DNA from: Chloroflexota bacterium
GTDB lineage: Bacteria > Chloroflexota > JAJPGV01
Assembly (NCBI GenBank): GCA_021325635.1
Contig: JAJPGV010000034.1
Coordinates: 248,745-312,744, forward strand
Length of the DNA: 64,000 bases
Direction: 5' to 3'
Under the pieces are notes generated by a model. It made no database searches. It was not told the DNA's origin and worked only from the letters and a program-made list of their open reading frames with translations. Both the position numbers and the translations under genes were made by a program. Within the stretch, counting starts at the first letter, position 1; each line of letters begins with the position of its first letter. Positions 1 through 64,000 of this stretch are shown one piece after another.

Positions 1-66
1 GTTTCGCTACAAACCACCTTCTTAATTGTCTCGGAATGAGCCCCCGGCGGCTACACTGAAGGCGTT

Positions 67-1884
67 ATGTCTGTCCGAATCGACGAGCCCCCTCACAGAA
101 TCGCGCAGTTCGACGTACCCGCCGATCCGATTCAGCCCGGTGGTGAGACGTACGTCCTGTCGCCGTCTGACGCGGAGTGGTACAAGCGCAACGTCAAGTG
201 CCAGTGGGCCTGTCCGGTGCATACCGACGTGCCCGGCTACATCGGGCTGATTGCCGAAGGCAAGTACAACGAAGCCTACGCGCTGAACCGCCGCGACAAC
301 ATCCTGCCCGGCATTCTCGGCCGGGTGTGCTCGCATCCCTGCCAAACCGCGTGCCGGGCCTGCGACGTCGATGAGTGGATCGCCATCTGCTCGCTGAAAC
401 GAGCGGCCGCGGATTGGAAAGAAAACTGGAAGCCCATGACCAGCAAGGCCTGGCGCAAGGAGAAGATCGCCATTGTCGGAGCAGGCCCGGCGGGTCTTGG
501 CTGTGCCAACGACCTGGCCATCTGGGGCTTCCCGGTCACCATTTTCGAAGCCTCGCCTGTTCCTACCGGCGCCTGCTGGCTGGGCATCCCCGAATTCCGG
601 CTGGCCCGGGACGTGATCGAGTTCGACGTCGACCAGGTGAAGGCGCTGGGCGTCGACATTCGTTACAACACGCCAATCGGCAAGAACATCACCATGGACG
701 ACCTGCTGGCTGAATTCGATCGCGTGGTGCTGGCCGCGGGCTGTTACGTCGGCCTTCGGGCGCGGATTCCTGGGGAAGACCTCGTCGGCTCCTGGGATGG
801 CATCACCTTCCTGGAGCGCGTCAATCTCTACAAGCCAACCGAGATCGGCAAGCACGTCGTAACTATCGGTGGCGGATACACCGCGATGGACTGCTCGCGC
901 TCCGTCCTGCGGCTGGGCGCCGAGACGTCGACCATCCTCTATCGCCGCACCCAGAAGGAGATGCTGGTCGACGACATCGAGCGTGGCGACACCATGGAGG
1001 AGCAGGTGCACTTTGAGTACCTGGTCTCGCCGCTCGAAATCCTCGGCGACGAGAATGGCCCGGTGAAGGGCATCAAGTGCGTCCGCAACCGCCTCGGGGA
1101 GCCGGATGCGTCCGGCCGCCGGGCGCCCGTGCCCATCGAGGGCAGTGAGTTCATCCTCGACTGCGACATGGTCATAGGCGCTCTGGGCCAGGCGCCGTTG
1201 AACGACTTCGTGCCGGATCACCTCGCTATCAACGTCGAGCGCGGCGCGGTCAAGGTGGACGCCAGCTACCGTACCAGCAACCCGCGGATTTATGCCGCCG
1301 GCGACTACGTCACCGGCCCCAAGACCATCATCGAGGCCGTCTCGCACGGCCGCAAAGCTGCCCGCGGCCTGTATGAAGATCTCACCGGCGAAGCCATGCC
1401 GGCCGGCAAAGCGACCATCACCACGCTGCCCATCCCGTTCCAGCGGGAGCTGGGCTACGACACCTTTCCACACGAGCGCGTACCTGCCCTGCCTGTCGAG
1501 GAGCGGGTGACCGACTTCAAGATCGAATGGGAAGAGGGCTACAGCAAACAGCAGGCGTACACACAGGCCGTCCGCTGCTATCAGTGCCAGATGAACATCT
1601 TCATCGATGGCCCCAAGTGCATCCTGTGCGGCGGCTGCGTCGACATCTGTCCGTACAGCTGCATCAGCATGGTTCCACTGGAGAACACCGCGGCCGACGC
1701 CCTCACCGAGCCGGCGCTGGTTGAGGCTCAGGGCTGGGACAAGGGCGCCACGATGTTGATCGACGAGACCTCCTGCATTCGCTGCGGGCTGTGTATCAAC
1801 CGTTGCCCCACCCACTGCATATCCATGGGCCGTTTCGAGCTGGAGTACGCCACCCCCGCGGGCGGCGGCAAAGACCTGTACTAG
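67..1884 (+). CDS. FAD/NAD(P)-dependent 4Fe-4S oxidoreductase, glutamate synthase small-subunit type
   Basis: The 605-residue protein has the layout of glutamate-synthase beta-chain-like oxidoreductases, which move electrons between NAD(P)H, FAD and iron-sulfur clusters. A Cys-rich N-terminal segment (about residues 40-105, with CQWACP and CSHPCQTACRAC) is the usual Fe-S domain. A first dinucleotide fold follows at VGAGPAGLG (about 137), a second at IGGGYTAMD (about 268), and an AAGD flavin motif near 412. Two ferredoxin-type motifs, CILCGGCVDICP and CIRCGLCINRCP, close the protein at about 518 and 572. No large glutamate synthase subunit lies next to it, so its partner and substrate are unknown. 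The ATG start at 67 places the Cys-rich domain at the normal distance. It stands alone before the membrane protein downstream. Confidence 0.87.
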   Translation: MSVRIDEPPHRIAQFDVPADPIQPGGETYVLSPSDAEWYKRNVKCQWACPVHTDVPGYIGLIAEGKYNEAYALNRRDNILPGILGRVCSHPCQTACRACDVDEWIAICSLKRAAADWKENWKPMTSKAWRKEKIAIVGAGPAGLGCANDLAIWGFPVTIFEASPVPTGACWLGIPEFRLARDVIEFDVDQVKALGVDIRYNTPIGKNITMDDLLAEFDRVVLAAGCYVGLRARIPGEDLVGSWDGITFLERVNLYKPTEIGKHVVTIGGGYTAMDCSRSVLRLGAETSTILYRRTQKEMLVDDIERGDTMEEQVHFEYLVSPLEILGDENGPVKGIKCVRNRLGEPDASGRRAPVPIEGSEFILDCDMVIGALGQAPLNDFVPDHLAINVERGAVKVDASYRTSNPRIYAAGDYVTGPKTIIEAVSHGRKAARGLYEDLTGEAMPAGKATITTLPIPFQRELGYDTFPHERVPALPVEERVTDFKIEWEEGYSKQQAYTQAVRCYQCQMNIFIDGPKCILCGGCVDICPYSCISMVPLENTAADALTEPALVEAQGWDKGATMLIDETSCIRCGLCINRCPTHCISMGRFELEYATPAGGGKDLY

Positions 1885-2015
1885 GAGCGTGGCCGGCGCA
1901 CTGTAGCCAGCTTGGCCACGGTTAGACGCTGCCTCCGCTGATTGGCGCCGCGGGCAGCCGCCGGGGACGGCTGCCGCTGCTGCTCGGACTCCTCCTGCTG
2001 TCCGCCGGGCTGCGC

Positions 2016-3878
2016 ATGGCCCGGCTGGATACGTTCCCGCCCGGATTGGCCGGGGACACCGCGTACAACGGGCTGGACATCCAGCAGCTGCTCGCTGGGC
2101 ACCTGGCTATCTTCTTTCCCAACAACCACGGCCGGGAAGCGCTGTTCATCTACCTGCAAGCCCTGCTGGTAGCCTTCGGCGGGCAGCAGCCGCTGGTCCT
2201 GGGATTCGCTTCGGTGCTGATGGCCATGCTCACCATCGCCGCCAGCTTCCGCCTGTTCGAAGCCCTGTTCGGCTGGCGAATCGGGCTGCTGGCCGCGGCC
2301 TTGCTGTCGCTGTCCTTCTGGTCGCTCAGCTTCAGCCGCATCGGATTGCGAACCACAATGGTCGGGCCGCTGCTTGCGGCGTCGCTCTACTGCCTGCTCC
2401 GCCTGCTGGAAACCAGACGGAGAAGCTATGCGCTGCTGGGCGGCCTGGCCATGGGCCTGAGCCTGTACACCTACATCGCCGCCCGGCTGATTCCGATCCT
2501 GGCGCTGTTGATCTGCCTCATCGAGATGCGCAAGGCAAGGAAGTGTCTGAAAGAGCTTGGCCTGGCAGCTATCGCGTTCATGGTGGTGTTCGCACCCGAG
2601 GGGGTCTATTTCCTGCAGCATGGCCAAGACTTCGGCAACCGCGCGCGCGAGGTGTCGGTGTTCAATCCTCATCCCGACATCGTGGGAACGCCCAGTACCC
2701 CTGGCCGCAGCCTACTCCTCACCGCCGGGATGCTGCTCGTCAGCGGGGACACAAATCGCCAGCACAACTTGCCCGGCGAGCCGGCGCTCCCGCTGCCGGA
2801 AGCGCTGCTGTTCGTGGCCGGCCTGCTGCTGGCCCTGATTCGAGCCCGAAAGAAGCGTGGCTATCTGTGGCCCCTGGCGTGGCTGGTGGTGATGCTGATC
2901 CCCAGCGCTCTGTCGCACAGCAGTCCGGACATGCTGCAGGCTCTGTCCGCGGCACCGGCAGCCTACCTGTTCCCGGCCCTGGCGCTGGACCTCATCTGCG
3001 CCTGGCTGCCTGCATGGGGCCTGGGCTCCGCTCTGGCGTTCTCCGCCGTGCTCGCCCTCGGCGCGGAGGAGGGCTACCGTTACTTCGGACGCTGGGCCGG
3101 CGATCCGCGTACCCAAGCCCTGTTCGCAGTGACCGAACAGCGGCTGGCGCAGTACGTCAACGCGCAGCCGGAAGGCCAGGTCTTCGTCGCGTTTCCCTTT
3201 GACGACACCCTGCCCGCATTCCGCTATGCGCAGCGGCCCACGCTGGACGTGCGCTGGTTTCCGGGTGAGGGCAATTTCGTGCCCATCCCAAGGACGAGCC
3301 AGAGCGCGCTGTACATTGCCGCCAGCTCGGCGGCGCTGAACGACAACGTCATGGCCTGGATTCCCGGCGCTTTGGCGCAGGAATCCATCAGCGATGCCCT
3401 GGGCCAGACGGCGTTTCGCTCCTACCGGTTGCCGGCGGCGGCTAGGGACGCGTTTCTCAGCACCCAGCAGCCTCTGGGCGCTGATCTGGGCGACGACTTT
3501 CGGCTCAACACCTACGAGCTGGTTTCGCCTCCGGGCAAGCTGGTGGCGAACCTGATCTGGCAGCCACTGCAACCTGCCGGACCATACGACCTGAGCGCTC
3601 ATCTGGTCGACAGCACCGGCCGGCAGGTTGCCCAATCCGACCGCATTGTGTGGCCATTGGAGAAGCTCGTCGGTTCCGTGACACACGCCACGGACGGCTC
3701 GTTCGTCGCTGCGGACGATCTCCTCCTCACCCACCACGAGTTCGAGGCGGCGCCGGGGGAGTACGTGCTGGAGGTCAGCGCGATCCACTTGCAGGCCAAG
3801 GCGCCTTGGCAGGCGGGCGGATCGTCCAGCTCACCCATCGGTCAGGTGCTGCGCATCCCAGCTATCGTCAATCCATGA
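2016..3878 (+). CDS. Membrane glycosyltransferase of the PMT/ArnT (GT39) superfamily
   Basis: About 620 residues. The first half has many hydrophobic helices, and the second half is a soluble lumenal-type domain. The early GDTAYNG segment is the acidic first loop typical of GT39-like enzymes, which transfer a sugar from a polyprenyl-phosphate donor, here on the outer side of the membrane. The acceptor cannot be read from sequence. The only canonical start is ATG 2016, but the frame stays open back to a stop at 1923-1925. Those 30 codons encode a basic stretch and a Leu-rich helix (LLLGLLLLSAG), so a non-canonical start such as CTG 1938 or ATT 1941 may restore the first membrane helix. The stop overlaps the gluQ start as ATGA, suggesting coupled translation. 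Confidence 0.72.
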   Translation: MARLDTFPPGLAGDTAYNGLDIQQLLAGHLAIFFPNNHGREALFIYLQALLVAFGGQQPLVLGFASVLMAMLTIAASFRLFEALFGWRIGLLAAALLSLSFWSLSFSRIGLRTTMVGPLLAASLYCLLRLLETRRRSYALLGGLAMGLSLYTYIAARLIPILALLICLIEMRKARKCLKELGLAAIAFMVVFAPEGVYFLQHGQDFGNRAREVSVFNPHPDIVGTPSTPGRSLLLTAGMLLVSGDTNRQHNLPGEPALPLPEALLFVAGLLLALIRARKKRGYLWPLAWLVVMLIPSALSHSSPDMLQALSAAPAAYLFPALALDLICAWLPAWGLGSALAFSAVLALGAEEGYRYFGRWAGDPRTQALFAVTEQRLAQYVNAQPEGQVFVAFPFDDTLPAFRYAQRPTLDVRWFPGEGNFVPIPRTSQSALYIAASSAALNDNVMAWIPGALAQESISDALGQTAFRSYRLPAAARDAFLSTQQPLGADLGDDFRLNTYELVSPPGKLVANLIWQPLQPAGPYDLSAHLVDSTGRQVAQSDRIVWPLEKLVGSVTHATDGSFVAADDLLLTHHEFEAAPGEYVLEVSAIHLQAKAPWQAGGSSSSPIGQVLRIPAIVNP

Positions 3879-4834
3879 GCCGCGGCCGGTTCGCGCCGTC
3901 GCCCACAGGTAATCTGCACCTTGGAAGCGCCAGGACGGCGCTGGCCGCGTGGCTGGTAGCGCGCGCCGGCGGCGGCAGCTTCGTGCTGCGCATGGAGGAT
4001 CTCGACCGGCCGCGCGTCGTTCCGGGAGCAGCCGAGCGCATCTGCGAGGACCTGCGCTGGTTGGGGCTGGACTGGGACGAGGGGCCTGACGTTGGCGGAA
4101 TCCATGCCCCCTATCGTCAGAGCGAGCGCTCGGCGCTGTACGGCCAAGCGCTCGACCGGCTCTCATCGCTTGGCCTTACGTATCCATGCTTCTGCTCGCG
4201 CGCCGACGTAGCACGCGCGGCCAGCGCACCTCATGGACCGGCCGACGACGGTCCCGCCTATCCGGGCAGCTGTCGCGATCTACCGGCTGAGGAGGTGCGC
4301 AAACGGCTGGCTGAGCGGCGGCCAGCCGCCCTCCGCTTCCGGGTCCCGGAGGGCGAGATTGCTTTCGTCGATGGAGCTCGGGGCGCCGTCCGCAACCACC
4401 CCGCCAAGCATGGTGACTTCATCGTTCGCCGGGCCGACGGGCTGTACGCCTACCATCTCGCCGTCGTCGCGGACGACGTCGAGATGGCCATCGAGCAGGT
4501 CGTCCGCGGGGAAGACCTGCTCGAATCGACCGCCCGGCAGATTCTGCTGTACCGGGCGCTGAGCGCCGCTCCGCCGGCCTTCGCCCACGTTCCGCTGGTT
4601 CTGGGACCGGACGGTCAGCGCCTGGCCAAACGTCACGGCTCCATCGCGATTCGCGACGTCCGGCAACGGGGCGTAGCGCCCGAGGCCGTCTGCGGCGCGC
4701 TGGCAGCCTCGCTGGGGTTGTGCGGCGAGGGAGACAGGCTGCGACCGGCCGACCTGGTCGGCGGCTTCGGGCTGGACCGCGTCTCGCACCAGCCCCCGCG
4801 CTTGGATCCCTCGAAATGGCTATCCAGCCCATAA
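3875..4834 (+). CDS. gluQ: Glutamyl-Q tRNA(Asp) synthetase
   Basis: The 319-residue protein resembles the catalytic half of glutamyl-tRNA synthetase and lacks the anticodon-binding half, as expected for GluQ-RS, which attaches glutamate to queuosine in tRNA(Asp). FAPSPTGNLHLGS carries the HIGH-like motif at the N-terminus, and LAKRHGS near residue 250 stands for KMSKS. CFC followed by the later YPGSC fits the family zinc site. The start is the ATG overlapping the upstream stop (ATGA); the frame is open further upstream but that would run through the previous gene. Queuosine-related PTPS and FolE genes lie at 27-28.6 kb, although that PTPS looks like the folate type. Confidence 0.9.
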   Translation: MSRGRFAPSPTGNLHLGSARTALAAWLVARAGGGSFVLRMEDLDRPRVVPGAAERICEDLRWLGLDWDEGPDVGGIHAPYRQSERSALYGQALDRLSSLGLTYPCFCSRADVARAASAPHGPADDGPAYPGSCRDLPAEEVRKRLAERRPAALRFRVPEGEIAFVDGARGAVRNHPAKHGDFIVRRADGLYAYHLAVVADDVEMAIEQVVRGEDLLESTARQILLYRALSAAPPAFAHVPLVLGPDGQRLAKRHGSIAIRDVRQRGVAPEAVCGALAASLGLCGEGDRLRPADLVGGFGLDRVSHQPPRLDPSKWLSSP

Positions 4835-4929
4835 CACTCCTGGCCGATTATCCGTTTGACAAGCTGCAACAGAACTTTTTCATGTCGCCTGCTTGGCTCG
4901 GGGGTTGCTGAGGGGCCGGGAGGACTTCG

Positions 4930-5496
4930 ATGGCCGTCGCAACAACAGTAATCGAGCGTGGGTCGGGCTTTTTGCAGCGATCCTCGCACATGCGGCTGGA
5001 GCGCCGCTCAGGTCTCCGCGCCCCCACCTCTCTCGTTGCGACGCTGCGCCGCCAACAGCAGGAATGCCCCGTCGTCGTTCTGGACCTGAGCCCCGACGGC
5101 GCCCTCATCGAGACGGAGGCGCCACCACAAGCCAGCGCCGCGTACGAGCTGCGCTTCAATGTGTTTGGCGAGACGTACTTCACGCCCGTGGACGTGGTGC
5201 ACTGGCGCAAGCACCACGACGCCTACCTGTGGGGCTGCCGCCTGGCAGTGTCATTGGCCGATCAACGCCGGTTGTGCAACGCCGTCAAAGCGGTGCTCGG
5301 CCTTTCGGGCACCTATCTGCGTCCCTGGGCTGAGATCCGCCAGCAGCTGCACGACGAAGCGGCAAGCACGGAGATCCTGGTAGGCCGAACCCCATCAGGA
5401 CGGGAGATCGAGCTAACCCCGCGTGACTGCGTCGAGATGGGCCCTGATGGCGTGGAGCTGTACGTCCGCACGATCTCCAGTATCGAAGCTGCCTAG
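4930..5496 (+). CDS. PilZ-domain protein
   Basis: 188 residues. The segment RLERRSGLR at about 22-30 supplies the RxxxR element and LDLSPDGALIE at about 53-63 supplies the (D/N)xSxxG element of PilZ domains, which bind cyclic di-GMP. The remaining half has no domain I recognise. A cytosolic second-messenger receptor role follows from the family; the output partner is not visible. The gene stands alone between gluQ and the ABC transporter block. Confidence 0.72.
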   Translation: MAVATTVIERGSGFLQRSSHMRLERRSGLRAPTSLVATLRRQQQECPVVVLDLSPDGALIETEAPPQASAAYELRFNVFGETYFTPVDVVHWRKHHDAYLWGCRLAVSLADQRRLCNAVKAVLGLSGTYLRPWAEIRQQLHDEAASTEILVGRTPSGREIELTPRDCVEMGPDGVELYVRTISSIEAA

Positions 5497-5827
5497 CGGC
5501 TCCACCCGCACGAGCGCGGGCGTACAAACGGGGGCTGCGCCCCCGCCCTACCCGCATCTCAAACAGCTCGTCGGAGGCGAACAGGCCATAGCCGGGCAAC
5601 GCCTCGCGCTGCACCAGTTACCGCGCAGCGTGTCCGCCGACTCTCGTCACCCCCTGGACGAGCCAACTGCGACCCCTGGCGCGGCGGGTCGGCGCCGGGC
5701 CCTCAAACGACCCTCCACCTCACACACTTGACGGCCTTGCCCATAATGGGAGCTGTATCGTCGCAATGAAGCGAGCGGCTGGCTCCGGGAGCCGGGTCGA
5801 GGTCGATTTTCGCAAGGAGGTAGCCCA
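5497..5827 (+). other. Intergenic region with a GC-rich hairpin and a ribosome binding site
   Basis: No convincing gene. A 7-bp perfect hairpin (CGGGGGC, loop TGC, GCCCCCG) lies at 5529-5545, 30 bases after the PilZ stop; it has no T-run, so it is at best a weak terminator or a dispersed repeat. The 3' end carries a strong Shine-Dalgarno AAGGAGG at 5814-5820 for the lipoprotein gene that follows. Confidence 0.6.
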
Positions 5828-7066
5828 GTGACCAGGTCACAGCGTCACATCCCGCTGCAGCATGCATTCATCCTTCTGGCCGCCATTGCCCTCAGCGCCT
5901 GCGGGGGAGCAGTCGCCCCGGCAAGCACGAGCTCAGCTGCACCAGCCTCAACAGCGGCCAGCGCCAAGCCTGCCGCTTCCGAGGCGGCCGCGAAGCCGTC
6001 CGCGGCCAGCCCAAAGCCATCCGCGGCAGCAAGCGCCGTCGCCGCCGCTTCCGCGAGTGTCTCCGCGCCCGCCGGATCGTTCGGGCCTGTTGCCAGCAAA
6101 CCGGCAGCTCCGCCTTCCGACAGGATGAAGCTGGTGTATGGCAGTCCCGTGAGTCCACCCAACATGGTGCACATGGCCGCCTATCTGGCGCGTGACATGG
6201 GCTTCTTCGATGACGTGGGCCTGGACGTCGAATTCAAGGAGTTCCAGGGCGGTGTCGACACGCTGCGAGGAGGTATATCGGGCGGCCTGGACGTCGTTGG
6301 CACCAGCTCGGATCCGCTTTTCGCCGCCATCCAGCAGGGAGCGCCGGTCAAAGCCATCGGTACCTACGCGCCGAAGCTGAGCGTCTCCTTCGTTACACAG
6401 CCCGACATCAAGAAGGTGCAGGACCTCAAGGGCAAGAAGATCGGCACTCCTGGCGGAGTGGGCGCCTTCAGCGAAGTGATGGCTCGCCTGCTGCTCGAGA
6501 AGAACGGCATGACACCCCAGGACGTGCAGTACGTGAATGTGACCACGGCTGGACGTCTGACGGGCCTGATCAACAAGCAGATCGACGCCGCCATTCTGCA
6601 CATCGACCAGTACTACACCGCCATCGGGCAGGCCCCGGACTTCGTGGACCTGGCCAACATGTGGGAGATCGCGCCCGACTGGTGGTACTCGGCTTTCGTC
6701 GTCACCGACGACACGCTGAAGAACAAGCGCGAAGCCCTCACTCGCTTCATGACCGCCATCGTGAAAGCGCAGCGCGTGATGTACATGGACCCTACCGACA
6801 CCAAGAAATGGTCCGTCGAGGAGACGAAGGCCAAAGCCGACGTCGTCGACAAGGCCTACGCCGATCTGACGAAGGGTGGTGTGTGGGCGGTCAATGACGG
6901 AATGCCGGAGAAACTCATCAATGCCACGATTGATCTCGAGGCCCAAATCGGCGTGATAAAGCAGCAGAACAAGCCGACCTATGCGCAGATCGTTGACAGG
7001 ACGCTGGTCGACGAGGCGGTCAAGCGCAATGGCGGGCCGTGGAGCGGTGACGCGCGCTGGTATTGA
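5828..7066 (+). CDS. ABC transporter substrate-binding lipoprotein, SsuA/TauA/ThiY-like
   Basis: 412 residues from a GTG start 8 bases after AAGGAGG. A signal peptide ends in a lipobox (LSAC, Cys at about residue 20), followed by roughly 70 residues of Ala/Ser/Pro/Lys linker that tethers the domain to the membrane. The folded part (from about 100) matches periplasmic proteins for sulfonate, taurine, nitrate or pyrimidine precursors: PPNMVHMAAYLARDMGFFDDVGL is the typical first strand and helix, with GGVDTLRGGISGGLDVV next. It is followed by the ATPase and permease genes, so it is the ligand receptor of that importer. The ligand is unknown; the downstream catabolic genes suggest a carbon compound. 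Confidence 0.85.
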   Translation: MTRSQRHIPLQHAFILLAAIALSACGGAVAPASTSSAAPASTAASAKPAASEAAAKPSAASPKPSAAASAVAAASASVSAPAGSFGPVASKPAAPPSDRMKLVYGSPVSPPNMVHMAAYLARDMGFFDDVGLDVEFKEFQGGVDTLRGGISGGLDVVGTSSDPLFAAIQQGAPVKAIGTYAPKLSVSFVTQPDIKKVQDLKGKKIGTPGGVGAFSEVMARLLLEKNGMTPQDVQYVNVTTAGRLTGLINKQIDAAILHIDQYYTAIGQAPDFVDLANMWEIAPDWWYSAFVVTDDTLKNKREALTRFMTAIVKAQRVMYMDPTDTKKWSVEETKAKADVVDKAYADLTKGGVWAVNDGMPEKLINATIDLEAQIGVIKQQNKPTYAQIVDRTLVDEAVKRNGGPWSGDARWY

Positions 7067-7129
7067 TCCACTGCCACCTCGCCGCCGCCAACCGAACTTG
7101 ACGGCGAGCCCTTGCGCGGAGACGGCAGC

Positions 7130-7909
7130 GTGAGCGGCAACGATGAGAAGATGCGGATCGAGCGCGCCACCCGCACTTTCAGCGCCGGATCCGTCGTCGC
7201 CTTCCAGGATCTCGACCTGTGCGTGCCCGCCAATCAGACGCTGTGCATCGTGGGGCCATCCGGCTGCGGCAAAACGACCCTGCTGCGCTGCATGGCTGGG
7301 TTGCTGACACCGACGGCCGGCCGTATCCTGCTGGACGGGCGGGTTGTGACCGCTCCCAGCCCCGCCGTGGCCATGGTGTTCCAGCACTTCGGCCTGTTCC
7401 CCTGGAAAACGGTCCACGAGAACGCCTGCTACGGCCTCAAGCTCAAAGGCATCCCCAGGAGCGAATGGAAGGCGCGCATCGCGCCCTACATCGAGCTCGT
7501 CGGGCTTACCGGCTTCGAGCACATGTATCCGTATCAGCTCTCGGGTGGAATGCAGCAGCGCACCGGCCTGGTGAGGGCGCTCGCGCTCCATCCTGAGGTG
7601 CTGCTGATGGACGAGCCCTTCGGTGCGCTCGACGCTCAGACGCGCGAGCTGCTCCAGGAAGAGCTGCTGCGCATCCTCGAGCGCGAGCGTAAGACCATGG
7701 TCTTCATCACCCACAGCATCGACGAGGCTATCGTGCTCGGCGACCATATCGCCGTGATCAGCGCCCGCCCCGGCCGCGTCCAGGAGATCATCGACGTTGG
7801 GCTGCCGTCATCGAGAACCGCCGACGATGTTCGCCTGAGTCCCCGTTACACCGAGCTCAGACAGCACATCTGGGGCGGTTTGCGACAGCAAGCCGTCGCG
7901 GCGGCGTGA
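7130..7909 (+). CDS. ABC transporter ATP-binding protein, SsuB/TauB-like
   Basis: About 259 residues. Walker A GPSGCGKTT, Q-loop VFQHFGLFPW, signature LSGGMQQR, Walker B LLMDEPFGALD and switch THSIDEA are all intact, so this should be an active transport ATPase. GTG 7130 is preferred because GGAGA sits 7 bases upstream; an earlier in-frame TTG at 7112 and a later ATG at 7151 are alternatives. The stop overlaps the permease start as GTGA, so the two are translationally coupled. The family energises uptake of sulfonates, nitrate, or related small anions and heterocycles. Confidence 0.9.
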   Translation: MSGNDEKMRIERATRTFSAGSVVAFQDLDLCVPANQTLCIVGPSGCGKTTLLRCMAGLLTPTAGRILLDGRVVTAPSPAVAMVFQHFGLFPWKTVHENACYGLKLKGIPRSEWKARIAPYIELVGLTGFEHMYPYQLSGGMQQRTGLVRALALHPEVLLMDEPFGALDAQTRELLQEELLRILERERKTMVFITHSIDEAIVLGDHIAVISARPGRVQEIIDVGLPSSRTADDVRLSPRYTELRQHIWGGLRQQAVAAA

Positions 7910-8769
7910 GCGCCCTTCGAGCGGACAGTCCTGCAGCCGGCGAGCGGCTTATGAGCGCTACCGCTGCGACCGGTCTCGACGCGGGACGCCAGGCAGCCGA
8001 GGCCCAGCGCAGGAAGGAGCAGATCCGCATGTGGTCGGCTCGCCTGATCTCGCTGGCTGTGCTGCTCATCGTCTGGCAGATCTTTGGCTCGCGTGTGAAC
8101 AAGGCGGTCTTCGCACCACCCTCTCGTGTCATCGAGGCCGGCCTGGCTATGGCCCAATCCGGTGAGCTGTGGAGCTACCTTCGCGGCAGCCTTCTGACCC
8201 TCATCTACGGATTGGCGCTGTCCATTGCCATCGGCTTGCCAACCGGCATTCTCATGGCTCGCAGCAAGCTCGCCGGGTACGCGTTGGAGTGGTACGTTGC
8301 CGCCTTCAACTCCACCCCCATGGTAGCCCTCGTGCCATTGATTACCCTCGTCTTCGGCTTCGACGTCACCGCCAAGGTGATCGTGGTGATCATCTCGGCC
8401 GTGTTCGCGATCATCATCAATACCGAGCAGGGTGTGAGGAACGTCGATCAGCGGCTGCTGGAGGTGGCTCGGTCGTTTCGAACGACCGAGCGTGCCCTGT
8501 GGGGCGACGTCATCGTCCCATCGGCCCTGCCATATATTGCCGCCGGCATGCGGCTGGCTGTTGGACGAGCGCTGGTAGGCATGGTCGTAGCTGAGTTCTT
8601 CACCGCCGTGAGCGGCGTAGGCTACCTGATCGTGCGCTACAGCAACTCCTTCGAGCCCGACCATATGCTCGTGCCTATCGTGGTGGTCATGGCCCTGGGC
8701 ATCGCCCTGACGGCGGTCACCGGCGGCATCGAGCGCCGCATCGCCCCCTGGAATAAGCACGAGGAGTAA
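7906..8769 (+). CDS. ABC transporter permease, SsuC/TauC-like
   Basis: 287 residues with about six membrane helices. A cytoplasmic loop with EVARSFRTTERALWGDVIVPSALPYI is the EAA-type contact site for the ATPase. The start is the GTG embedded in the upstream stop; an internal ATG at 7951 would drop an extended, non-hydrophobic N-terminus. It forms the membrane channel of the importer with the two preceding genes. The next gene starts 2 bases after this stop, which ties transport to the metabolic genes downstream. Confidence 0.9.
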   Translation: MSALRADSPAAGERLMSATAATGLDAGRQAAEAQRRKEQIRMWSARLISLAVLLIVWQIFGSRVNKAVFAPPSRVIEAGLAMAQSGELWSYLRGSLLTLIYGLALSIAIGLPTGILMARSKLAGYALEWYVAAFNSTPMVALVPLITLVFGFDVTAKVIVVIISAVFAIIINTEQGVRNVDQRLLEVARSFRTTERALWGDVIVPSALPYIAAGMRLAVGRALVGMVVAEFFTAVSGVGYLIVRYSNSFEPDHMLVPIVVVMALGIALTAVTGGIERRIAPWNKHEE

Positions 8770-8771
8770 CC

Positions 8772-9650
8772 ATGCGCGTAGTCGACCTGACCCAGCCCTG
8801 GGGCGACCGCATGCCCACATGGCCGCAGTTTGCATCCATCAAGGTCACCGACATCACCACCCATCATCGCGACCGCAAGAGCACGGTGCTGGTCGAGACC
8901 AACATGCACACGGGCACCCACATCGACGCGCCGATCCACTACGCCGAGCGCGGACGGCACCTGGGCGAGATCCCCATCCAGGACCTCATCGGCACCGGCC
9001 TGGTCATCGATCTCCGGCCTATCACCAGGCCATGGAGCTACTACTCGCTGGAAGACGTCCTTTCGTGCCTCCCCAAAGGTGAGAAGATCGAGACGGGTGA
9101 CGTGGTGGTCCTGTATACGGGCTGGGATCAGTACAACTGGACCAAGCCAACACGCGACGACGTCATGTACTTCGATCGCCATCCCGGCCCCAGGCCCGAG
9201 GTGATCGACTACCTGATCCACGATCGAAAGATCAAATGGCTAGGCGGTGACCTGGCGTCGATGGACCATTCCATGTACGTTCGCATACGCTGGATGCGGC
9301 CCGACCTGGTCAAAGAATTTGAAGAGATGTACGGCGCTTCCGTGGACCAGCTCGTACCCGAGGCCGACTTCGAGTACGTGCACTACACGACCGCGCGCAA
9401 CAACGTGTGCATGGTCGAGAACCTGGGCGGGGAAATCGCGGAAGTGGCCGGCCGGCGCTGCACCATGGGCGCCTTTCCCTGGCGTTGGGTCGGCGGTGAG
9501 GGCTGTATCTGCCGTGTCGTAGCCTTCCTGGATATGGAACAGCCCGGTATCCAAGGAGCCGAGCCACCCGGCGCGCAGCCCAGGCAGTGGGACGCCGGCA
9601 CCACCCCTGCCCGAATCATGGCGGGCGCAAAGACAAAGGTGAGCTACTGA
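8772..9650 (+). CDS. Cyclase-family metal-dependent hydrolase (kynurenine formamidase-like)
   Basis: 292 residues. The family signature HTGTHIDAPIH at about residues 43-53 provides the histidines and aspartate that bind zinc or manganese. Family members hydrolyse amides, lactones or ring bonds, for example N-formylkynurenine or isatin. WGGD-like and HxxxH-type residues further on (LGGDLASMDHSMYVR) also fit. It is 2 bases from the permease stop, so it probably acts on the imported compound. The true substrate is unknown. Confidence 0.85.
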   Translation: MRVVDLTQPWGDRMPTWPQFASIKVTDITTHHRDRKSTVLVETNMHTGTHIDAPIHYAERGRHLGEIPIQDLIGTGLVIDLRPITRPWSYYSLEDVLSCLPKGEKIETGDVVVLYTGWDQYNWTKPTRDDVMYFDRHPGPRPEVIDYLIHDRKIKWLGGDLASMDHSMYVRIRWMRPDLVKEFEEMYGASVDQLVPEADFEYVHYTTARNNVCMVENLGGEIAEVAGRRCTMGAFPWRWVGGEGCICRVVAFLDMEQPGIQGAEPPGAQPRQWDAGTTPARIMAGAKTKVSY

Positions 9651-9672
9651 GCCGGTCCAGGTCGCTGGAGGG

Positions 9673-10749
9673 ATGAGCATGGAGTCAATTCCCGAACGGA
9701 TGCGAGCAGTCGTGCTGACCGCGCCGAACAGCCACGAGATCCGAGATGTTCCCACGCCCCACCCCGGCCCGTTGGAAGTCCTGTGCAGGGTCGATTCCGT
9801 GGCGATCTGCGGGACGGACCTGCACATCTACGAGGGTAAATTCCCCGGCCGCTGGCCCAAGGGCTATCCCTTCACTCCCGGCCACGAATGGTCGGGGGAG
9901 ATCGTCGAAGTCGGCGAGGAGGCGGGGCAGATGGGGTGGAGGGTAGGCGAGCGCGTTGCCGGCACCTCGCATGCCGGCTGCGGGTACTGCCGCAATTGCA
10001 TGATCGGCCGCTACACGCTGTGCGAAAACTACGGCAAGGAGCCGATCCACCACCAGTACGGACATTACTCCCAGGGCGCGGACGCGCAGTTCGTGGTGCA
10101 TTCCATCAAAAGCGTCTTCCGCCTTCCCGCTGAGCTGGACCTGCCCTATGGCGCCATGATCGATACGGCCAGCATTGCCCTGCACTCCGCCAAGCGGCCC
10201 AGTATCAACGCCGGCGACGTGGTGGTTGTCGTCGGCGCGGGACCAATGGGCTTTCTCACGGCTGATTGCGCCTACGCGCTCGGTGCGGGACGAGTCATCA
10301 TCACCGGCTCAGGCGAGCGCCTCAACAAGGCGCGTGACATGGGCTTCGAGGTGGTGAACTACCGCCAGGAAGATGCCGTGGAAGCCGTGAAGGCGCGGAC
10401 CGAGGGCAAGGGGGCGCACGTGGCAGTCGACACGGGAGGTACCGCCGAGTCGGTGCTGCAGGCGGTCAACGTGCTGCGCAAGGGCGGACGGGCGGCCTTC
10501 ACCGGCATCCCCGACACTCCCGTTTCGCTGCCCATGCAGAAAATCGTGCTCGAAGAGCTGGACCTGTACGGCGTTCGTGCCAACCCGAACACGATGGACG
10601 AAGTTATCCCGCTCATCGTGAGCGGCCGTGTGCGGGTCAAGGAGCTCGTTACCCACTCCTTCCCGCTGGCCGAGTATGGCGCCGCGCTGCACACGTTCGC
10701 CGATCGTGTGGATGGCGCCCTCAAGGTCATCGTCAAACCGAATGAGTGA
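9673..10749 (+). CDS. Zinc-dependent alcohol dehydrogenase (MDR family)
   Basis: 358 residues. AICGTDLH and GHEWSGEIVEVG supply the catalytic zinc ligands, CGYCRNCMIGRYTLC the four structural-zinc cysteines, and VVGAGPMGFL the NAD-binding loop. The family oxidises secondary alcohols or polyols such as butanediol, sorbitol or threonine. ATG 9673 has GGAGGG about 5 bases upstream (9667-9672). It lies in the catabolic block, next to a second MDR enzyme, so the two probably act on successive or alternative hydroxyl groups of one pathway. Confidence 0.87.
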   Translation: MSMESIPERMRAVVLTAPNSHEIRDVPTPHPGPLEVLCRVDSVAICGTDLHIYEGKFPGRWPKGYPFTPGHEWSGEIVEVGEEAGQMGWRVGERVAGTSHAGCGYCRNCMIGRYTLCENYGKEPIHHQYGHYSQGADAQFVVHSIKSVFRLPAELDLPYGAMIDTASIALHSAKRPSINAGDVVVVVGAGPMGFLTADCAYALGAGRVIITGSGERLNKARDMGFEVVNYRQEDAVEAVKARTEGKGAHVAVDTGGTAESVLQAVNVLRKGGRAAFTGIPDTPVSLPMQKIVLEELDLYGVRANPNTMDEVIPLIVSGRVRVKELVTHSFPLAEYGAALHTFADRVDGALKVIVKPNE

Positions 10750-10776
10750 CCGCTCCTCGATAGACTCGCCGCGGCC

Positions 10777-11865
10777 ATGACTGGCATCCCAGACACGATG
10801 CTGGCGGTAGTCATGGCCGAGCCCAACCGCCTGGAGCTGCGGCGAAACGTCCCGGTGCCCGGCCCGGCGAGGGGCCAGGCGCTGCTGCGAATCATGAGCA
10901 GCACCATCTGCGCCACGGATCAGAAGATCCTGGCCGGCCAGTTCCCGGGCACCAAGTTCCCACATATTCCCGGTCACGAGTTCGCAGGTCAGGTCGTGGC
11001 CGTCGGGCCGGATGTGGACGAGCTGCGGCCAGGAGATCGCGTCGGGGTGGAGGTGCACGTCGGCTGCGGGCGCTGTGCTCGCTGCCTGGAGGGTCTGTAC
11101 CAGCTGTGCGACAGCTACGGCCGGACGGATAAGGGCCACGCCCACATCGGCTTTACCGTGCCCGGCGGGCTAGCAGAATACGTGGCGGTGCCGGTCAAGG
11201 CTCTGCACAAGCTGCCGGAGGGACTCTCTTGGGACGAAGGCGCCTTTACTGACAACATCGGCATCGCCCTCTACGCGGTCGAACGCGGACGGCTGGCGGC
11301 CGGCGAAAGCGTGGTGGTCATCGGGCCGGGCGCGTTCGGCGCCCTCGCCGTACAGGTGGCTCGCGCGCTGGGCGCCGGCCAGGTCGTGATGCTGGGCACG
11401 CGGCGTGAACGGCTGGAGCGCATGCGGGGCTTCGGCGCCGACGAGCTCATCGACGGGCAGGGAGACGAGGCCATCGCCAAGGTGCGGCAGGCGCTTGGCG
11501 GCCGGGGGGCGGACGTCGTCATCGAATTCGCCGGCACGTCGGAAGCGGCCCGACAGGCCATACTCCTGGCCAGGCGCGGCGGGCGCGTGGTCCTGGCTGG
11601 ATCGACGGGGCTCGGACGCGATCTGAGCGGCGTGGATCTCAGCACCATCGTCCGCGGCCACCTCGACGTCTGCGGCTCGCTGGCCAATCCCAAGGGCATT
11701 TCCGGCCGGGGCCTGCAGCTCATCGCCCGCGGCAGTGTGGACGTAACTCCGCTGATGACGCATCATTTTCCTCTGGATGAGTTCGATGAGGCCTGGGCCA
11801 CGTTCGTGGAGCGCCGTGGTGGAGCGATTCGGGTAATGCTCCATCCGGGGAACGATCGCGGCTGA
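10777..11865 (+). CDS. Zinc-dependent alcohol dehydrogenase (MDR family), second copy
   Basis: 362 residues with ICATDQK and IPGHEFAGQVVAVG (catalytic zinc), CGRCARCLEGLYQLC (structural zinc) and VIGPGAFGALA (cofactor binding). It is clearly a divergent paralogue of the preceding enzyme and not a recent duplicate. Its stop overlaps the start of the E1-alpha gene by one base (TGATG), which points to coupled expression with the dehydrogenase complex. The substrate is likely a polyol or hydroxyketone that yields a 2-oxo compound or acetoin-like product for the complex; this is inference from order only. Confidence 0.87.
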   Translation: MTGIPDTMLAVVMAEPNRLELRRNVPVPGPARGQALLRIMSSTICATDQKILAGQFPGTKFPHIPGHEFAGQVVAVGPDVDELRPGDRVGVEVHVGCGRCARCLEGLYQLCDSYGRTDKGHAHIGFTVPGGLAEYVAVPVKALHKLPEGLSWDEGAFTDNIGIALYAVERGRLAAGESVVVIGPGAFGALAVQVARALGAGQVVMLGTRRERLERMRGFGADELIDGQGDEAIAKVRQALGGRGADVVIEFAGTSEAARQAILLARRGGRVVLAGSTGLGRDLSGVDLSTIVRGHLDVCGSLANPKGISGRGLQLIARGSVDVTPLMTHHFPLDEFDEAWATFVERRGGAIRVMLHPGNDRG

Positions 11866-12863
11866 TGGCAGGCCGAAACTCCGCCACGAAGCGCCCGACA
11901 CGCACGTATCTCAGCAAGGACCAGCTCGCCACGGCTGTGCGCCTGATGCTCACCATCCGCGAGTTCGACGAGCAGGCCATGGCCCTGTACCGTGCGGGCG
12001 AGATGCGAGGAACGACCCATCCTTACATCGGCATGGAAGCGGTGGGGACCGGTGTGATGACCGCCCTGCGGCCCGATGACTACGTCACCAGCACGCACCG
12101 AGGCCACGGCCACACCATCGCCAAGGGTGGCGACATCCGCAAGATGATGGCGGAACTGCTCGGCCGCGCCACCGGCTACTCGGGCGGTAAGGGCGGCAGC
12201 ATGCACATCGCCGATATGGACAAGAACATGCTCGGCGCCAACGGCATCGTGGGCGGCGGTATCGGCTTGGCCGCGGGAGCGGCGCTCACCGCTAAGCTGC
12301 AGGGCAGCGGGCGCGTAGCGGTGTGCTTCTTTGGTGACGGCGCGCTCAATCAGGGCATCCTGCACGAGGTGAGCAACCTTTCCGCCATCTGGAAGCTGCC
12401 GGTGGTCTTTGTGTGCGAGAACAACCAGTACGCCATGTCAGCCCGAGCGGACTGGAGCGTGGCCGGCGGCGACCCCGCGGGCAGAGCAGCCGCCTACGGC
12501 ATCCCGGGCGTCAATGTGGACGGCATGGACTTCTTCGCCGTCTACGACGCCGCCAGCAAGCTGGTGCAGCGCGCCCGCGAAGGCGGCGGCCCGAGCTACC
12601 TGGTGTGCCAAACCTATCGCTATCACGGCCATCATGCCGGCGATCCTCTCAACTACCGACAGAAGGAGGAGGTCGAGCGCTGGCGCAAGCTCGATCCCAT
12701 CGACCGGCTTACCCAGGCGCTCCTCAGCGGCAAGGTCCTGACCGAAGCCGAGATCGCGGCCACGCGACAATCCGTCGTCGAGGCCGTGCAGGAGGCGGTC
12801 GAATTCGCCAAATCGAGTCCCGAGCCGGGCGTCGACCAGCTGATGACCGACGTGTATGCCTGA
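11865..12863 (+). CDS. Thiamine-diphosphate dehydrogenase E1 component, alpha subunit (acetoin/pyruvate type)
   Basis: 332 residues. GDGALNQG followed by NN at CENNQYAMS is the thiamine-diphosphate motif, and the HRGHGHTIAKGG and GGKGGSMH segments match acetoin dehydrogenase AcoA and pyruvate dehydrogenase PdhA. With the beta subunit it decarboxylates a 2-oxo acid or cleaves acetoin and passes the acyl group to lipoyl-E2. Sequence alone does not separate the two activities; the neighbouring alcohol dehydrogenases favour an acetoin-like or catabolic substrate over housekeeping pyruvate oxidation. Confidence 0.87.
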   Translation: MAGRNSATKRPTRTYLSKDQLATAVRLMLTIREFDEQAMALYRAGEMRGTTHPYIGMEAVGTGVMTALRPDDYVTSTHRGHGHTIAKGGDIRKMMAELLGRATGYSGGKGGSMHIADMDKNMLGANGIVGGGIGLAAGAALTAKLQGSGRVAVCFFGDGALNQGILHEVSNLSAIWKLPVVFVCENNQYAMSARADWSVAGGDPAGRAAAYGIPGVNVDGMDFFAVYDAASKLVQRAREGGGPSYLVCQTYRYHGHHAGDPLNYRQKEEVERWRKLDPIDRLTQALLSGKVLTEAEIAATRQSVVEAVQEAVEFAKSSPEPGVDQLMTDVYA

Positions 12864-12914
12864 GGGAAGCATGAAGGGTCAGGGGATGGGGGATAGGCCC
12901 CTCGGGTTGTGGGT

Positions 12915-13970
12915 ATGGCAGTAGCCAGGACGGCTCCCGTCGCTCGTTTGGTGCCCGCAGCCGTCGCGTCGGCCGGGGAAACGCGCGTGCTGACCTATGC
13001 GCAGGCGCTCAATGAGGCGCTGTTCGAGGAGATGCGCCGCGATGCCGCGGTGTTCGTGATGGGCGAGGACGTGGCGGCTTGGGGCGGCGGCGGGATCTTC
13101 GGCGTCACCAAAGGCCTCATGGAAGAGTTCGGAGCCGAACGGGTGCGCGACACGCCGATCTCCGAGGAAGCCATTGCCGCAGTCGCCGTCGGCGCGGCCG
13201 CAACCGGCAGCCGTCCGGTAGCTGAGATCATGTACGTCGACTTCATGGGCCTGGCCATGGAGCCGATCGTCAATCAGGCCGCCAAGCTGCGCTACATGTT
13301 TGGCGGCAAGGCCAAGGTACCTATGGTCCTTCGCGCACAGGAGGGGGCCGGCCGGGGCAATGCCGCCCAGCACAGCCAGAGCCTCGAAGCGTGGTTCTGC
13401 CATATTCCCGGGCTGAAGGTTGTGACCCCCAGCGCGCCGGCCGACGCCAAGGGCCTGCTGAAGAGCGCCATCCGCGACGACAATCCTGTCATCTTCCTGG
13501 AGCACAAGGCGCTGTACTTCAACAAGGGCCCCGTTCCCTCCGGCGAGCACCTGGTGCCGCTCGGCATTGCCGACGTCAAGCGCACGGGTGCGCACGTCAC
13601 CGTCGTAGGCATCCACACCATGGTGGACAAGGCTTTGCAGGCGGCTGAGGCGCTGACCTCGGAAGGCATCGAGCTGGAGGTGATCGATCCGCGCACGTTA
13701 GTGCCGTTGGATGAAGAGACCATCTTCGAGTCGGTGCGCAAGACCGGCCGGCTGATCGTGACCCACGAGGCCTACACCAATGCCGGCTTTGGCGCCGAGA
13801 TCGTGAGCCGCGTGGTGACCTCGGTGTTCGATTACCTGGATGCGCCGCCGCTGCGTGTCTGCGCACGAGACGTTCCCGTACCGTATGCCGTCCCGCTGGA
13901 AGCTGCTGCGCTGCCTCAGGTCGACGACCTGATTGCCGCGGCGCGCTCGCTCGTCCGCGGGGAGCGCTAG
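12915..13970 (+). CDS. Thiamine-diphosphate dehydrogenase E1 component, beta subunit
   Basis: About 351 residues. The YAQALNEALFEEMRRD start, FVMGEDV, GVTKGL and RVRDTPISE segments are characteristic of E1-beta (AcoB/PdhB/BkdB). A conserved C-terminal transketolase domain follows (LVPLDEETI, VTHEAYTNAGFGAEI). ATG 12915 is chosen; GTG 12909 two codons earlier is equally possible, and neither has a strong Shine-Dalgarno. It pairs with the alpha subunit 51 bases upstream and with the E2 gene directly after it. Confidence 0.87.
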   Translation: MAVARTAPVARLVPAAVASAGETRVLTYAQALNEALFEEMRRDAAVFVMGEDVAAWGGGGIFGVTKGLMEEFGAERVRDTPISEEAIAAVAVGAAATGSRPVAEIMYVDFMGLAMEPIVNQAAKLRYMFGGKAKVPMVLRAQEGAGRGNAAQHSQSLEAWFCHIPGLKVVTPSAPADAKGLLKSAIRDDNPVIFLEHKALYFNKGPVPSGEHLVPLGIADVKRTGAHVTVVGIHTMVDKALQAAEALTSEGIELEVIDPRTLVPLDEETIFESVRKTGRLIVTHEAYTNAGFGAEIVSRVVTSVFDYLDAPPLRVCARDVPVPYAVPLEAAALPQVDDLIAAARSLVRGER

Positions 13971-13977
13971 CGCGGTC

Positions 13978-15237
13978 TTGGCCACCCCGGTCATCATGCC
14001 CGTGCTGGGTCTGACCATGGAAGAGGGGGCCGTCGCCGAGTGGCTCAAAGCCCCCGGCGACGCCGTGATCAAGGACGAGCCACTGTTCACGGTTGAGATG
14101 GACAAGGGCATCGTGGAGGTACCCGCTCCCGCGAGTGGGATCCTGCGCAGTATCCAGGTGCCGCCCGGACAGACCGTCGCGGTCAAGACGCTGCTGGCCG
14201 AGATCGCCCCGGCCGGGGAAGCCGCCCCGGCCAGTGTGCCTCCCGAGCGCAGCCGATCCTTCGCCTCACCTCGGGCCCGCATGCGAGCCCGCGAGCACGG
14301 CGTCTCGCTGGATAGCGTCACCGGCAGCGGTCCTCGCGGCCGCATTGTGGAAGCGGATGTGCTTACCGCGCTGAGGGAGCCTCTACCAGCCGCCCGCGCG
14401 GCGGCGACTCCTCTCGCTCGCCGGCTGGCGGCCGAGCAGGGCCTCGACCTGCACTCGGTGGCGGGCAGCGGACCGGGCGGCCGGATCACACAGGAAGACG
14501 TGCAGCGCGCGGCCGGCGTCCGGACTGCCGTCGAACCATCTCCCGAGGTTGCTCCGCTATCGCGCCTCAGACAGATCACGGCGGCCCGGATGTCCGCCTC
14601 CGCTCATTCCGTGGCGCGTGTGACGATGTTCGTGGAGGTGGACTTCGAGGAAGCCAGCCGGCTTCGGGCGCAGCTGTCCCCCGAGTTCGCGCGCCTTGGC
14701 GTGCCCAAGCTGCCCTGGGATGCGATCCTGGCGCGTGCGGCCGGTTTGGCCCTCATGGAGCACCCGGCTGTCAACGCCCAGTGGGTCGAGGGTCAGGGAC
14801 TGCGCCGGCACATGCAGGCCCACGTCGGGGTGGCCGTGGCGCTCGATCCCGAGGGCCTGGTCGTGCCAGTCCTTCGCGACGCGGCCGGGCGCTCGCTGCG
14901 GCAGCTGGCGGCCGATTTGCTGGCGCTTACCGAGCAGGCGCGATCTGGCCGTCTCGCGGCCTCCGACATGCAGGGCGGCACGTTCACCATCACGAACCTG
15001 GGCGGTTACGGTATCGACGGCTTCACGCCCATCATCAATCCGCCCGAAACGGCGGTGCTGGGAGTTGGACGCATCGCCGAAAGGGCAACCGTCGTCGATC
15101 ACCGGATCCAGGTCCGCACCACCTGCACGCTCTCGCTGAGCTTCGATCACCGCGTAGTCGACGGCGCCCCCGCCGCCGCCTTCCTGCAGCGCCTGGCCCA
15201 GCTGCTCGAACGGCCGTACGCGCTCCTGGAGATGTAG
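13978..15237 (+). CDS. Dihydrolipoamide acyltransferase E2 with two subunit-binding domains
   Basis: About 419 residues. The lipoyl domain (residues 1-80) carries the lysine in EMDKGIVEV at about 43. Two peripheral subunit-binding domains follow: PRARMRAREHGVSLDSV with GPRGRIVEADV at about 98-130, and TPLARRLAAEQGLDLHSV with GPGGRITQEDV at about 140-175. The catalytic domain ends with SFDHRVVDGA, which contains the active-site His and Asp. One binding domain is usual in bacterial E2, so the tandem pair is odd. TTG 13978 is chosen because it lies 8 bases after the E1-beta stop and gives a standard lipoyl N-terminus; ATG 13996 is an alternative. No E3 gene follows. Confidence 0.85.
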   Translation: MATPVIMPVLGLTMEEGAVAEWLKAPGDAVIKDEPLFTVEMDKGIVEVPAPASGILRSIQVPPGQTVAVKTLLAEIAPAGEAAPASVPPERSRSFASPRARMRAREHGVSLDSVTGSGPRGRIVEADVLTALREPLPAARAAATPLARRLAAEQGLDLHSVAGSGPGGRITQEDVQRAAGVRTAVEPSPEVAPLSRLRQITAARMSASAHSVARVTMFVEVDFEEASRLRAQLSPEFARLGVPKLPWDAILARAAGLALMEHPAVNAQWVEGQGLRRHMQAHVGVAVALDPEGLVVPVLRDAAGRSLRQLAADLLALTEQARSGRLAASDMQGGTFTITNLGGYGIDGFTPIINPPETAVLGVGRIAERATVVDHRIQVRTTCTLSLSFDHRVVDGAPAAAFLQRLAQLLERPYALLEM

Positions 15238-15337
15238 TCCCGGCCCGGCCACCACGCGCGGGCAGCGGCCGAGCTGCAATATCTGCCTGACCGGAGCGTT
15301 ACTGTAGAAGGGTCGTCCACGGGCGGCCCCGACCGAC

Positions 15338-17854
15338 ATGGACTCGCGATTCTGGATGCTGGCGCAGCAGCGCCGGCGCAGGCTAGCCCGAAAGCGCGGC
15401 CAAAACGTGCCGGCCGCGGGCGTTGCGCTGGTCGTGGCCGGCAGCTTCCTGGTCGCCGTTGCCCTCACGATTCCCCTGCTGCTGGTGACGGCGGCGCGCC
15501 TCTACGCCGCCGATGCCATCAAGCAGCTTACGTTCACCAGCCACGCGGCCACCTTCCAGACCAGCCGCGTAACCGACCGCAATGGCAAGCTGCTGTACGA
15601 GTTCGTCGATCCTCAAGCCGGCAAGCGAACCGAGGTTCCCCTGGCGCAGATCCCCAAGAACCTGCGCGACGCCACCGTGGCGATCGAGGACAAGAACTTC
15701 TACACCAACCCCGGCTTTGACGTTCGCGCCCTGCTGCGCGCCGCCTACGACGACCTGACCAAGGGCGAGATCGTGAGCGGCGCCAGCACCATCACCCAGC
15801 AGCTGGTCAAGACCGTGTACCTCAAGCCCGAGCAGACCTGGCAGCGCAAGCTCCGCGAAGTGGCTATTGCCTTCGTGCTGTCCAAGCAGAAGAGCAAGGA
15901 CGAGATCCTGGAGATGTACCTGAACCAGATCTACTACGGCAACCAGTCCTATGGCGTCGAGGCGGCCGCCGAATCGTACTTCGGCAAGACCGCCCTCAAG
16001 CTCGACCTGGCCGAGTCGGCCATGCTGGCCGGGCTTCCACAGTCGCCCTCCGACTACAACCCGCTGCAGAACGCCCCCGCGGCACGCGCCCGGCAGCTCG
16101 AAGTGCTGCGTGCCATGCTCAGCCAGGGGTACATCACTCCGCAGCAGGAACAGGACGCCGCCGCGGAGGAGCTGCATTTCGCCAGCCAGCGCTCGGACAT
16201 CCTGGCCCCGCACTTCGTCTTCTACGTGCGCGATCTGCTGGAGAAGCAGTATGGACCGCGCTTCTTGTACGAGGGCGGGCTCACTATCAAGACCACCCTG
16301 GACCTCGACCTTCAGAACAAAGCCCAGCAGATCGTGCAGGATCAGCTGGCCAAGGTCCCCGCCGACAAGAACCTGAACAACGCCGCCGTCGTGGTCCTCG
16401 ACCCACGCAGCGGCCAGATCCTGGCCATGGTCGGCTCACGCGACTACAACCAGGATTTTCCGAACGGCACCATGAACGGCAAGTTCAATGCTGCCACCGG
16501 CTTGCTGCAGCCAGGCTCCGCCTGGAAGCCAATAGAATACGAGGCCGACTTCCTCAAAGGCAAGACGCCGGCCACGATAGTGGATGACGCCAAGATCGGC
16601 AACGATTTCCCCGACGGCAGCGGTGGCTTCTACCGGCCCGAGAACTACGACAAGAAGTACCACGGCCGCGTCACCTACCGCACCGCGCTGGGCAATTCAC
16701 TCAACGTCCCGGCCGTCAAGGTCCTGAAAGACGCCGGCATCCACGAAACGCTGCAGCTGGCTCACAACCTGGGGATCAGCACGATCCCGGACGACAACCA
16801 GGCGGGTTTCTCGCTCGCCCTGGGCACGCGTGAGGTCACTCCGCTGGAGCTCACCGCCGCCTATGGCGTCTTCGCCAACGGCGGCCAGCGCGTGCCATCC
16901 ACGCCCGTCCTCAGCATCACCGATGGGTCCGGCAAAGTCATTCAGGAGTTCAAGCAGCCGCAGCCAGTCCAGGTTGTGCAGCCCGAGTACGCCTACCTCA
17001 TCACCAGCATCCTGTCGGACGACAACGCGCGCGCTATCGAGTTCGGGCGTCACTCGGTGCTCGAGCTGCCCGGCCGGCCAGCGGCCGTCAAGACCGGCAC
17101 CAGCGACGAGTTCCGGGCCAACTGGACCATCGGCTACACGCCTGATGCAGTGGTCGGCGTGTGGGCCGGCAACAGCAATCATCAGCCGATGCGCAACGTC
17201 ATCGGCATCGACGGCGCGGGCCCGATCTGGCACGACGTCATGCTGGCCACGCTCGGCGCCAGCCCCGTGCATGACTTCGCCAAGCCGCCGAACATCGTGA
17301 CGGTGAAGGTGTCGTCGCTCACCGGGCTGCTGCCCAATCCCGGCGAGCCGAGCTACGACGAGGTGTTCGTGAAGGGCACGGAGCCGCATGCCCGATCCAC
17401 CGTCAGCCCGCAGCCTACGCCGGCACCGCCGACGACCGCGCCCGCGCCGGCGCAGGGGCGCCAGCATGCCGACGTCACGATCACGGACACAGGCTTCGAT
17501 CCGCCGAACGTCACGATTGCCGCCGGCGGCAGCGTCACCTGGACCAATCGCGGGGCCAAGGTTCACACCGCCACGGCTCCTAACGGCGGGATGGACAGCG
17601 GTGGCCTGGGCACAGGCCAGAGCGTCACCATGGTCTTCCGCGGCCCCGGGACCTACGGCTACACGTCGGCCACAGACTGCCTGCACGGCAATCACAATCC
17701 CAGCTTCGCCTGCGGAGGCGGGTCGGTCGTGGTCTCAGCCCAAGTGGTGGCCCTTGGAGAGGCCAACGCCGCCACGCCGGACCCGCTCCCTCCCTCCGCG
17801 TTTTCGAGCGATCCGCAATCCCGCAAGCGCTGCCGCCACGGAGCATGCGGCTGA
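15338..17854 (+). CDS. Class A penicillin-binding protein fused to a C-terminal cupredoxin domain
   Basis: 838 residues. One signal-anchor helix (about 28-55) is followed by a GT51 peptidoglycan glycosyltransferase domain with the catalytic Glu in AIEDKNFY (about 112). The transpeptidase domain has SAWK (SxxK), a later SLN and KTGT, so both cell-wall activities look intact. A Pro/Thr/Ala linker (about 688-708) leads to a cupredoxin fold, about 709-805: VTITDTGFDPPNV, GGSVTWTNRG, a His in KVHTA and a Cys/His cluster CLHGNHNPSFAC. This outside-facing copper-protein-like tail is not part of standard PBP1A. The ligand spacing differs from plastocyanin, so copper binding is uncertain. The reading frame is continuous across the junction. 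Confidence 0.87.
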   Translation: MDSRFWMLAQQRRRRLARKRGQNVPAAGVALVVAGSFLVAVALTIPLLLVTAARLYAADAIKQLTFTSHAATFQTSRVTDRNGKLLYEFVDPQAGKRTEVPLAQIPKNLRDATVAIEDKNFYTNPGFDVRALLRAAYDDLTKGEIVSGASTITQQLVKTVYLKPEQTWQRKLREVAIAFVLSKQKSKDEILEMYLNQIYYGNQSYGVEAAAESYFGKTALKLDLAESAMLAGLPQSPSDYNPLQNAPAARARQLEVLRAMLSQGYITPQQEQDAAAEELHFASQRSDILAPHFVFYVRDLLEKQYGPRFLYEGGLTIKTTLDLDLQNKAQQIVQDQLAKVPADKNLNNAAVVVLDPRSGQILAMVGSRDYNQDFPNGTMNGKFNAATGLLQPGSAWKPIEYEADFLKGKTPATIVDDAKIGNDFPDGSGGFYRPENYDKKYHGRVTYRTALGNSLNVPAVKVLKDAGIHETLQLAHNLGISTIPDDNQAGFSLALGTREVTPLELTAAYGVFANGGQRVPSTPVLSITDGSGKVIQEFKQPQPVQVVQPEYAYLITSILSDDNARAIEFGRHSVLELPGRPAAVKTGTSDEFRANWTIGYTPDAVVGVWAGNSNHQPMRNVIGIDGAGPIWHDVMLATLGASPVHDFAKPPNIVTVKVSSLTGLLPNPGEPSYDEVFVKGTEPHARSTVSPQPTPAPPTTAPAPAQGRQHADVTITDTGFDPPNVTIAAGGSVTWTNRGAKVHTATAPNGGMDSGGLGTGQSVTMVFRGPGTYGYTSATDCLHGNHNPSFACGGGSVVVSAQVVALGEANAATPDPLPPSAFSSDPQSRKRCRHGACG

Positions 17855-17924
17855 CTCCTTCCCCGCGTGGTCTAGCTGTCCTCGAGCTCGTCATGAGAAG
17901 TTCCGGCAAGCGACAGTTCGGGCA

Positions 17925-18530
17925 TCAAAACAGCGGTTGTACGGCGAGCGCCGGATAGTCGAACGATGCCATGCCGGCCGCGAGCGCGTCGCCTGGAACG
18001 TAGTTCGGAACTCGCATGTTCGGACGGGGGTCATAGACGTAGAACCCTCCGCCGTCGTAGGCGTGCAGCGTGATCGTGTGCTCGCCAGGCACGAGGACCA
18101 CGACTTCACCCGTGCTCAGCCTGACCGGCGCGCGATACGAAGGACGCAGCTGCACCGGGATCCACACGATCACCAGCCAGTTTCGAACCAACGCGGCCCT
18201 TGCATCGTCGAGGTTCACAAGATAGCTGGCAGCGAACACTCCCGGCCGCGGGAAAGCCTCGATCATCGCCTTGACCGCGGGAGCGTGGGCGCCGTAATTG
18301 ACGAGGTCGCCGCGGTTGGACGAGTAGTCACCGCGGAAGCCACGATTCGGGTTTTCGTCCCGGCCGAGTACCTGCTGCAGCTGCTCCTCGGCTCCATCCA
18401 TCCCGTAATGGAGCATCACCTGCCGGAACGCGCAGACCTCGCAGGTCAGGTTGTACCCTGTCGAAGATCGCGCGCGGCCGGATTGTCGGGGATATACCAA
18501 GTTGCCGGGAGCTGGGACCCGAACAGCCAA
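17925..18530 (-). CDS. Papain-like C39-type peptidase domain protein, probably missing its true N-terminus
   Basis: 201 residues from a TTG start directly after an in-frame stop. NLTCEVCAFRQVMLHYG holds a probable catalytic Cys, and GEHTITLHAYDGGGFYVYDP resembles the His region of C39-like cysteine peptidases common in this type of genome. No signal peptide is present, although such proteins are usually secreted. In the next frame the minus strand just upstream encodes MLDWLFGSQLPATWYIPDNP and DLRQG, which would join smoothly to the Cys motif if one base were gained or lost near 18455. The gene may therefore be frameshifted. No close partner gene lies on either side. Confidence 0.5.
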   Translation of the reverse strand: MAVRVPAPGNLVYPRQSGRARSSTGYNLTCEVCAFRQVMLHYGMDGAEEQLQQVLGRDENPNRGFRGDYSSNRGDLVNYGAHAPAVKAMIEAFPRPGVFAASYLVNLDDARAALVRNWLVIVWIPVQLRPSYRAPVRLSTGEVVVLVPGEHTITLHAYDGGGFYVYDPRPNMRVPNYVPGDALAAGMASFDYPALAVQPLF

Positions 18531-18700
18531 TCAAGCATGCTTCTTGTCGTGCCTCATAGCGCTTCGAAAGCCCGTTAACGTTTGTTGGCCGTGCTCCCAC
18601 GAAATGATGGCAGACACACTCGTACGTCCGAATCGGTTGACGTATTGCCCCCCGCGCTCGGTACTGCCATCGTGGGTACGTGATCGAGGCAGAAGCCAAG

Positions 18701-18841
18701 ATGCCGCAGGTTCGGATCGAACCCAAGACCAAACGAGTACTTGAAGAGGCTGCCGGCGCAGCCCTGCGGCGTCTTGCGTCAGTGAATGAGCGGCTCGCCG
18801 ATACGCTGCGCCGCGATCCCAAGTTCGCCCGGATTGATTGA
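18701..18841 (+). CDS. Possible small helical protein, unrecognised
   Basis: A 46-codon frame starting MPQVRIEPKTKRVLEEAAG and ending in DPKFARID. It is charged and strongly helix-forming, with an amphipathic pattern across residues 9-38 and no membrane segment. An in-frame GTG at 18680 could extend it by seven residues. The stop codon overlaps an inverted repeat that could act as a transcription stop. I do not recognise it; residue composition is the only support, so it may be chance. Confidence 0.25.
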   Translation: MPQVRIEPKTKRVLEEAAGAALRRLASVNERLADTLRRDPKFARID

Positions 18842-19018
18842 GCTCCGGCCGCCGGAGCTGCTGGTACAAGCCGTCATCGTCGCGAAACCCCGATTCGGGG
18901 AACCTGCGCTAGCAGAAACGTGAACACGGCGATGTGCGCATCGTACGCTCCGGCCGCTTGGTGCCAATGAACGACCGCGTAGCCTCAAGGTTGTCCGGGG
19001 AGCGCCTGATAAATTCGG

Positions 19019-19046
19019 ACCGGACAACCTCATCTGGTTGTCCGGT
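19019..19046. repeat. 10-bp perfect inverted repeat upstream of the Fic remnant
   Basis: ACCGGACAAC (19019-19028) and GTTGTCCGGT (19037-19046) are exact reverse complements with an 8-base loop. A third copy of GTTGTCCGG is at 18990-18998. No T-run follows, so a rho-independent terminator is unlikely; a protein-binding site or the end of a lost element is possible. Confidence 0.5.
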
Positions 19047-19060
19047 TACCCGAAACGTTA

Positions 19061-19505
19061 GCCCAGTTCCATGCTGGCTTTGAACGGATTCATCCTTTCA
19101 TCGACGGTAAGGGTCGAACTGGTCGCCTACTGCTGAATCTCGTGCTTGTCCGATTGGGCTATCCACCGATGGTGATCGACACGCGCAAGCGCGGCCTATT
19201 TAGACGCGCTGCACCGAGCCGACCAGGAAGAGGTCGGACCGTTGGGAGAAATGTTCGCCCGAGCCATGTTGGACAGCTTGATGCGGTTCATCATCCCGGC
19301 GCGGGCCGGCCTGGTCCGTCTCGTCCCACTCGAGGCTTTGGCCGGCAAAGATATTTCCGCGGAAGCTTAGCGCAAGGCGGCCGCTCGTGGACGGCTCAGG
19401 GCGCTGAAGAGCGAGTTTCGCACGTGGCAAAGCACGCGCCAGTGGGTGGATGATTACCTGGCTCAGCGGTTTGCGTCGCTGCGCAAGCCGGCCACCGCGC
19501 GTTGA
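19061..19505 (+). pseudogene. Fic/DOC-family AMP-transferase remnant
   Basis: The frame from 19061 reads FERIHPFIDGKGRTGRLLL, the Fic active-site loop, followed by LVRLGYPPMVID. Near 19190-19195 one extra base shifts the frame, after which AYLDALHRADQEEVGPLGE and AMLDSLMRFIIPARAG continue a typical Fic protein. A TAG at 19368-19370 then interrupts the same frame, and RKAAARGRLRALKSEFRTWQ to the TGA at 19503-19505 is the family C-terminal helix-turn-helix. The N-terminal half, including any inhibitory helix, is absent. Three independent lesions (5' truncation, frameshift, nonsense codon), plus Asn to Lys in the GNGR loop, mean the gene is dead. Confidence 0.8.
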
Positions 19506-19637
19506 CGCGACGTCACGGCTGGTTCGTCTCGCAAACCCGCCGCAAGCCATCCGCTGGTTGCTGGCCCAGGGAACTGAACCTGGGCTAACCAACGGCCTGC
19601 CTTGGGTCATCGCCGTATCTGACCTAAGCTTGGTCTC

Positions 19638-20459
19638 ATGGTGAGACGACTGCTTGCCACCGGCGCAATCCTCATAATTTTGGGACTGCCTCCGCTTGCT
19701 CTCGCTGAGGCATCTTGCCAGTTCGTGCTCGGTTTCAAAGCCCTGCACGATCTCGACAGCCTAGACATCGGCGAGTGCCAAGACAACCAGTTCCTGGGGA
19801 ACGCCAATGGAGATCAATGGCAGCACACATCGAAGGGTTTGATGGTGTGGAGGAAGGCAGACAACTGGACCGCATTCACTAACGGCTACCAGACCTGGAT
19901 CAATGGGCCCGCCGGTCTCGCTCGCAGGCTAAATACCGAGCTCTTCCCGTGGGAAGGCGACGCCGTCTCTCGTCCGAATGTGGCAATCGATCCGCGACTC
20001 CTCGACGCCGTTGACCTCTTAGTCCGCTTTGATACTGATCGGACTACGCAGTACATGCGCGCCATCGATGTTCAAGGCACGAGCATCACCGTGGGAGAAA
20101 CGGGACAGACCCTTGGCTGGTTCCGACCCGCCGACAACGTTATTGTGGTGTCCTCTCGACTCTTAAACGAGGACGTGCATGTGCAGGCGGCTCAGATTGG
20201 AAATTCGTCGTCATTTGTCTTGGATCAGTGGAAGGCGGCGGACTTCAACAGCATCGAGAGTTGCCTAATGGCTTTTGTTAGGGCCACCAACCACACGGCA
20301 GAGGTCTGGAAATACTTCTATCCGACGGGGCAGAGCGCTTCGAAGAGCCTGACGCAAATGAGTTTTGATAGCCTGGCTCTCGTTGCCGCCGATCCCGCTC
20401 AGCTTGCGAGCGTCGTTCGTACCATATACCGTACTTCCTGCCCGCTTAATCATCCCTGA
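19638..20459 (+). CDS. Secreted protein of unknown function
   Basis: 273 residues with a clear signal peptide (RRLLATGAILIILGLPPLALA, cleavage near residue 24). The N-terminal domain has FVLGFKALHDLDSLDIGECQ, HTSKGLMVWRKADNWTAF and NGYQTWINGPAGL. This pattern recurs in secreted proteins of Chloroflexota and Actinobacteria but has no function I know. The remaining 170 residues are not recognisable. Base composition is visibly lower in G+C than in the core genes around it, which fits an acquired gene. No operon partner is evident. Confidence 0.65.
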   Translation: MVRRLLATGAILIILGLPPLALAEASCQFVLGFKALHDLDSLDIGECQDNQFLGNANGDQWQHTSKGLMVWRKADNWTAFTNGYQTWINGPAGLARRLNTELFPWEGDAVSRPNVAIDPRLLDAVDLLVRFDTDRTTQYMRAIDVQGTSITVGETGQTLGWFRPADNVIVVSSRLLNEDVHVQAAQIGNSSSFVLDQWKAADFNSIESCLMAFVRATNHTAEVWKYFYPTGQSASKSLTQMSFDSLALVAADPAQLASVVRTIYRTSCPLNHP

Positions 20460-20597
20460 AGGCCTTGCCGGAGTCGCACCGACCCTAATCCATGTGTTTT
20501 GCGAGATAGATCGCTCGCGCGTAGCGCGCTCGCCATAGCCGCGGCTGGTTTGGGTCGATCGCAACGCACGAACGGGCTTCTTAGTGTCAAATTCGGG
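20460..20597. other. Intergenic region without recognisable gene
   Basis: Between the secreted protein and the tRNA fragment I see no coding sequence. A weak tRNA T-arm-like segment on the minus strand near 20464-20484 lacks any supporting acceptor or anticodon arm. Confidence 0.5.
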
Positions 20598-20639
20598 TAG
20601 GCCCGGCAGGATTCGAAGCTGCGACCCTGGGATTATGAG
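20598..20639 (-). pseudogene. 3' half of a tRNA(CAT) gene, left edge of inserted element
   Basis: Reading the minus strand, CTCATAA (20639-20633) is an anticodon loop with anticodon CAT. It is followed by the 3' anticodon strand TCCCA, a variable loop, the T-arm GCAGC-TTCGAAT-CCTGC, an acceptor strand CGGGCCT and discriminator A at 20598. The sequence before the loop does not form a 5' half. The acceptor strand pairs with GGGCCCG at 26195-26189, the orphan 5' half 5.5 kb away. A C-C mismatch in the T-stem and a G-A mismatch in the joined anticodon stem suggest decay. The D-arm of the other half resembles tRNA-Ile2 (ileX). Confidence 0.75.
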
Positions 20640-20658
20640 ATCGACCTGGCCGAGCTTG

Positions 20659-20742
20659 GAGGCCAAATTGAGCTCCGCCGGGCCCTGCTAGGCCCCGCTC
20701 TGGCCTGGCTTTGGCCGGGTCAGTTGTTGTCAAAATCGTTGC
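20659..20742 (+). repeat. Left-end repeats of the inserted element (possible integrase arm sites)
   Basis: GAGGCNNANTTGAGCTC at 20659-20675 and a 20-base sequence at 20723-20742 (GTTGTTGTCA, AAATCGTTGC) recur in the same orientation inside the right end at 26106-26122 and 26061-26080; the second pair matches at 18 of 20 positions. Their distances to the shared CTCATAATC core (20 and 84 bases here) resemble arm-type sites around an attachment site. A role in recombination is inferred. Confidence 0.5.
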
Positions 20743-20809
20743 ACGCCGCGGCTCTCGAAACTGGGTGGGTGATGCGAACCACAACCAACCAGCCTAACGA
20801 ACTTTGATC

Positions 20810-22398
20810 GTACTTGTTTAGCGGATCGGTGCGAGCTTGTGTGACGTGATAGAGGCGACTGCAAGGCAGCCTGGCGTAAAGAGATTAAGCGTGGCCAGCA
20901 AAGATAGGGAACTGCAACGGTGCGACCAGGGGGATAGGTGCACGCAGCAGGTCAGCGATGATCTCGGTGGAGTCACGGCCCTGTTGCTGGCAGGTGCGTA
21001 GCAGGCTGGCGAGGACTTGCTGTGTCTCCACACCAGCAGGGGTGCGGTTGCCGCCCCAGACCTTGCGGTTGACGACTGCTGGATGGATGGCCTGCTCCGC
21101 GCGCCAGTTGGTGGCTTGCACGCCTTCGTGATGCAGATAGGTGAACAACGCCTGTCGTTCCCGCCTGAGATGCTGCAGCAGCCGCCGGTTGCCGGGGTGC
21201 TGCGTCTGCTTGGCCAGTAACCGGTCCACGCGGTGCTCCACGTCGGCCACGGCCGCTTCGTACGCGACGACCGGCAGCGAGCCAGCGTCACGCTGCTGGC
21301 GGAGATCCAGACCTTCTCGCAGGAGCCGCCGCACCGCCAGAGGAATCTCGCGCGCCCGGCCATGAGCGGTTGTCAGCAACTGCCGGCAGCGTCGCATCAG
21401 ATGCGCTGTACACGTCTGGTGCGTGGCCTGGCTGAACCGTCTGTATGGAGCCCAGCCATCGCGTTCCAGCACACCGTTGAACTCCTTCCCCAGGATGGCG
21501 GCCGCCTCGTCGAAGCCCCGGCCTGGCTGAATGCTGTAGACCGTCACGCCTTGCCCGCTGAAGACCCACAGCCAGTGCAGGCGGCCACCGACCTTCCAGC
21601 CCGTCTCATCAGGCGCGACCACCGGGCTGGCGCGTACCGCTTGGATCAACGCGTCGTAGGTCGGGCCAGCCATGCGGCCGGCTCGCGCCAGCGCCTGACT
21701 CAGGCCACCCCGCGTCACCTCCAGGCCGCCCAGTTGCTGCAAGATCGTCGCCGTCTTGCCCAACGAGGCGCCGACGGCCTTGTTCAGCTGCGCCGCCAGC
21801 GCCACGGCCCGCGGCCCCAACTGGGCTTTGGCCGCGCCCAGGGCATCCGAGGTCTGCTCGGGGTGCCGTCCCTGCACCCGTCGTCCGCAGCGCTGACAGC
21901 GGCCCACATGCATCTGGAAGCGCGTCACTTCAGGGCGCACCTCCGGCAACTCTTCTTGATACTGCTCGGCCACCTGCTGCTCCTCCAGCGGCCCGCCACA
22001 GTGCGGGCAGCAGGGCGGCAGTGGCACGTCGATCGTCCGATCGACCTGGGCTGGTATGGCTCGGCACGCCTTCCGGCCGTAGGCGCTTCCGGCCTGTCGT
22101 CCCGGTCGCTTGCCGTCGCCGCGGGGCTCACTCTTGGAGAACGGCGCCGCCTGTCGCTTGCCCGCCTGCTGCGCTTGTTCCAGCTGGGCGGTCAGGTCCC
22201 ACAGCCGCCGCTTCAGCCGTTCGTTCTCTTGCTCCAGCCGCTCCAGCTCGCGCTGCCGCTCCTCGCAGGCTTCGCAGCCAGCACGCTCCCACTCCTCGTC
22301 ATGGGCACCTTCTTCCGCCGGCGGCACGATCCTCATGCTGCATGAACAGACGTTCTACCATCGCGTTGTGTCACGCACCTAACCCGCTAATCAAGTAC
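20810..22398 (-). mobile_element. IS66-family insertion sequence (single-gene, ISBst12-like)
   Basis: 1,589 bp. Both ends start GTACTTGNTTAGCGG and continue with a related GGTGCG block (left 20810-20833, right 22398-22374), giving imperfect terminal inverted repeats. The element is flanked by the 8-bp direct repeat CTTTGATC at 20802-20809 and 22399-22406, the length expected for IS66. It carries only the transposase, without tnpA/tnpB accessory genes. The intact duplication indicates a simple transposition with no later rearrangement. It lies 31 bases downstream of the helicase stop, inside the tRNA-borne element. Confidence 0.88.
20885..22336 (-). CDS. IS66-family transposase
   Basis: 483 residues. 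An N-terminal leucine-zipper-like helix (about 25-55) is followed by the zinc-binding pair CPHCGG and CQRCG (about 110-150). The DDE catalytic residues are visible as the Asp in VAPDETGW, the Asp in LERDGWAPYRRF, and the Glu in NWRAEQAIHPAVVNRK. All family motifs are present, so the enzyme looks active. The gene fills the IS between the two terminal repeats. Confidence 0.9.
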   Translation of the reverse strand: MRIVPPAEEGAHDEEWERAGCEACEERQRELERLEQENERLKRRLWDLTAQLEQAQQAGKRQAAPFSKSEPRGDGKRPGRQAGSAYGRKACRAIPAQVDRTIDVPLPPCCPHCGGPLEEQQVAEQYQEELPEVRPEVTRFQMHVGRCQRCGRRVQGRHPEQTSDALGAAKAQLGPRAVALAAQLNKAVGASLGKTATILQQLGGLEVTRGGLSQALARAGRMAGPTYDALIQAVRASPVVAPDETGWKVGGRLHWLWVFSGQGVTVYSIQPGRGFDEAAAILGKEFNGVLERDGWAPYRRFSQATHQTCTAHLMRRCRQLLTTAHGRAREIPLAVRRLLREGLDLRQQRDAGSLPVVAYEAAVADVEHRVDRLLAKQTQHPGNRRLLQHLRRERQALFTYLHHEGVQATNWRAEQAIHPAVVNRKVWGGNRTPAGVETQQVLASLLRTCQQQGRDSTEIIADLLRAPIPLVAPLQFPIFAGHA

Positions 22399-22429
22399 CT
22401 TTGATCTTTGGTCGAAGGCTGGTGTCCAC

Positions 22430-24280
22430 TCAGACCGCAGAGGTTGATTGGTAAGAATCGATAACGGAATAGCCGATTGCTCTGTACCCTTTCAGCCGCT
22501 TCTCGTGCATCCGAAGCAGCATGGGGAGGTTGCTGTCCACGTAGTCGAAGATCTGCACAGTCTGTTTGCCGGGGTGCAAACGGTGCAATCGACCTGCGTA
22601 CTGTTGAACGGTTCCACGCCATGACACAGGGAGCGTCAGGAACAACGTGTCGAGCCGAGCCTCATCAAATCCCTCACCTATGTACCGGCCGGTGGCAATC
22701 AGCACCTTCGGCTGGCCGTCCGCGATCGCCCGAAACAGCTCAAGTCGCTTGCGGCGCTCTCTCACACCTAACCCTCCTCGAAACACAACCGTCTTCGCTC
22801 CGTGAGCTTCGATAGCTGCTGCTAGCTTCTCGAGGTGATCGGTGCGCTCCGTCAATACCAGCGGAGACCGTCCAGCCTGAACCGCTGCAAGCACGTCCTT
22901 AACCATGAGCGAGGTCCGTGGGTCATCAGCTGCCAAACGAGAATAGAGGTCTTGGATGCCCGCATCTTGGACGTCCGAGGGCAGCTTGAAGTCCGTTTGG
23001 CGGACGATGACTTCGTGCGCAAAGGGCCGTAGTGCGGCTTGTTCCTTGGCGGGCACGTTGCAACGGATTGGTCCGCATTGCATCGCGATGATGGGATGGT
23101 GCCCGTCCTTACGAACTGGCGTCGCCGTTAGCCCGACGACAAAACGAGCATGCACTTCCCTCATGACTTTCTCGAAGCCGAAGGCAGGTATGTGATGACA
23201 CTCGTCGACGATGACTTGCCCGTATGTGGCTACCAGGTCGCGAACCTCGCCACCGCGATTAAGGCTCTGCAGCAGCGCGACGTCGATGGTGCCCGAAGGC
23301 CGTCGCTTGCCAGCTCCAACTTGGCCGATTGCCTTGGGCGCCAAATTAAGGAAAGCCAGCAGTCGTTCGCGCCACTGCTCAAGGAGATGCTGGGGGTGCA
23401 CGACAACCAAAGTATTTACACTGCGCTGTGCAATCAGCCAAGCAGCGATGACTGTCTTGCCGAATGCGGTCGGCGCGGACAGCACGCCAACGTCGTGCTC
23501 CATCAGCGCATCGGCTGCCGCTTGCTGTTGGTCTGTGAGCTGGCCATTGAACGCGACGGTAATCGGTGTTCCCGGTCGGCGCTGATCATCTGCCAGGATC
23601 TGCACACCATTTGCACGGGCGAGCTGAAGCAGCTCGGGCAGACACTTTCGGGGCAGCGCCAGGTGATCGGGAAAAGCCTCCGAGCAATCAATCAGCCGGG
23701 GTTTGCCGAATGTCGATAGCCGCATTCGCTCTGCCCTGTAGAACTCCGGGTTCTGGAACGCTGCTAGACGCCGGAGACGATTGATCAAGACTGGCGGCAA
23801 GTCTTTCATGGCGACGAACAGCTGATTCGCCAAGACGATACTCACGCTGGCCCGCAGGGGGCCGGGAATAGGCGCCTCGCTTCTGCGCCGCAAGGGCGAA
23901 ACAGTCCATGGCTCCGACTCATCTTCTGCATCGATCCAGTGATCGACGGCGAGGAGTCTGCCAGCTCGCGCGGCGCGCTTGACAATGGCTTCCGCTTCAG
24001 AAGGGTCGAGCTTTGGCAAAGATGCCAAGAAGCGCCACTGGTCGGGGTAAGGCTCGAGATCGTGATCCAGGAAGACCGTGTTGCCCCGCTCACGGCTTTG
24101 ACGTTGCAGTGGCAACGCGATCAGGTTGCCGAAGCCACCTCTGGGTAGAGTGTCCTGACTCGGGAACAGCCGATCGTACGAATCGAGGCCAATCTGGTGG
24201 CGCCGGTCGAGTGCTTGTGTGAGCACCGCACTGGCCAGGTTCCGCGCCACGTAGGCTGCGACGGGTCGATCGAAAAACAC
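22430..24280 (-). CDS. TOTE-type primase-helicase, C-terminal part (primase end plus SF2 helicase), separated by a frameshift
   Basis: 616 residues in this frame. The first ~170 continue an archaeo-eukaryotic-type primase domain (SYDRLFPSQDTLPRGGFGNL). An SF2 helicase follows: Walker A APTAFGKT, DECHH, GLTATPVRKDG, and the C-terminal lobe with GFDEARLDTLFLTLP and QYAGRLHR. The real start is not in this frame. The open frame runs upstream to about 24333 and encodes ALERSRSGEGAHLWVFF, the primase His motif, while the first part of the primase is in another frame. Proteins with this layout are the TOTE conflict-system enzymes, which are thought to act on invading or mobile DNA and are often associated with nucleases. 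The IS66 copy lies just beyond the stop. Confidence 0.8.
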   Translation of the reverse strand: MFFDRPVAAYVARNLASAVLTQALDRRHQIGLDSYDRLFPSQDTLPRGGFGNLIALPLQRQSRERGNTVFLDHDLEPYPDQWRFLASLPKLDPSEAEAIVKRAARAGRLLAVDHWIDAEDESEPWTVSPLRRRSEAPIPGPLRASVSIVLANQLFVAMKDLPPVLINRLRRLAAFQNPEFYRAERMRLSTFGKPRLIDCSEAFPDHLALPRKCLPELLQLARANGVQILADDQRRPGTPITVAFNGQLTDQQQAAADALMEHDVGVLSAPTAFGKTVIAAWLIAQRSVNTLVVVHPQHLLEQWRERLLAFLNLAPKAIGQVGAGKRRPSGTIDVALLQSLNRGGEVRDLVATYGQVIVDECHHIPAFGFEKVMREVHARFVVGLTATPVRKDGHHPIIAMQCGPIRCNVPAKEQAALRPFAHEVIVRQTDFKLPSDVQDAGIQDLYSRLAADDPRTSLMVKDVLAAVQAGRSPLVLTERTDHLEKLAAAIEAHGAKTVVFRGGLGVRERRKRLELFRAIADGQPKVLIATGRYIGEGFDEARLDTLFLTLPVSWRGTVQQYAGRLHRLHPGKQTVQIFDYVDSNLPMLLRMHEKRLKGYRAIGYSVIDSYQSTSAV

Positions 24281-24876
24281 CCACAGGTGGGCACCTTCGC
24301 CTGACCGGGATCGCTCCAGCGCGGCGGGCCCCTCAAGTCAGAATAGATGCCCATGGCGGCCTGGGCATCGTCGCGCCAACTGGCCTTGTCGAAATCCATC
24401 GCTACAAACCAGCAGGTGTCATCGGTCAGGAGTGGGTAGACGCCGATAGTGACGCCGCCCGTTAGGTGATTTCGCAGTGCTGCCGGGGTCAGCGGCAGAT
24501 AGTCGCCTGGCTCATGCGTCACGCCAGGTCCGCGAGGAGCGCCCAAGCGCAACGCGGGCGAGTAGCCGCTTCGGCCGTCGTGCCGTTCCCAGCGGGCCGC
24601 GTAGACGTCTTCGCGTCCACGGAACAACCCTCGGAAGAGGGCTAACTTCAACTCCGCCGAAGAGCTGGCGCCGATCCCGTCCGCTTCGTAGGACGCCACA
24701 GCAAGTAGACCATCCCCTTTCGATTGAGGATGGTTGCGCTTAAGAGCGGCAAGCTCCTCACGGAGACGTTGGTTCTCATCTCTTAGTACGAGGATGGTCT
24801 CCAGGGCGTCTTTCAACGCCGAACGCTGCCTATCTGGTGGAGCGTCGGTCTGCGCGTGCTTGCGTTGGGCGATCAA
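24121..24876 (-). CDS. TOTE-type primase, N-terminal part, frameshifted
   Basis: The first ~185 residues are genuine. They comprise a coiled coil (about 20-48), then LFRGLFRGREDVYAARWE, SGYSPALRLG and CWFVAMDFDKASW, which contains the DxD metal site of archaeo-eukaryotic primases. After GIYSDLRG the frame runs into meaningless sequence and stops at 24121. The right continuation lies one frame over, with the switch in the GC run at about 24322-24333. The corrected product would be about 815 residues. It starts with TTG inside the PIN-gene stop (TTGA), so the three genes are translationally coupled. A recent inactivating mutation, a sequencing error or programmed frameshifting would all look like this. 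Confidence 0.75.
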   Translation of the reverse strand: MIAQRKHAQTDAPPDRQRSALKDALETILVLRDENQRLREELAALKRNHPQSKGDGLLAVASYEADGIGASSSAELKLALFRGLFRGREDVYAARWERHDGRSGYSPALRLGAPRGPGVTHEPGDYLPLTPAALRNHLTGGVTIGVYPLLTDDTCWFVAMDFDKASWRDDAQAAMGIYSDLRGPPRWSDPGQAKVPTCGCFSIDPSQPTWRGTWPVRCSHKHSTGATRLASIRTIGCSRVRTLYPEVASAT

Positions 24877-25376
24877 GGAATGCGCCGACCCGCTTCCTCA
24901 GCGCGCATGGTCAATCCAGCGCCGGGATGCGTTGATTCCAGGAGGGTCAGGAACTCCTGCGGGGTGACGAAGCGAACACCAGCGACTTGATGGCTAGCCG
25001 GGAAATCGCGTGTGTTGAGGGAGACAATGAATACTGCATGAGCAGCCATGGCAGTTGCCAGGACTGGCTCGTCATCTGGATCTTTGAGCAGTTCAGACGC
25101 TCCCGCCGAGCGGTAGTCGGAAACGCTCAGAACCTCCGACAGCAAATGAATCAGCCGGTTTATTCGTTCCCGATACAGGGCGCGCGGTACTCGCAGACGT
25201 ATGCTGTGCTCGACACGAATCCGCACCAGTTCGCCGACAATGAATGTGCTCCAAACGCCGCGGTAATAACCGAGGTCCGCTAGCAGCCAGAGCCAATGAC
25301 GATGGCTGCTCAAGAGAACGGAAGTGTCCAGCACTGCGAGAGTCGCATCCACGGGGGACGCGACCTCGTCGCTCAC
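24873..25376 (-). CDS. PIN-domain nuclease (VapC-like toxin candidate)
   Basis: 167 residues. Acidic residues sit at PIN positions: Asp in AVLDTSVLLSS (about 17), Glu in FIVGELVRIR (about 49), Asp in LKDPDDEPVLATAMAA (about 98-101) and Asp in SLNTRDFP (about 118). The family cleaves RNA, usually as a toxin. It starts with a GTG inside the stop of the helix-turn-helix gene (GTGA) and its stop overlaps the primase-helicase start (TTGA). It could be an ordinary toxin with its antitoxin upstream, or the nuclease subunit of the primase-helicase system. Confidence 0.75.
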   Translation of the reverse strand: MSDEVASPVDATLAVLDTSVLLSSHRHWLWLLADLGYYRGVWSTFIVGELVRIRVEHSIRLRVPRALYRERINRLIHLLSEVLSVSDYRSAGASELLKDPDDEPVLATAMAAHAVFIVSLNTRDFPASHQVAGVRFVTPQEFLTLLESTHPGAGLTMRAEEAGRRIP

Positions 25377-25735
25377 AGCTTAGTGCGCCCTTGCGCAACC
25401 AGGCGTGCAGCCTGGCCATCGCTCAAGTCCTCTAGGTCAAGCGAGGTCTCGGCCCGGCGTACGTAGTCCGCAACCGCATCCTTCGGAACCATAACGCGTG
25501 AACCAACTCGGTACGCCGCCAGCCTGCCGTGGCGGACCCAATTCTTGATGGTCTGGCCGCTCACACCAAGCAAGTCACCTGCCTGAGTGCTTGTCAGCAG
25601 ATCGAGGGACGGCAGTTGCTCATCGCCGACAGCCTTGACAAGCGTTTCTATGGCCTTCGCCTGATCGACCTCGCCTCGCTGCCTGAGGTCGTCAGCGGTG
25701 CGTTGGGCTAGCTTGAGCGTCTTCGCGGTTACCAT
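25373..25735 (-). CDS. Helix-turn-helix DNA-binding protein (MerR/excisionase type), probable antitoxin or regulator
   Basis: 120 residues. LLTSTQAGDLLGVSGQTIKNW with GRLAAYRVGSRVMVPKDAVADYV (about 46-90) is an excisionase-like winged helix-turn-helix. The N-terminal helices and charged C-terminal tail (LEDLSDGQAARLVAQG) look like an antitoxin dimer or toxin-binding tail. It is the first gene of a three-gene run with 4-base overlaps, so it probably autoregulates the operon. It could alternatively serve as an excisionase of the surrounding element. No Shine-Dalgarno is visible, suggesting a leaderless or short-leader transcript. Confidence 0.72.
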   Translation of the reverse strand: MVTAKTLKLAQRTADDLRQRGEVDQAKAIETLVKAVGDEQLPSLDLLTSTQAGDLLGVSGQTIKNWVRHGRLAAYRVGSRVMVPKDAVADYVRRAETSLDLEDLSDGQAARLVAQGRTKL

Positions 25736-25778
25736 TTGCAGTTTTTACTCTACCGCAAAGATTAGAACCTCAGTCTAG

Positions 25779-25851
25779 TGGGCCTACTCGGATTCGAACC
25801 GAGGACCAGCGGTTTATGAGACCGCCGCTCTGACCGCTGAGCTATAGGCCC
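25779..25851 (-). tRNA. tRNA with anticodon CAT (tRNA-Ile2 or tRNA-Met), carried by the inserted element
   Basis: A complete 73-nt cloverleaf: acceptor GGGCCTA/TAGGCCC pairs perfectly, D-arm GCTC/GAGC, anticodon arm GCGGT-CTCATAA-ACCGC, T-arm CTCGG-TTCGAAT-CCGAG, discriminator A. CCA is not encoded. The initiator-type three G-C pairs are absent, and the GGGCCTATAGCTC start fits tRNA-Ile2, whose CAT anticodon becomes AUA-reading after lysidine modification; elongator Met cannot be excluded. It lies inside an element that splits another CAT tRNA, and so could supply the lost function. Confidence 0.88.
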
Positions 25852-26152
25852 GCAAGGGCTTGTCGCCCCGCTAGATACTAACGATTATTGCTGTCACGTT
25901 GATGTCAAGGCGGCGCTGCTTGACCAGGCTCAGAAAACCGAAGGCAAATAACAACCGCAACGGGACTGAGCGGGTTCCGGCGGGTCATGACGGGGTTCAA
26001 CGGCAAAGTCGCCGCGCTTCCCAAGCATGAAGTTTGATCCCATGGCAAGCGAGCGATCTTGTTGTTGTCAGAATGGTTGCCAACCGCTTGGAAAACGCCG
26101 ATTCTGAGGCTGAGTTGAGCTCGGTTTCGACTCACGAGGCTAGCAAGCTGAC
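25852..26152. repeat. Right-end repeats of the inserted element, no gene
   Basis: No coding sequence is visible. The motif TTGNTGTCA occurs at 25888-25896, 25899-25907 and 26062-26070, always in the same orientation, and once at the left end (20724-20732). The longer copies at 26061-26080 and 26106-26122 match the left-end repeats. They lie 76 and 34 bases from the tRNA core. These look like binding sites of the recombinase that moved the element, but no integrase gene remains between the ends. Confidence 0.5.
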
Positions 26153-26195
26153 GGAGATTATGAGTCCCCTGCTCTAACCACTGAGCTACGGGCCC
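26153..26195 (-). pseudogene. 5' half of a tRNA(CAT) gene, right edge of inserted element
   Basis: The minus strand gives acceptor GGGCCCG (26195-26189), TA, D-arm GCTC-AGTGGTTA-GAGC, A, anticodon 5' strand GGGGA and loop CTCATAA (26164-26158). TCTCC follows, which can close the anticodon stem, but then unrelated sequence with no T-arm or 3' acceptor. D-arm and loop closely resemble E. coli ileX. The matching 3' half is at 20598-20639; the shared core is CTCATAATC. Confidence 0.75.
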
Positions 26196-26305
26196 GCGCT
26201 TCGACTATAAGGCTAGCGGGTCTGCCTCGGGTGCATGCCGACCGGGCGGCGTGGTGTGGGGCGCGAACTATACTCCAAACCAGTGACTCGTTTGGAGCGT
26301 TTCCT

Positions 26306-26620
26306 ATGCCTGCCCGTCCACCGGTAAGGCGGAAGAACCGGCGGCCGGCCCGGCCGGCCGTTCGGCCCACCACCCCACGCAGCGCTGCCGTTGGTGAGGA
26401 GGATGGCGCGTCCGCGCAGACGGTCGCGGCTGCGCCGGCGCGATCGCGACAGCAGCAGCCGCCGATGAGCAGCACGCGCGCGGCCATGATCGAGCGCGCC
26501 ACCGCGCTGGCCAAGCTCGACGTGCTGTACATGCGCCACGACCTGCGCAACGTGGCCGCCATCGCCGGCCTGATGCTGGCCGCGATCGTGGCCCTGTCCT
26601 TCGTCCCGGGGCTGCGCTAG
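26306..26620 (+). CDS. Small single-pass membrane protein, unknown function
   Basis: 104 residues from ATG 26306 (GGAGCG 6 bases upstream). An Arg/Pro-rich, probably disordered N-terminus (about 1-50) precedes a charged helix (STRAAMIERATALAKLDVLY) and a C-terminal membrane segment, IAGLMLAAIVALSFVPG (about 86-102). The topology suggests a tail-anchored cytoplasmic domain. I do not recognise a function. It begins 110 bases from the interrupted tRNA, in host DNA outside the element. Confidence 0.6.
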   Translation: MPARPPVRRKNRRPARPAVRPTTPRSAAVGEEDGASAQTVAAAPARSRQQQPPMSSTRAAMIERATALAKLDVLYMRHDLRNVAAIAGLMLAAIVALSFVPGLR

Positions 26621-26686
26621 TCCCTTCAGCATTGCCCCAGCACCAGCGGCGCCATCCGTCTGGCGGTAAGGCTCGGAGGGCTTGAC

Positions 26687-27442
26687 GTGAGCGCGCTGTC
26701 CGGCTCCGTAGCCATGATCACCGGCGCGAGCCGAGGCGTCGGGCGAGCCTGCGCGCTAGCCTTTGCCGCCGAAGGCGCGCGCGTCGTGGCCCTGGCCCGC
26801 TCCCAGGCCGAGCTCGACGCGGTCGTCGCCGAGATCCGTCAGGCGGGTGGCGAAGCCATGGCGGTTCAGGCGGACGTGAGCGATCCGGAGCAGGTCGATC
26901 GCGCCTTCACCGCCGTGGAGCGGCACTTTGGTCCGGTCGGCATCCTGCTGAACAATGCCGCCGTATTGGGCCCTGCCGAGCCGGTAGCCAAGGTCGTACC
27001 CGACGCCTGGATGGAGACGTATCGGATGAACGTCTTTGGCAGCATGCTGTGCGCGCGCCGCGCGCTGCCGGCGATGATGGAACGGCGGCGGGGCAAGGTG
27101 ATCAACGTCTCCTCCGGAGCCGCCTTCGTGCCAATTGCCGGCTACACGGCCTACAGCAGCTCCAAAGCCGCGATCGTGCACTTCACCGTCTGCCTGGCGG
27201 AAGAAGTGAAGCCATTGGGGATCAACGTGAACTGCGTGGGCGTGTGGGCGCGCACGGCGATGTGGGACGACCAGATGGCCGGCCAGCCCATGCCGGCGGT
27301 CGAGAGCGCGGTCGCACAGGGACACCATCCCTCGCCGGAAGAGAACCTGGGCGCGATCGTGTTCCTTGCTTCTCCGTCGTCGGACCACGTCACCGGGCAG
27401 TACCTGGCCGCCAACAGCCTGCCGGACTACCTGCGCCGCTAG
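26687..27442 (+). CDS. Short-chain dehydrogenase/reductase
   Basis: 251 residues from GTG 26687 with GGAGGG upstream. TGASRGVGRA is the cofactor loop, NNAA sits at LLNNAAVLG (about 86), and the catalytic Ser and YxxxK are in NVSSGAAF and YTAYSSSKAA. This is a complete classical SDR acting on an unknown alcohol or ketone with NAD(P). No neighbouring gene suggests a pathway; the next genes are convergent pterin genes. The stop is 8 bases from the folE stop on the other strand. Confidence 0.85.
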   Translation: MSALSGSVAMITGASRGVGRACALAFAAEGARVVALARSQAELDAVVAEIRQAGGEAMAVQADVSDPEQVDRAFTAVERHFGPVGILLNNAAVLGPAEPVAKVVPDAWMETYRMNVFGSMLCARRALPAMMERRRGKVINVSSGAAFVPIAGYTAYSSSKAAIVHFTVCLAEEVKPLGINVNCVGVWARTAMWDDQMAGQPMPAVESAVAQGHHPSPEENLGAIVFLASPSSDHVTGQYLAANSLPDYLRR

Positions 27443-27450
27443 GCAGGCCG

Positions 27451-28095
27451 CTAGCGCTGCGGCTGCACGTTCGCCAGGAACTCGGCGCGCGTCTCGGCCG
27501 AATCCCGAAAGACCCCTCGCAGCGCCGACGTCACCATCTTGCTGCCAGGCTTCTTGATGCCGCGCATGGTCATGCACAGATGCTCGGCCTCGATGACCAC
27601 GCCGGCCCCCATCGGCCGCATGACCTCGCAGAACGTATCGACGATCTCGCCGGACAAACGCTCCTGCACCTGCGGCCGGCGGCTCAAGCAGTCCACCAGG
27701 CGGGCGATCTTGCTGAGCCCCACGATCTTGCCGTCGGGCAGATACCCGAAGTGCGCCACGCCGTGGAACGGCAGCAGGTGGTGTTCGCACATGGAGTAGA
27801 AGGGCACGTCCTTCACCACAACCATCTCCTGGTGCGGCTCGCTGAAGGCGGCGCTCAACGTGGCCTTGGGATCCTCGTGCAGTCCGCTGAACAGCTCCTG
27901 ATACATCCTGGCCACGCGCAGCGGCGTATCCCGCAGGCCCTCTCGCGCAGGATCTTCCCCAATAGCCAGCAGGATGTCGCGCATCGCTGCCTGGATGCGG
28001 GCCAGGTCCATGCGGTCTGCACCGGTCCTGCCGTCGCCCTCCTTCCAGGACCGCAATTCTTCGTACCCAAGCCGGAGGTCATCCATGGCCATCAA
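27451..28095 (-). CDS. folE: GTP cyclohydrolase I
   Basis: 214 residues. The zinc ligands are in [11 protein letters not shown] and AEHLCM, and QVQERL and the C-terminal EFLANV segment are the usual conserved parts. The enzyme opens GTP to 7,8-dihydroneopterin triphosphate, the first step of folate and of 7-deazaguanine synthesis. Its start lies inside the 3' end of the pterin synthase gene (17-base overlap), so the two proteins are made from one transcript and act in sequence. Confidence 0.93.
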
Positions 28096-28570
28096 TCCCT
28101 CGCGAAATCCCTGCCCGCTGGCCGGGCGTCTCCTCCACCTCGACGGTCAAGGTGCCCCAGGCGGTAGGAGCGCTCAAGTGCTGGCGCACCTTATCCCACA
28201 GGTAGCCCGCCAGCAGCTCGGCGGTGGTGTTAGCAATGGGCAGGCAGATCGCGTCGCCTTCGGGAAAAGCCCAGCAGTCGTCCTGCCACCGCACCTCCAG
28301 CTGGCCCTGCCGGCGCTGCACGCTGAGCCCGGGGCAGCGCTCCGCCAGGATGACGCGATGGTCCAGCCCGGCCACCAGGTCCCGCACGATCTTCTTCAGC
28401 CAGCCGAACTCAGCCACGTAACCAAGCTCGTCCACACCGCCCCGCAGCTCCACGTACACCCGATAATTGTGGCCGTGCAGCGGCTCGCGCTCGCCGGGAA
28501 AGACGCAGAAGTGCGCGGCGCAGAACTGAAAATCAGCCTTATCCAGGCGGACATACGACTCAGCCGGCAT
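28079..28570 (-). CDS. 6-pyruvoyl-tetrahydropterin synthase family protein, PTPS-III type
   Basis: 163 residues from ATG 28570. Zinc ligands are His20 (CAAHF) and His32/His34 in HGHNYRV. The position expected to hold the QueD/PTPS catalytic Cys before HGH is not Cys. Instead Glu29 gives the ExxHGH motif described for PTPS-III enzymes. Those convert dihydroneopterin triphosphate to 6-hydroxymethyl-dihydropterin and replace dihydroneopterin aldolase (FolB) in some bacteria. Overlap with folE supports a folate role. QueD activity for queuosine is the alternative. Confidence 0.82.
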
Positions 28571-28658
28571 GCCACCAATCGTAGCCAGTGCCGGCAGCAT
28601 TGCCGATGACGCGGCACAATGCCCGTGTCCGGCAACACTCATGCGGGGGGTACCAAAC

Positions 28659-29906
28659 ATGTCCAGACGTTTCATCCTAGCTTTCATCTCCGCGCTGCTG
28701 TTGAGCGGCTGTGGTCTGGCGGCCGCACCCAGCGCCCCACTGGCCAGCCCCACCTCAGCTCCGGGCTCAGCCAGCCCGTCCCCGTCGCCGGCAAGCTCAG
28801 CGGCAGCTGCGAGCCGGCCGGCAGCCGTCCCTTCATCGAGCTCGGCTTCGACGGTCCCCGCGGCGCTGGCTCCGTCCCAATCCGCGGCCTCAGCTTCGCC
28901 GTCCGCTTCAGCCGCGCCTTCGTCCTCCGCATCGCCGTCCGGAAACCTCACCTCCATGGAGGAGCTGACCATTCGGGCCGTAGAGCTGGTGAGCCCGGCG
29001 GTGGTGAAGATCACCCATCCCCTCGGCAGCGGGCAGGCGCTCGGCTCCGGGAGCATCATCGACGCCAAGGGCTACATTCTCACCAACGCTCACGTGGCCG
29101 AGGGCGCCACCTCCTACCAGGTGACCCTGGCCAACAATCAGACGGTGCAGGGCAAGCTCATCGGGCTGGATCCGTTCGACGATCTGGCCGTCATTCAGAT
29201 CAGCCAGCCTGACCTGCCCGTCGTGGCGCTGGGCGACTCGGCCCGTCTGCGTGTGGGCCAAACGGTGCTGGCCATTGGCAACCCTATCGGCTTCAGCCGC
29301 ACCGTCACCTCCGGCATCGTGAGCGCGCTCGACCGTACCATCCCGGAACCGCCCAGCCCGGTCACCGGCCAGGCGACCACCATCCCGAACATGATCCAGA
29401 CCAGCGCGCCAATCAACCCAGGCAACAGCGGCGGTGCGCTGATCGATCTGCAGGGACAGCTCGTGGGTGTGCCAACGCTGGCAGCCACGGATCCAGAGAT
29501 CGGTGGCGTCGCGCAGGGCATCGCTTTCGCCGTGCCGATCAATCGCGCCAAGGCCATCCTCCCACAGCTGATCAGTGAGGGGCGCATCACCCACTCGGGG
29601 CGGGCATTCCTGGGAGTTGCGACCTCGTCCGTCGATGCGCGCATCGCCCGGGCCTATCGTTTCCCGGTCGATCATGGCCTGTTCGTGGCCCAGGTCGTGC
29701 CCGGCAGCGCTGCCGCTCAGGCAGGCCTGCAGCAGGGCGACATCATCACCAAGATCGACAACCGCGACATGGCTACGACGGCGGATCTGCAGGACAGCCT
29801 CCTGCAGAAGAAGCCCGGCGACCAGGTGACCCTGACCTTCTACCAGGGCTCCTCACAGAAGACGGCAACCGCGACACTGCAGGAAGCGCCCGCCAATCAG
29901 GGCTAA
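28659..29906 (+). CDS. HtrA/DegP-type serine protease, lipoprotein with PDZ domain
   Basis: 415 residues. A signal peptide with lipobox LSGCG (Cys at about 17) leads into an Ala/Ser/Pro linker (about 20-95). The trypsin-like triad is His in LTNAHVAEG (about 145), Asp in DPFDDLAVI (about 175) and Ser in NPGNSGGAL (about 258), followed by one PDZ domain (GVATSSVDARIARAY, GLQQGDIITKID). It should degrade or refold damaged proteins outside the membrane. ATG 28659 is preferred, with a G-run 10 bases upstream; ATG 28641 would add six residues. It is divergent from the PTPS gene. Confidence 0.9.
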   Translation: MSRRFILAFISALLLSGCGLAAAPSAPLASPTSAPGSASPSPSPASSAAAASRPAAVPSSSSASTVPAALAPSQSAASASPSASAAPSSSASPSGNLTSMEELTIRAVELVSPAVVKITHPLGSGQALGSGSIIDAKGYILTNAHVAEGATSYQVTLANNQTVQGKLIGLDPFDDLAVIQISQPDLPVVALGDSARLRVGQTVLAIGNPIGFSRTVTSGIVSALDRTIPEPPSPVTGQATTIPNMIQTSAPINPGNSGGALIDLQGQLVGVPTLAATDPEIGGVAQGIAFAVPINRAKAILPQLISEGRITHSGRAFLGVATSSVDARIARAYRFPVDHGLFVAQVVPGSAAAQAGLQQGDIITKIDNRDMATTADLQDSLLQKKPGDQVTLTFYQGSSQKTATATLQEAPANQG

Positions 29907-29949
29907 GCGCGCCCGGCGCAATGAGACGGCTGCCTGACGGCTCAGCGGC

Positions 29950-31599
29950 TTAGGCGGCAAAGGCCAGGGGGTCGACGTCCGGGAAGGGATTGTCCAGGGC
30001 GTGGAAGCGGCACAGATCGTCGGACGCATCGGTCCCGGAGGAGAGCCGATCGACCAGCCGGTCGAAGCGCGCCGCATGCGCGCGGAAGCGCTCGCTGGCA
30101 TAGGCGACGGCCTGCTCGGTGCTGATGAGGAAGGGCCAATCGCTGCTCTCCAGCAGCAGCAGCTCACGCGCGATCTGCTGCAGCACAGGAGTCGTACGGC
30201 CATCCTCGAGCCGGTGCTCAGCAACCACCTGCTCCATCTGGCGCTCGTACTGGTGAATGATCGGCCACATCCACTTCGTCTGGTCGTTCATCCACGTCCG
30301 GGCGTCGCTGCCCGCTCCCCAGGAGCTCTCGGGCAGGGCGATCTTCTCGTCCGGTGGGTGGCGCTGAAGATACGCCGCGGGAGTGGTGAGCTCGATAGTC
30401 GGGTGGTTCGCCAGCCGTCTGAGCACCCGCTTGAGCCACTCAATGCCCTCGAACCACCAGTGGCCGAACAGCTCAGTGTCGTAGGGCGCAACGACGATCG
30501 GCGGCACGTCTGCGCCGGCCATGTTGCCGGCGATATGCCGTTCCAGGATGCCCACGAAATGATCCACGTGCTGGTCCACGTCGCTGAAGGCCCATTCAGG
30601 AACGTAGGGGGCCTTGTCGGCAAGATCCACGCGAGGCCCCGTGACACGCCAGAAGCGCATGCCGCTGATGGCGTCCTTCTTATGGAAATCGCGGTACATC
30701 GCATGGCCGGGATAGCCCTCCGAGGCAGACCACACCTGCCGGCCGGTCAGCATGTCTCGGCCAAACACCGCCACGGTGCTGTCGCTCACCAGGTACGGCC
30801 AGGCGGTGCTCTTGTACCGCAGGTTGCGGATCCTCATCTCGACGCCGGAGGCCAGCGCGGAGCTGTAGCCGGCGCGCAGGTCCAGCTCGCTCACTTCGCC
30901 GCCCTCGACGGCAGTGGAATCGGCGAAGAACGCCCTGATACCGTGCCGCTGCAGATGTGTCTCCAGCCCAGGCCGGAAGCCGGCGTGTCCGCGGACGAGC
31001 TCATAGTATGCCGGCCGGTAGCCACACTCCGGCAGCCAGAAGCTCAGCGGCTTCCGGCCGAAGTGCCGTTCGTGCGCTCGCACCCCCAACGCAATCTGCG
31101 CCGCGATGGTCGATTCGCGCGACATCAAGGGCAGGAAGCCGTGCGTTGCCGCGCTGCCCACGATCTCCAGGTAACCGGCATCCTGGAGCCGCCTGAAGGC
31201 GCCGATGAGATCTCCGTGATAGCGCTCATCGAAGCCTCGCAGGCTGTCCTGGTGCCGCGCCAGGTACCACGACGCCAAGGCCGCTAGCTCGGGTTGTCCA
31301 TGATGAGCGTAAAAATCTTCCGCCTTCTGGGTTCGCGCGATCTGCGCCTCCATGTACGCGCGGAAGTTCTCCACGATCGTGGGGTCCGACAGCTGCTCGG
31401 CGAGGATAGGGGTAATGCCCACGGCCAGCCGAAACTCGCAGCCCTCCCTTACCAGGTCGGACAGCGCATCCAGCAGCGGGAGATAGGTATCGGCGATGGC
31501 CTCGTGGACCATCTCCTCCCCGTGGGGCCAGGTGCCGGCCTGCCGTACGTACGGCAGATGGCTGTGAAGCACGAACGCAAACGATCCGCGCGCGCTCAT
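29950..31599 (-). CDS. GH57 1,4-alpha-glucan branching enzyme (DUF1957-type)
   Basis: 549 residues. The start LHSHLPYVR is the first GH57 motif. SFWLPECGYRPAYYE holds the expected nucleophile Glu, and VVAPYDTELFGHWWFEG the acid Asp. A C-terminal helical domain (from about 420) is typical of GH57 branching enzymes, which make alpha-1,6 branches in glycogen. A second GH57 protein of a different subgroup is at 61954-63585; no glycogen synthase is in the window. Confidence 0.88.
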   Translation of the reverse strand: MSARGSFAFVLHSHLPYVRQAGTWPHGEEMVHEAIADTYLPLLDALSDLVREGCEFRLAVGITPILAEQLSDPTIVENFRAYMEAQIARTQKAEDFYAHHGQPELAALASWYLARHQDSLRGFDERYHGDLIGAFRRLQDAGYLEIVGSAATHGFLPLMSRESTIAAQIALGVRAHERHFGRKPLSFWLPECGYRPAYYELVRGHAGFRPGLETHLQRHGIRAFFADSTAVEGGEVSELDLRAGYSSALASGVEMRIRNLRYKSTAWPYLVSDSTVAVFGRDMLTGRQVWSASEGYPGHAMYRDFHKKDAISGMRFWRVTGPRVDLADKAPYVPEWAFSDVDQHVDHFVGILERHIAGNMAGADVPPIVVAPYDTELFGHWWFEGIEWLKRVLRRLANHPTIELTTPAAYLQRHPPDEKIALPESSWGAGSDARTWMNDQTKWMWPIIHQYERQMEQVVAEHRLEDGRTTPVLQQIARELLLLESSDWPFLISTEQAVAYASERFRAHAARFDRLVDRLSSGTDASDDLCRFHALDNPFPDVDPLAFAA

Positions 31600-31762
31600 G
31601 GAAACACCTCTCGCAGGATCTCTACCGTAAGATTGCGGTCAGTCATCAGCAGCCGACGGTGAGCCACGCACACGGTCCTTCGAGCTTACCAGGGGTGAGC
31701 GCAACCGCCTAGTCCTGAATGACAACGGCAATGACAACGACAACGGCCTGAAGGAGCAGCGC

Positions 31763-32650
31763 ATGCGGCTGGTAGTGTTCGACGATTTCCGGATCGGCGT
31801 CCTGGACGGGGACGGCATCCGCGACGTGAGCCTGGCGGTCCCGAGCTGGAGCCCGGGCGACGTCTATGCCATGAACCGGCTCGTCGCCGGCTGGGACACG
31901 CTGCGATCGGCCATCGAGCAAGCCGCCAAGACGGCCTCACCCAGGGCTGTGGACCAGGTCCACCTGCAGCCGCCCATCCCCGCGCCGACGCACCTGCTCG
32001 CCGCACCGGTGAACTTCGCCGCCCATCAAGCCGAGATGCAGGCGCAGGGATTTCGCGGCGGCAACGACGGCTCGCGGCGGCGCGATACCGCCGACACGCT
32101 GGGGTTCTTCATGAAAGCCACCGGCTCCATCTCCGGCCCTAACGACCCCATTCAGCTTCCGGTGAAGGACTATCCCGACCGGCGGTTCGACCATGAAGGC
32201 GAAATCGCGTTTGTCATCGGCAAGCCGGCGCGGGGCGTATCGCCGCAGGAAGCGGAACGGTACATCTTCGGCTACACGATCATGATCGACGCCACGCTGC
32301 GCGCCTCGGAGGATCGCAGCGAGGAGCGGGTGCAGCGGAAATCATTCGCCAGCTTCAGCCCGATGGGGCCGTGCGTGACGACTGTCGACGAAGTCGGAGA
32401 CTGGCGAGCCCTCAACGTCAAGCTGTGGCTCAACGGCGAGCTGCGCCAGGACGCTCATCCCTCCGACATGATCGTGGACATTCCCAACTTGCTGTCCCGC
32501 GCCTCGCACATCATGCCCCTCCGGCCAGGCGACGTGTACACCACCGGCAGCCCTCCGGGCGTCGGCCGGATCGCTCCGGGAGACACAGTAGTAGTAGAAG
32601 AGTCCCACATTGGCCGGATGACCCTACCGGTAGTCGCGCGCGACTGGTAG
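31763..32650 (+). CDS. Fumarylacetoacetate hydrolase family protein
   Basis: 295 residues. The N-terminal ~60 residues form the small domain found in bacterial family members. The catalytic domain has FMKATGSISGPNDPI and the metal-binding acidic residues in FDHEGEIAFVIGK, with YTIMIDATLR and TGSPPGVG. Family members cleave carbon-carbon bonds in oxo acids of aromatic catabolism, or decarboxylate oxaloacetate. GGAG lies 6 bases before ATG 31763. The cyclase gene starts 10 bases downstream, so the two may share a transcript despite unrelated roles. Confidence 0.85.
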   Translation: MRLVVFDDFRIGVLDGDGIRDVSLAVPSWSPGDVYAMNRLVAGWDTLRSAIEQAAKTASPRAVDQVHLQPPIPAPTHLLAAPVNFAAHQAEMQAQGFRGGNDGSRRRDTADTLGFFMKATGSISGPNDPIQLPVKDYPDRRFDHEGEIAFVIGKPARGVSPQEAERYIFGYTIMIDATLRASEDRSEERVQRKSFASFSPMGPCVTTVDEVGDWRALNVKLWLNGELRQDAHPSDMIVDIPNLLSRASHIMPLRPGDVYTTGSPPGVGRIAPGDTVVVEESHIGRMTLPVVARDW

Positions 32651-32660
32651 GCTGACGGGC

Positions 32661-34580
32661 GTGAACCTGCGCACGCTTCGACTTCATCAAAAGCTGATCA
32701 TCAGCGTCTTTCTCGTCGCGTTGGCCAACGCGTTCTCCGCCTACCTGCTGCACTCGGGCAATCCGCTGCTGCACAAGGTGGAGACGTACTTCGAGGATCT
32801 GCTCATGTTGAACAGCTCGCAGACAGTGGATCCGCAAATCGTCGTCGTGGCTATCGACGACCAAAGTCTGAAGGATTTCGGACGGCTGGGACAGTGGGAC
32901 AGGGCTATTTACGCGCAGCTCATTGCCAACCTCAAAGACGCCGGCGCCAAAGTTGCCGCCTTCGACATCGCCTTCATCGACCCTACGCCTCGCGACCCGA
33001 TCGTGGCCCAGGCCATCCAGTACGCCCAGAGCAGCGCCAACGGCAGCACGCCTATGCCGGTCATCCTGGCTGTGGTGGGCGACGGCAATCAGGGGCGGGT
33101 GCCAGGACAGGGCCTGGCCTATGACCAGTTCCTGGCGGTCACGCCGGCCATCCGGGCCGGCCAGCCCCAGCTGGCCAACGTGACTGTCGATCCCGACGGC
33201 GCCGAGGTTCGGGACCTGCCCCTGCGGGCAATTTCCGGTAACGAGCACTACTGGCTGCTGCCGTTCGCCGCGGTCAACGCCTACCTGGGCCGTCCCCCGT
33301 TGGACCAGATCACATCGCTCACGCCCGCAGGCATCAAGTGGGACGACCGCCTGGTCCCGACCGATTCGGCTTACCGCATGCTGATCAACTTCGAAGGCCG
33401 GCCGGCGAGCTTCAAGCACTTCAGCCTGAGCAGCGTAGTCAGGGGCCAGGTGCCTGCCGAGGAGCTCAAAGGCAAGCTGGTCTTCGTCGGCGAGCTGGGA
33501 GCCACGTCACTGGCCGACAACTACATCGTGCCCACATCCAACGGCACCAACAAAATGGACGGGGTCGAGATCTGGGCCATGGGCGCCCAGAACATGCTCG
33601 ACGGTAAATACGTCACCGCTCAGGATGAGGTGACCACCATCCTGGTCATGCTCGTGCTCAGCAGTCTCGCCGCCGCGGGGTTCTTCCTGGGTGGCGCCGT
33701 GGGATGGGCCTCGACCATCGCCCTCGAGATCGTGTCCAGCGGCGTCGCCTACCTGTGGACGATCCAGCGTCTGAACTCCGCACGAGACGCCGCACAGGTC
33801 ATCACCTTACCCAACATCGCTTATGTCAACGTCGACATCCTACTGGGCTCGCTGGTGCTGTTCTCGTACTTATTCATTCAAGAGCAGCGCAGCCGCCGGG
33901 CCATCAATCAAATGTTCGGCAAGTACCTCACCCCTTCCGTGGCCAAGCACGTCATGGAGCTGCAAGAGCAGGGCGAGCTGGGCCTTGGCGGCTCACTGAA
34001 AGACGCGACCATCATGTTCGGTGACATTCGCGGATTCACCACGCTGTCCGAAGGCATGGAGCCTGAAGAGGTCATGGGAATGCTCAACCGCTATTTCGAT
34101 GGCATGGTCGAGATCATCATGAAGCACGGTGGGACGATCAGTAAGTTCATAGGCGACAACGTGATGGTGTTATTCAACCTTCCGGTGCCGCTCGATGGGA
34201 ACCATGCCCTGCCCGCGGTGAGAGCAGGGTTCGAGATCCAGGAATGGATCCGGGACTATCGCGCCGCCCACCCCGAAGAACGGGCCGCCTTCGGCTTTGG
34301 CATAAGCAGCGGAGAGCTGGTGGCGGGCAACATGGGCTCCGAGGAGCGCATGGAGTACACGGTCATCGGGGATCCCGTACGCGAGGCAGACGAGCTGTGC
34401 GCTACCGCTGCCGCCAACGAGGTCGCCATCAGCGAGTCCACCTACGAGCGCATCAAGGACAGCGGCGTCGAAGTGGAAGACAAAGGGCTGGTCACGATTA
34501 AGGGCAAGACCGAGCAAATTCACATGTTCACGATTACCGGACTGGGTGTCCACGCGAGCCTGCAACCGGCCCGAAGCTGA
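32661..34580 (+). CDS. CHASE2-domain adenylate/guanylate cyclase
   Basis: 639 residues. A signal-anchor helix (about 12-32) precedes an extracytoplasmic CHASE2 sensor (about 35-310), three membrane helices (about 320-400) and a class III cyclase domain. The cyclase motifs are MFGDIRGFTTLSE (metal Asp), GGTISKFIGDNVMVLFN and GEERMEYTVIGD-like MGSEERMEYTVIGDPV. CHASE2 senses an unknown external signal, and the product would be cAMP or cGMP. GTG 32661 is the start, 10 bases after the FAH-family stop. Confidence 0.9.
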   Translation: MNLRTLRLHQKLIISVFLVALANAFSAYLLHSGNPLLHKVETYFEDLLMLNSSQTVDPQIVVVAIDDQSLKDFGRLGQWDRAIYAQLIANLKDAGAKVAAFDIAFIDPTPRDPIVAQAIQYAQSSANGSTPMPVILAVVGDGNQGRVPGQGLAYDQFLAVTPAIRAGQPQLANVTVDPDGAEVRDLPLRAISGNEHYWLLPFAAVNAYLGRPPLDQITSLTPAGIKWDDRLVPTDSAYRMLINFEGRPASFKHFSLSSVVRGQVPAEELKGKLVFVGELGATSLADNYIVPTSNGTNKMDGVEIWAMGAQNMLDGKYVTAQDEVTTILVMLVLSSLAAAGFFLGGAVGWASTIALEIVSSGVAYLWTIQRLNSARDAAQVITLPNIAYVNVDILLGSLVLFSYLFIQEQRSRRAINQMFGKYLTPSVAKHVMELQEQGELGLGGSLKDATIMFGDIRGFTTLSEGMEPEEVMGMLNRYFDGMVEIIMKHGGTISKFIGDNVMVLFNLPVPLDGNHALPAVRAGFEIQEWIRDYRAAHPEERAAFGFGISSGELVAGNMGSEERMEYTVIGDPVREADELCATAAANEVAISESTYERIKDSGVEVEDKGLVTIKGKTEQIHMFTITGLGVHASLQPARS

Positions 34581-34735
34581 CAGCCAACAAAGGGCAGACA
34601 AAACGCCGCGGACAAAGCGCTGAAGCGCAGTTTCACGACAGCTGACGCGAGCAGACTATCTTAAGGTTTTCTTATCTCCTCCGGACACGTCGACCCCGAC
34701 AGCGACTGTATACTCGACCCAAGAAGACGATGTAA
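34581..34735 (+). promoter_or_regulatory. Probable promoter region of the FtsH-like operon
   Basis: No gene. The sequence is locally AT-richer. TATACT at 34708-34713 is a good -10-like box 23 bases before the ATG at 34736; the -35 region is not distinct. It is the only break between the cyclase and the operon that follows. Confidence 0.4.
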
Positions 34736-35329
34736 ATGGCCCTGGACGAAGCCGTATTTGGCAGCAATCCCGAGTACCGACGCGCCTCCCGGGGTCGTTT
34801 TCGGTTTCTGACCTTCCCCTTCAAGCTCACCTTTCGGCTGTTCAAGCGCATCATGGCGGGCGTTATCCGCGTGCTCGCGTACCATCCGCTCAGCAGCCTG
34901 CTGGTCCTCGTGCTGACCGCGCTCGCCGTGTTCTTCGGCTACCAGGACTACGCGCATGGCAGCCTCTCGCTGACGCCAGGCGGCAGCGGCCGAGTCGAGC
35001 AAATCTCGCCCAGCCCCGCGGCCGAAGACTTCATCAAGGGTCAGGCCACGTTCAACGCCTCACTGATGTGGCAGAGCTTCAGCGATGACTTCAAGCAGCG
35101 GCTTACGCAGCGGGGCACCAACCAGCAATCGCTGCAGCGCCAGCTCGATCAGCGCAAGCAATCGGGCGCCAAGATCGACCAGGTGCAGTATGCCGGGGGG
35201 GTGAAAACCGCCGAAGGCTCCCGCATTTTCATGTACGTCTTGACCATGCAGGCGCCCGATCAGGGCATGGCCGAGACCCATTACGTACTCACTGTCGATC
35301 AGACCGACAAGATCGTGAACGTGGAGTAG
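34736..35329 (+). CDS. Membrane-anchored protein of unknown function, partner of FtsH-like protease
   Basis: 197 residues. A basic N-terminal cytoplasmic part (about 1-40) precedes one membrane helix (SSLLVLVLTALAVFFGY, about 52-70). The external domain has AEDFIKGQATFNASLMWQSF and a beta-rich C-terminus (VQYAGGVKTAEGSRIFMYVL), reminiscent of the NTF2-like fold. It ends 6 bases before the AAA+ protease gene, so the two are co-expressed; an adaptor or sensor role is inferred from this alone. Confidence 0.65.
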   Translation: MALDEAVFGSNPEYRRASRGRFRFLTFPFKLTFRLFKRIMAGVIRVLAYHPLSSLLVLVLTALAVFFGYQDYAHGSLSLTPGGSGRVEQISPSPAAEDFIKGQATFNASLMWQSFSDDFKQRLTQRGTNQQSLQRQLDQRKQSGAKIDQVQYAGGVKTAEGSRIFMYVLTMQAPDQGMAETHYVLTVDQTDKIVNVE

Positions 35330-35335
35330 CCCCTG

Positions 35336-37297
35336 ATGAGTGCCCCTAGTTACCCGGCGCGCGGCCGCCAGCCGGACGAGATCGACGCAGCTATCGACGG
35401 GATCTTCGCCAAGCTAGGCCGGAACTGGAAATGGATCGTCTTCTGGCTGTTGGCGCTGGGCGTCGTGGTGTTTTACATCATGCCCAACTGGAAAGTAGTG
35501 CAGGGTCCCCTGCTCGTTATCCTGCAGCTGCTCTTCCAGCTGGTCTTTGCCGCCTTCTTCCTCATCATCCAGTTCGGCGCGCTGTTCTGGTTCCTGGGAC
35601 GCGGCCGGGTCTACTGGATCGAACCGGGTGAGTCCGGCATCTACTTCAAGGACTACAAAGGCAATCCGTCGGTCGTGGAAGTCGCCCACCGCACGGTGAC
35701 CCTGGTGCGCGGCGTCAAGGGCTTTAAGGAGATGGGCGGCGAGGTCTCACGCGGCCTGCTGCTGGTCGGCCCTCCGGGAACCGGAAAGTCGTACCTGGCC
35801 CAAGCCATCTCGGCTGAGGCCGGCGTGCCCTACTGCTACGCCTCGGCGCCTAGCTTCCAGAACATGTTCTTCGGTGTCGGCAACCTGCGGGTCATGATGC
35901 TGTACAACAAGGCCCGCAAAAAGGCGCGGAAGTACGGCGCCTGCATCCTGTTCATCGACGAGATCGATGCCCTGGGCGCTTCGCGCGGCGGCATGGGCGG
36001 CGGCATGGGTATGGGCGCTGGCATGGGCGGCCTCTTTGGCGGTGGCGGCGCGGGCATGCTCAACGAGCTGCTGCTGCAGATGGACCCGCCGAACATCGAA
36101 ACCGGCACCATCAAGAAGTTCCTGCGCAAGATTGGCCTGCGGCGCGGCAAGGCAGTGAATCCGCCCGTCCTGACCATCGGCGCAACCAACCTGCCGGACG
36201 TGCTCGATCCGGCGCTGCTGCGGCCCGGACGGTTCGACCGCCAGATCCGCATCGACAACCCGGACCTCGATGGCCGGAAGGAGATCATCGAGTATTACCT
36301 GAACAAGGTGAAGCATGTGCCGGAAATGCCCATCGAGAAGATGGCCAACGACACCATCGGCTACACGCCGGTGGCCATCCGGTACGTCATCAATGAAGCC
36401 GTGGTCAACGCCCATTTCAACGGCAAAGAGGTTATCGACTACAAAGACTTCACCCGTGCCCGTGAGTATCACGAGTGGGGCCTGCGACAGCCTATCAAGA
36501 GCATGAGCATCGAAGAGAAGCGGCGCATCGCCTATCACGAGACCGGCCATGCCTTTGCCCAGATCAAGCTCGAGCCGTCCGAACGGCTGTCCAAGGTGAC
36601 CATCATCCGGCACGGCTCGGCGCTCGGCCTGTCAGCTGCCAAGCCGCTGGAAGAGCAGCATCTGCGGACTAAGGAGCAGCTGCTGGCGGACATCCAGATC
36701 TCGCTGGCCAGCAAAGCCGCCGAGCGGATCTTCCTCTCGACCGAGACCACCGGCATGGGCGGTGACCTGCCCGCCGCCACCCGAACCGCCGCCTACTACC
36801 TGGGCATGTGCGGCATGGGCGGCAGTCTGTACGCGCCGATGGCCTTTGGGCAGTGGCAGCCGGACGGTGAGCTGAAACACCAGATCGAGGTCCTGTTAGA
36901 CGAGCAGTACAAGAAGGTCAAGACCTTGCTCGAAGCGAACCGCGACACAGTCACGGCCATCGCGGAAGCGCTGCTCGTACGCGAGGAGCTCGACGGGGAT
37001 GACGTGCTGGAGATCGTTCGGGAAGTCGAGGAGCGAGTTGCCCGCCGAGCGGCGGAAGCGCGCGAAGCCGTCCCTGCGCTGGCCGGCAGCGCTGAGATGA
37101 GCTCCGGTGAAGGCAACGGCCACGCTTCGGGCAACGGGTACGGCTCGCCCAGCTATGGCGGAAACGGACATTCGACCGAAGGAAATGGACAGTCGACAGA
37201 AGGGAACGGCCACTCAACCTACGGCGGCGGCGGCTCGCTTGAGGGCAACGGTCACGCTGGAGACGGCGGATACTATCCTGGGGCTACCCTCGGTTGA
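35336..37297 (+). CDS. FtsH-like AAA+ zinc metalloprotease with unusual insert and tail
   Basis: 653 residues. Two membrane helices (about 32-95) precede the AAA+ module: Walker A GPPGTGKS (about 145), Walker B CILFIDEIDALG and the second region of homology with PALLRPGRFDRQIR. The M41 peptidase has HETGH (about 401) and the third zinc ligand Asp in GMGGDLPAATR. After Walker B a Gly/Met-rich stretch (about 218-242) is inserted where FtsH has a short loop. The last ~65 residues consist of repeats of the type GNGHSTEG. The membrane topology is FtsH-like, so it should extract and degrade membrane proteins. Start and stop overlap closely with neighbours, giving a three-gene operon. Confidence 0.88.
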   Translation: MSAPSYPARGRQPDEIDAAIDGIFAKLGRNWKWIVFWLLALGVVVFYIMPNWKVVQGPLLVILQLLFQLVFAAFFLIIQFGALFWFLGRGRVYWIEPGESGIYFKDYKGNPSVVEVAHRTVTLVRGVKGFKEMGGEVSRGLLLVGPPGTGKSYLAQAISAEAGVPYCYASAPSFQNMFFGVGNLRVMMLYNKARKKARKYGACILFIDEIDALGASRGGMGGGMGMGAGMGGLFGGGGAGMLNELLLQMDPPNIETGTIKKFLRKIGLRRGKAVNPPVLTIGATNLPDVLDPALLRPGRFDRQIRIDNPDLDGRKEIIEYYLNKVKHVPEMPIEKMANDTIGYTPVAIRYVINEAVVNAHFNGKEVIDYKDFTRAREYHEWGLRQPIKSMSIEEKRRIAYHETGHAFAQIKLEPSERLSKVTIIRHGSALGLSAAKPLEEQHLRTKEQLLADIQISLASKAAERIFLSTETTGMGGDLPAATRTAAYYLGMCGMGGSLYAPMAFGQWQPDGELKHQIEVLLDEQYKKVKTLLEANRDTVTAIAEALLVREELDGDDVLEIVREVEERVARRAAEAREAVPALAGSAEMSSGEGNGHASGNGYGSPSYGGNGHSTEGNGQSTEGNGHSTYGGGGSLEGNGHAGDGGYYPGATLG

Positions 37298-37521
37298 GCC
37301 CTGAAGGAAGCGGCCGCGATTCCCAGCGCCCGGAACGCTCGGTCACGGAGCTTGCCGTTGACCTGACTATCGCCTGGCTGAAGCGGGTCGAGGATACCGC
37401 CGATGGACGCGAGCCGAAGGAAGTGGTGGCTGCCATGGCCGAGTTCTTCGAGGCTATTCACCACCACAAGCAGCAGGAGATCGAAGGAAAGCGCCGACAC
37501 GAAGGCGCGGCCGTTCACTAG
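37294..37521 (+). CDS. Small helical protein at the end of the FtsH-like operon
   Basis: 75 residues from a TTG overlapping the protease stop (TTGA). SVTELAVDLTIAWLKRVED and EVVAAMAEFFEAIHHHKQ form two amphipathic helices with no membrane segment and a His/Gln-rich end. I do not recognise it. The coupling to the protease suggests a small regulator or substrate of it. The gene ends just before a strong terminator. Confidence 0.55.
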   Translation: MSPEGSGRDSQRPERSVTELAVDLTIAWLKRVEDTADGREPKEVVAAMAEFFEAIHHHKQQEIEGKRRHEGAAVH

Positions 37522-37537
37522 CGCTCACAGGATTCTG

Positions 37538-37579
37538 AAAACAAGAGGGCGGGCGATTTACAGCCCGCCCTCTTGTTTT
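37538..37579. terminator. Bidirectional intrinsic terminator with 17-bp perfect stem
   Basis: AAAACAAGAGGGCGGGC (37538-37554) pairs exactly with 37563-37579 around an 8-base loop; A-runs and T-runs at the ends allow termination in both directions. It separates the FtsH-like operon from the convergent cytochrome gene. The last six codons (KQEGGL) of that gene form one stem arm and its TAA lies in the loop. Confidence 0.92.
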
Positions 37580-38241
37580 GCGGCGCGATCTATCTTCATC
37601 TCGGCCGCGCTCGAGGCGTTCGGCTGACCGAGCCACCGAGGATGAACGCTGGCCGCCCAGCTTCGATCCACGTAGCCACTGAGCATCCCGCGCATCGAGT
37701 GTCGGGTGCGTGGGTTCACCAGGGCGTACCACAGGTGCCCCAGCCACACCACCAGAATGGTGAACGTCAGCGTGTCATGCAGCATGCCGGCGTTCTGCAC
37801 CAGCGCGCGATCGAAGCGGAAGTACTGCCACATGATCGCGCCCGAGATGAGAAAGAACAGCGTCGCGGCGGCGGTAAACATGAGGTTCGCCTTCTGTCCG
37901 GCGTTGAAGCGTCCCGCTCTGGAGCCACCGGAGTCATCGGTTATCGCAAAGAATCGGCGGTCCTCGGCGTCCCACCACTGCGCAGCCCTGAAATCGGCCC
38001 TGATCGAATGCCAGTCTCCAAGCCGCGCTGCCAGCAGGGGCGCCAGGGCAAAGGTCAGCCCGGCGCCGATGTGGATTACCCGCAGGACGAAGCGGTGGCC
38101 GATGAGCTCCTCAGCCGCGCCAACGAGGAGCGCCAGACCGGAGAGCAGCGCCAGGACGAATCCGCCGGCGTGCAACCAGTGCACGGCACGCTGAGTTCGG
38201 TTGAAGCGCAGGACCAGGCCCAGGTCGCCATCCGGCTCCAC
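37558..38241 (-). CDS. Cytochrome b561-type membrane subunit (formate dehydrogenase gamma / YedZ-like)
   Basis: About 227 residues with four membrane helices. Candidate heme ligands are His in RAVHWLHAGGF, His in RVIHIGAGL and His in HDTLTFTILVVWLGHLWY. The family passes quinol electrons to or from a molybdenum enzyme. GTG 38241, 4 bases after the upstream stop, is preferred; the frame is open to 38337, which would overlap the upstream gene. It pairs with the sulfite-oxidase-like protein before it, so the two probably form one exported redox complex. The function was lost in no visible motif. Confidence 0.75.
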   Translation of the reverse strand: MEPDGDLGLVLRFNRTQRAVHWLHAGGFVLALLSGLALLVGAAEELIGHRFVLRVIHIGAGLTFALAPLLAARLGDWHSIRADFRAAQWWDAEDRRFFAITDDSGGSRAGRFNAGQKANLMFTAAATLFFLISGAIMWQYFRFDRALVQNAGMLHDTLTFTILVVWLGHLWYALVNPRTRHSMRGMLSGYVDRSWAASVHPRWLGQPNASSAAEMKIDRAAKQEGGL

Positions 38242-38245
38242 AGCG

Positions 38246-38920
38246 CTAGGCCGGAGCGCGCGATCCGCTCTTGTCGAGGTAAGCGTCACGGTCGTAGCCG
38301 CGAACTTCCCAGTAACCGTCGATCGCGCTGGGCGCAAGCTCGATGCGGTTCACCCACTTCACGCTCTTGTAGCCGTACATCTCGGGGACAATCAGCCGCA
38401 CCGGCAGGCCCTGGTTCAGCGGCAATGGCTGGCCGTTCATGTTGTAGGCCAGCAGGACGTCGGGCGTTAGGGCCTGGTCCAGCGTAAGACTGTCGGTGTA
38501 CGCGCCGTCCGAGGAATAGAGCACGACCGCTTTGGCGTCCGGCTTAGGACTCACCGTGTCCAGCAGCGCTCTCAGGGGCACGCCCTGCCATACCAGGTTC
38601 GGTACGGACCACCCGGTGACACAGTGGAAGGTCCCTCGCTGCTCGACCGAAGGCTGCGCCAGAAGATCTGCATAGCTCAAGCTCAACGGCCTGCCGACGA
38701 GGCCGTCCAACGCCAGCCTCCAGGTGGCCGGATCGAAGGTAGGGATGGGAGCCACCGTGTAGATGCGGAAGCCGTTCTGCCCGATGAGGTCAGCAAGCAG
38801 ACCGGGCTCGCCGTCACCTCCCGTCACGGCATGTCCGAACAGCAAGCTCCCCGCGCCCAACGCGCTGAGGCCCAGGAACAGCCGGCGGCCAATCGGTCTG
38901 AGTAGCGGCGTTTCGGTCAC
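38246..38920 (-). CDS. Sulfite-oxidase-family molybdopterin oxidoreductase (YedY/MsrP-like)
   Basis: 224 residues. The N-terminus (RPIGRRLFLGLSALGAGSLLFG) is a likely Tat-type signal, with a double Arg just before the hydrophobic core. FHCVTGW at about 98-104 supplies the Cys that binds molybdenum. MYGYKSVKWVNRIELA is the typical C-terminal segment. Related enzymes reduce methionine sulfoxide or oxidise sulfite outside the membrane, with a heme b membrane partner; the gene directly downstream encodes such a partner. tatA is at 58 kb. Confidence 0.85.
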   Translation of the reverse strand: MTETPLLRPIGRRLFLGLSALGAGSLLFGHAVTGGDGEPGLLADLIGQNGFRIYTVAPIPTFDPATWRLALDGLVGRPLSLSYADLLAQPSVEQRGTFHCVTGWSVPNLVWQGVPLRALLDTVSPKPDAKAVVLYSSDGAYTDSLTLDQALTPDVLLAYNMNGQPLPLNQGLPVRLIVPEMYGYKSVKWVNRIELAPSAIDGYWEVRGYDRDAYLDKSGSRAPA

Positions 38921-38987
38921 AACGTTCCTGCCAACAATGGATACGGCTATCCTGCAGCACCCAGATGCTCGCGACGTGCGACGCCGC

Positions 38988-39689
38988 TCAACGGCGCCAC
39001 CAGCGGACGCTGTAGGCTGCAGCCACCAATGCTATCGCCAGCAGGCCCAGCTCGGTTGCAAGCACCGGCCAATCGATTGATGGACTGAAGGCAGCGCCCG
39101 TCGACGCGGCAGGCGGCGAAGCGCCCGTGCCGGCGCCAATGGCGGGCGGGGCTGGTTCAGCGGCAGGCGCAGCCGGAGCGGGGGTGTTCGTTCCAGGTCC
39201 GACGCCCACCGCTCGTGCGCTGGCGGCGGCAGGTTGTGCCGCCGCGGCAGGAGCTCCACTACTTGCCGCCCGCGCCGCAGCGAGCGGAGGGCCCGAGGCG
39301 GCTGCAGCCTGCGGCCGAATCTCGCTGCTCCTGAAAACGGAAATGGCGGCCGCCTGGCGCGGCAGCCCCCGAACGGCCAGGTTCACACTCAGCGCCACAA
39401 ACAGCAGGCTCGCGGCAATTGAGGACACTGCTCGCAACAATCCGCCTGGAGTCCCGCTCAGCGCAGCCGGCTTGATGGCGCGGGGCCCGATGACGAACGA
39501 GCGCGGCGCCGGCCTGGCCGGCAGGCTGCCGAGAGCGGCCGTCAGATTTCGCAGCTCATCCAGCTGCAGCCGGCATTGCGGACACTCTCGCACGTGCCCC
39601 TCGACGGCCTGGCGCTCGGCTATGGTGACCTGGTCGTCGAGATAGGGCGACAGCAGGTCGGAGACGTGTTCCAGCTTCTTATCCCCCAC
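38988..39689 (-). CDS. Zinc-finger anti-sigma factor
   Basis: 233 residues. LLSPYLDDQVTIAERQAVEGHVRECPQC contains the HxxxCxxC zinc site of anti-sigma domains at about 29-36. A membrane helix (SIAASLLFVALSVNLAV, about 90-106) and an Ala/Pro-rich outside region follow, with a second helix at the end (ATELGLLAIALVAAAYSV). It overlaps the sigma gene by 11 bases and should hold that sigma inactive at the membrane until a signal releases it. Confidence 0.85.
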   Translation of the reverse strand: MGDKKLEHVSDLLSPYLDDQVTIAERQAVEGHVRECPQCRLQLDELRNLTAALGSLPARPAPRSFVIGPRAIKPAALSGTPGGLLRAVSSIAASLLFVALSVNLAVRGLPRQAAAISVFRSSEIRPQAAAASGPPLAAARAASSGAPAAAAQPAAASARAVGVGPGTNTPAPAAPAAEPAPPAIGAGTGASPPAASTGAAFSPSIDWPVLATELGLLAIALVAAAYSVRWWRR

Positions 39690-40239
39690 TCTTCAGACGG
39701 AGATCTTCCGGCAGAAGTTCCCTGAGCCGCGCCCTGGCCCGGCTCAGTCGCGACTTCACCGTGCCGAGGCTCACCTCCATGGCGCGGGACGCCTCGTCGT
39801 AATCGAGACCCTGAACGTCAACCAGGAGCACGCACAGGCGCTGCTCTGGCGGCAGCTTCAGGATGGCCGCTTCCAGCGTCTTGACCACTTCGGCGCTCAA
39901 GACGACCGCGTCGGGTTGAGGATCCGGATCGGCAAAGGGCGCATCCTCGTCGAGCCAATCTGTGGGATGGCGCTGCCGGCCCCTCATCTGGTCGTAGCAC
40001 TGATTGGCCGCGATACGCAGCATCCACGCCCTGAATGACCCTCCCTTGAAGCCCTTGACCGACCGATAGGCGGCGAAGAAGGTCTCCTGGGTGGCATCCT
40101 CCGCTGCCGTCGTGCTGCCGAGCATCCGCAGGCACACGTTGAACACGCCCTGCTGGTGCAGCTCGACCAGCTGATTGAAGGCGGCCAGGCTCCCAGCGCA
40201 GGCCGCCGCGGTCAATTGATCTTCGGAAGATGGAACCAA
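39679..40239 (-). CDS. ECF-type RNA polymerase sigma-70 factor
   Basis: 186 residues with region 2 (FNQLVELHQQGVFNVCLRML, EDATQETFFAAYRSVKGFKG, FRAWMLRIAANQCYDQMRGR) and region 4 (LPPEQRLCVLLVDVQGLDYDEASRAMEVSLGTVKSRLSRAR shortened here to its key helix-turn-helix LGTVKSRLSRAR). No region 3, as in extracytoplasmic-function sigma factors. The anti-sigma gene follows in the same operon. The divergent lipoprotein gene 52 bases away could be one of its targets. Confidence 0.92.
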   Translation of the reverse strand: MVPSSEDQLTAAACAGSLAAFNQLVELHQQGVFNVCLRMLGSTTAAEDATQETFFAAYRSVKGFKGGSFRAWMLRIAANQCYDQMRGRQRHPTDWLDEDAPFADPDPQPDAVVLSAEVVKTLEAAILKLPPEQRLCVLLVDVQGLDYDEASRAMEVSLGTVKSRLSRARARLRELLPEDLRLKSGG

Positions 40240-40291
40240 ATCCTCGCGCTCGCCGTCGTTAGGGTATCAGCGCCTGAAAGGAGCACTCGCA

Positions 40292-41257
40292 ATGAAGCAC
40301 CGACCCGCGGCCGTCGTCTCTCTGGCACTCGGATCCCTGGCCATCCTGACCGCGTGTGGTTCTCCTCGCCCAGCCTCAATTCCGGCCAACGGTGGCGTTG
40401 CCGCCGCCGCCAGCACCACCGCGATTGGCGAATCCGCCCGAACGGCGCAGCCCGCCATCGCGGCAGCATCCGGGCCACCTACCCAGGCAGCACAGCCCGG
40501 TTCGGGGCCAAGCTCTTCGCAGGGAGCGGCCGGGCTGCCTGTTCCACCGGTCACCCGGATGGTCATCAAGAACGGCAGCCTGAGCATCGCCGTCATCGAC
40601 GTCGAGAACAGCCTGGGACAAGTCGATCAGATCGTCCGAGCGGAACAAGGCGTCATCGCCTCGCAGACCATCCGGACGCAGGACGACAAGACCTTCGCCA
40701 CACTCACGCTCCAGGTGCCTCCGGACAACTTCGAGGACACGCTGGCCCGTCTGCGAGACGTTCGAGCGCCGGGCAGCAGGGTCATCGGCGACTCCGTGAA
40801 CAGCCAGGACGTCACCGATCAGTACGTCGATCTGGAGGCGCAGCACCGTAACCTCCAGGCAACTCGCGACGCTTACCAGAAGCTGCTCGATAGGGCCACC
40901 TCGGTAGCCGACATCATCACGCTGACGCGCGAAGTCAACAACATCCAGACTCAGATGGATCAGATCGAAGGCCGCCAGCGAATCATCAGCCGGCAGTCGG
41001 CCATTTCGACCATCACCCTGGCCCTGTCCCCGTTGGGCGCCACTCCCGCACCCGGACCTCGGCCCCTGCCCCTGCCGGCGGAAGCGGCTCGCCAGGCCTG
41101 GGCGGCGCTCGTTACCGCCCTCCAGGGTTTGTCAGTTGTCCTGATCTGGATGGCAGTGCTGCTGCCGCTCCCGGCGGCGGCCATCTGGCTGGGATGGACG
41201 CTGTTCAGTCGAGTCAGCCAGCGGGCGCATCACACCGCCGGCAGCACCACGAACTGA
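40292..41257 (+). CDS. DUF4349 lipoprotein
   Basis: 321 residues. A signal peptide ends in the lipobox LTACG (Cys about 22) with an Ala/Ser-rich linker to about 85. RMVIKNGSLSIAVIDVENSL starts the DUF4349 domain. A coiled coil (about 180-240: LEAQHRNLQATRDAYQKLL, NNIQTQMDQIEGRQRI) and a C-terminal membrane helix (SVVLIWMAVLLPLPAAAIWL) follow. A GGAG lies 8 bases before ATG 40292. The domain's job is unknown. It is divergent from the ECF sigma operon and overlaps the end of the convergent Rad50-like gene by 28 bases. Confidence 0.85.
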   Translation: MKHRPAAVVSLALGSLAILTACGSPRPASIPANGGVAAAASTTAIGESARTAQPAIAAASGPPTQAAQPGSGPSSSQGAAGLPVPPVTRMVIKNGSLSIAVIDVENSLGQVDQIVRAEQGVIASQTIRTQDDKTFATLTLQVPPDNFEDTLARLRDVRAPGSRVIGDSVNSQDVTDQYVDLEAQHRNLQATRDAYQKLLDRATSVADIITLTREVNNIQTQMDQIEGRQRIISRQSAISTITLALSPLGATPAPGPRPLPLPAEAARQAWAALVTALQGLSVVLIWMAVLLPLPAAAIWLGWTLFSRVSQRAHHTAGSTTN

Positions 41258-43884
41258 TCGAAATCGGACAGTGGAGCCAGGCGACGGCCGAGCGCCGTCG
41301 CCTGGCTCCACCCGTCCAGACCGCTTACAAAAACACATCGCACTTGGCTGGCATTGCGAACCAGGGCAAGTCGAAGCGCCAGCACGAGCGCCGCCGCTTC
41401 CGGCCCGGCCAGGTCCTCTGCCGGCCGAAATATGCCTGTCTTCGACAGCCCCGGGGCGGCGTCCCAGGCCCAGGCCAGCTTGGCGTCGGATTCCGGCAGC
41501 AGCGCGCGAAGATAGCCAGTCCCAACCTCCGCCACCCGGCTTCGGAGCAGCTCACCCAGCTTACGCCCGCCCTCGTCGACGGCCGATCGTGCTTGCGACA
41601 GCAGAGCCGTGGCGCGCTCATGACGTGCGACGTCCCGGCGTCGCTGTTCCAGCCGTTCGCGATTTTCCTCGGCCGTGCTGAGCTTCTCGCGCGCCTGGTC
41701 GTACGCCGCCTTGCAGCGCTCCACTACGACCTCGGTATCTGCCGACCGGGCCCGCAGCGAGATCACTTCCAGCGGCGCAGCGGACAGCTCCCGGATTGCC
41801 TCGCACAGGCCGGTCTCGCGAGCTTCCCACTCCTCCACCAAACGCATCTGCGCCTGGATCTGCGACTGGCAGTCGAGGAGTTGGTCCGGGGCTTCGGCGG
41901 TGATCTCGAACAGCCCCCGCTGGGTCAAATAGGCGTCGTACCCAAGCTGGGTCTCATCCCTCTTATGCTCGCTTGCACGCAGACTCGCCTCCGCTTCGGC
42001 CAGAACTGACAATCGCGACGCCAGCTCCGTGTGGCGATCATCGAGCTCCTGTTTGGCTCGCTGAAGCTGACGGATCTCTGACTCGACCGTTTCTTTCCGG
42101 GCCACCAGGCTCAGCGCCGCCAGCCGCTGCGAGCGCGGCTCGCCCAGCCCGGCGATCTCCTGCCGCAGGTTACTCACCCGCGCGGGGCCGTCGGCGCATT
42201 CCTGCTGGTGCTTGAGCAGGAGATCGTATGCCTGCTTGAGCTGATTGATCTGCTCGCGCAGCTGCTTGCGGTGCTGCTTCAGCGCAGGCAGGCCACCGAG
42301 CTTGAACTCGTTCTTCCGAACGGCCTCGAGCTCCTGCTGCAGCTGGTGGATGTTCGATCTCAGCACGTTGACCTGCTGGGCAGCGTCGGCCAGCCTGCGA
42401 CTCTCGTTCTGCCAATCTCGCACGAGCCGCTCCAGGGCGTCCAGATGGCGGTCCAGAGCCTCCCGCAGGTGCCCAGCCAGGGTCCGTTCGGCCGCCTGCA
42501 CAGCGCCGCCTGGCCCGAGCGGAGAGGCCGAGAGCCGCTCCGTGGCCGAGATCCCCCGTCTCAGCTCGTCCAGCTGCCCGCTCGTCACTCGAATGGCGCC
42601 GTCGAGAAAATGGATCTGGTCAACCTGGCGGGAGGCGTCGCGCAGCTGGCCAAACGCTGTCTCCAGCGCCTGCTCCAGCTTCTTAAGGCTCGCCTGCTGT
42701 GCACCGAGCGCTTCGAGATCGACTATCTGGCGCTCGACCTCCGCGGCCAGCACTTCCAGGCGCTTGGCATCCGCCAGGTTTTCCTGGACCTGGCGGTGGA
42801 TGAAATCGAGCCGCAGACTTCTCTCCTGCGCCAGCGCCAGCTGCTGCTCCAGCTGCTGCTGCTTGTGCACCTGCTCGGCGAGCTCCACGGCTTCGCGCTC
42901 GGCCGCAGCGATGCGATCGTGATCTGCTTGAAGATGAGCCTCACCACGCTGAGCCGCGACCTGCTCGGACGTAACCGCGCTCAGCTCCCCACGGAGCGCC
43001 TCCACCTCAGCAAGCTGAGCGCGAAGCCTGGCGATCTCGCCGCACGCCGCCTGGAAGTCGGTCCAGTCCTGCTGATGCTCGGCCATGCGCGTCTGCGCCT
43101 GCTCCCGCAAGCTGAGGGCGGCCTGCCAGCGCTCGAGCCTGACCTCTAGCGCGGCCGCCATTCGCCGCCCAGCCTGGAGCTCCTCGCGCACTCGGTCGAG
43201 ATCCAATGACAGCGCGGCGTGCCGCTCGGCACGTTCTTGCGCAAGGTCGAGCTGGCGCGACAGGCCAGACAGCTGCTCCTCGGCTTCGAGAAGCCGTCCC
43301 TGAGCCACATCGTGCTCACGTCGAAAGTCGTCGAACAGACTATCCTGGCCCTCGAGCAGACGCGCTTCCGCGGTCAGCTCGTGCCAGTGGCGCTCCATCG
43401 TCTCGCGCACGGCGGAAACGGAGCGCAGTCCCTTGGGATAGCGGTCCATCAGCAGCAGATCCGAGAAGCGGCGATCTCGCCAGCCGCGCTCGGACGTCAG
43501 CAGCCCCAGGCTTGCCGGAATCGAGAAGCACAGCAGGTCGCGGAACAGCCTGCTCAGGGAAACGTCGTCATCGACCTGGAAATGGCGGCGCAGCCACAGG
43601 CCAGCGTCTTCAGGTCCAAACGCAGCCTGCCAGCCGGTCTCGGGATCGACGATCTGCCAGTGCTGGGCGACGTCGACTGCGCGCTGAGCCACGTATGGAC
43701 GCCGATCCAGCGGCGATTCGAACTCGATCTCGACCTGCCCGGCAGAGCCCAAGCCACGCGATGGAACGTCGAATAGCGCATACCCTACCGCGGCCAGCAA
43801 CTCACGCTCGCCCGCCGGCAGCAGCGACACACCATCGGCCAGCTGATGCCGCCCGCCAGATGGCGTGCTGATGACGCGAAGCAT
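41230..43884 (-). CDS. Rad50/SbcC-like coiled-coil protein with degenerate ATPase motifs
   Basis: About 884 residues from ATG 43884, 8 bases after the Mre11-like stop. Residues ~190-780 are almost all coiled coil, as in SbcC. The head keeps the general pattern (LLAAVGYALFDVPSRG, where SbcC has its P-loop helix), but the P-loop itself reads LLPAGERE with no GK(S/T). The signature position reads DLAGPEAAALVLALRLAL in place of LSGGE, and the Walker B region reads VRCVFVSGLDGWSQ without the DE pair. No CxxC zinc hook is visible. ATP binding is therefore doubtful. Gene order with an Mre11-like partner is that of sbcD-sbcC, so a structural, DNA-bridging or regulatory complex is a possibility. Confidence 0.75.
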   Translation of the reverse strand: MLRVISTPSGGRHQLADGVSLLPAGERELLAAVGYALFDVPSRGLGSAGQVEIEFESPLDRRPYVAQRAVDVAQHWQIVDPETGWQAAFGPEDAGLWLRRHFQVDDDVSLSRLFRDLLCFSIPASLGLLTSERGWRDRRFSDLLLMDRYPKGLRSVSAVRETMERHWHELTAEARLLEGQDSLFDDFRREHDVAQGRLLEAEEQLSGLSRQLDLAQERAERHAALSLDLDRVREELQAGRRMAAALEVRLERWQAALSLREQAQTRMAEHQQDWTDFQAACGEIARLRAQLAEVEALRGELSAVTSEQVAAQRGEAHLQADHDRIAAAEREAVELAEQVHKQQQLEQQLALAQERSLRLDFIHRQVQENLADAKRLEVLAAEVERQIVDLEALGAQQASLKKLEQALETAFGQLRDASRQVDQIHFLDGAIRVTSGQLDELRRGISATERLSASPLGPGGAVQAAERTLAGHLREALDRHLDALERLVRDWQNESRRLADAAQQVNVLRSNIHQLQQELEAVRKNEFKLGGLPALKQHRKQLREQINQLKQAYDLLLKHQQECADGPARVSNLRQEIAGLGEPRSQRLAALSLVARKETVESEIRQLQRAKQELDDRHTELASRLSVLAEAEASLRASEHKRDETQLGYDAYLTQRGLFEITAEAPDQLLDCQSQIQAQMRLVEEWEARETGLCEAIRELSAAPLEVISLRARSADTEVVVERCKAAYDQAREKLSTAEENRERLEQRRRDVARHERATALLSQARSAVDEGGRKLGELLRSRVAEVGTGYLRALLPESDAKLAWAWDAAPGLSKTGIFRPAEDLAGPEAAALVLALRLALVRNASQVRCVFVSGLDGWSQATALGRRLAPLSDFDQFVVLPAV
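41271..41311. repeat. 18-bp perfect inverted repeat inside the Rad50-like 3' end
   Basis: GTGGAGCCAGGCGACGGC (41271-41288) pairs without mismatch with 41294-41311, loop CGAGC. It lies 13 bases past the stop of the convergent DUF4349 gene and could terminate that transcript, although no T-run follows. It is at the same time coding sequence for the last residues of the Rad50-like protein. Confidence 0.75.
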
Positions 43885-43892
43885 TAGTCCCG

Positions 43893-44873
43893 TCAGCCTC
43901 GAGCCGCCGCTTCCAGCAAGCGCACTTCGAGTTGCCCGATGTCTCCACCACCCCACACCGATTCCGTCACCAGGCGGATGAGGTCGCGCTTCAGCGCCCG
44001 CTCTGCCGGTGTGCCTGTCCCCGAAGTCGCGATCTCGTCGAACAGGCGTTCCTCGTCACTATGCCGTGGCGCGCCCACCCGCGGCGCTGGCGGCCACCGA
44101 AGGGAAATTGCCTCGGGATAAGCCACATAACGAGCCGCGTGCTTCGGCTGAACGACCGTATCGACTGACACATGGAAGAAGCCGCCGGGGCCTGGATTGT
44201 AGACCCACCCTTCGGCGTCGTAGGTTGACTGACAGCTGCCCAGGGCCACGTAATCGACATGGCGTCTGAGCAGCAGCAGATCGCCATACGAGAGCTTGGG
44301 GCCGACCTCTTCGGAAAAGTGCTCGAGCTGCGCGTGCAGGAGAACCATCCGGAAGTCCGTTTCGCGGTTATCGAGGGCCACGATGGCATCGGCTAGCGCC
44401 GGCAGGAGCACTCCGGTCATAGCTCCGTAGTACGGCATGCCGAACAGTCGAGATCGGCCCAGGTCGAAGAACGATCCACCCAACTCGCGCCGAGTCCACC
44501 GCTCCAGAGCCATATCGCGCGCCCGGATCTGCGGTGCCAGCAGTACGACCAGCCCCTCATCGGACAGCATCTCGTACCAGGTCAGCTCACCGCCCGGACG
44601 GACAACCTCATGCCGACCCCGAATGGCGATGGCCGCCACGCCCTTCTCCGCCAGCCTGGACAAACCTCGCAGCGCCACCTGGAATGCCGCGGGATCGACC
44701 TGCGGCGAGTCGAACAGGTCTCCGGCAAAGACCACGAAGGAGACGCGCTGCTCCAGCGCGTAGTCGATGACGAAGCGGAACTGCTTACCGAGCTGCTCGG
44801 CAGATCCCCGAGGATCCGCCGGGTCATGGTAGCCCAGCCTGACGTCCGCCAGGTGGAGAAAGCTGGTTCGCAT
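43893..44873 (-). CDS. Mre11/SbcD-like phosphoesterase-fold protein with missing catalytic residues
   Basis: 326 residues. The overall order of calcineurin-like motifs is clear but most metal ligands are changed. FLHLADVRLGY has Arg where DxH is expected, GDLFDS is kept, IRGRHEV replaces GNHD/E, LLHAQLE keeps a His, and LGSCQSTY replaces GHxH, losing both His residues. So nuclease activity is unlikely. The start MRTSFLHLAD is normal. It is followed at 8 bases by the Rad50-like gene, and both partners are degenerate in parallel, which argues for a maintained non-catalytic complex and against random decay; both frames are long and intact. Confidence 0.75.
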   Translation of the reverse strand: MRTSFLHLADVRLGYHDPADPRGSAEQLGKQFRFVIDYALEQRVSFVVFAGDLFDSPQVDPAAFQVALRGLSRLAEKGVAAIAIRGRHEVVRPGGELTWYEMLSDEGLVVLLAPQIRARDMALERWTRRELGGSFFDLGRSRLFGMPYYGAMTGVLLPALADAIVALDNRETDFRMVLLHAQLEHFSEEVGPKLSYGDLLLLRRHVDYVALGSCQSTYDAEGWVYNPGPGGFFHVSVDTVVQPKHAARYVAYPEAISLRWPPAPRVGAPRHSDEERLFDEIATSGTGTPAERALKRDLIRLVTESVWGGGDIGQLEVRLLEAAARG

Positions 44874-44930
44874 CTCTGTCTAAGGGTATAGGGTCCGAGC
44901 CAGCCGGAATGGCCGCTATCCTTCGCCCGC

Positions 44931-45959
44931 ATGGAGAGCAGCGCACGGCGGCGAGGCGTGAGCGGCCGCACGCTTACGCTGCTCGTGCTCGGATTGGCAC
45001 TGGCTGTCGGGTTGAGCCTGACCAGCCGGCTGGCACATACAGCCACGATGCCCAACGTCGGTCTGCCTCCGTCAAACAGCAAGATCGTCCCCAAGCTAGC
45101 CATCTACGACCCACAGGTCGAAGTGACGCGCCAGTACCTCCAGGACCTGGTGCGGCTCGACTATTCAGCGGCGTATGCGCTGCTCGCGCCGTCGATCCGC
45201 GGCACGCTCACAGCCGATCGGTTCGCAGCCGATCGCAGGGCGGAAGGCGTGCTGGGACAGCCGGCGGTCTGGGCCGACGATGAGACGAGCGTTCGCGCCG
45301 AATACGTCCTCGGGAAACCGGACGGGAGCAGGGTCAGCCGGCGGCATCGCTTCCTGCTAGCCAGCGACCAGGGCGAATGGCGGATAGTGGGCGAGACAGC
45401 CATCCCCGATGGCCAAAGTCCGGCGCCTAACCTGCAGGCAGCGATGAATGGCTACGTCTTGCAGCAGGCAGGGAAGGTCTGGGCGAACACCGCGGAGCTC
45501 CTCCGACAGGAGGCATTCGAGAGCGGGCAGCTACTGCTGTTCAGCTACATCGAGCCGCGCCCGCCGGGCGTGCTGACTCAGGAGCGCATCGCCATCCTGA
45601 CGTACTTCGTCAACGGACCCGACGGCTGGGAATACCAGGGCGGCGGAACCGTTGGCCCGCCAGCCGCGATGGGAGTAGCCGACGTCGCCATGGGCTTCAC
45701 GGCGTTCGGGCCAGATCGGCGCTACACCGCCTACTTCGGGGTCGTCGAGAACAAGAACGCCACGAGCCTAGCGTTCCAAGAGCCGAATGGCGTCCGGCAC
45801 AGGCAGAGCCTCACGGGCGAATCGACCATCCTCTATGTGAACGAGAGCAACCCGTACGAGGACCCTCCCCTGGAGCAGCCCTTCAAATCCATCGAGGTCA
45901 AGGACGCCCTGGGCAACACCATGCGCAGCAACCCACCCCTGCCGCCTACAGCTTCCTGA
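44931..45959 (+). CDS. Membrane-anchored or secreted protein, unrecognised
   Basis: 342 residues. An N-terminal helix (LTLLVLGLALAVGLSLTS, about 15-33) acts as a signal anchor or signal peptide. VEVTRQYLQDLVRLDYSAAY and the following ~90 residues resemble NTF2-like domains. The second half (from about 190) is beta-rich and without a family I recognise. The 3' end overlaps the convergent peroxiredoxin gene by 14 bases. Function unknown. Confidence 0.6.
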   Translation: MESSARRRGVSGRTLTLLVLGLALAVGLSLTSRLAHTATMPNVGLPPSNSKIVPKLAIYDPQVEVTRQYLQDLVRLDYSAAYALLAPSIRGTLTADRFAADRRAEGVLGQPAVWADDETSVRAEYVLGKPDGSRVSRRHRFLLASDQGEWRIVGETAIPDGQSPAPNLQAAMNGYVLQQAGKVWANTAELLRQEAFESGQLLLFSYIEPRPPGVLTQERIAILTYFVNGPDGWEYQGGGTVGPPAAMGVADVAMGFTAFGPDRRYTAYFGVVENKNATSLAFQEPNGVRHRQSLTGESTILYVNESNPYEDPPLEQPFKSIEVKDALGNTMRSNPPLPPTAS

Positions 45960-46431
45960 TCGCTTCCAAGATCTCCTCGTCGTTCGGCAGCGATCGACCG
46001 TCGGATTCCCACACGTAGCGGATCGTGCCGCCTCGATCGACGACGAACACGCTGCGCCGGTGCACACCTTTTAGCCCCTGTCCGGTTTCTGCATCGAGAA
46101 CGCCGTAGAGCGCTCCGATCTCGCGGTTGAAGTCGCTCACCAGGTTCCAGCCGAACCTCGCGGCGCGGTCGAACTCGTCCAATACGTACACGGAGTCGAC
46201 GCTGCAGCCGATGACTTCGGCGTTGAGCTGCTTGAACTCGTCGACGTCCATACCGAACTGCGCCAACTCGTTCCGGCAGCCGCGTGAAAACGCCAGTGGG
46301 AAGAAGGCCAGCACGGTGGCGCGACGCCCCTTGTAGACGTCACTGAACGTGATCGCATCGCCCACCTTCTCACCCCCTCGCGTGGACCACGAGGTGAAAT
46401 CCGGAGCGGGATCGCCCACCGCCAGCGTCAT
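45946..46431 (-). CDS. Peroxiredoxin (AhpC/TSA family, AhpE/Bcp-like)
   Basis: 161 residues. FPLAFSRGCRNEL holds the peroxidatic Cys (about 52) in the PxxxSxxC pattern; Ser in the usual Thr position is common. No clear resolving Cys is nearby (one Cys at about 75, VIGCSVDS), so it may be a 1-Cys enzyme that uses external thiols. It reduces peroxides in the cytoplasm. The S41 protease gene ends 16 bases upstream on the same strand. Confidence 0.88.
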   Translation of the reverse strand: MTLAVGDPAPDFTSWSTRGGEKVGDAITFSDVYKGRRATVLAFFPLAFSRGCRNELAQFGMDVDEFKQLNAEVIGCSVDSVYVLDEFDRAARFGWNLVSDFNREIGALYGVLDAETGQGLKGVHRRSVFVVDRGGTIRYVWESDGRSLPNDEEILEAIRKL

Positions 46432-46447
46432 CGTCGCGCGCTCGCGC

Positions 46448-47893
46448 TCATTTGATGATGGGCACGCCGCTGCCCGCCGGCGTTGGTCCGCCCAGGGGCT
46501 TGACGAGCGGCGATCCCTGGTTTGCGTCCGGCGAACCCTGGCCGGAAGGAGCGGGCGAAGCCCCGGAGCTCCGCCCGGGAACGATCCCCAGCGCTCCGAG
46601 CGCGGCGCCGAGCTGAGGGTCTCGGCCGGCAGCCAGGTCCTCCATCGGGTAGGCTACCTGCTGGTCGGGTTGAACGCCCACGCGATTGATGTCCGCGCCG
46701 TTGCCTGAAACGACCTTGGCGGTGGTCACTTCGATGCGCGACCCGTCTCCCAAGTCGTAAGCGCGGCCTGTTCCGGTGCAGCCGGCGGTGGGCGCGCCGA
46801 TCAGCCGGTAGCCACCCTCTTCCTGCATGGCCTTGGCGAAGATCTCGCCACCCGATTGCGTGTCCTCGTCGGCCAGCACGACCAGCGTCTTGGGATGCTT
46901 CCAGTAGAGCGAAGGGTCAACCTGCAGGGGAGTCTGCTTGCCGGATCGGTCGGTCTGGATCTCGACCGTCCCACCATTGATGAACCGGCCCAGCGCCGCC
47001 AGAATATTCTGCTGCTCGCCTCCCGTGTTGGCCCGAACGTCGAGGACGATTGACTGCACCCCACGCTCGTCGAAGACGCTCAGCGCGTTATCGAGTTGCT
47101 CGGGGATCCCGGCCGGGAAGCTGTAGATGTGAAGGTAGCCCACCGGCTCCCCGGAGCCCAGGATGCCGGCGTCGAACACCGGCGCCTGAATCTGCGCGCG
47201 GCTCACGTCGAAGCTCATGGGGCCGTTTTGTCCTGGCCGGCGCACGGTGACCTGCACCTGCGTGCCCTGCGGACCGCGAATGCTGTTGCGCACCTGCTCA
47301 AAGGTTTGCCCCGCCACGGGCTTGCCGTCGATGCTGACGATTTCGTCACCCGGCCGGAGTCCCGCCGCGCGGGCCGGACCATCGAGCACGCGCAGCAGCG
47401 TCGGATGCCCGGGAATGTTCTTGAGAATGACGCCGATGCCGCCGAACTGCGGCTGCTGGTCGTTGACCTCGGCCTGGCGTTCGGCCACAGCCGGCGGGTC
47501 GAAGAAGTGGGTCTGGCAATCCTTCAGGCTCTCGGCCATCGCCGAGATGGCAGCGTATTCCAGCCTGTTCGAGCCAACCTGCTTGGCATAGCGATCCGTG
47601 ATCTGAGCATAGGCCTGCAGGAAGCGCTGCCAGTTCTCCTGCTCGCCTTGCGTCCAGGCCGGCGGCTGCAGGTCTGCCACGGCGATACCTTGATCGGTCA
47701 GCACCCGGCGCGCGCCCATGTACGCGCTCTGCAGCAGCGTCGCCGGGTCGGGAGCATCAACGTAGTTCTCCATCACGGCCTTATAGGCCTTGAGCATGGG
47801 ATCGACGCCGGGATCCTGGCGCTGTATCGGCCCCCCCGAGCAGGCTGCGAGCGACAGACTGAGCAGTAGTACGACTGCCCGTTGCAGCTTCAT
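46448..47893 (-). CDS. S41-family C-terminal processing peptidase, lipoprotein
   Basis: About 481 residues from ATG 47893. A signal peptide with lipobox LAACS (Cys about 17) is followed by a helical N-terminal domain (KAVMENYVDAP), a PDZ domain (GIGVILKNI, AAGLRPGDEIVSIDGKPV) and the S41 core. The catalytic Ser is in DTQSGGEIFAKAM. The usual Ctp lysine region reads GAPTAGCTGTGRAYDL, closer to S41 members that use a different triad. A Pro/Ser/Gly tail ends the protein. It should cleave exported proteins near their C-termini. Confidence 0.85.
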   Translation of the reverse strand: MKLQRAVVLLLSLSLAACSGGPIQRQDPGVDPMLKAYKAVMENYVDAPDPATLLQSAYMGARRVLTDQGIAVADLQPPAWTQGEQENWQRFLQAYAQITDRYAKQVGSNRLEYAAISAMAESLKDCQTHFFDPPAVAERQAEVNDQQPQFGGIGVILKNIPGHPTLLRVLDGPARAAGLRPGDEIVSIDGKPVAGQTFEQVRNSIRGPQGTQVQVTVRRPGQNGPMSFDVSRAQIQAPVFDAGILGSGEPVGYLHIYSFPAGIPEQLDNALSVFDERGVQSIVLDVRANTGGEQQNILAALGRFINGGTVEIQTDRSGKQTPLQVDPSLYWKHPKTLVVLADEDTQSGGEIFAKAMQEEGGYRLIGAPTAGCTGTGRAYDLGDGSRIEVTTAKVVSGNGADINRVGVQPDQQVAYPMEDLAAGRDPQLGAALGALGIVPGRSSGASPAPSGQGSPDANQGSPLVKPLGGPTPAGSGVPIIK

Positions 47894-47956
47894 TCGGACT
47901 GAACCATAATGGCATGGCAAAGGTCGATCAAGGTCGAGACCTACAATTTCCCGGCC

Positions 47957-48913
47957 ATGACTCCCACCGTAGCCGTCCCTCAGGATATCGCCGGCGCCGT
48001 CAATCAGCGCTTGCTGGCGCTCGATGCTTCAGTGACCGTGCTGCCAATGGACAATGACGGCACGCTGCTGGAAAGCAGCGATCACGTGGACGCCGTCGTA
48101 ACCGGGCCACGCGGCGAGCGACTGCGCCGGTTCCTACGCCAGCATCCCACCGCACGCTGGCTGGCGGTCATGTCCGCGGGGGTAGATGGGGCCATCGTCC
48201 CAGAAGTCCTCGAGCGATCTATCGTCGTCACCCGCATCCGGCACCAGCATGACGTGCCAGTGTCAGAGTTTGCGATGACCTTGATGCTGACCGCCGCCAA
48301 GAGCCTCCCAACCGTCGTCCTGGCCCAGCAGCGCCACGAGTGGATCGACTATCAGCCGGTATTCCTGGCGCACCGGACGCTCGTGATTGTGGGCTACGGC
48401 GAAATCGGCCTGGCTCTGGCTCATCGGGCGAAGGCTTTTGAAATGCGTGTGATCGGCGTTCGGGCGCATCCCCAGCCGGACGCCGTTGCCGACGAGGTTT
48501 GGGGCACCGAGCGCCTGGAGGAAGCCCTGGCCGCGGCCGACTACGCCGTGCTCATCGTTCCGGCCACTCCCACTACCAGGGGGCTCATGGGCGAGCGCCA
48601 ATTGCGCGCCCTGCCCAAGCATGCTTACCTCATCAACGTCGGCCGTGGTGAAGTGGTGGACGAGGACGCGCTCGATCGGATGCTGCGACGGGGTGACTTT
48701 GCCGGCGCGCTGCTCGACACCTTCGTGGACGAGCCCCTGCCCGCGGACAGTCCTTTGTGGAGCAATCCGCGGGTGCTCGTCACGCCCCACGCCGCGGGTC
48801 TGCGCGTGGCCTCGCGCACCGAGCCAGTGATCGACCAGGTGGTCGCCAACATCGCGCGCTTTGCCCGGGGCGAACCTCTGGTCAACCAGATCGATCCGTC
48901 GCGAGGCTACTAG
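47957..48913 (+). CDS. D-2-hydroxyacid dehydrogenase
   Basis: About 318 residues. GYGEIGLALAHRAK binds NAD(P), and the catalytic Arg, Glu and His are in NVGRGEVVDED, DTFVDEPLP and TPHAAG. The family reduces 2-oxo acids such as pyruvate, glyoxylate or hydroxypyruvate. ATG 47957 begins at a normal family N-terminus (MTPTVAVPQDI); ATG 47909 would add 16 untypical residues. It is divergent from the S41 gene, and the IS630 element is inserted 22 bases after its stop. Confidence 0.87.
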   Translation: MTPTVAVPQDIAGAVNQRLLALDASVTVLPMDNDGTLLESSDHVDAVVTGPRGERLRRFLRQHPTARWLAVMSAGVDGAIVPEVLERSIVVTRIRHQHDVPVSEFAMTLMLTAAKSLPTVVLAQQRHEWIDYQPVFLAHRTLVIVGYGEIGLALAHRAKAFEMRVIGVRAHPQPDAVADEVWGTERLEEALAAADYAVLIVPATPTTRGLMGERQLRALPKHAYLINVGRGEVVDEDALDRMLRRGDFAGALLDTFVDEPLPADSPLWSNPRVLVTPHAAGLRVASRTEPVIDQVVANIARFARGEPLVNQIDPSRGY

Positions 48914-48964
48914 GCCTGCCCCGCTGCCGGCGCTAGTACAACGTCGCCTAAGTTCCTGACCCAG

Positions 48965-49363
48965 TTAGTGCTCTGAGGCCCAATGAGGGAGGACCGTGTT
49001 CATGACATCGACGAGGTCAGGTAGAGCGCCGTCGAAGGGCAGTTTTTCCCAGCGCTCGCCGCGCCACAGCGACAAGCCAAAGTGGTTGGCACCGAGCGGA
49101 GCAAGTCGGAAACGGCGGTCGGGTTCGTCGGTCGGCCAGGCCCAGGGCTGATCGAGCCAGTGGCGATAGAGCACCAGGCCGCCGCGGCTGCGCTCGATGC
49201 GCAAGCCTCGGGTCGCTTCACCCGCCGCCAGTAGCGGTTCCAGCTGCGTCATAGCCTGATCCAGGTCGTCGTTGCTAGATGCTGGGCGGCGGTTCACGGC
49301 CCTCCAAGTCTTGCAGGTGGGCTGGCCCGCTGCAACCGAGTCGGGCATCCCGGTCAGGTCCAT
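48965..49363 (-). CDS. Passenger protein inside the IS630 element, unrecognised
   Basis: 132 residues from ATG 49363, which has GGGAGGAG 4 bases upstream, among the strongest ribosome sites in the window. DDLDQAMTQLEPLLAAGEAT and SRGGLVLYRHWLD read as a real folded protein, and FGLSLWRGERWEKLPFDGAL follows. There are no membrane helices and no motif I know. The stop abuts the left terminal repeat, so the gene belongs to the element. It is divergent from the transposase, with about 30 bases for both promoters. A regulatory or protective role is possible. Confidence 0.6.
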   Translation of the reverse strand: MDLTGMPDSVAAGQPTCKTWRAVNRRPASSNDDLDQAMTQLEPLLAAGEATRGLRIERSRGGLVLYRHWLDQPWAWPTDEPDRRFRLAPLGANHFGLSLWRGERWEKLPFDGALPDLVDVMNTVLPHWASEH

Positions 49364-49392
49364 TGCCTCCTCCCAGAGAGGAGCATGCAGCC

Positions 49393-50460
49393 GTGGCACT
49401 CAGCCTGCCGGCACTCACCTTGCCCCCCTCTGAACGAGCGGCCTTGGAGCGGATTTGCCGCACGCCGAAAGCGCAGTATCGGCTCGTCCGGCGCGCCAGC
49501 CTGGTGCTGGCCGTGGCGGATGGAGCCACGTACCATGGTTTGGCCCGGCAAACGGGCCTCGCGCGCAACACCGTCCGCCTCTGGGTGAGCCGTGTGCGCA
49601 GTGGCGGAGTAGTCAACCTGCGCGACCGTCCGCGTGCGGGCCGACCGCCAGTCGTGTCGGCGGAAGCCCGCACCCAGATCGTGGGACTGGCCTGTCGGAG
49701 CCCACGCGATGAAGGGACGGACGCCAGCGAGTGGACGCTGGACCTCCTGGTGGAGACCGCGATGCGGCAGGGGCTGGTAACGGCCATCCATCGCAGCACC
49801 GTGGCGCGCCTACTTCGCCGGGGCGCGATCAAACCGCAGCGCTGGCGCATGTGGCTGCACTCCAAGGATCCAGCGTACAGGGCCAAGATCGCCGACATCG
49901 TGCCCCTGTACCTGCATCATGCCCAGGAAGTGGTGCTGTGCATGGATGAGAAAACGGGCATCCTGGCGCTGGAACGCCGCTGGCCCGACCGCCTGCCGAC
50001 ACCCGGCCAGGCGGGGCGCCGAGAGTTCGAGTACATCCGGCATGGCACCCTGACCCTCTTTGCCGCCCGAGAGGTGCACTCAGGCCAGGTGATCGGCTGG
50101 TGTCAACCGCAGCGGCGCCGCGTCGAGTTCCTCACCTTTCTCGACCTGTTGGCCAAACGCTACCCGCGTGGCCGCGTCCATTGCGTCTTGGATAACCTCA
50201 ACACCCACTCGGGACCGGAGGTGACGGCCTGGCTCAAACGTCACCACGGACGCTTCGTCTTCCACTTCACACCCTTCCACGCCAGCTGGGTTAATCAGAT
50301 CGAGGTCTGGTTCTCGATCCTCAGCCGCCAACTCCTGCGGCACGCCAGCTTCCGCAGCCTCCCTGAACTCGAAGAGCGCATCATGCAATTCATCGACCGC
50401 TACAACGCTCGCGCCGGTCCGTTCACCTGGACATGGAAGGGCTATCCGTTGGTCGCCTGA
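49393..50460 (+). CDS. IS630-family transposase
   Basis: 355 residues from GTG 49393. The helix-turn-helix part (YHGLARQTGLARNTVRLWVSR) is followed by a linker with RPRAGRPP, then the DDE core: Asp in VLCMDEKTG, Asp in VHCVLDNLNTHSG, Glu in HASWVNQIEVWFS. The stop TGA directly touches the right terminal repeat. An in-frame ATG at 49279 would start inside the passenger gene and gives an unlikely N-terminus. All motifs are intact. Confidence 0.9.
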   Translation: MALSLPALTLPPSERAALERICRTPKAQYRLVRRASLVLAVADGATYHGLARQTGLARNTVRLWVSRVRSGGVVNLRDRPRAGRPPVVSAEARTQIVGLACRSPRDEGTDASEWTLDLLVETAMRQGLVTAIHRSTVARLLRRGAIKPQRWRMWLHSKDPAYRAKIADIVPLYLHHAQEVVLCMDEKTGILALERRWPDRLPTPGQAGRREFEYIRHGTLTLFAAREVHSGQVIGWCQPQRRRVEFLTFLDLLAKRYPRGRVHCVLDNLNTHSGPEVTAWLKRHHGRFVFHFTPFHASWVNQIEVWFSILSRQLLRHASFRSLPELEERIMQFIDRYNARAGPFTWTWKGYPLVA

Positions 50461-50487
50461 TGGGTCAAGCACTTATGCGACTCTGTA

Positions 50488-51072
50488 CTAGTCCTCTACC
50501 GGCGTTTCCGCCAGGAGTCGCGCAACCTCGGTCAGGCTCTTGTAGACGGTCACGCTCGGCGGATACGGCAGCCCCCGATTGCGCGGCCAGTCTCGCAAGA
50601 AGACCCGCACGCCGTGGTGGCCCAGGTAGTAGGCAATCGAGCCGTCGTCGTCGACGTGCTCGCGATGGCCCAGCCGCTGAGCCGTCCACAGCTTGAAATG
50701 GGCGGTCGACAGATTGGTGTTGTTTGGCAGAATCTCGTCGAAGAATTCATCCAACTGATAGCGCTTGAGCCAGCGCTCGATGAGATGCCGAGCAAAGACG
50801 CTTCTGCCCGTGACCAGCACCGGCCGGCGAACCCGCACCAGCCTCTCGAGTCCCTCACGGATGCCGGGCAGCGGCTCACGGCCCATGTAGCGCACCGTTT
50901 CCCAGCGGCGCCGCAGCCGTTGATAGGCGCGACGGCGCTCGCCAGCTGACTCGATCACCTGGTCCGGAAGCGGAGCCATCCCCAGCTTTCGGCTGATGGC
51001 AATGTTCGTTCCCAGGAACGGGGTACACACCACCCCGTCCATGTCCATCGAGATCGCCGGCAAGACCGCCAT
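50488..51072 (-). CDS. HAD-superfamily-like phosphatase of unknown substrate
   Basis: 194 residues. ISMDMDGVVCTP is the DxD nucleophile motif I at about 8-19; PVLVTGRS is motif II, and a Lys-containing helix with HVDDDGSIAYYLGHHG is the acidic motif IV. Overall size and order fit the HAD fold, but the cap region (about 25-75) is not diagnostic. The stop codon is made in part by the flanking TA of the IS630 element. It is divergent from the next gene. Confidence 0.7.
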   Translation of the reverse strand: MAVLPAISMDMDGVVCTPFLGTNIAISRKLGMAPLPDQVIESAGERRRAYQRLRRRWETVRYMGREPLPGIREGLERLVRVRRPVLVTGRSVFARHLIERWLKRYQLDEFFDEILPNNTNLSTAHFKLWTAQRLGHREHVDDDGSIAYYLGHHGVRVFLRDWPRNRGLPYPPSVTVYKSLTEVARLLAETPVED

Positions 51073-51148
51073 TCGTTAAACCCTACCAGCCACTCCGCGA
51101 CTGCCAACCCGCCCTGGACAGCCGTAAGCTCCCTCCACGGATCCGGGT

Positions 51149-52279
51149 ATGCTGCTGTGGATGCCCTTGCATGCGCACTTCGACTCAGCCATAGGGCTGC
51201 CGGGCCCCCAGCCCTTCGTGTCGTTCAAGTTCTACACCTATTCGACCGATGCCCAACCCTTCATCGGCCTCCTGCACCAGGTACTGGTGCACGCCACGAT
51301 AGCGGACAAGACTGTCCCCATCGGTCCGGCCTATCTGCCGGGATCGCACCGTTTCGAGCCCGCGGGCAGTGTGTCCAGGCACCAGGTCACCATGGTGCTC
51401 CCGGTGGATTTCGCCACCTTGCGCTGGATCGAGGAGCAGCGCAGCGGACGCGGAGGCGTGACCTTCAACTTCGACTGGAACGTCCTGGGGCACGTCGACG
51501 GCGCCGGCCAGCCGCTGCGCAGCGCGACGGTGTCCCTACCCATCGGCGGCGCGCCCTTTCCGGTTCAGCTGCCGCAGGAGGATTGGCTCAAGATCCTCCA
51601 CGACGTGCGCTACCGCGACGTCGCCATCGTCGAGATCCCCCTGGTGGACGAGCCAGGAAACCCGCTGGCGCGAGCGCACGATCACCTGGAGACCGCACGC
51701 GAGCGCCTGTACCGGGCCGACGATCGCGGTGTGCTGGTCGCCTGCGGCGAGGCGCTGGACGTGCTGCTCAGCCTGCGCAAAGTACGTCTGAGCAAAGAGT
51801 ACGGATTCGATGCCCTGGTGGAAGACGTGCTCGGTCCGATCTTCGATTCGCAGCGTAAAGCCGAGCGGCTGGGGCGCGTGCTGTCCGGCGTGCGCCAGAT
51901 GTGCCTCAGCGGGAAGCACGACGAGGCGAGCCTGGACACGATGCCTATCCCGGTGGATCACAACGACGCCGTGCTGGCTTTTGTCATGACCTCGGCAGCC
52001 ATTTCCTACCTCGAGAAGCTGCCGCTGCAAGAGGCGCAAAGCGCCATAGCGGGCGCGCGAGCACGGACCAGGCGGCGATCCCGCCGGCCCCGCGGCGAGG
52101 TGGCCGCGCCGGCCCCTAAGACTGAGGTCGCCGCTCCCGAGAAGGAGGCCGCTCCGCCGCCGACCGTCGAAGCCCCGGCCCCGCAGGCGGAAGGCGAGGC
52201 TCCGGCACGGCCCACCCAAGCCAGACGTCGTCGCCGCCGGGCTCCGAGGCCGGATTCGTCCGCCAGCCCACAGGCCTAG
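51149..52279 (+). CDS. Hypothetical protein with Ala/Pro/Arg-rich tail
   Basis: 376 residues. The first ~290 look folded: FVSFKFYTYSTDAQPFIGLL, a beta-rich part with VTFNFDWNVLGHVDG, and a helical part (EALDVLLSLRKVRLSKEYGFD). From about 300 on, Arg-rich blocks (ARTRRRSRRPRG, ARRRRRRAPRP) flank an Ala/Pro/Glu linker, suggesting an unstructured nucleic-acid-binding or membrane-contact tail. No membrane helices. I do not recognise the family. Confidence 0.6.
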   Translation: MLLWMPLHAHFDSAIGLPGPQPFVSFKFYTYSTDAQPFIGLLHQVLVHATIADKTVPIGPAYLPGSHRFEPAGSVSRHQVTMVLPVDFATLRWIEEQRSGRGGVTFNFDWNVLGHVDGAGQPLRSATVSLPIGGAPFPVQLPQEDWLKILHDVRYRDVAIVEIPLVDEPGNPLARAHDHLETARERLYRADDRGVLVACGEALDVLLSLRKVRLSKEYGFDALVEDVLGPIFDSQRKAERLGRVLSGVRQMCLSGKHDEASLDTMPIPVDHNDAVLAFVMTSAAISYLEKLPLQEAQSAIAGARARTRRRSRRPRGEVAAPAPKTEVAAPEKEAAPPPTVEAPAPQAEGEAPARPTQARRRRRRAPRPDSSASPQA

Positions 52280-52313
52280 CGCTTCGTCGGCCCACCTCAT
52301 CTAATATCTCCAC

Positions 52314-53000
52314 ATGAGCAAGCCCGGCGTCCTGGCCGATACCGATCAGCCGGAACTGGCCTTCGCAGTCCGGGTGACGGACCAGCCTGGTGTGCTGCAC
52401 GAGCTCACCGGAGTCATATCCCGACACGGCGCGAACATTGGTTATGTCGATATCACGGACCGCGGCGAGGGCAGCTCGACGACCTACTTCGAGCTGAGCG
52501 CGGTCGGGGACGCCGCGGCTCTGCTGGATGACATTCGCGCCCTGCCTCGCGTCCTGGACGTCCAGCAAACGCAGCCCTTTGACCGCATCTTCGGCAAGCG
52601 CATCATCGTCATCGGTGGCGGCGCCCAGGTGGGCTTCGTGGTCATGGGCGCCGTCAGCGAGGCAGACCGGCACAACATTCGCGGCGAGCGCATCTCCGTG
52701 GACACTATCCCGCTGGTGGGCGAGGCTGAGCTGGCCGACGCCGTGCGAGCTGTGGGCCGGCTGCCCCGGGCCAAGGTGCTGGTGCTGGCCGGCTCGATTA
52801 TGGGCGGTGAGATCGTCGCGGCAGTCAACGAGATCCGCGAGCAGGGCATCGTTGTCGTGTCCCTCAACATGGCCGGCGGCGTGCCCAAGGTCGCCGATCT
52901 CGTCGTCAGCGACCCCGTTCAGGCCGGCGTGATGGCGGTCATGATCGTGGCGAGCACGGCTAAATTCGACATCACCCGCCAGCGCGGCAAGGCCTACTAA
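52314..53000 (+). CDS. ACT-domain regulatory protein (DUF5612-like)
   Basis: 228 residues. ELAFAVRVTDQPGVLHELTGVI (shortened core PGVLHELTGVI) starts an ACT domain at about 14-75, the usual amino-acid-sensing fold. The second part (IIVIGGGAQVGFVVMGAVSEADRHNI, split here as IIVIGGGAQVGFVVMG) with IMGGEIVAAVNEI and SLNMAGGVPKVADLV forms a conserved domain of unknown function also found in archaea. A role in sensing a small metabolite is likely; the target is not visible. Confidence 0.75.
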   Translation: MSKPGVLADTDQPELAFAVRVTDQPGVLHELTGVISRHGANIGYVDITDRGEGSSTTYFELSAVGDAAALLDDIRALPRVLDVQQTQPFDRIFGKRIIVIGGGAQVGFVVMGAVSEADRHNIRGERISVDTIPLVGEAELADAVRAVGRLPRAKVLVLAGSIMGGEIVAAVNEIREQGIVVVSLNMAGGVPKVADLVVSDPVQAGVMAVMIVASTAKFDITRQRGKAY

Positions 53001-53255
53001 CCGGCGCTCATCGCCAGCCTGCGTCCGGTCGGAGTACCAGCGGGCCTCGGCCATCGTCCGACACGTGGCGCTGGCCCTTGCGGCCCCGCATCCGTTTGGT
53101 GCGAGGCAACGTCTTTCGGTGCCTCGACGCCGCCATCGACGCCATCCAACGCGTCCCCGTAACCATGTCAACCTGAACGGAGGCGGACCACACAGGTGGC
53201 CGGCGGGGCCCGGCGCGAATCACCTCCGTCGGGCCCCGCCGGCACGCGTCCGCTG
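53001..53255. terminator. Intergenic region with 14-bp hairpin between convergent genes
   Basis: GCCGGCGGGGCCCG (53199-53212) pairs exactly with 53230-53243 across a 17-base loop. It lies between the ACT gene and the convergent zinc-ribbon gene and probably ends both transcripts, although there is no T-run. No gene is seen in the rest of the stretch. Confidence 0.6.
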
Positions 53256-53438
53256 CTAGGCGGCTACGCGATCGTCTGCGGCCAGAAGCGCACGGACCTG
53301 CTCGACCGTCATTTCCTGGTGGCGGGGGCGCGCCAGGAATTCACGGCCGCATTGGAGGCAGCTCAACACCTCGCCGTCGTCTGTGGTCGTCTTGTATAGG
53401 TCGCCACCGCATTTGTCGCAGCCCTTGGGCATCCACAT
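53256..53438 (-). CDS. Small zinc-ribbon protein
   Basis: 60 residues from ATG 53438, with GAGGTGAG 6 bases upstream. CDKCGGDLYKTTTDDGEVLSC-LQC gives two CxxC pairs (residues about 7-30) for one zinc, and a helical C-terminus (MTVEQVRALLAADDR) follows. It may contact nucleic acid or another protein; no more can be said. It lies 17 bases behind the small membrane protein gene and probably shares its transcript. Confidence 0.65.
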   Translation of the reverse strand: MWMPKGCDKCGGDLYKTTTDDGEVLSCLQCGREFLARPRHQEMTVEQVRALLAADDRVAA

Positions 53439-53455
53439 AGCACTCACCTCGAAAC

Positions 53456-53599
53456 TCAGTGGAGTCTTGCCAGTTGCCAGGTGAACTGAACCGCGTCGAT
53501 CACTATCGAAAACGCTGCCGGCAGGCCCAGGGTAACGACCATCCCGGCCGCCAGAGCCATGAGCCATACCACGGCCGCGGCTCTGCTTTCGAGTGTCAT
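53456..53599 (-). CDS. Very small membrane protein
   Basis: 47 residues from ATG 53599. GAGGAA sits 7 bases upstream. One long hydrophobic segment (AAVVWLMALAAGMVVTLGLP, about 8-27, continuing into AAFSIVIDAV) should cross the membrane. It ends TWQLARLH. It precedes the zinc-ribbon gene by 17 bases on the same strand. Function unknown; composition, ribosome site and spacing support a real gene. Confidence 0.5.
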   Translation of the reverse strand: MTLESRAAAVVWLMALAAGMVVTLGLPAAFSIVIDAVQFTWQLARLH

Positions 53600-53730
53600 G
53601 CTGGTTCCTCTTTCCTGCTCTCCAGGCTAGGGCCGCATGCTGAAGATTGCCTTAACGTCCGGTAAGGGCTTGGTAAGGATTGGCCCCGCTTGCGTAGCCT
53701 GTCACGACGAGCCTTCCTATACTGGGTCGT

Positions 53731-54486
53731 ATGCGGCTGGTCTTCGAGCGGGGCAGCGAGCAGCGGCCCAAAGGCCACGCGCTCATGTATTTCAGGGATC
53801 CCGACGATCAGCGAATCCTGGCCACGTACGTGGTCATCCCGCCGATTGCCATTGACTTCGGCAAGTACCTGCCACCGATGTTCGCCGGGCAAGGCATGGC
53901 TGCCAACCTGGCGCAGGCTTCCTCTATCGTCCCGCTGCCACCAGTACCGGAGGCAGTGCCGGCTGTTAGCGGCCTCGAAGTGCTCGCTAGTCAGCGCGAC
54001 GACGATCTGGTCTACGCGGGAGAAGCCTCCGCCGGCCAGGTCGAGCAGTTGATCACCTACACCAGCGAGGCCGCCCAGCTCTACTTCCACATGTACCAGG
54101 ATTTCGCGCGCACCTTTCCGGAGACCCCGTCCCCCAGTGAGCCGGAGCGCATCGCAGGGCCTTCCGCCGAAGAGCTGACCTTTGTGCTCATGGGCGAGCG
54201 AGAGAGGCTAGCCGAGCTATCCAAGCTGGCTGGCGTCCTCCGGTACGCACTGGACGGTAATGACCAGCGCCTGGTCCAGGAGACGCAGGAGCAGATGCGG
54301 CTGCTGGCCAAGCACCTTCCCGCCAAGTACTGGCCCGAGCGGATTCTCGAATCCGCCGGCGCGCCTGGCGCCGCGGCGGCCCAGCTGTCCGAGCTCTACC
54401 TCGAGCGCTGCTACAAGCTGCTCGAGGAGGACTATTCAGCCGTGGCCCAGCTGGACGAGCGCATCAACCAGGCCATCGGCGGCTAG
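53731..54486 (+). CDS. Hypothetical cytosolic protein, unrecognised
   Basis: 251 residues. The first ~60 are beta-rich (GHALMYFRDPDDQRILATYVV, then PPIAIDFGKYLPPMF). The rest is helical: EQLITYTSEAAQLYFHMYQD, LTFVLMGERERLAELSKLAG and a C-terminal helical pair. No signal peptide or membrane helix. It appears to be a lineage-specific protein; no partner gene is adjacent. Confidence 0.6.
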   Translation: MRLVFERGSEQRPKGHALMYFRDPDDQRILATYVVIPPIAIDFGKYLPPMFAGQGMAANLAQASSIVPLPPVPEAVPAVSGLEVLASQRDDDLVYAGEASAGQVEQLITYTSEAAQLYFHMYQDFARTFPETPSPSEPERIAGPSAEELTFVLMGERERLAELSKLAGVLRYALDGNDQRLVQETQEQMRLLAKHLPAKYWPERILESAGAPGAAAAQLSELYLERCYKLLEEDYSAVAQLDERINQAIGG

Positions 54487-54518
54487 CGCCCCAGGGCAGG
54501 GCCGGCCGGAGCACCTCC

Positions 54519-55595
54519 TCAGGGCTTGCCGGTCAGCACACGGTCGGCAACGGCCTTGCCGGTGTCCATTGTGGTCGCGTTGCCGCCGAGGTCTGGGGTG
54601 AGCTGCCGGCCTGCACGAGTCGTCTCCTCCAGGGCACGCATCACCCGCGCCGCGGCCTGAGGCTCGCCAACGGTATCGAGCATCATCGCGCCGGCCCAGA
54701 TCGCGCCGATCGGGTTGGCGATCCCTTTGCCGGCGATGTCCGGCGCTGAGCCATGCACCGGCTCAAACATGGACGGCGCCTTCTTGAAGGGATCGAGGTT
54801 GGCGCTGGCCGCCGTGCCTAGGCTGCCCTGGATTGCCGCGCCGAGGTCGGTCAGGATGTCGGCAAACAGGTTGGATCCCACGACGACGTCGAGCGTCTGC
54901 GGATGCGTGACGAACCGGGCCGCCAGGGCATCCACGTGCCATTTCTCGGTCTGCACATCGGCATAGCGCTTGGCCACCTCGCTGAAGATCTCGTCCCAGA
55001 ACACCATGCTGTGCTGCAGCGCGTTGGACTTCGTGGCCGACGTGACCTTGCGGCGCTTACGGTTCCGCGCCAGCTCGAAGGCGTAGACAATGATGCGCTC
55101 CACCCCCAAGCGCGTGAAGACGCCGCTCTGGATAGCCACTTCCATGGGAGTGCCGGCTTGGGCCCGTCCGCCAACCCCGGAATACTCGCCCTCGGTGTTC
55201 TCGCGCACGCAGACGAAATCGATGTCTTGCGGTCCGCGCCCGGCGAGGGGCGATTGGAGGCCATCCAGGAGCCTTACCGGCCGCAGGTTGACGTACTGGT
55301 TGAACGCCTGCCGAATGGGCAGCAGCAGCTCCCACAGCGAGACGTGGTCCGGAACGCCCGGATAGCCTACGGCGCCCAGATAGATAGCCTCGAAGTCGCG
55401 CAAGGTTGTGAGGAAGTCGGCCGGGGCCATGCGGCCCCGTTCCAGGTAGTGCCTGCAGCCCCACGGAAACTCCTGGTACTCGAGCTGAAAGCCACCGTCA
55501 GCATGAGCGGCCGCATCCAAAACTCGGCGCCCTTCGGCGATCACCTCGGCGCCAATGCCGTCGCCCGGAATGACCGCTACCCGATGAACGCGCAC
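54519..55595 (-). CDS. Tartrate/D-malate/isopropylmalate dehydrogenase family protein
   Basis: 358 residues. IPGDGIGAEVIAEGRRVLD is the family start. Substrate-binding Arg/Tyr/Lys positions are present (VRENTEGEYSG, KSNALQHSM), and SMFEPVHGSAPDIAGKGIANP is the signature. The Trp-rich N-terminal region and FVCVRENTEGEYSGVGGR favour tartrate or D-malate dehydrogenase over LeuB. It would oxidise and decarboxylate the hydroxyacid with NAD. It stands alone, divergent from a SWIM-type gene. Confidence 0.85.
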   Translation of the reverse strand: MRVHRVAVIPGDGIGAEVIAEGRRVLDAAAHADGGFQLEYQEFPWGCRHYLERGRMAPADFLTTLRDFEAIYLGAVGYPGVPDHVSLWELLLPIRQAFNQYVNLRPVRLLDGLQSPLAGRGPQDIDFVCVRENTEGEYSGVGGRAQAGTPMEVAIQSGVFTRLGVERIIVYAFELARNRKRRKVTSATKSNALQHSMVFWDEIFSEVAKRYADVQTEKWHVDALAARFVTHPQTLDVVVGSNLFADILTDLGAAIQGSLGTAASANLDPFKKAPSMFEPVHGSAPDIAGKGIANPIGAIWAGAMMLDTVGEPQAAARVMRALEETTRAGRQLTPDLGGNATTMDTGKAVADRVLTGKP

Positions 55596-55638
55596 CGCCG
55601 GGATTATAGGGGCCCCAGGAGGGCGCTATCGTTGCACC

Positions 55639-55938
55639 ATGGCTCCGTTCCGCTCGCAGCCCTATCCGGTCGACCTGTACCAGCCTGGCGCGGTTGACGC
55701 CACGCGCTTCCAGGTGACGTTCACCGATCGTAAGGGTGAGTTGGCCCTCGTCGCCGGCGGCGAGGTCAGCTACACGACCGGGGCTCGGAGCTGCACCTGT
55801 GTCGACTTCACCCTGGGCGACAAGGTGTGCCTGCACATTCGGGCCCGAGAGCGCGCCTTCCGCCGTTTCGCCCGCGAATATCGCCTGCAGCTTCCATCGC
55901 CGCCCCGTCCCCTATGGGCCGAAGACATCGGCGAGTAG
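55639..55938 (+). CDS. Small SWIM-type zinc finger protein
   Basis: 99 residues. SCTCVDFTLGDKVCLHI at about 51-67 gives CxC followed by CxH, the SWIM zinc motif, which binds DNA or proteins. The N-terminal half forms beta strands (FQVTFTDRKGELALVAGGEVSY) and the C-terminus a basic helix (IRARERAFRRFAREYRL). A standalone SWIM protein of this size is of unknown role. It ends 2 bases from the convergent membrane protein gene. Confidence 0.65.
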   Translation: MAPFRSQPYPVDLYQPGAVDATRFQVTFTDRKGELALVAGGEVSYTTGARSCTCVDFTLGDKVCLHIRARERAFRRFAREYRLQLPSPPRPLWAEDIGE

Positions 55939-55939
55939 G

Positions 55940-56248
55940 CTACGCCGTGCGGGTGTAATAGCGCAGGGTCAAATAGGCTCCCAGCGCAGCACCCAGCAAG
56001 AAGAACAAACCGCTCTGGCTGATGCTGAACAGCAGCACGATGGCCAGCACACGCTGCAGGAACAGGATTCCCGCGATGACGGCCACGATCAGGCAGATGG
56101 CGCCCAGGTTCTGCGCCTTACGTCCGTAATAGGTCTCCGAAACCGCTCGGAAATGTCCCTGCCGCACCGCCCGCCAGCCCGTTATCCCTAGAGCGATGAC
56201 GGCCGCCAGCCAAATGGCTCCGCTGATGAAATCATTCAGGGCAAACAT
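55940..56248 (-). CDS. Small three-helix membrane protein
   Basis: 102 residues with helices at about 10-24 (AIWLAAVIALGITGW), 48-72 and 77-95, and a short cytoplasmic loop containing RQGHFRAVSETYYGRKAQ. No family is recognised. The heptanucleotide repeat lies just upstream of its start codon and could affect its promoter. Confidence 0.55.
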   Translation of the reverse strand: MFALNDFISGAIWLAAVIALGITGWRAVRQGHFRAVSETYYGRKAQNLGAICLIVAVIAGILFLQRVLAIVLLFSISQSGLFFLLGAALGAYLTLRYYTRTA

Positions 56249-56272
56249 GCAGTGTGAGAAGGATAGCGGGGA

Positions 56273-56461
56273 GGGTCGAGGGTTCAGGGTTCAGGGTTCA
56301 GGGTTGAGGGTTGAGGGTTGAGGGTCGAGGGTTGAGGGTCGAGGGTTGAGGGTCGAGGGTTGAGGGTCGAGGGTTGAGGGTCGAGGGTTGAGGGTCGAGG
56401 GTCCAGGGTTGAGGGTCGAGGGTTGAGGGTCTCGGGTTCAGGGCTTGGGGTTTGGGGATTG
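56273..56461 (+). repeat. Heptanucleotide tandem repeat, about 27 units
   Basis: Units of GGGTTGA, GGGTCGA and GGGTTCA follow each other in phase every 7 bases, alternating GGGTTGA/GGGTCGA in the middle; the last units degenerate (GGGCTTG, GGGTTTG). The plus strand therefore has GGG every seventh base, strongly suited to G-quadruplex formation. It fills the gap between two minus-strand genes. Confidence 0.92.
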
Positions 56462-56465
56462 GGGG

Positions 56466-56972
56466 TTAGTGGTAGATGGCGATTCCGGCGACGGCGGCGC
56501 CGCCAATCAGCACCAGGGGATGCAGCCTGAATCTCGCGGTGGCGATGAAGCCCAGCAGGCCCGCGGCCCACTCCGCCACGTTCGTGGAGCTCCCGCGGAC
56601 GATCTGCCAGGAGGTGAAGCCCAGCAGGCCGGCCAGCGCCATGCTCAGCATGAGCAAAGCGTTGTCCGTGCGCCGCAAATGGGCTACGCGCAGGTACCAC
56701 ACCAGGATGATCAGGATGCTGAACGGCGGGATGATCAGGGCGGCAGTCGCTGCCAAGGCCCCTGACAGCCCCCCAACCTCATACCCCAGGCTCACCATGT
56801 ACAGGCCGTTGGGCCCCGGACTCAGGCGGGCCACCGCCAGCGCCTGGCCGAAGACGTCTTCGCTCACCCCGCGCGATACCAGGTCCTGGTGCAGCGTGGG
56901 CAGCCCTCCCAGGCCGCCGAATGACAGCGACGAAGCCTTCAGGAACAGCAGGAACACCAGCAGCGGGTTCAT
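56466..56972 (-). CDS. Chromate transporter, second half protein (CHR family)
   Basis: 168 residues with about five membrane helices. LKASSLSFGGLGGLPTLHQDL is the CHR-domain start, and ARLSPGPNGLYMVSLGYEVGG the conserved loop. Its ATG overlaps the stop of the first-half gene (ATGA). Two separate short CHR proteins together form one exporter of chromate or a related oxyanion. The stop touches the heptanucleotide repeat. Confidence 0.82.
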   Translation of the reverse strand: MNPLLVFLLFLKASSLSFGGLGGLPTLHQDLVSRGVSEDVFGQALAVARLSPGPNGLYMVSLGYEVGGLSGALAATAALIIPPFSILIILVWYLRVAHLRRTDNALLMLSMALAGLLGFTSWQIVRGSSTNVAEWAAGLLGFIATARFRLHPLVLIGGAAVAGIAIYH

Positions 56973-57601
56973 GCCGGCAGCAGTATCACCCCTGCCAGGA
57001 TGGCGCTCGCCATCACCAGCGGCACCGGCGCCCGAACCACGCCCACCAGCAGGGAGCAGATGAGCACGATGCACCCCTGTCCCAGCAGCCACAGCCACTT
57101 CCGCACGCTTGGGCTCGGGAGCTCCGGACCCCACATCTGCAAAGCGATGCCCATCGTCATGCCTCCCGTCAGCGGGATGATCAACCGCAGCGCATCTTCC
57201 ACAAAGCGGTTGCCAATGACCGCGACCAGGACAGCCGTCATGCCGATGGTCACCGTGACCGAGGGCAGCAGGAAGCCACACAGGGCTACGGGAATGCCGC
57301 GCCAGCCGGCGAATCGCCGCCCGAAGATGATCACCTGAGCGATCTGGTTGATGCCCAACGACAGCTTGCTGAGCTGCCACAGGCGCTGATACTCGCGTTC
57401 GTCCAACCAGCCATTGCGCCAGACGAGCTCCTTGCGCAGCAGCAGCTGGCTGGCCGTGCCTCCTCCAAAGGACAGACCCCCCACCCTGGCAAAAGCAAGG
57501 AACAGCTGCAGCAGGGTTGGTTGGCTACGGGGCGCCGAAGCCTGCTCGCCGCGATCCGTCGAGCCCTGCTCAGATCCGGAAAGCGCCGCCGGTCCTGACA
57601 A
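56969..57601 (-). CDS. Chromate transporter, first half protein (CHR family)
   Basis: 210 residues from a TTG start; the first ~25 are hydrophilic. FARVGGLSFGGGTASQLLL and SKLSLGINQIAQVIIFGRRFAGWRG (core SLGINQIAQVIIFG) correspond to the CHR motifs, and about six membrane helices follow. It pairs with the coupled second-half gene. The sequences of the two halves differ clearly, as in known split CHR transporters, so this is not a recent duplication. Confidence 0.82.
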   Translation of the reverse strand: MSGPAALSGSEQGSTDRGEQASAPRSQPTLLQLFLAFARVGGLSFGGGTASQLLLRKELVWRNGWLDEREYQRLWQLSKLSLGINQIAQVIIFGRRFAGWRGIPVALCGFLLPSVTVTIGMTAVLVAVIGNRFVEDALRLIIPLTGGMTMGIALQMWGPELPSPSVRKWLWLLGQGCIVLICSLLVGVVRAPVPLVMASAILAGVILLPA

Positions 57602-57607
57602 AGCTTC

Positions 57608-58129
57608 TCACGACGCCTCTTCCTCACTAGCCTCGGCCGGCTCGCCCTCGTAGCCCAGAGCCATGAGGTAGCCCCGCGCGCGCTCCGCCAGCGGATAGCG
57701 GTTCACCAGCTCCCAGAAGCGCGGCCCATGCCCGCCATACACGAGGTGCGACAGTTCGTGGACGATAACGTAGTCCTCCACCCACCGCGGCAGCTTGGCC
57801 AAGCGCCGGCTGATGCGAATGGCGCCGGTTGATGGTGTGCAGCTTCCGTGCAGCGTGCGCTGGTTGTCCACGTAGATGATGCTGGTGATGCTCAGCTTGC
57901 CATCGAAATAGCGCATGTTCAGCCGCTGTGCCCGTGCGTGCAGCTCATCGTCGCCATGGCGAGCGCCCTTCAGGCGGGCCCGCTCCACACGATCCGCCAT
58001 GCGCTTCACCCACTCTTGCTCTTGAGCCTTGCTCAGGCGAGCGGGGATGGTGACCACGAGGGTATCACCCCGAACGACGGCAGAAATTGTCCTGGTGCGG
58101 CGGCTGCTGCGGATAACTTCCACGTCCAC
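57608..58129 (-). CDS. YgjP/M48-like metallopeptidase domain protein
   Basis: 173 residues. VIVHELSHLVYGGHGPRFW (about 125-143) contains HExxH, and the following HGPRFW segment is the third-ligand region of the YgjP family. The N-terminus (RSSRRTRTISAVVRGDTLVV) matches the same family. Substrate unknown; a cytosolic zinc protease or accessory of nucleases is usually proposed. It is 6 bases upstream of the chromate transporter pair's start, on the same strand. Confidence 0.85.
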   Translation of the reverse strand: MDVEVIRSSRRTRTISAVVRGDTLVVTIPARLSKAQEQEWVKRMADRVERARLKGARHGDDELHARAQRLNMRYFDGKLSITSIIYVDNQRTLHGSCTPSTGAIRISRRLAKLPRWVEDYVIVHELSHLVYGGHGPRFWELVNRYPLAERARGYLMALGYEGEPAEASEEEAS

Positions 58130-58176
58130 TGCCGGAATCGTATCAGCGGACCTTGGACGAACAGAGCGAGCTGGAG

Positions 58177-58365
58177 CTAGCTGGCAGCCGGCGGCTTGCC
58201 AGCCGGCTGATCCTCCTCACCATCATGTTTGGCGGCCTTCTTGAACTCGCTGAGGCCCTGCCCCATGCCTCTGGCCAAACCCGGAATACTCTTGGCGCCA
58301 AAGAGCAGCAGCACGATGACCAGGATGATGATCAGCTCGGGCAGATGGCCCGCGAAGCCAAACAT
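58177..58365 (-). CDS. tatA: Sec-independent protein translocase subunit TatA
   Basis: 62 residues. [20 protein letters not shown] is the single membrane helix with the [17 protein letters not shown] hinge and amphipathic helix (core [17 protein letters not shown]), then an acidic tail. It forms the pore of the Tat export system, which would carry the sulfite-oxidase-like protein at 38 kb. No tatC is in the window. The flavin reductase gene ends 17 bases upstream. Confidence 0.92.
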
Positions 58366-58382
58366 GTCGCCCGAAGCTTAGC

Positions 58383-59666
58383 TCACTCGACGCTGGCTTC
58401 TTCGAGGTCCGCTTCGCGAGAGCCCGCCGCCGGGCCAAGGTCCAGCAGCGCCGCGCGATCATCGTTCAGGATCTCGCGCCGTTCCTTCACGACCTGCATC
58501 AGCGGCGTGCGCGACTTCGCCGCCGAACCGATCAGTACGCCGCCCACCAGCAGGTGCTCGTGGAAGAACAGGCGCTTATAGGCGAAGCTGTCCATGTCGT
58601 ACTGCACCAGCGAATCGAGCATCGGCTGATCGCTCGGGGTGCTGCCGAACACCGTGATTTTGGAATCGAACAGGGTGCTGGTATAGGTCGGCACGTGCTG
58701 GAACGGCTGGCGATCGCCGGGATGCTCGCACATCATGTTCAGCGCCGCCAAACGCCCCTGCAGGCCCGCGCTCTCCCAGGTGCCGATGGTGTTGTAGATG
58801 TGCAGGTACATGTCGTAGAACTCGGCGCAATCGCCGGCGGCGTACACCCCCGGAACGTTCGTCTCTAGGAACCGATCGGTCAAGATGCCGCGATGGATGT
58901 GGATATCCGTTCCACGGCAGACCCGCGTATTCAGCCGTAGCCCAAGACCACAGCCGACCAGGTCCGCCGCGATGCGCTGCTTGCTCTTCGTCCAGGCCGC
59001 TACAACGTGGTTGCCCTTAGCGTCTACCTGCCCAGGCTCGTCGCCGTAGATGATGCTCACGTCGTGCCTGGCGGCCAGCTTCTCCACCATCTGCCCACCC
59101 ACGTCGTCCAGCACCTGGCGGAGGAAGCGCGGGCCGCGCATGACCCAGGTCGTAAGGATGCCCCGTGATGCGAAGCCCTCCGTGAGCTCGTAGGAGATGT
59201 AGCTGCCGCCGAACGTCACCGCGTGCTTGGCCCTGCTGGCGATCTCGAGGATCTCATTGGTGTCGTCGAGCGTCTGGAAATAGCAGACTCCCCTTGCCTC
59301 TGCTCCGGGCGCATCAAGGTGGTTGGGCGTGCCACCCACGGCCAGCAGCAGCGCATCGTACGGATAAGACTCGCCGTTACTGGCGTGGACAACTTTGTTG
59401 CTCGTATCGAGCGCTTCGGCCCTGGTGTTGAGCAGAAGCTCGATGCCGCGCTGCTGATGCTGCTCGACCGTGCGCATGAGCACCTTCTTCTCGGTGACCT
59501 TGAGCTTCAGGTATGGCGGCAGCGCGACGCGATTGTAGAGCGGGTATGGCTCCTCGGCAATGAGAACGACGCGCGCGTTCTGGTCGTTCTTACGAATCGT
59601 CTCGGCGGCGCTTGTGCCGGCGATTCCGTTCCCGATTATGACGTACGACCGGCGACCGTTGACCAC
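58383..59666 (-). CDS. FAD/NAD(P)-dependent oxidoreductase (nitrite/rubredoxin reductase type)
   Basis: 427 residues. VIIGNGIAGTSAAETIRK binds FAD, YPYDALLLAVGG and GVYAAGDCAEF are the second FAD contacts. The NAD-binding loop reads VTFGGSYISYELTEG, with Ser/Tyr where GxGxxG glycines are usual, so its cofactor use may differ. The C-terminal domain (about 340-400) resembles the NirB/rubredoxin reductase end. It likely passes electrons to an iron-sulfur partner not seen nearby. It is divergent from the greA leader. Confidence 0.82.
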   Translation of the reverse strand: MVNGRRSYVIIGNGIAGTSAAETIRKNDQNARVVLIAEEPYPLYNRVALPPYLKLKVTEKKVLMRTVEQHQQRGIELLLNTRAEALDTSNKVVHASNGESYPYDALLLAVGGTPNHLDAPGAEARGVCYFQTLDDTNEILEIASRAKHAVTFGGSYISYELTEGFASRGILTTWVMRGPRFLRQVLDDVGGQMVEKLAARHDVSIIYGDEPGQVDAKGNHVVAAWTKSKQRIAADLVGCGLGLRLNTRVCRGTDIHIHRGILTDRFLETNVPGVYAAGDCAEFYDMYLHIYNTIGTWESAGLQGRLAALNMMCEHPGDRQPFQHVPTYTSTLFDSKITVFGSTPSDQPMLDSLVQYDMDSFAYKRLFFHEHLLVGGVLIGSAAKSRTPLMQVVKERREILNDDRAALLDLGPAAGSREADLEEASVE

Positions 59667-59720
59667 CGCAGATCAGCATACAACGACCTCGGGGCTGGCC
59701 CAGACCGGCTTCTCGAAAAC

Positions 59721-59750
59721 TTGCCGGCGCATCGCTGCCACCTCTATACT
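59721..59750 (+). promoter_or_regulatory. greA: Probable sigma-70-type promoter of the greA leader
   Basis: TTGCCG (59721-59726) and TATACT (59745-59750) are 18 bases apart, a normal housekeeping promoter. Transcription would begin near 59757, about 200 bases before greA. The divergent flavin reductase gene starts about 55 bases upstream. Confidence 0.6.
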
Positions 59751-59774
59751 CTCCAACGGAAGAAAGGAGGTGAT

Positions 59775-59879
59775 GTGGAGTGGATTGTGATAGTTGCTGC
59801 GGCAACGATACGGCCGCTGTCAACCACCGCTCCGAGGTCTTTCATGCATAAACCTTCACGGATGGTGGTTCGCCGGTAA
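59775..59879 (+). CDS. Possible leader peptide before greA (two overlapping candidate frames)
   Basis: AAAGGAGGTGAT at 59763-59774 is a complete anti-Shine-Dalgarno complement, so something short is almost certainly translated here. GTG 59775 gives a 34-residue basic peptide (VEWIVIVAAATIRPL to VVRR). GTG 59780, with better spacing (9 bases), gives a 23-residue peptide, VDCDSCCGND to VFHA, ending TAA at 59849-59851, with three Cys in its first seven residues. A third frame, ATG 59773, stops after five codons. The Cys-rich frame would suit sensing of cysteine or tRNA-Cys supply. Which frame is real cannot be decided from sequence. Confidence 0.45.
   Translation: MEWIVIVAAATIRPLSTTAPRSFMHKPSRMVVRR
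59822..59870 (+). promoter_or_regulatory. greA: Structured RNA stem in the greA leader
   Basis: Three nested helices pair in order: AACCACC (59822-59828) with GGTGGTT (59864-59870), TCCG (59831-59834) with CGGA (59859-59862), and AGGT (59835-59838) with ACCT (59852-59855), leaving a 13-base loop. The stem overlaps the candidate leader peptide and precedes the terminator, so ribosome movement could change its folding. Confidence 0.5.
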
Positions 59880-59901
59880 TTATCAGTTGCCGTGCAACCG
59901 G

Positions 59902-59936
59902 AAATCAGAGAGCGGACGCTGTCCGCTCTCTGATTT
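59902..59936 (+). terminator. greA: Intrinsic terminator / attenuator upstream of greA
   Basis: AAATCAGAGAGCGGAC (59902-59917) pairs exactly with 59921-59936 around loop GCT, followed by TTATTTG. A 16-bp perfect stem with a T-run 30 bases before greA will stop most leader transcripts unless antitermination occurs. Confidence 0.85.
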
Positions 59937-59965
59937 TTATTTGACGACAATTGGAGGACTCGACC

Positions 59966-60439
59966 ATGCCTGAAAAGCCTGTATTCCTGACCAAAGAAGG
60001 CAAAGCCAAGCTCGAAGCCGAGCTGGACACGCTCGTCAACGAGAAGCGTCCGCAGATCGCCGAGCAGATTCGGCAGGCTAAAGAGGAGGGCGACATCACC
60101 GAAAACGCGGCCTTCGAGGACGCCAAGCACCAGCAGAGCATGATCGAGGGCCGCATCCAGGAGATCCAATACATGCTCAAGCACGCCGAGATGATCGACG
60201 AGGGCAAACACAGCGCGGCCGAAGGCGTGCGTTTGGGCTGCAAAGTCACCGTGCTCGACGACCAGGGCCACGAGGAGCGCTATCTCCTGGTCGGCTCGGC
60301 TGAGGCGGAGCCTCGTGCCGGTCGCATCTCCAACGAATCGCCTGTGGGCAAAGCGCTGCTGGGACACCGGATCGGCGAGCAGGTCGAGGTTCCCACGCCC
60401 TCGGGCAAGCTGCAATTCACCGTGAAAGCAATCGAGTGA
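59966..60439 (+). CDS. greA: Transcription elongation factor GreA
   Basis: 157 residues from ATG 59966 with GGAGG 8 bases upstream. The N-terminal coiled coil (FLTKEGKAKLEAELDTL to YMLKHAEMI) carries the acidic tip, EEGDITENAAFEDAK, that enters the polymerase channel and stimulates transcript cleavage. The C-terminal FKBP-like domain ends SPVGKALLGHRIGEQVEV. All family motifs are present. lysS follows 19 bases after the stop, so the two are co-transcribed, a common arrangement. Expression is probably controlled by the leader terminator. Confidence 0.94.
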   Translation: MPEKPVFLTKEGKAKLEAELDTLVNEKRPQIAEQIRQAKEEGDITENAAFEDAKHQQSMIEGRIQEIQYMLKHAEMIDEGKHSAAEGVRLGCKVTVLDDQGHEERYLLVGSAEAEPRAGRISNESPVGKALLGHRIGEQVEVPTPSGKLQFTVKAIE

Positions 60440-60458
60440 GGATCTGTTCGCGAACGTC

Positions 60459-61943
60459 ATGCCATCCGCGCAGCAGAGTGGCCTGCCGGTGACGCCGGAG
60501 GAGCCATCAGACGATCAGCTGCGCCGTCAGCGGCTGGAGAAGCTCGACCGCATCCGTGAGTCCGGAACGAACCCGTGGCCAACCCGTTTCGAGCGCACCC
60601 ACACCCTGGCCGAGGCACGATCCGCGTTCGGTGAGGATGGCGATCCGCTGCACGTCCGCCTGGCCGGCCGGCTGGTAGCCTTCCGTGACCTCGGCAAGCT
60701 GTCCTTTGCCCAGCTGCAGGACGGTACCGGAAAGCTGCAGATCTCCTTTCAGCTGAAGGATCTGGGCGAGCGCTACGAGGACCTGCGGAACCTGGACATC
60801 GGCGACTTCATCGGGATATCCGGCTACCTATGGCGCACCAGCCGCGGCGAGATCACGGCCGGCGTCCACGACTTCCAGCCACTGGCTAAGTCTTTGCGCC
60901 CCCTGCCTGAGAAGTGGCACGGTCTGGTCGATCCCGAGAAGCGCTACCGCCAGCGCTACCTGGACCTCATCACCAACGACGAGGTGCGGCGGGTCTTCGA
61001 GACCCGAACCCGCATCATCAGCGGAATGCGCCGCTGGCTCGACGAGCGCGGCTTCATGGAAGTGGAAACGCCTGTCCTCCAGCCACTGTACGGCGGAGCC
61101 GCTGCCAGACCATTCGTCACGCATCACCATGCGCTGGACCGCGACCTGTTCCTGCGCATCTCCGACGAGCTGTACCTCAAGCGGCTCATCATCGGCGGAT
61201 TCGACAAGGTCTATGAGATCTCCAAGGACTTCCGCAACGAGGGCATCGATTCCACCCACAATCCCGAGTTCAGCATGATCGAGCTGTACCAGGCATATGC
61301 CGACCTGGGCGACGTCATGACGCTCACCGAGGACCTGGTGCGAGCGCTGGCGCTGGAGGTGCTGCCCGACGGGAGTATCGAGTGCGCGGAGGCAGTCATC
61401 GATTTCCGGCAGCCATTCGCGCGCCTCAGCGTGCGCGAAGCGCTGCAGCGTTGGGCCGGGATCGACGTGCTGGAAGCCACCGACGATGAGCTGGCGGCCC
61501 GAGCAAATCTCCCGGTCGCAGTCGGGCGGGGCAAGCTCGTCGACGAGCTTCTGAGCAATCACGTCGAGCCACAGCTCGTTCAGCCGACGTTCTTGACCGA
61601 CTGGCCGGTCGAGCTCAGCCCCCTGGCGAAGCGGCGCATCGACGAAGCACGATTGGTCGAGCGCTTCGAGCTGTTTGTCGGAGGCGTCGAGCGCGCCAAC
61701 GCCTTCTCAGAGCTGAACGATCCCATCGACCAGCGAGCACGCATGGTCGACCTGGCCAAGCGCCGTGTGGCTGGCGACGTGGAAGCGGCCCCCGTGGACG
61801 AGGACTTCATCGAGGCGTTGGAGTACGGCATGCCGCCGACCGGTGGACTGGGCATCGGTATCGACCGCCTGGTCATGCTGCTCACGGGCCAGACCTCGAT
61901 TCGCGAGGTCATCCTTTTTCCTCAGATGCGCACGCTGCAGTAA
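60459..61943 (+). CDS. lysS: Lysyl-tRNA synthetase, class II
   Basis: 494 residues. The OB-fold anticodon domain (VRLAGRLVAFRDLGKLSFAQ, about 48-130) precedes the class II core. Motif 1 is in FMEVETPVLQPLYGGAAARPF, motif 2 in EISKDFRNEGIDSTHNPEF and motif 3 in GLGIGIDRLVML. It charges tRNA-Lys with lysine. It is in the greA operon; the GH57 gene starts 11 bases after its stop. Confidence 0.95.
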   Translation: MPSAQQSGLPVTPEEPSDDQLRRQRLEKLDRIRESGTNPWPTRFERTHTLAEARSAFGEDGDPLHVRLAGRLVAFRDLGKLSFAQLQDGTGKLQISFQLKDLGERYEDLRNLDIGDFIGISGYLWRTSRGEITAGVHDFQPLAKSLRPLPEKWHGLVDPEKRYRQRYLDLITNDEVRRVFETRTRIISGMRRWLDERGFMEVETPVLQPLYGGAAARPFVTHHHALDRDLFLRISDELYLKRLIIGGFDKVYEISKDFRNEGIDSTHNPEFSMIELYQAYADLGDVMTLTEDLVRALALEVLPDGSIECAEAVIDFRQPFARLSVREALQRWAGIDVLEATDDELAARANLPVAVGRGKLVDELLSNHVEPQLVQPTFLTDWPVELSPLAKRRIDEARLVERFELFVGGVERANAFSELNDPIDQRARMVDLAKRRVAGDVEAAPVDEDFIEALEYGMPPTGGLGIGIDRLVMLLTGQTSIREVILFPQMRTLQ

Positions 61944-61953
61944 TCGCCCGGCT

Positions 61954-63585
61954 ATGACCGCACCGCTCAACGTGGCCTTCGTGTGGCACATGCATCAGCC
62001 CTATTACCGCGACCTGCTCAGCGACCGATCGATGCAGCCGTGGACCCTGCTGCACGGCACCAAGGATTACCTCCACATCGCCCGCGTAATGGAGGCCTTC
62101 CCTACGCTCCACCACACGGTTAACCTGGTCCCAAGCCTGGTCCAGCAGCTGGCCGACCATGCCGCCGGCCAGGTCAGCGGGCCGTTCGTGGATGTGTGCC
62201 GCAAACCCAGCCATGAGCTTACGGACGAGGACCGGCAGTACATCCTTCGTTTCTTTTTCAGCATCAATCACGACAAGGTGATTGCCCGCTACCCACCCTA
62301 CCTGGATCTGCTAGGCCTGCGCGACCGGCACCTCACCCAGGGTGAGCCACTGCCGGAGTGGTTCTGGCCCGACGCTATCGGATGGTTCAACCTGGCCTGG
62401 ATCGACGGAACCTTCATACGCCAGGACCCGGCCCTCTGCGCCCTTGCCTCCAAGCCGCACTTCGACAGCGCTGACCTGCGGCTGCTGTTCCAGCGCCAGA
62501 CCGACATCCTCGCCAAGGTCATCCCAACCTATCGCGACCTGCAAGACCGAGGCCAGGTGGAGCTGTCGACCTCGCCCTATTACCATCCGGTGCTGCCACT
62601 GGTCATCGATAACCACCGCGAAGCCTGGGAGGCTCGCCCGGGCGTGGCGCTGCCGGCAATCCACTTTCACCATCCAGAGGATGCGGCCGAGCAGATCCGC
62701 CGGGCTAGGTCGGCGCACCGCGAGCACTTCGGCCAGGCCCCGGCCGGTCTCTGGCCGAGCGAGGGCGGTGTCAGCCAGTCGCTGATCTATCCCGTAGCCC
62801 GAGCCGGAATCCGCTGGATTGCGTCCGACGAAGAGATCCTCAACCGCAGCCGCGGTTGGAGCTCACGTCGCTTCGACGGCACGGTCGAAGATCCGGCCTC
62901 ACTCTACAGCGCTTACAGCCTGCGCGACGAGGACGCCGAGCTGTCCATTATCTTTCGCGATCGCGGCCTGTCGGATGAGATTGGCTTCAAGTACCAGGCC
63001 TGGGAGCCGGGCGCCGCGGCTCAGGACCTGGTGAACCGCCTGCATGGCATCCGCGACGCACTCGGAGACGCGCGCGGCGAGCACATCGTCCCGCTGATCC
63101 TCGACGGCGAGAACTGCTGGGAGTTCTACGACAACAACGGCGAGGACTTCCTGGTCGCGCTGTTCGAGCTGCTGTCCGGCGACGACACCCTCGGCTGCGT
63201 GACTGTGAGCGAGTATCTCGACCGGCATCCACCTACCCGCCAGCTGGACCGGCTGGCCAGCGGATCGTGGATTGGCGGCACCTTCGACGTTTGGATCGGT
63301 GAGATGGCCCAGAACGTCGCCTGGGACTACCTGGCCCGCGCCCGCGAAGACCTGGTCCGGTGGCAAACGGAGTGCGAAGGGGCCGACATGGGCGTGCTGG
63401 AGCGAGCCTGGGAGGAGATCTACATCGCCGAGGGCAGTGACTGGTTCTGGTGGTACTACAGCGGCAACGACCCCAACCTGGAACGCGGCTTCGACGCCCA
63501 GTTCCGCAAGCACCTGATGAACGTGTACACGCTCATGGGCTCACCCATCCCCGAGCATCTCACCCGTCCCATCCTCGACCACTAG
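61954..63585 (+). CDS. GH57 glycoside hydrolase (alpha-amylase/glucanotransferase type)
   Basis: 543 residues from ATG 61954. VAFVWHMHQPYY is GH57 motif 1. GLWPSEGGVSQ contains the nucleophile Glu, and PLILDGENCWEFYDNNG the acid Asp. Family members act on alpha-1,4 glucans. It is not closely similar to the branching enzyme at 29950-31599, so the two likely have distinct activities in glycogen or maltodextrin metabolism. Close spacing to lysS suggests read-through expression. Confidence 0.88.
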   Translation: MTAPLNVAFVWHMHQPYYRDLLSDRSMQPWTLLHGTKDYLHIARVMEAFPTLHHTVNLVPSLVQQLADHAAGQVSGPFVDVCRKPSHELTDEDRQYILRFFFSINHDKVIARYPPYLDLLGLRDRHLTQGEPLPEWFWPDAIGWFNLAWIDGTFIRQDPALCALASKPHFDSADLRLLFQRQTDILAKVIPTYRDLQDRGQVELSTSPYYHPVLPLVIDNHREAWEARPGVALPAIHFHHPEDAAEQIRRARSAHREHFGQAPAGLWPSEGGVSQSLIYPVARAGIRWIASDEEILNRSRGWSSRRFDGTVEDPASLYSAYSLRDEDAELSIIFRDRGLSDEIGFKYQAWEPGAAAQDLVNRLHGIRDALGDARGEHIVPLILDGENCWEFYDNNGEDFLVALFELLSGDDTLGCVTVSEYLDRHPPTRQLDRLASGSWIGGTFDVWIGEMAQNVAWDYLARAREDLVRWQTECEGADMGVLERAWEEIYIAEGSDWFWWYYSGNDPNLERGFDAQFRKHLMNVYTLMGSPIPEHLTRPILDH

Positions 63586-63764
63586 AACCAGAGCCTACGC
63601 CGTGCGATTGGGGATGGTTTGCGCGAGCCTCGCGCTGCCCAGTCCGGCGCCTCTCCCTAGACGTCGGCGAGTTTGACCTACCTCGTTGCCCGCCGAATGG
63701 GCCGCGCCTTACGCCCCGCCCATTGCCGTTTGCTTACCGAACGCGGCTTGCGCCCAGCTAGCCA

Positions 63765-64000
63765 CTAATCGAACAGCTTGCGTCGCGACACGCTGGCGGC
63801 GATCGCCACTTTCACCACGTCGAACAGGATGAACGGAAACGCCCCGGCGACGATCGCTCGGCGAATCAGCTCCAGCCCACCCACGTGCTGGACCACGTTC
63901 ATCCAGCCCGCCAGGTACGCGACCCCGGACGTGTAGAGCACGATCATCCCCACGCACCCGGCGAAGATGAGCTGAGCCATCGCCCGGCTGGAGCGCTCGC
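63765..64000 (-). CDS. bioY: BioY-family biotin transporter (C-terminal part, cut by window end)
   Basis: The visible 78 codons end the protein: helices LIFAGCVGMIVLYTSGVAYLAGW and IVAGAFPFILFDVVKVAIAA (key parts AGAFPFILFDVVK) are the last two membrane segments of the biotin S-component, and the FPFILFDVVK helix is typical of the family. The 5' end lies beyond base 64000. The protein imports biotin, alone or with an ECF module. No BirA site or other regulatory element is in view. Confidence 0.78.
   Translation of the reverse strand, partial: ERSSRAMAQLIFAGCVGMIVLYTSGVAYLAGWMNVVQHVGGLELIRRAIVAGAFPFILFDVVKVAIAASVSRRKLFD

Follow-up and report, generated by a model that had tools for sequence, protein, structure and literature searches.

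Three overlapping genes in a Chloroflexota contig raise the question of whether a small DNA-binding protein, a nuclease and a primase-helicase constitute a defence system in their own right, or whether they are the contents of another kind of genetic element. The window, that is, the whole stretch of DNA that was analysed, spans 64,000 nucleotides, and all three genes lie on its minus strand. The upstream gene (25373..25735) encodes an HTH_17 DNA-binding protein of the excisionase family (Pfam HTH_17, 2.8e-12; TIGR01764, 5.5e-11), probably an antitoxin or autorepressor, and the second (24873..25376) a PIN_3 nuclease (Pfam, 4.5e-9), the probable toxin. The third (22430..24876) fuses an AEP (PrimPol) domain, detected on two gene fragments as AEP-TOTE (PF22548; 4.5e-29 and 7.7e-35), to an XPB-like SF2 helicase (ResIII, 1.2e-19; Helicase_C, 6.6e-6). 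Both sequence and Pfam searches confirmed the predicted layout, with stop/start overlaps of 4 nt each, GTGA between HTH and PIN, and TTGA between PIN and AEP, the latter depending on a putative, although plausible, TTG start codon. The HTH-PIN overlap is also found in the closest relative of the PIN gene (L127, 67% identity).

A 1-nt deletion near 24338 splits the AEP gene into two open reading frames (24121-24876 and 22430-24280). It was recognized by reference to an intact second copy in the same genome (locus L029, contig C17), which is 75% identical at the DNA level and encodes 812 amino acids. Comparison of the two copies gives a dN/dS ratio of 0.17 for the part before the shift and 0.11 for the part that follows. 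The primase-helicase of the window was, therefore, under purifying selection until recently, unless the shift is an artefact of assembly. A programmed −1 frameshift was also considered, since a G GGC CCG heptamer sits at the break, but it was rejected because the relatives have a single open frame. The window copy, thus, probably combines a working HTH-PIN pair with a broken primase-helicase.

The HTH-PIN pair had been predicted to resemble a toxin-antitoxin (TA) module, and its relatives bear this out. Relatives of the window PIN occur in 49 of the 400 genomes searched in the same phylum. An adjacent HTH gene, mostly overlapping or tens of bases away, accompanies 21 of the 29 PIN loci fetched (the window being excluded), while a primase-helicase was seen within the fetched flank of none of the 29. 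The pair is, therefore, a common, free-standing TA-like module, and its stand-alone relatives share the arrangement of the window, where the HTH gene lies directly upstream of the PIN gene and overlaps it. The three-gene neighborhood is nevertheless not confined to the window, as PIN and HTH_17 genes also adjoin the primase-helicase in the second copy of this genome (L029, divergent) and at a further locus (L048, convergent). The window PIN shares only about 30% identity with the PINs of these two loci, compared with 75% at the DNA level between the primase-helicase copies of this genome; the pair, thus, behaves as an exchangeable partner and looks swapped in.

The neighbors of the primase-helicase point in the same direction. 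Among 80 loci, AbiEi and AbiEii are the most common; they usually lie upstream in the same direction, separated from the gene by a few to about 100 bp. Further neighbors include Fic, AAA_14/DUF4143, Schlafen/AlbA, and PIN. Zeta was also found among the TA-like modules beside the gene, and plasmid-borne copies adjoin HigBA, HipBA, or AbiEii. In the first set of loci, 55 AbiE, PIN, or HTH genes lie within 2.2 kb of AEP (0.185/kb), versus a single one further out (0.003/kb). The corresponding densities in 40 further, independent loci were 0.10/kb near AEP and 0.038/kb further away, a weaker, 2.7-fold enrichment. Because the local models used for these counts were built partly from the first set's own neighbors, and because the loci are related and hence not independent, more weight should go to the replication figure. 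The primase-helicase thus has TA-like modules as neighbors, and these are exchangeable: AbiE is the most frequent, and PIN, Fic, Zeta, HigBA, and HipBA take its place elsewhere. The proposal of a dedicated three-gene defence unit is not supported by these observations, given that HTH-PIN usually stands alone and the primase-helicase is more often accompanied by AbiE or other TA pairs. The gene set appears instead to be a member of a modular, tRNA-targeting, and integrase-less type of cassette.

Of the two roles suggested for the operon, defence or mobility, the second is supported. In the window, a 5.5 kb insertion splits a tRNA-Met(CAT) gene on the minus strand. Its 5' half forms the left border (26156..26197, located as a single exact match in the window) and ends in CTCATAATC; the 3' half forms the right border (20598..20639) and begins with CTCATAATC. 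When joined, the halves yield a complete tRNA-Met(cat) according to ARAGORN, a result obtained for 1 of 601 control joins. The two halves share only this 9-nt core. The insertion contains an intact tRNA-Met(CAT) (25778..25851, minus strand; ARAGORN; Rfam, 74.7 bits), the operon, and an IS66-family transposase ORF (20885..22336, minus strand; Pfam DDE_Tnp_IS66, 4.4e-36), which is a later passenger or a sign of decay. The intact tRNA points its 3' end at the operon and stops 42 bp short of the HTH start codon, and a distal repeat of this tRNA was not found above chance in the window.

The second copy in this genome is likewise bordered by tRNA sequence. Direct repeats of 46 nt with one mismatch, at positions 7668 and 11756 of contig C17, correspond to the 3' half of a tRNA-Gly(GCC), starting in the anticodon stem, and the 4,088-bp unit that they delimit encloses exactly the primase-helicase, HTH, and PIN genes. 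The intact tRNA-Gly was found at a contig end (C60). Neither contig C17 nor the surroundings of the window operon (C50:269-275 kb) gave a match to the PF00589 integrase model, and no helper integrase lies beside either copy. On another contig (C55), an integrase-like gene adjoins a tRNA-Gly(TCC), which is only a lead.

In other genomes, direct repeats of tRNA 3' ends, 18-70 nt long, bracket AEP at ten loci. The repeats measure 70 nt in L052, 48 in L049, 38 in L045, 33 in L114, 31 in L051, 21 in each of L063, L039, and L099, and 18 in L067, while those of L098 came from a search with tRNA tails. Controls with mismatched flanks gave 0 of 517 at a score of at least 20; L067 and L099 score 18, below this value, yet coincide with tRNA 3' ends. 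The units of the ten loci span 3.8-5.8 kb, and all but L098 are without a recognized integrase. Apart from the primase-helicase, these units carry AbiE pairs, Fic, a Zeta-like toxin, a DUF1016/YhcG nuclease, or nothing recognized. The border pattern is repeated by four loci (L225, L229, L231, and L242) of the replication set of 40 independent loci. Flanking tRNA genes point their 3' end toward the primase-helicase in 31 of 32 cases (20/21 in the first set and 11/11 in the replication set), a count in which clustered tRNAs are not independent. Loci with tRNA repeats are a minority, about 11 of 87 in the first set and 4-5 of 40 in the replication set, which is a lower bound, since many contigs are short. 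Long direct repeats around AEP that are not recognizably derived from tRNA genes were left uncounted (L075, L086, L058, L091, L219, and L224). No convincing case was found among the 11 loci fetched from Pseudomonadota, and the E. coli copies examined have IS elements around them and no TA pair.

The core gene itself is widespread. At least 540 relatives were collected in a scan of genome contigs, and the gene is present in 9/400, 33/396, and 15/399 genomes of three phyla. Relatives are carried by 110 plasmids, and one, often truncated, occurs in 1,723 of 5,426 complete E. coli genomes, where NCBI annotates it as a TOTE conflict-system primase. We take these E. coli homologues to be candidate members of the Z1568-like AEP family of Iyer et al. 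2005. The list in PMC5862659 was also drawn on for this classification. A role as a phage replication gene is not favored: none of 50,697 phage records gave a match, although 16 IMG/VR contigs did, eight of them near full length. In sequence comparisons with PDB entries, the primase domain is closest to CRISPR-associated PrimPol (7NQD, 7NQF) and the helicase domain to archaeal XPBII (6P4F, 5TNU). No paper testing the function of these primase-helicases was found in the open-license literature.

The original prediction also regarded the TOTE-type enzyme as the core of a conflict system, which holds for the domain and fails for the system. TOTE conflict systems are defined by TPR, OB, TBP, and an Effector (PMC12458937). 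The operon shares with them an AEP domain of the Pfam AEP-TOTE family (PF22548) but differs in its partners: only HTH, PIN, AEP, and helicase domains were found in it, with no TPR, OB, or TBP, and the remaining ORF called in the insertion is the IS66 one. Membership in the TOTE systems was, therefore, rejected, and 'TOTE' is here merely the name of a domain.

The reading that we favor, and consider somewhat more probable than all others together, is that a small mobile cassette, inserted in a tRNA gene, carries the operon as its cargo, with a primase-helicase core and an exchangeable two-gene TA-like module. What the sequence shows directly is the tRNA borders, the gene content, the exchange of modules, and a unit within which no integrase was recognized. 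As to mechanism, a tyrosine integrase acting in trans would recombine the cassette at sites in the anticodon loop or 3' half of tRNA genes. The HTH protein may repress its own promoter, located in the 42-bp interval that separates its start codon from the tRNA 3' end, in which case it may also cover the attachment site. It would neutralize the PIN RNase, presumably an addiction or abortive toxin, so that a cell losing the cassette would be exposed to the freed toxin and penalized, which would stabilize the element. The primase-helicase may act on exposed or replicating DNA and would more likely serve the cassette and its host, in conflict or maintenance, than phage replication. AbiEi and SezA antitoxins bind oriT/attL and thereby control the excision of ICEs (PMC11062541); by analogy, the HTH protein possibly acts at the attachment site too.

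Alternatively, a tRNA hotspot may have gathered a stand-alone HTH-PIN pair and a primase-helicase independently, their overlap and order being without functional meaning. The relatives in which HTH-PIN stands alone, the clustering of TA genes in islands, and the broken AEP gene of the window are all compatible with such an accumulation. However, the unit on contig C17 holds exactly these three genes within one pair of tRNA repeats, the TA genes of the first set are concentrated directly beside AEP rather than 2-6 kb off, and co-directional AbiEii-AEP pairs recur in which the two genes are a few to tens of bp apart, which makes the accumulation unlikely. A dedicated defence complex, in which the XPB-like primase-helicase would load on invader DNA, with PIN as the nuclease effector and HTH as the repressor or sensor, has an analogy in archaeal XPB, which pairs with the Bax1 nuclease. 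The 4-nt coupling across the three genes and the closest PDB entries named above agree with it. Nevertheless, other units replace PIN by unrelated, non-nuclease toxins (the AbiEii nucleotidyltransferase, Fic, and Zeta), and the three PIN-bearing loci show three different orientations with PINs only about 30% identical, so that this complex appears very improbable.

Finally, the element could be a satellite-like replicon, whose primase-helicase would copy the excised cassette, while the excisionase-family HTH would direct excision and PIN serve as an addiction toxin. AEPs of mobile elements are common replication proteins (PMC5862659), and the tRNA borders and the match of the HTH protein to excisionase models (TIGR01764 and phrog_66/2907) agree with this account. 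On the other hand, helicases of the XPB/RadD-type SF2 group are of the repair or restriction type and not replicative, neither a replication origin nor an integrase was seen, and most other units are without an HTH_17 gene, having AbiEi-type regulators or none; a replicon of this kind is accordingly quite doubtful.

Beyond this genome, the cassette reading may extend to a class of elements of about 4-6 kb that spans phyla, inserts in tRNA genes without an integrase of its own, and combines a PrimPol-XPB fusion with interchangeable TA modules (AbiE, HTH-PIN, Zeta, Fic, and others). We propose this generalization tentatively, at slightly less than even confidence. If true, the primase-helicase would be a TA-guarded enzyme of conflict or self-propagation. 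The tRNA borders delimit genes that move together, and hence a testable unit, and help to explain the varied small partners of the primase-helicase. With TA pairs swapped around an unchanging core, these cassettes are also relevant to the debate on whether mobile DNA carries such pairs for maintenance or for defence.

In the open-license literature, no description was found of the HTH-PIN-primase-helicase combination, nor of tRNA cassettes in which a conserved core gene is accompanied by TA swapping. The components are familiar. As in known HTH-PIN modules, an antitoxin-like HTH gene overlaps the PIN gene, and AbiE type IV modules occupy the equivalent place in related units; the difference from both is that the pair is here coupled to a primase-helicase gene. 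The primase domain is homologous to CRISPR-associated PrimPol (7NQD/7NQF; profile 121-293, E about 2e-20) but is fused to an XPB-like helicase, and the NCBIfam CAPP model NF040561 gave 45.2 and 34.5 bits, below its cut-off of 200, for a window gene scored as two fragments.

As for whole elements, satellite-phage-like islands at tRNA genes carry ARMADA, Druantia, or Zorya (PMC12458937) but are much larger and have integrase, excisionase, and Rep genes. Tycheposons share tRNA-gene bounds and variable cargo; they are described with a tyrosine recombinase (as presented in PMC10872708), whereas the units here, except L098, carry none. Additive flexible genomic islands (PMC10872708) likewise consist of tandem segments ending in copies of tRNA 3' ends, as on C17 and at L242, but are defined by location and not by a core gene, and their contents are mostly unknown. 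Cis-mobilizable elements (CIMEs) and hitchers (PMC5704250, PMC11389934) are flanked by repeats of the attachment site, encode no integrase, and are probably moved by others. The units described here share the repeats (46 nt of tRNA-Gly on C17 and the 9-nt core in the window) and the absence of a PF00589 match on contig C17 or around the window operon. CIMEs are decayed ICEs or IMEs, in contrast to the compact, similar-sized units of many phyla found here, with one core gene and a TA module. CIMEs and hitchers, together with additive genomic islands, are the closest named kinds of element (PMC5704250, PMC11389934, PMC10872708).

Among the tRNA-bounded units carrying the primase-helicase gene, only one, a tRNA-Met-bounded unit of an Aminicenantes genome (L098), contains an integrase, a Phage_integrase-family protein being encoded at 3328-3975. 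In the window organism's own genome, an integrase-like gene (G000:C55:12238-13430) adjoins a tRNA-Gly(TCC) gene. The 3' end of this tRNA matches the tRNA-Gly(GCC) repeat bounding the second primase-helicase cassette, on contig C17, in all but a single base. This integrase-like gene is a possible helper that would act in trans on integrase-less cassettes, but it is located 5' of the tRNA and may be broken.

The tRNA-Gly site next to the C17 cassette looks like a tandem array, because the region preceding the cassette, across the repeat (L029 2106-7345), contains an AbiEi-AbiEii pair and small toxin-antitoxin-like genes, along with a gene for a probable NYN/PIN-like protein. At L242, a primase-helicase locus of another genome, the tRNA-Glu 3'-end is repeated three times (at 2942, 5197, and 13527, in copies of 44-90 nt), partitioning an island in which several AbiE-like genes surround the primase-helicase. 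At a further locus (L091), the gene is flanked by an 88-nt direct repeat (at 3941 and 8600) with no recognisable tRNA likeness. In the window, a match to the Rfam Plastid-ycf2 5'UTR model (25778-25851, plus strand), antisense to tRNA-Met, scores under the Rfam cut-off and looks like a tRNA-derived false match.

A further partner variant of the primase-helicase is found at L123 (2649-4042), where an HTH gene and an AbiEii-like nucleotidyltransferase gene, overlapping by 4 nt, adjoin a primase-helicase fragment. In Escherichia coli, a relative of the primase-helicase is matched in 1,723 of 5,426 genomes, mostly with just a fragment remaining. The intact chromosomal copies examined (e.g., L275 6001-8361) have IS66 genes downstream, as does the copy in the window.

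Follow-up and report, generated by a model that had tools for sequence, protein, structure and literature searches.

Two described systems are among those closest to the locus analysed here. Bacterial SbcD-SbcC has in common with it a two-gene plan of a nuclease and a rod-forming ATPase, but the Mre11-like protein of the window (the whole 64,000-nt stretch of Chloroflexota DNA that was analysed) falls well below the cut-off of the SbcD model TIGR00619 (21.9 vs 77.65 bits), and the true SbcD of the same genome is a separate protein. The archaeal-type Mre11-Rad50 of Chloroflexota (UBA6077 MAG, Thermogemmatispora, Caldilineaceae; loci L046-L061, L098, L099, L103-L249) shares with the window pair its fold, its gene order and spacing where the genes are paired, its coiled-coil rod, and many conserved structural residues. 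Unlike the window pair, it keeps its nuclease and ATPase residues, nearly always has a zinc hook, and contains the capping-domain stretch. The reading favoured here, with a probability of roughly 55%, is that the locus encodes a derived Mre11-Rad50 pair in which catalysis has been lost in both partners and which selection has kept open and folded as a maintained pseudo-nuclease/pseudo-ATPase complex.

The locus and its genomic setting

Both genes (Table 1) lie on a 427-kb contig (C50, on which the window occupies 248745-312744) of a 4.64-Mb draft genome in 63 contigs. The preliminary description had reported two long open frames at this place, and both were recovered there: together they run for 1210 codons without stop or frameshift, and their GC1/2/3 values are coding-like. 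The listed Rad50-like frame has 908 aa and begins at an upstream GTG (43956); relatives begin at the position of the ATG at 43884, and because that ATG aligns with their start it is the likely start of the gene. Eight nucleotides then separate the mre11-like stop from the rad50-like ATG, within the spacing range of the family. The likeness to SbcD-SbcC that had been described holds for gene order and coiled coil; it fails for the length of the Mre11-like protein, which at 326 aa is about 110 aa shorter than its relatives (mostly 425-470 aa).

The two genes stand by themselves. A divergent gene that matches no Pfam family starts at 44931, a DUF4349 gene converges on the Rad50-like gene and overlaps its end by 28 bases, and a scan of the locus for sigma-70-like promoters and for terminators yielded no match. 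Elsewhere in the window, the stretch 38988-41257 has an ECF sigma factor gene and a zf-HC2 anti-sigma-like gene next to a divergent DUF4349 gene, and an FtsH-like protein with AAA and M41 peptidase domains (35336-37297) has a Gly-rich insert in its AAA domain and an unusual Asn/Gly/His-rich tail.

Table 1. Features of the Mre11-like and Rad50-like genes, in window positions.
Feature	Positions	Strand	Basis or remark
Mre11/SbcD-like pseudo-nuclease gene	43893..44873	minus	326 aa, ATG start
Motif I, D10-V-R12 (relatives D-x-H)	44838..44846	minus	alignment
Motif II, G51-D52, kept	44718..44723	minus	alignment
Motif III, G-R87-H88-E (relatives GNHD/E)	44607..44618	minus	alignment
Motif IV, H180, kept	44334..44336	minus	alignment
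Motif V, G-S213-C-Q215 (relatives GHxH)	44229..44240	minus	alignment
Mre11-like C-terminal part, capping-domain stretch of the family absent	43893..44120	minus	alignment, AF2, family HMM
Rad50/SbcC-like pseudo-ATPase gene	41230..43884	minus	884 aa from ATG 43884
PAGEREL, shorter by 4 aa and with Glu for Lys, where relatives have the P-loop GxNGAGKST	43798..43818	minus	alignment
Q-loop Gln position, Ile122	43519..43521	minus	alignment
Long coiled coil, aa 148-795	41500..43443	minus	AF2 model and coiled-coil analysis
Apex SPLG (relatives zinc-hook CPxC or CP-x5-C)	42514..42525	minus	alignment
LAGPE for signature LSGGE	41398..41412	minus	alignment
VFVSGLD for Walker B/D-loop FFDEPTxxxD (shorter by 4 aa, without Asp-Glu but with the D-loop Asp)	41314..41334	minus	alignment
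C-terminus VVLPAV-stop; H-loop and last ~30 residues of relatives absent	41230..41250	minus	alignment

The same genome holds other Mre11-Rad50 pairs. A second, canonical sbcDC, whose presence the preliminary description had proposed to check, does exist: contig C24 carries SbcC and an SbcD that clears the TIGR00619 cut-off with 116.5 bits. Within C24:190000-203000 (L062, 3043-9124), the canonical SbcD and SbcC genes are preceded by a gene for a HerA/FtsK-like ATPase, so called by eye and given no NCBIfam name. A HerA-Mre11-Rad50 gene run lies on contig C25, where genes for a HerA-like ATPase, an Mre11-like and a Rad50-like protein stand in a row (C25:1-13000, L063, 1802-7845). This second Mre11-like protein has GTHD for GNHD; the rest of its motifs and the P-loop of the adjoining Rad50 look intact.

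Motifs and folds of the two proteins and their relatives

With 22.6 bits the Mre11-like protein clears the Pfam Metallophos cut-off of 21.5 bits, and it matches Mre11 chains in the PDB with an E-value of 3.3e-13. In a phmmer alignment to Mre11 of P. furiosus (1ii7), DVR stands opposite DIH, GRHE opposite GNHD, HAQ opposite HQG, and GSCQ opposite GHIH. Four of the seven metal ligands, which we take to be D, H, D, N, H, H and H, are replaced (H12R, N87R, H213S, H215Q); D10, D52 and the metal ligand H180 are kept, as is the neighbouring His88. The AF2 model (mean pLDDT 86, with most of aa 1-250 above 90 and a doubtful C-terminus) can be superimposed by VIA-align over aa 2-259 on the Mre11 of 5dny (Z 26.9, rmsd 2.4, 226 residues aligned), and on this model the protein is predicted to have the Mre11 phosphoesterase fold. 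A terminal helix-loop-helix (aa 289-325) is predicted with low to middling pLDDT; the family HMM of the Mre11 C-terminal part scores -1.9 against this C-terminus, within the range of shuffled sequences, and the view that the Rad50-binding helix-loop-helix is demonstrably kept was rejected on that score. The hydrophobic residues W99, L103 and L112 are kept: they presumably lie in or near the helix that forms the dimer in archaeal Mre11, and a literature search for the archaeal dimer residues found no confirmation.

No Pfam model recognises the Rad50-like protein, and its NCBIfam matches are weak and lie over the coiled coil; the Rad50-like partners of the Mre11 relatives nevertheless align with it along its length. 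The losses listed in the preliminary description (three metal-binding His and the Asn of GNHD in one partner; the P-loop Lys, signature LSGGE, Walker B Asp-Glu and zinc hook in the other) all withstood re-examination, as DVR, GRHE and GSCQ in the first and PAGEREL, LAGPE, VFVSGLD and SPLG in the second, and the Q-loop Gln and H-loop His, which that list did not include, are missing too. Every motif difference in the two genes is in frame. In the AF2 model of the Rad50-like protein (mean pLDDT 81) the head is split and the long coiled coil is interrupted at its apex, aa 454-460. The best Foldseek matches of this model are chains of Smc5/6, condensin and Mre11-Rad50-Nbs1, with low TM-scores that are perhaps expected for long rods.

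Relatives were drawn from a sample of 400 genomes of the phylum, of which 86 (the window's own included) match Mre11 with an E-value of at most 1e-15 and 44 match Rad50 with one of at most 1e-5. The family border is sharp in the profile search of these genomes: members reach at least about 248 bits and the next group stays at or below about 112, the one exception being a short piece of a gene that is split (G219, 101 bits). The window protein scores 276 bits there, its own row being part of the profile. Family members from this sample and 80 named loci, which came from a contig scan with two patterns (one containing a catalytic His), make up 165 loci with 147 distinct Mre11 sequences. In many members of one genome group, f17 (probably Ktedonobacteria), the Mre11 gene has no adjoining Rad50 gene (L048, L049, L105, L106, L108-L110, L117, L119, L120 and similar loci).

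All four Mre11 motifs are kept in 146 of the 147 sequences; the exception, L169, lacks its N-terminus and was for that reason left out of the column counts, whereas L166, which is truncated, was counted. Rad50 partners were picked among the neighbours by their P-loop (82 proteins, of which the 73 longer than 800 aa were used as full-length), so Walker A retention among them is by construction; the choice does not affect the counts for signature, Walker B and H-loop. Signature, DEP and H-loop are kept in all 73. At the 65 loci without a picked partner, no P-loop-less Rad50-like neighbour had been overlooked, going by protein length, motifs and the opening 60 residues. The zinc hook of the window protein is judged from the alignment to be truly lost, because 70 of the 73 full-length partners have a hook of the CPxC or CP-x5-C type; the idea that relatives also lack the hook came from a pattern seeking CxxC only and was rejected. 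The long form, CP-x5-C in place of CPxC at the Rad50 apex, occurs in many relatives (L103, L050, L052 and others).

Over the positions that we take to be the catalytic set of the two proteins, every tested column is kept in 146/146 Mre11 and 73/73 Rad50 sequences, and the window pair keeps 4/8 and 4/13, having lost 13 of 21. That the pair would be catalytically dead in both partners while its relatives are intact is well supported by these alignments. Among the family members found in the 400 genomes, it is the only dead copy. The collections searched, in which its genome is the sole representative of its class, contained no orthologue, and the nearest canonical relatives come from other classes with 40% identity or less. 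A contig scan with the window Mre11-like sequence alone found no relative, and a viral sequence scan with the Rad50-like protein found no match. A further viral scan, made with an alignment, gave 33 loci; its patterns contain catalytic motifs, and it is therefore blind to dead copies.

Selection, decay and other readings

Neutral change was simulated with a simple mutation model without indels, at equilibrium GC of 0.5, 0.6 and 0.67 (135 completed runs). The first stop appears after about 2% of residues have changed and at the latest after 11%; at 40% residue change there are 15-23 stops on average. The probability of losing 13 or more of the 21 catalytic sites at 11% neutral change is 3e-8. 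Mismatches in the Mre11 core have a mean BLOSUM score of -0.40 in the window, against -0.47 in functional pairs of like identity (2272 pairs) and -0.95 under neutrality (maximum -0.75). For the coiled coil the corresponding values are -0.67, -0.57 and -0.98, and the two Rad50 head lobes score -0.72 and -0.54 against neutral values of -0.99 and -0.92, there being just 3 and 0 functional pairs at comparable identity; replacements in the head and coiled coil of the Rad50-like protein fall between neutral and functional. Conservative replacements may in part be a legacy of the functional period. Prolines are sparse in the coiled coil, at 0.95 per 100 residues compared with a median of 1.69 in the 73 relatives and 5.35 after 40% neutral change. 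Heptad power was rejected as a discriminator: the window value (0.071) exceeds that of shuffled sequences (0.037), yet neutral simulation gives 0.052.

Because the frames are open, the Mre11-core replacements conservative and the coiled coil poor in proline compared with neutral expectation, it is well supported that selection was acting on the reading frames, on the fold of the Mre11-like protein and on the rod at the time when catalysis was lost. Marks of purifying selection are borne by the frames, by the core of the Mre11-like protein and by the coiled coil; maintenance is seen in one genome only, since the collections searched contained no orthologue. The main rival reading is slow decay, in which the pair is redundant beside SbcDC and the HerA-linked pair, selection on it is weak and fading, and its open frames are transient. 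Such redundancy does exist in this genome, the capping-domain stretch and the C-terminus of Rad50 are missing, and conserved non-catalytic columns have been lost too: 15/45 in Mre11 and 46/79 in Rad50. Loss is not significantly heavier in catalytic than in other conserved columns (Fisher p 0.30 for Mre11, 0.33 for Rad50 and 0.09 for the Mre11 core), and a loss selectively focused on catalytic residues was rejected on these values. The Rad50-like head is also extremely divergent: in trees from quick searches, where the window rows are long branches of unsure position, its branch is at saturation (5.9-10 vs 0.97 for the next longest), and the Mre11-like branch measures 2.24 vs 1.0 for the nearest row. 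Decay is nonetheless the less probable reading, as under neutral change a few percent of replacements suffice to bring stops and both genes are open throughout, with conservative changes in the Mre11 core and few prolines in the coiled coil. Of the maintained, non-catalytic complex that had been suggested earlier, the loss in both partners and long-lasting selection on the frames are well supported; a complex that still assembles, or one that regulates SbcCD, is a conjecture.

A narrower function seems improbable: the dead pair would be a specific regulator of the active SbcDC or HerA-linked pair, acting through mixed oligomers or competition for DNA ends. Active pairs do coexist with it, and among the 21 other genomes tested that have a live family copy the SbcD_C domain is found in none and an SbcD homologue stronger than E 1e-17 in only two (G088, G011). 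Yet the Mre11-like sequence is far from SbcD, and interaction with the active pairs is not supported by any result. The ATP site of ABC proteins is completed between two heads; with Walker A and signature both lost, the Rad50-like protein would form no working site with itself or with a live Rad50 head. A re-tooled enzyme, in which Asp10, Asp52, His88 and His180 join with the new Cys214 and Arg residues in another active site, is very hard to credit: the site retains two Asp and two His, but four of seven ligands are replaced, two of them by Arg, and the Rad50-like side has no remnant of Walker A or B. Least probable of all is a sequencing or assembly artefact, of which no sign was found in this draft genome; the losses are scattered, in frame, at several sites per gene and within a 427-kb contig.

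A putative complex without catalysis and its parallels

As a maintained pseudo-nuclease/pseudo-ATPase complex, with neither Mn-dependent cleavage nor an ATP-driven head cycle, the pair would act as a static, rod-like assembly. Two Rad50-like rods could be joined by an Mre11-like dimer and, doing no cutting, attach to a partner or bridge it, the partner being DNA or the active Mre11-Rad50 complexes of the genome. The Arg residues that now occupy two of the metal-ligand positions, next to Asp10 and Asp52, may replace the charge of the metal and steady an empty site. Complex formation itself is putative, since neither the capping domain nor the C-terminus of Rad50 is present and the family HMM does not recognise the Rad50-binding helices. 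Other Mre11-Rad50 pairs, acquired or already present, could have relieved the window copy: the active SbcDC and the HerA-linked pair may have taken over catalysis and so freed it. A more far-reaching form of the idea, offered tentatively, is a machine fully independent of ATP and metal, whose two partners lost catalysis together and which has been retained because it serves as a scaffold or represses the active complexes.

To our knowledge, dead Mre11 and Rad50 are known mainly as engineered mutants. The open-access literature searched contained no Mre11-Rad50 or SbcCD pseudoenzyme, and wider searches returned no natural double-dead pair among the matches listed. If both partners of a natural pair are dead, the pair would reveal what non-catalytic work, such as tethering or scaffolding, suffices to keep the genes. 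In its coiled coil the Rad50-like protein has a faint likeness to the archaea-specific SMC-related protein and other SMC-like coiled-coil proteins (NF045487; PMC9389158): it scores 31.4 of 300 bits, far under the cut-off and over the coiled coil only.

The Cdc45 route, from a RecJ-related protein to a structural replication factor, may serve as an analogy for the change proposed here. Cdc45 has lost its nuclease activity. PMC4873980 presents it as a RecJ-related structural part of the CMG helicase, and it is a precedent for a relative of a repair nuclease turned structural protein. Unlike the window pair, Cdc45 has an unrelated fold and its loss did not involve two partners; a natural double-dead Mre11-Rad50 pair would be its bacterial parallel.
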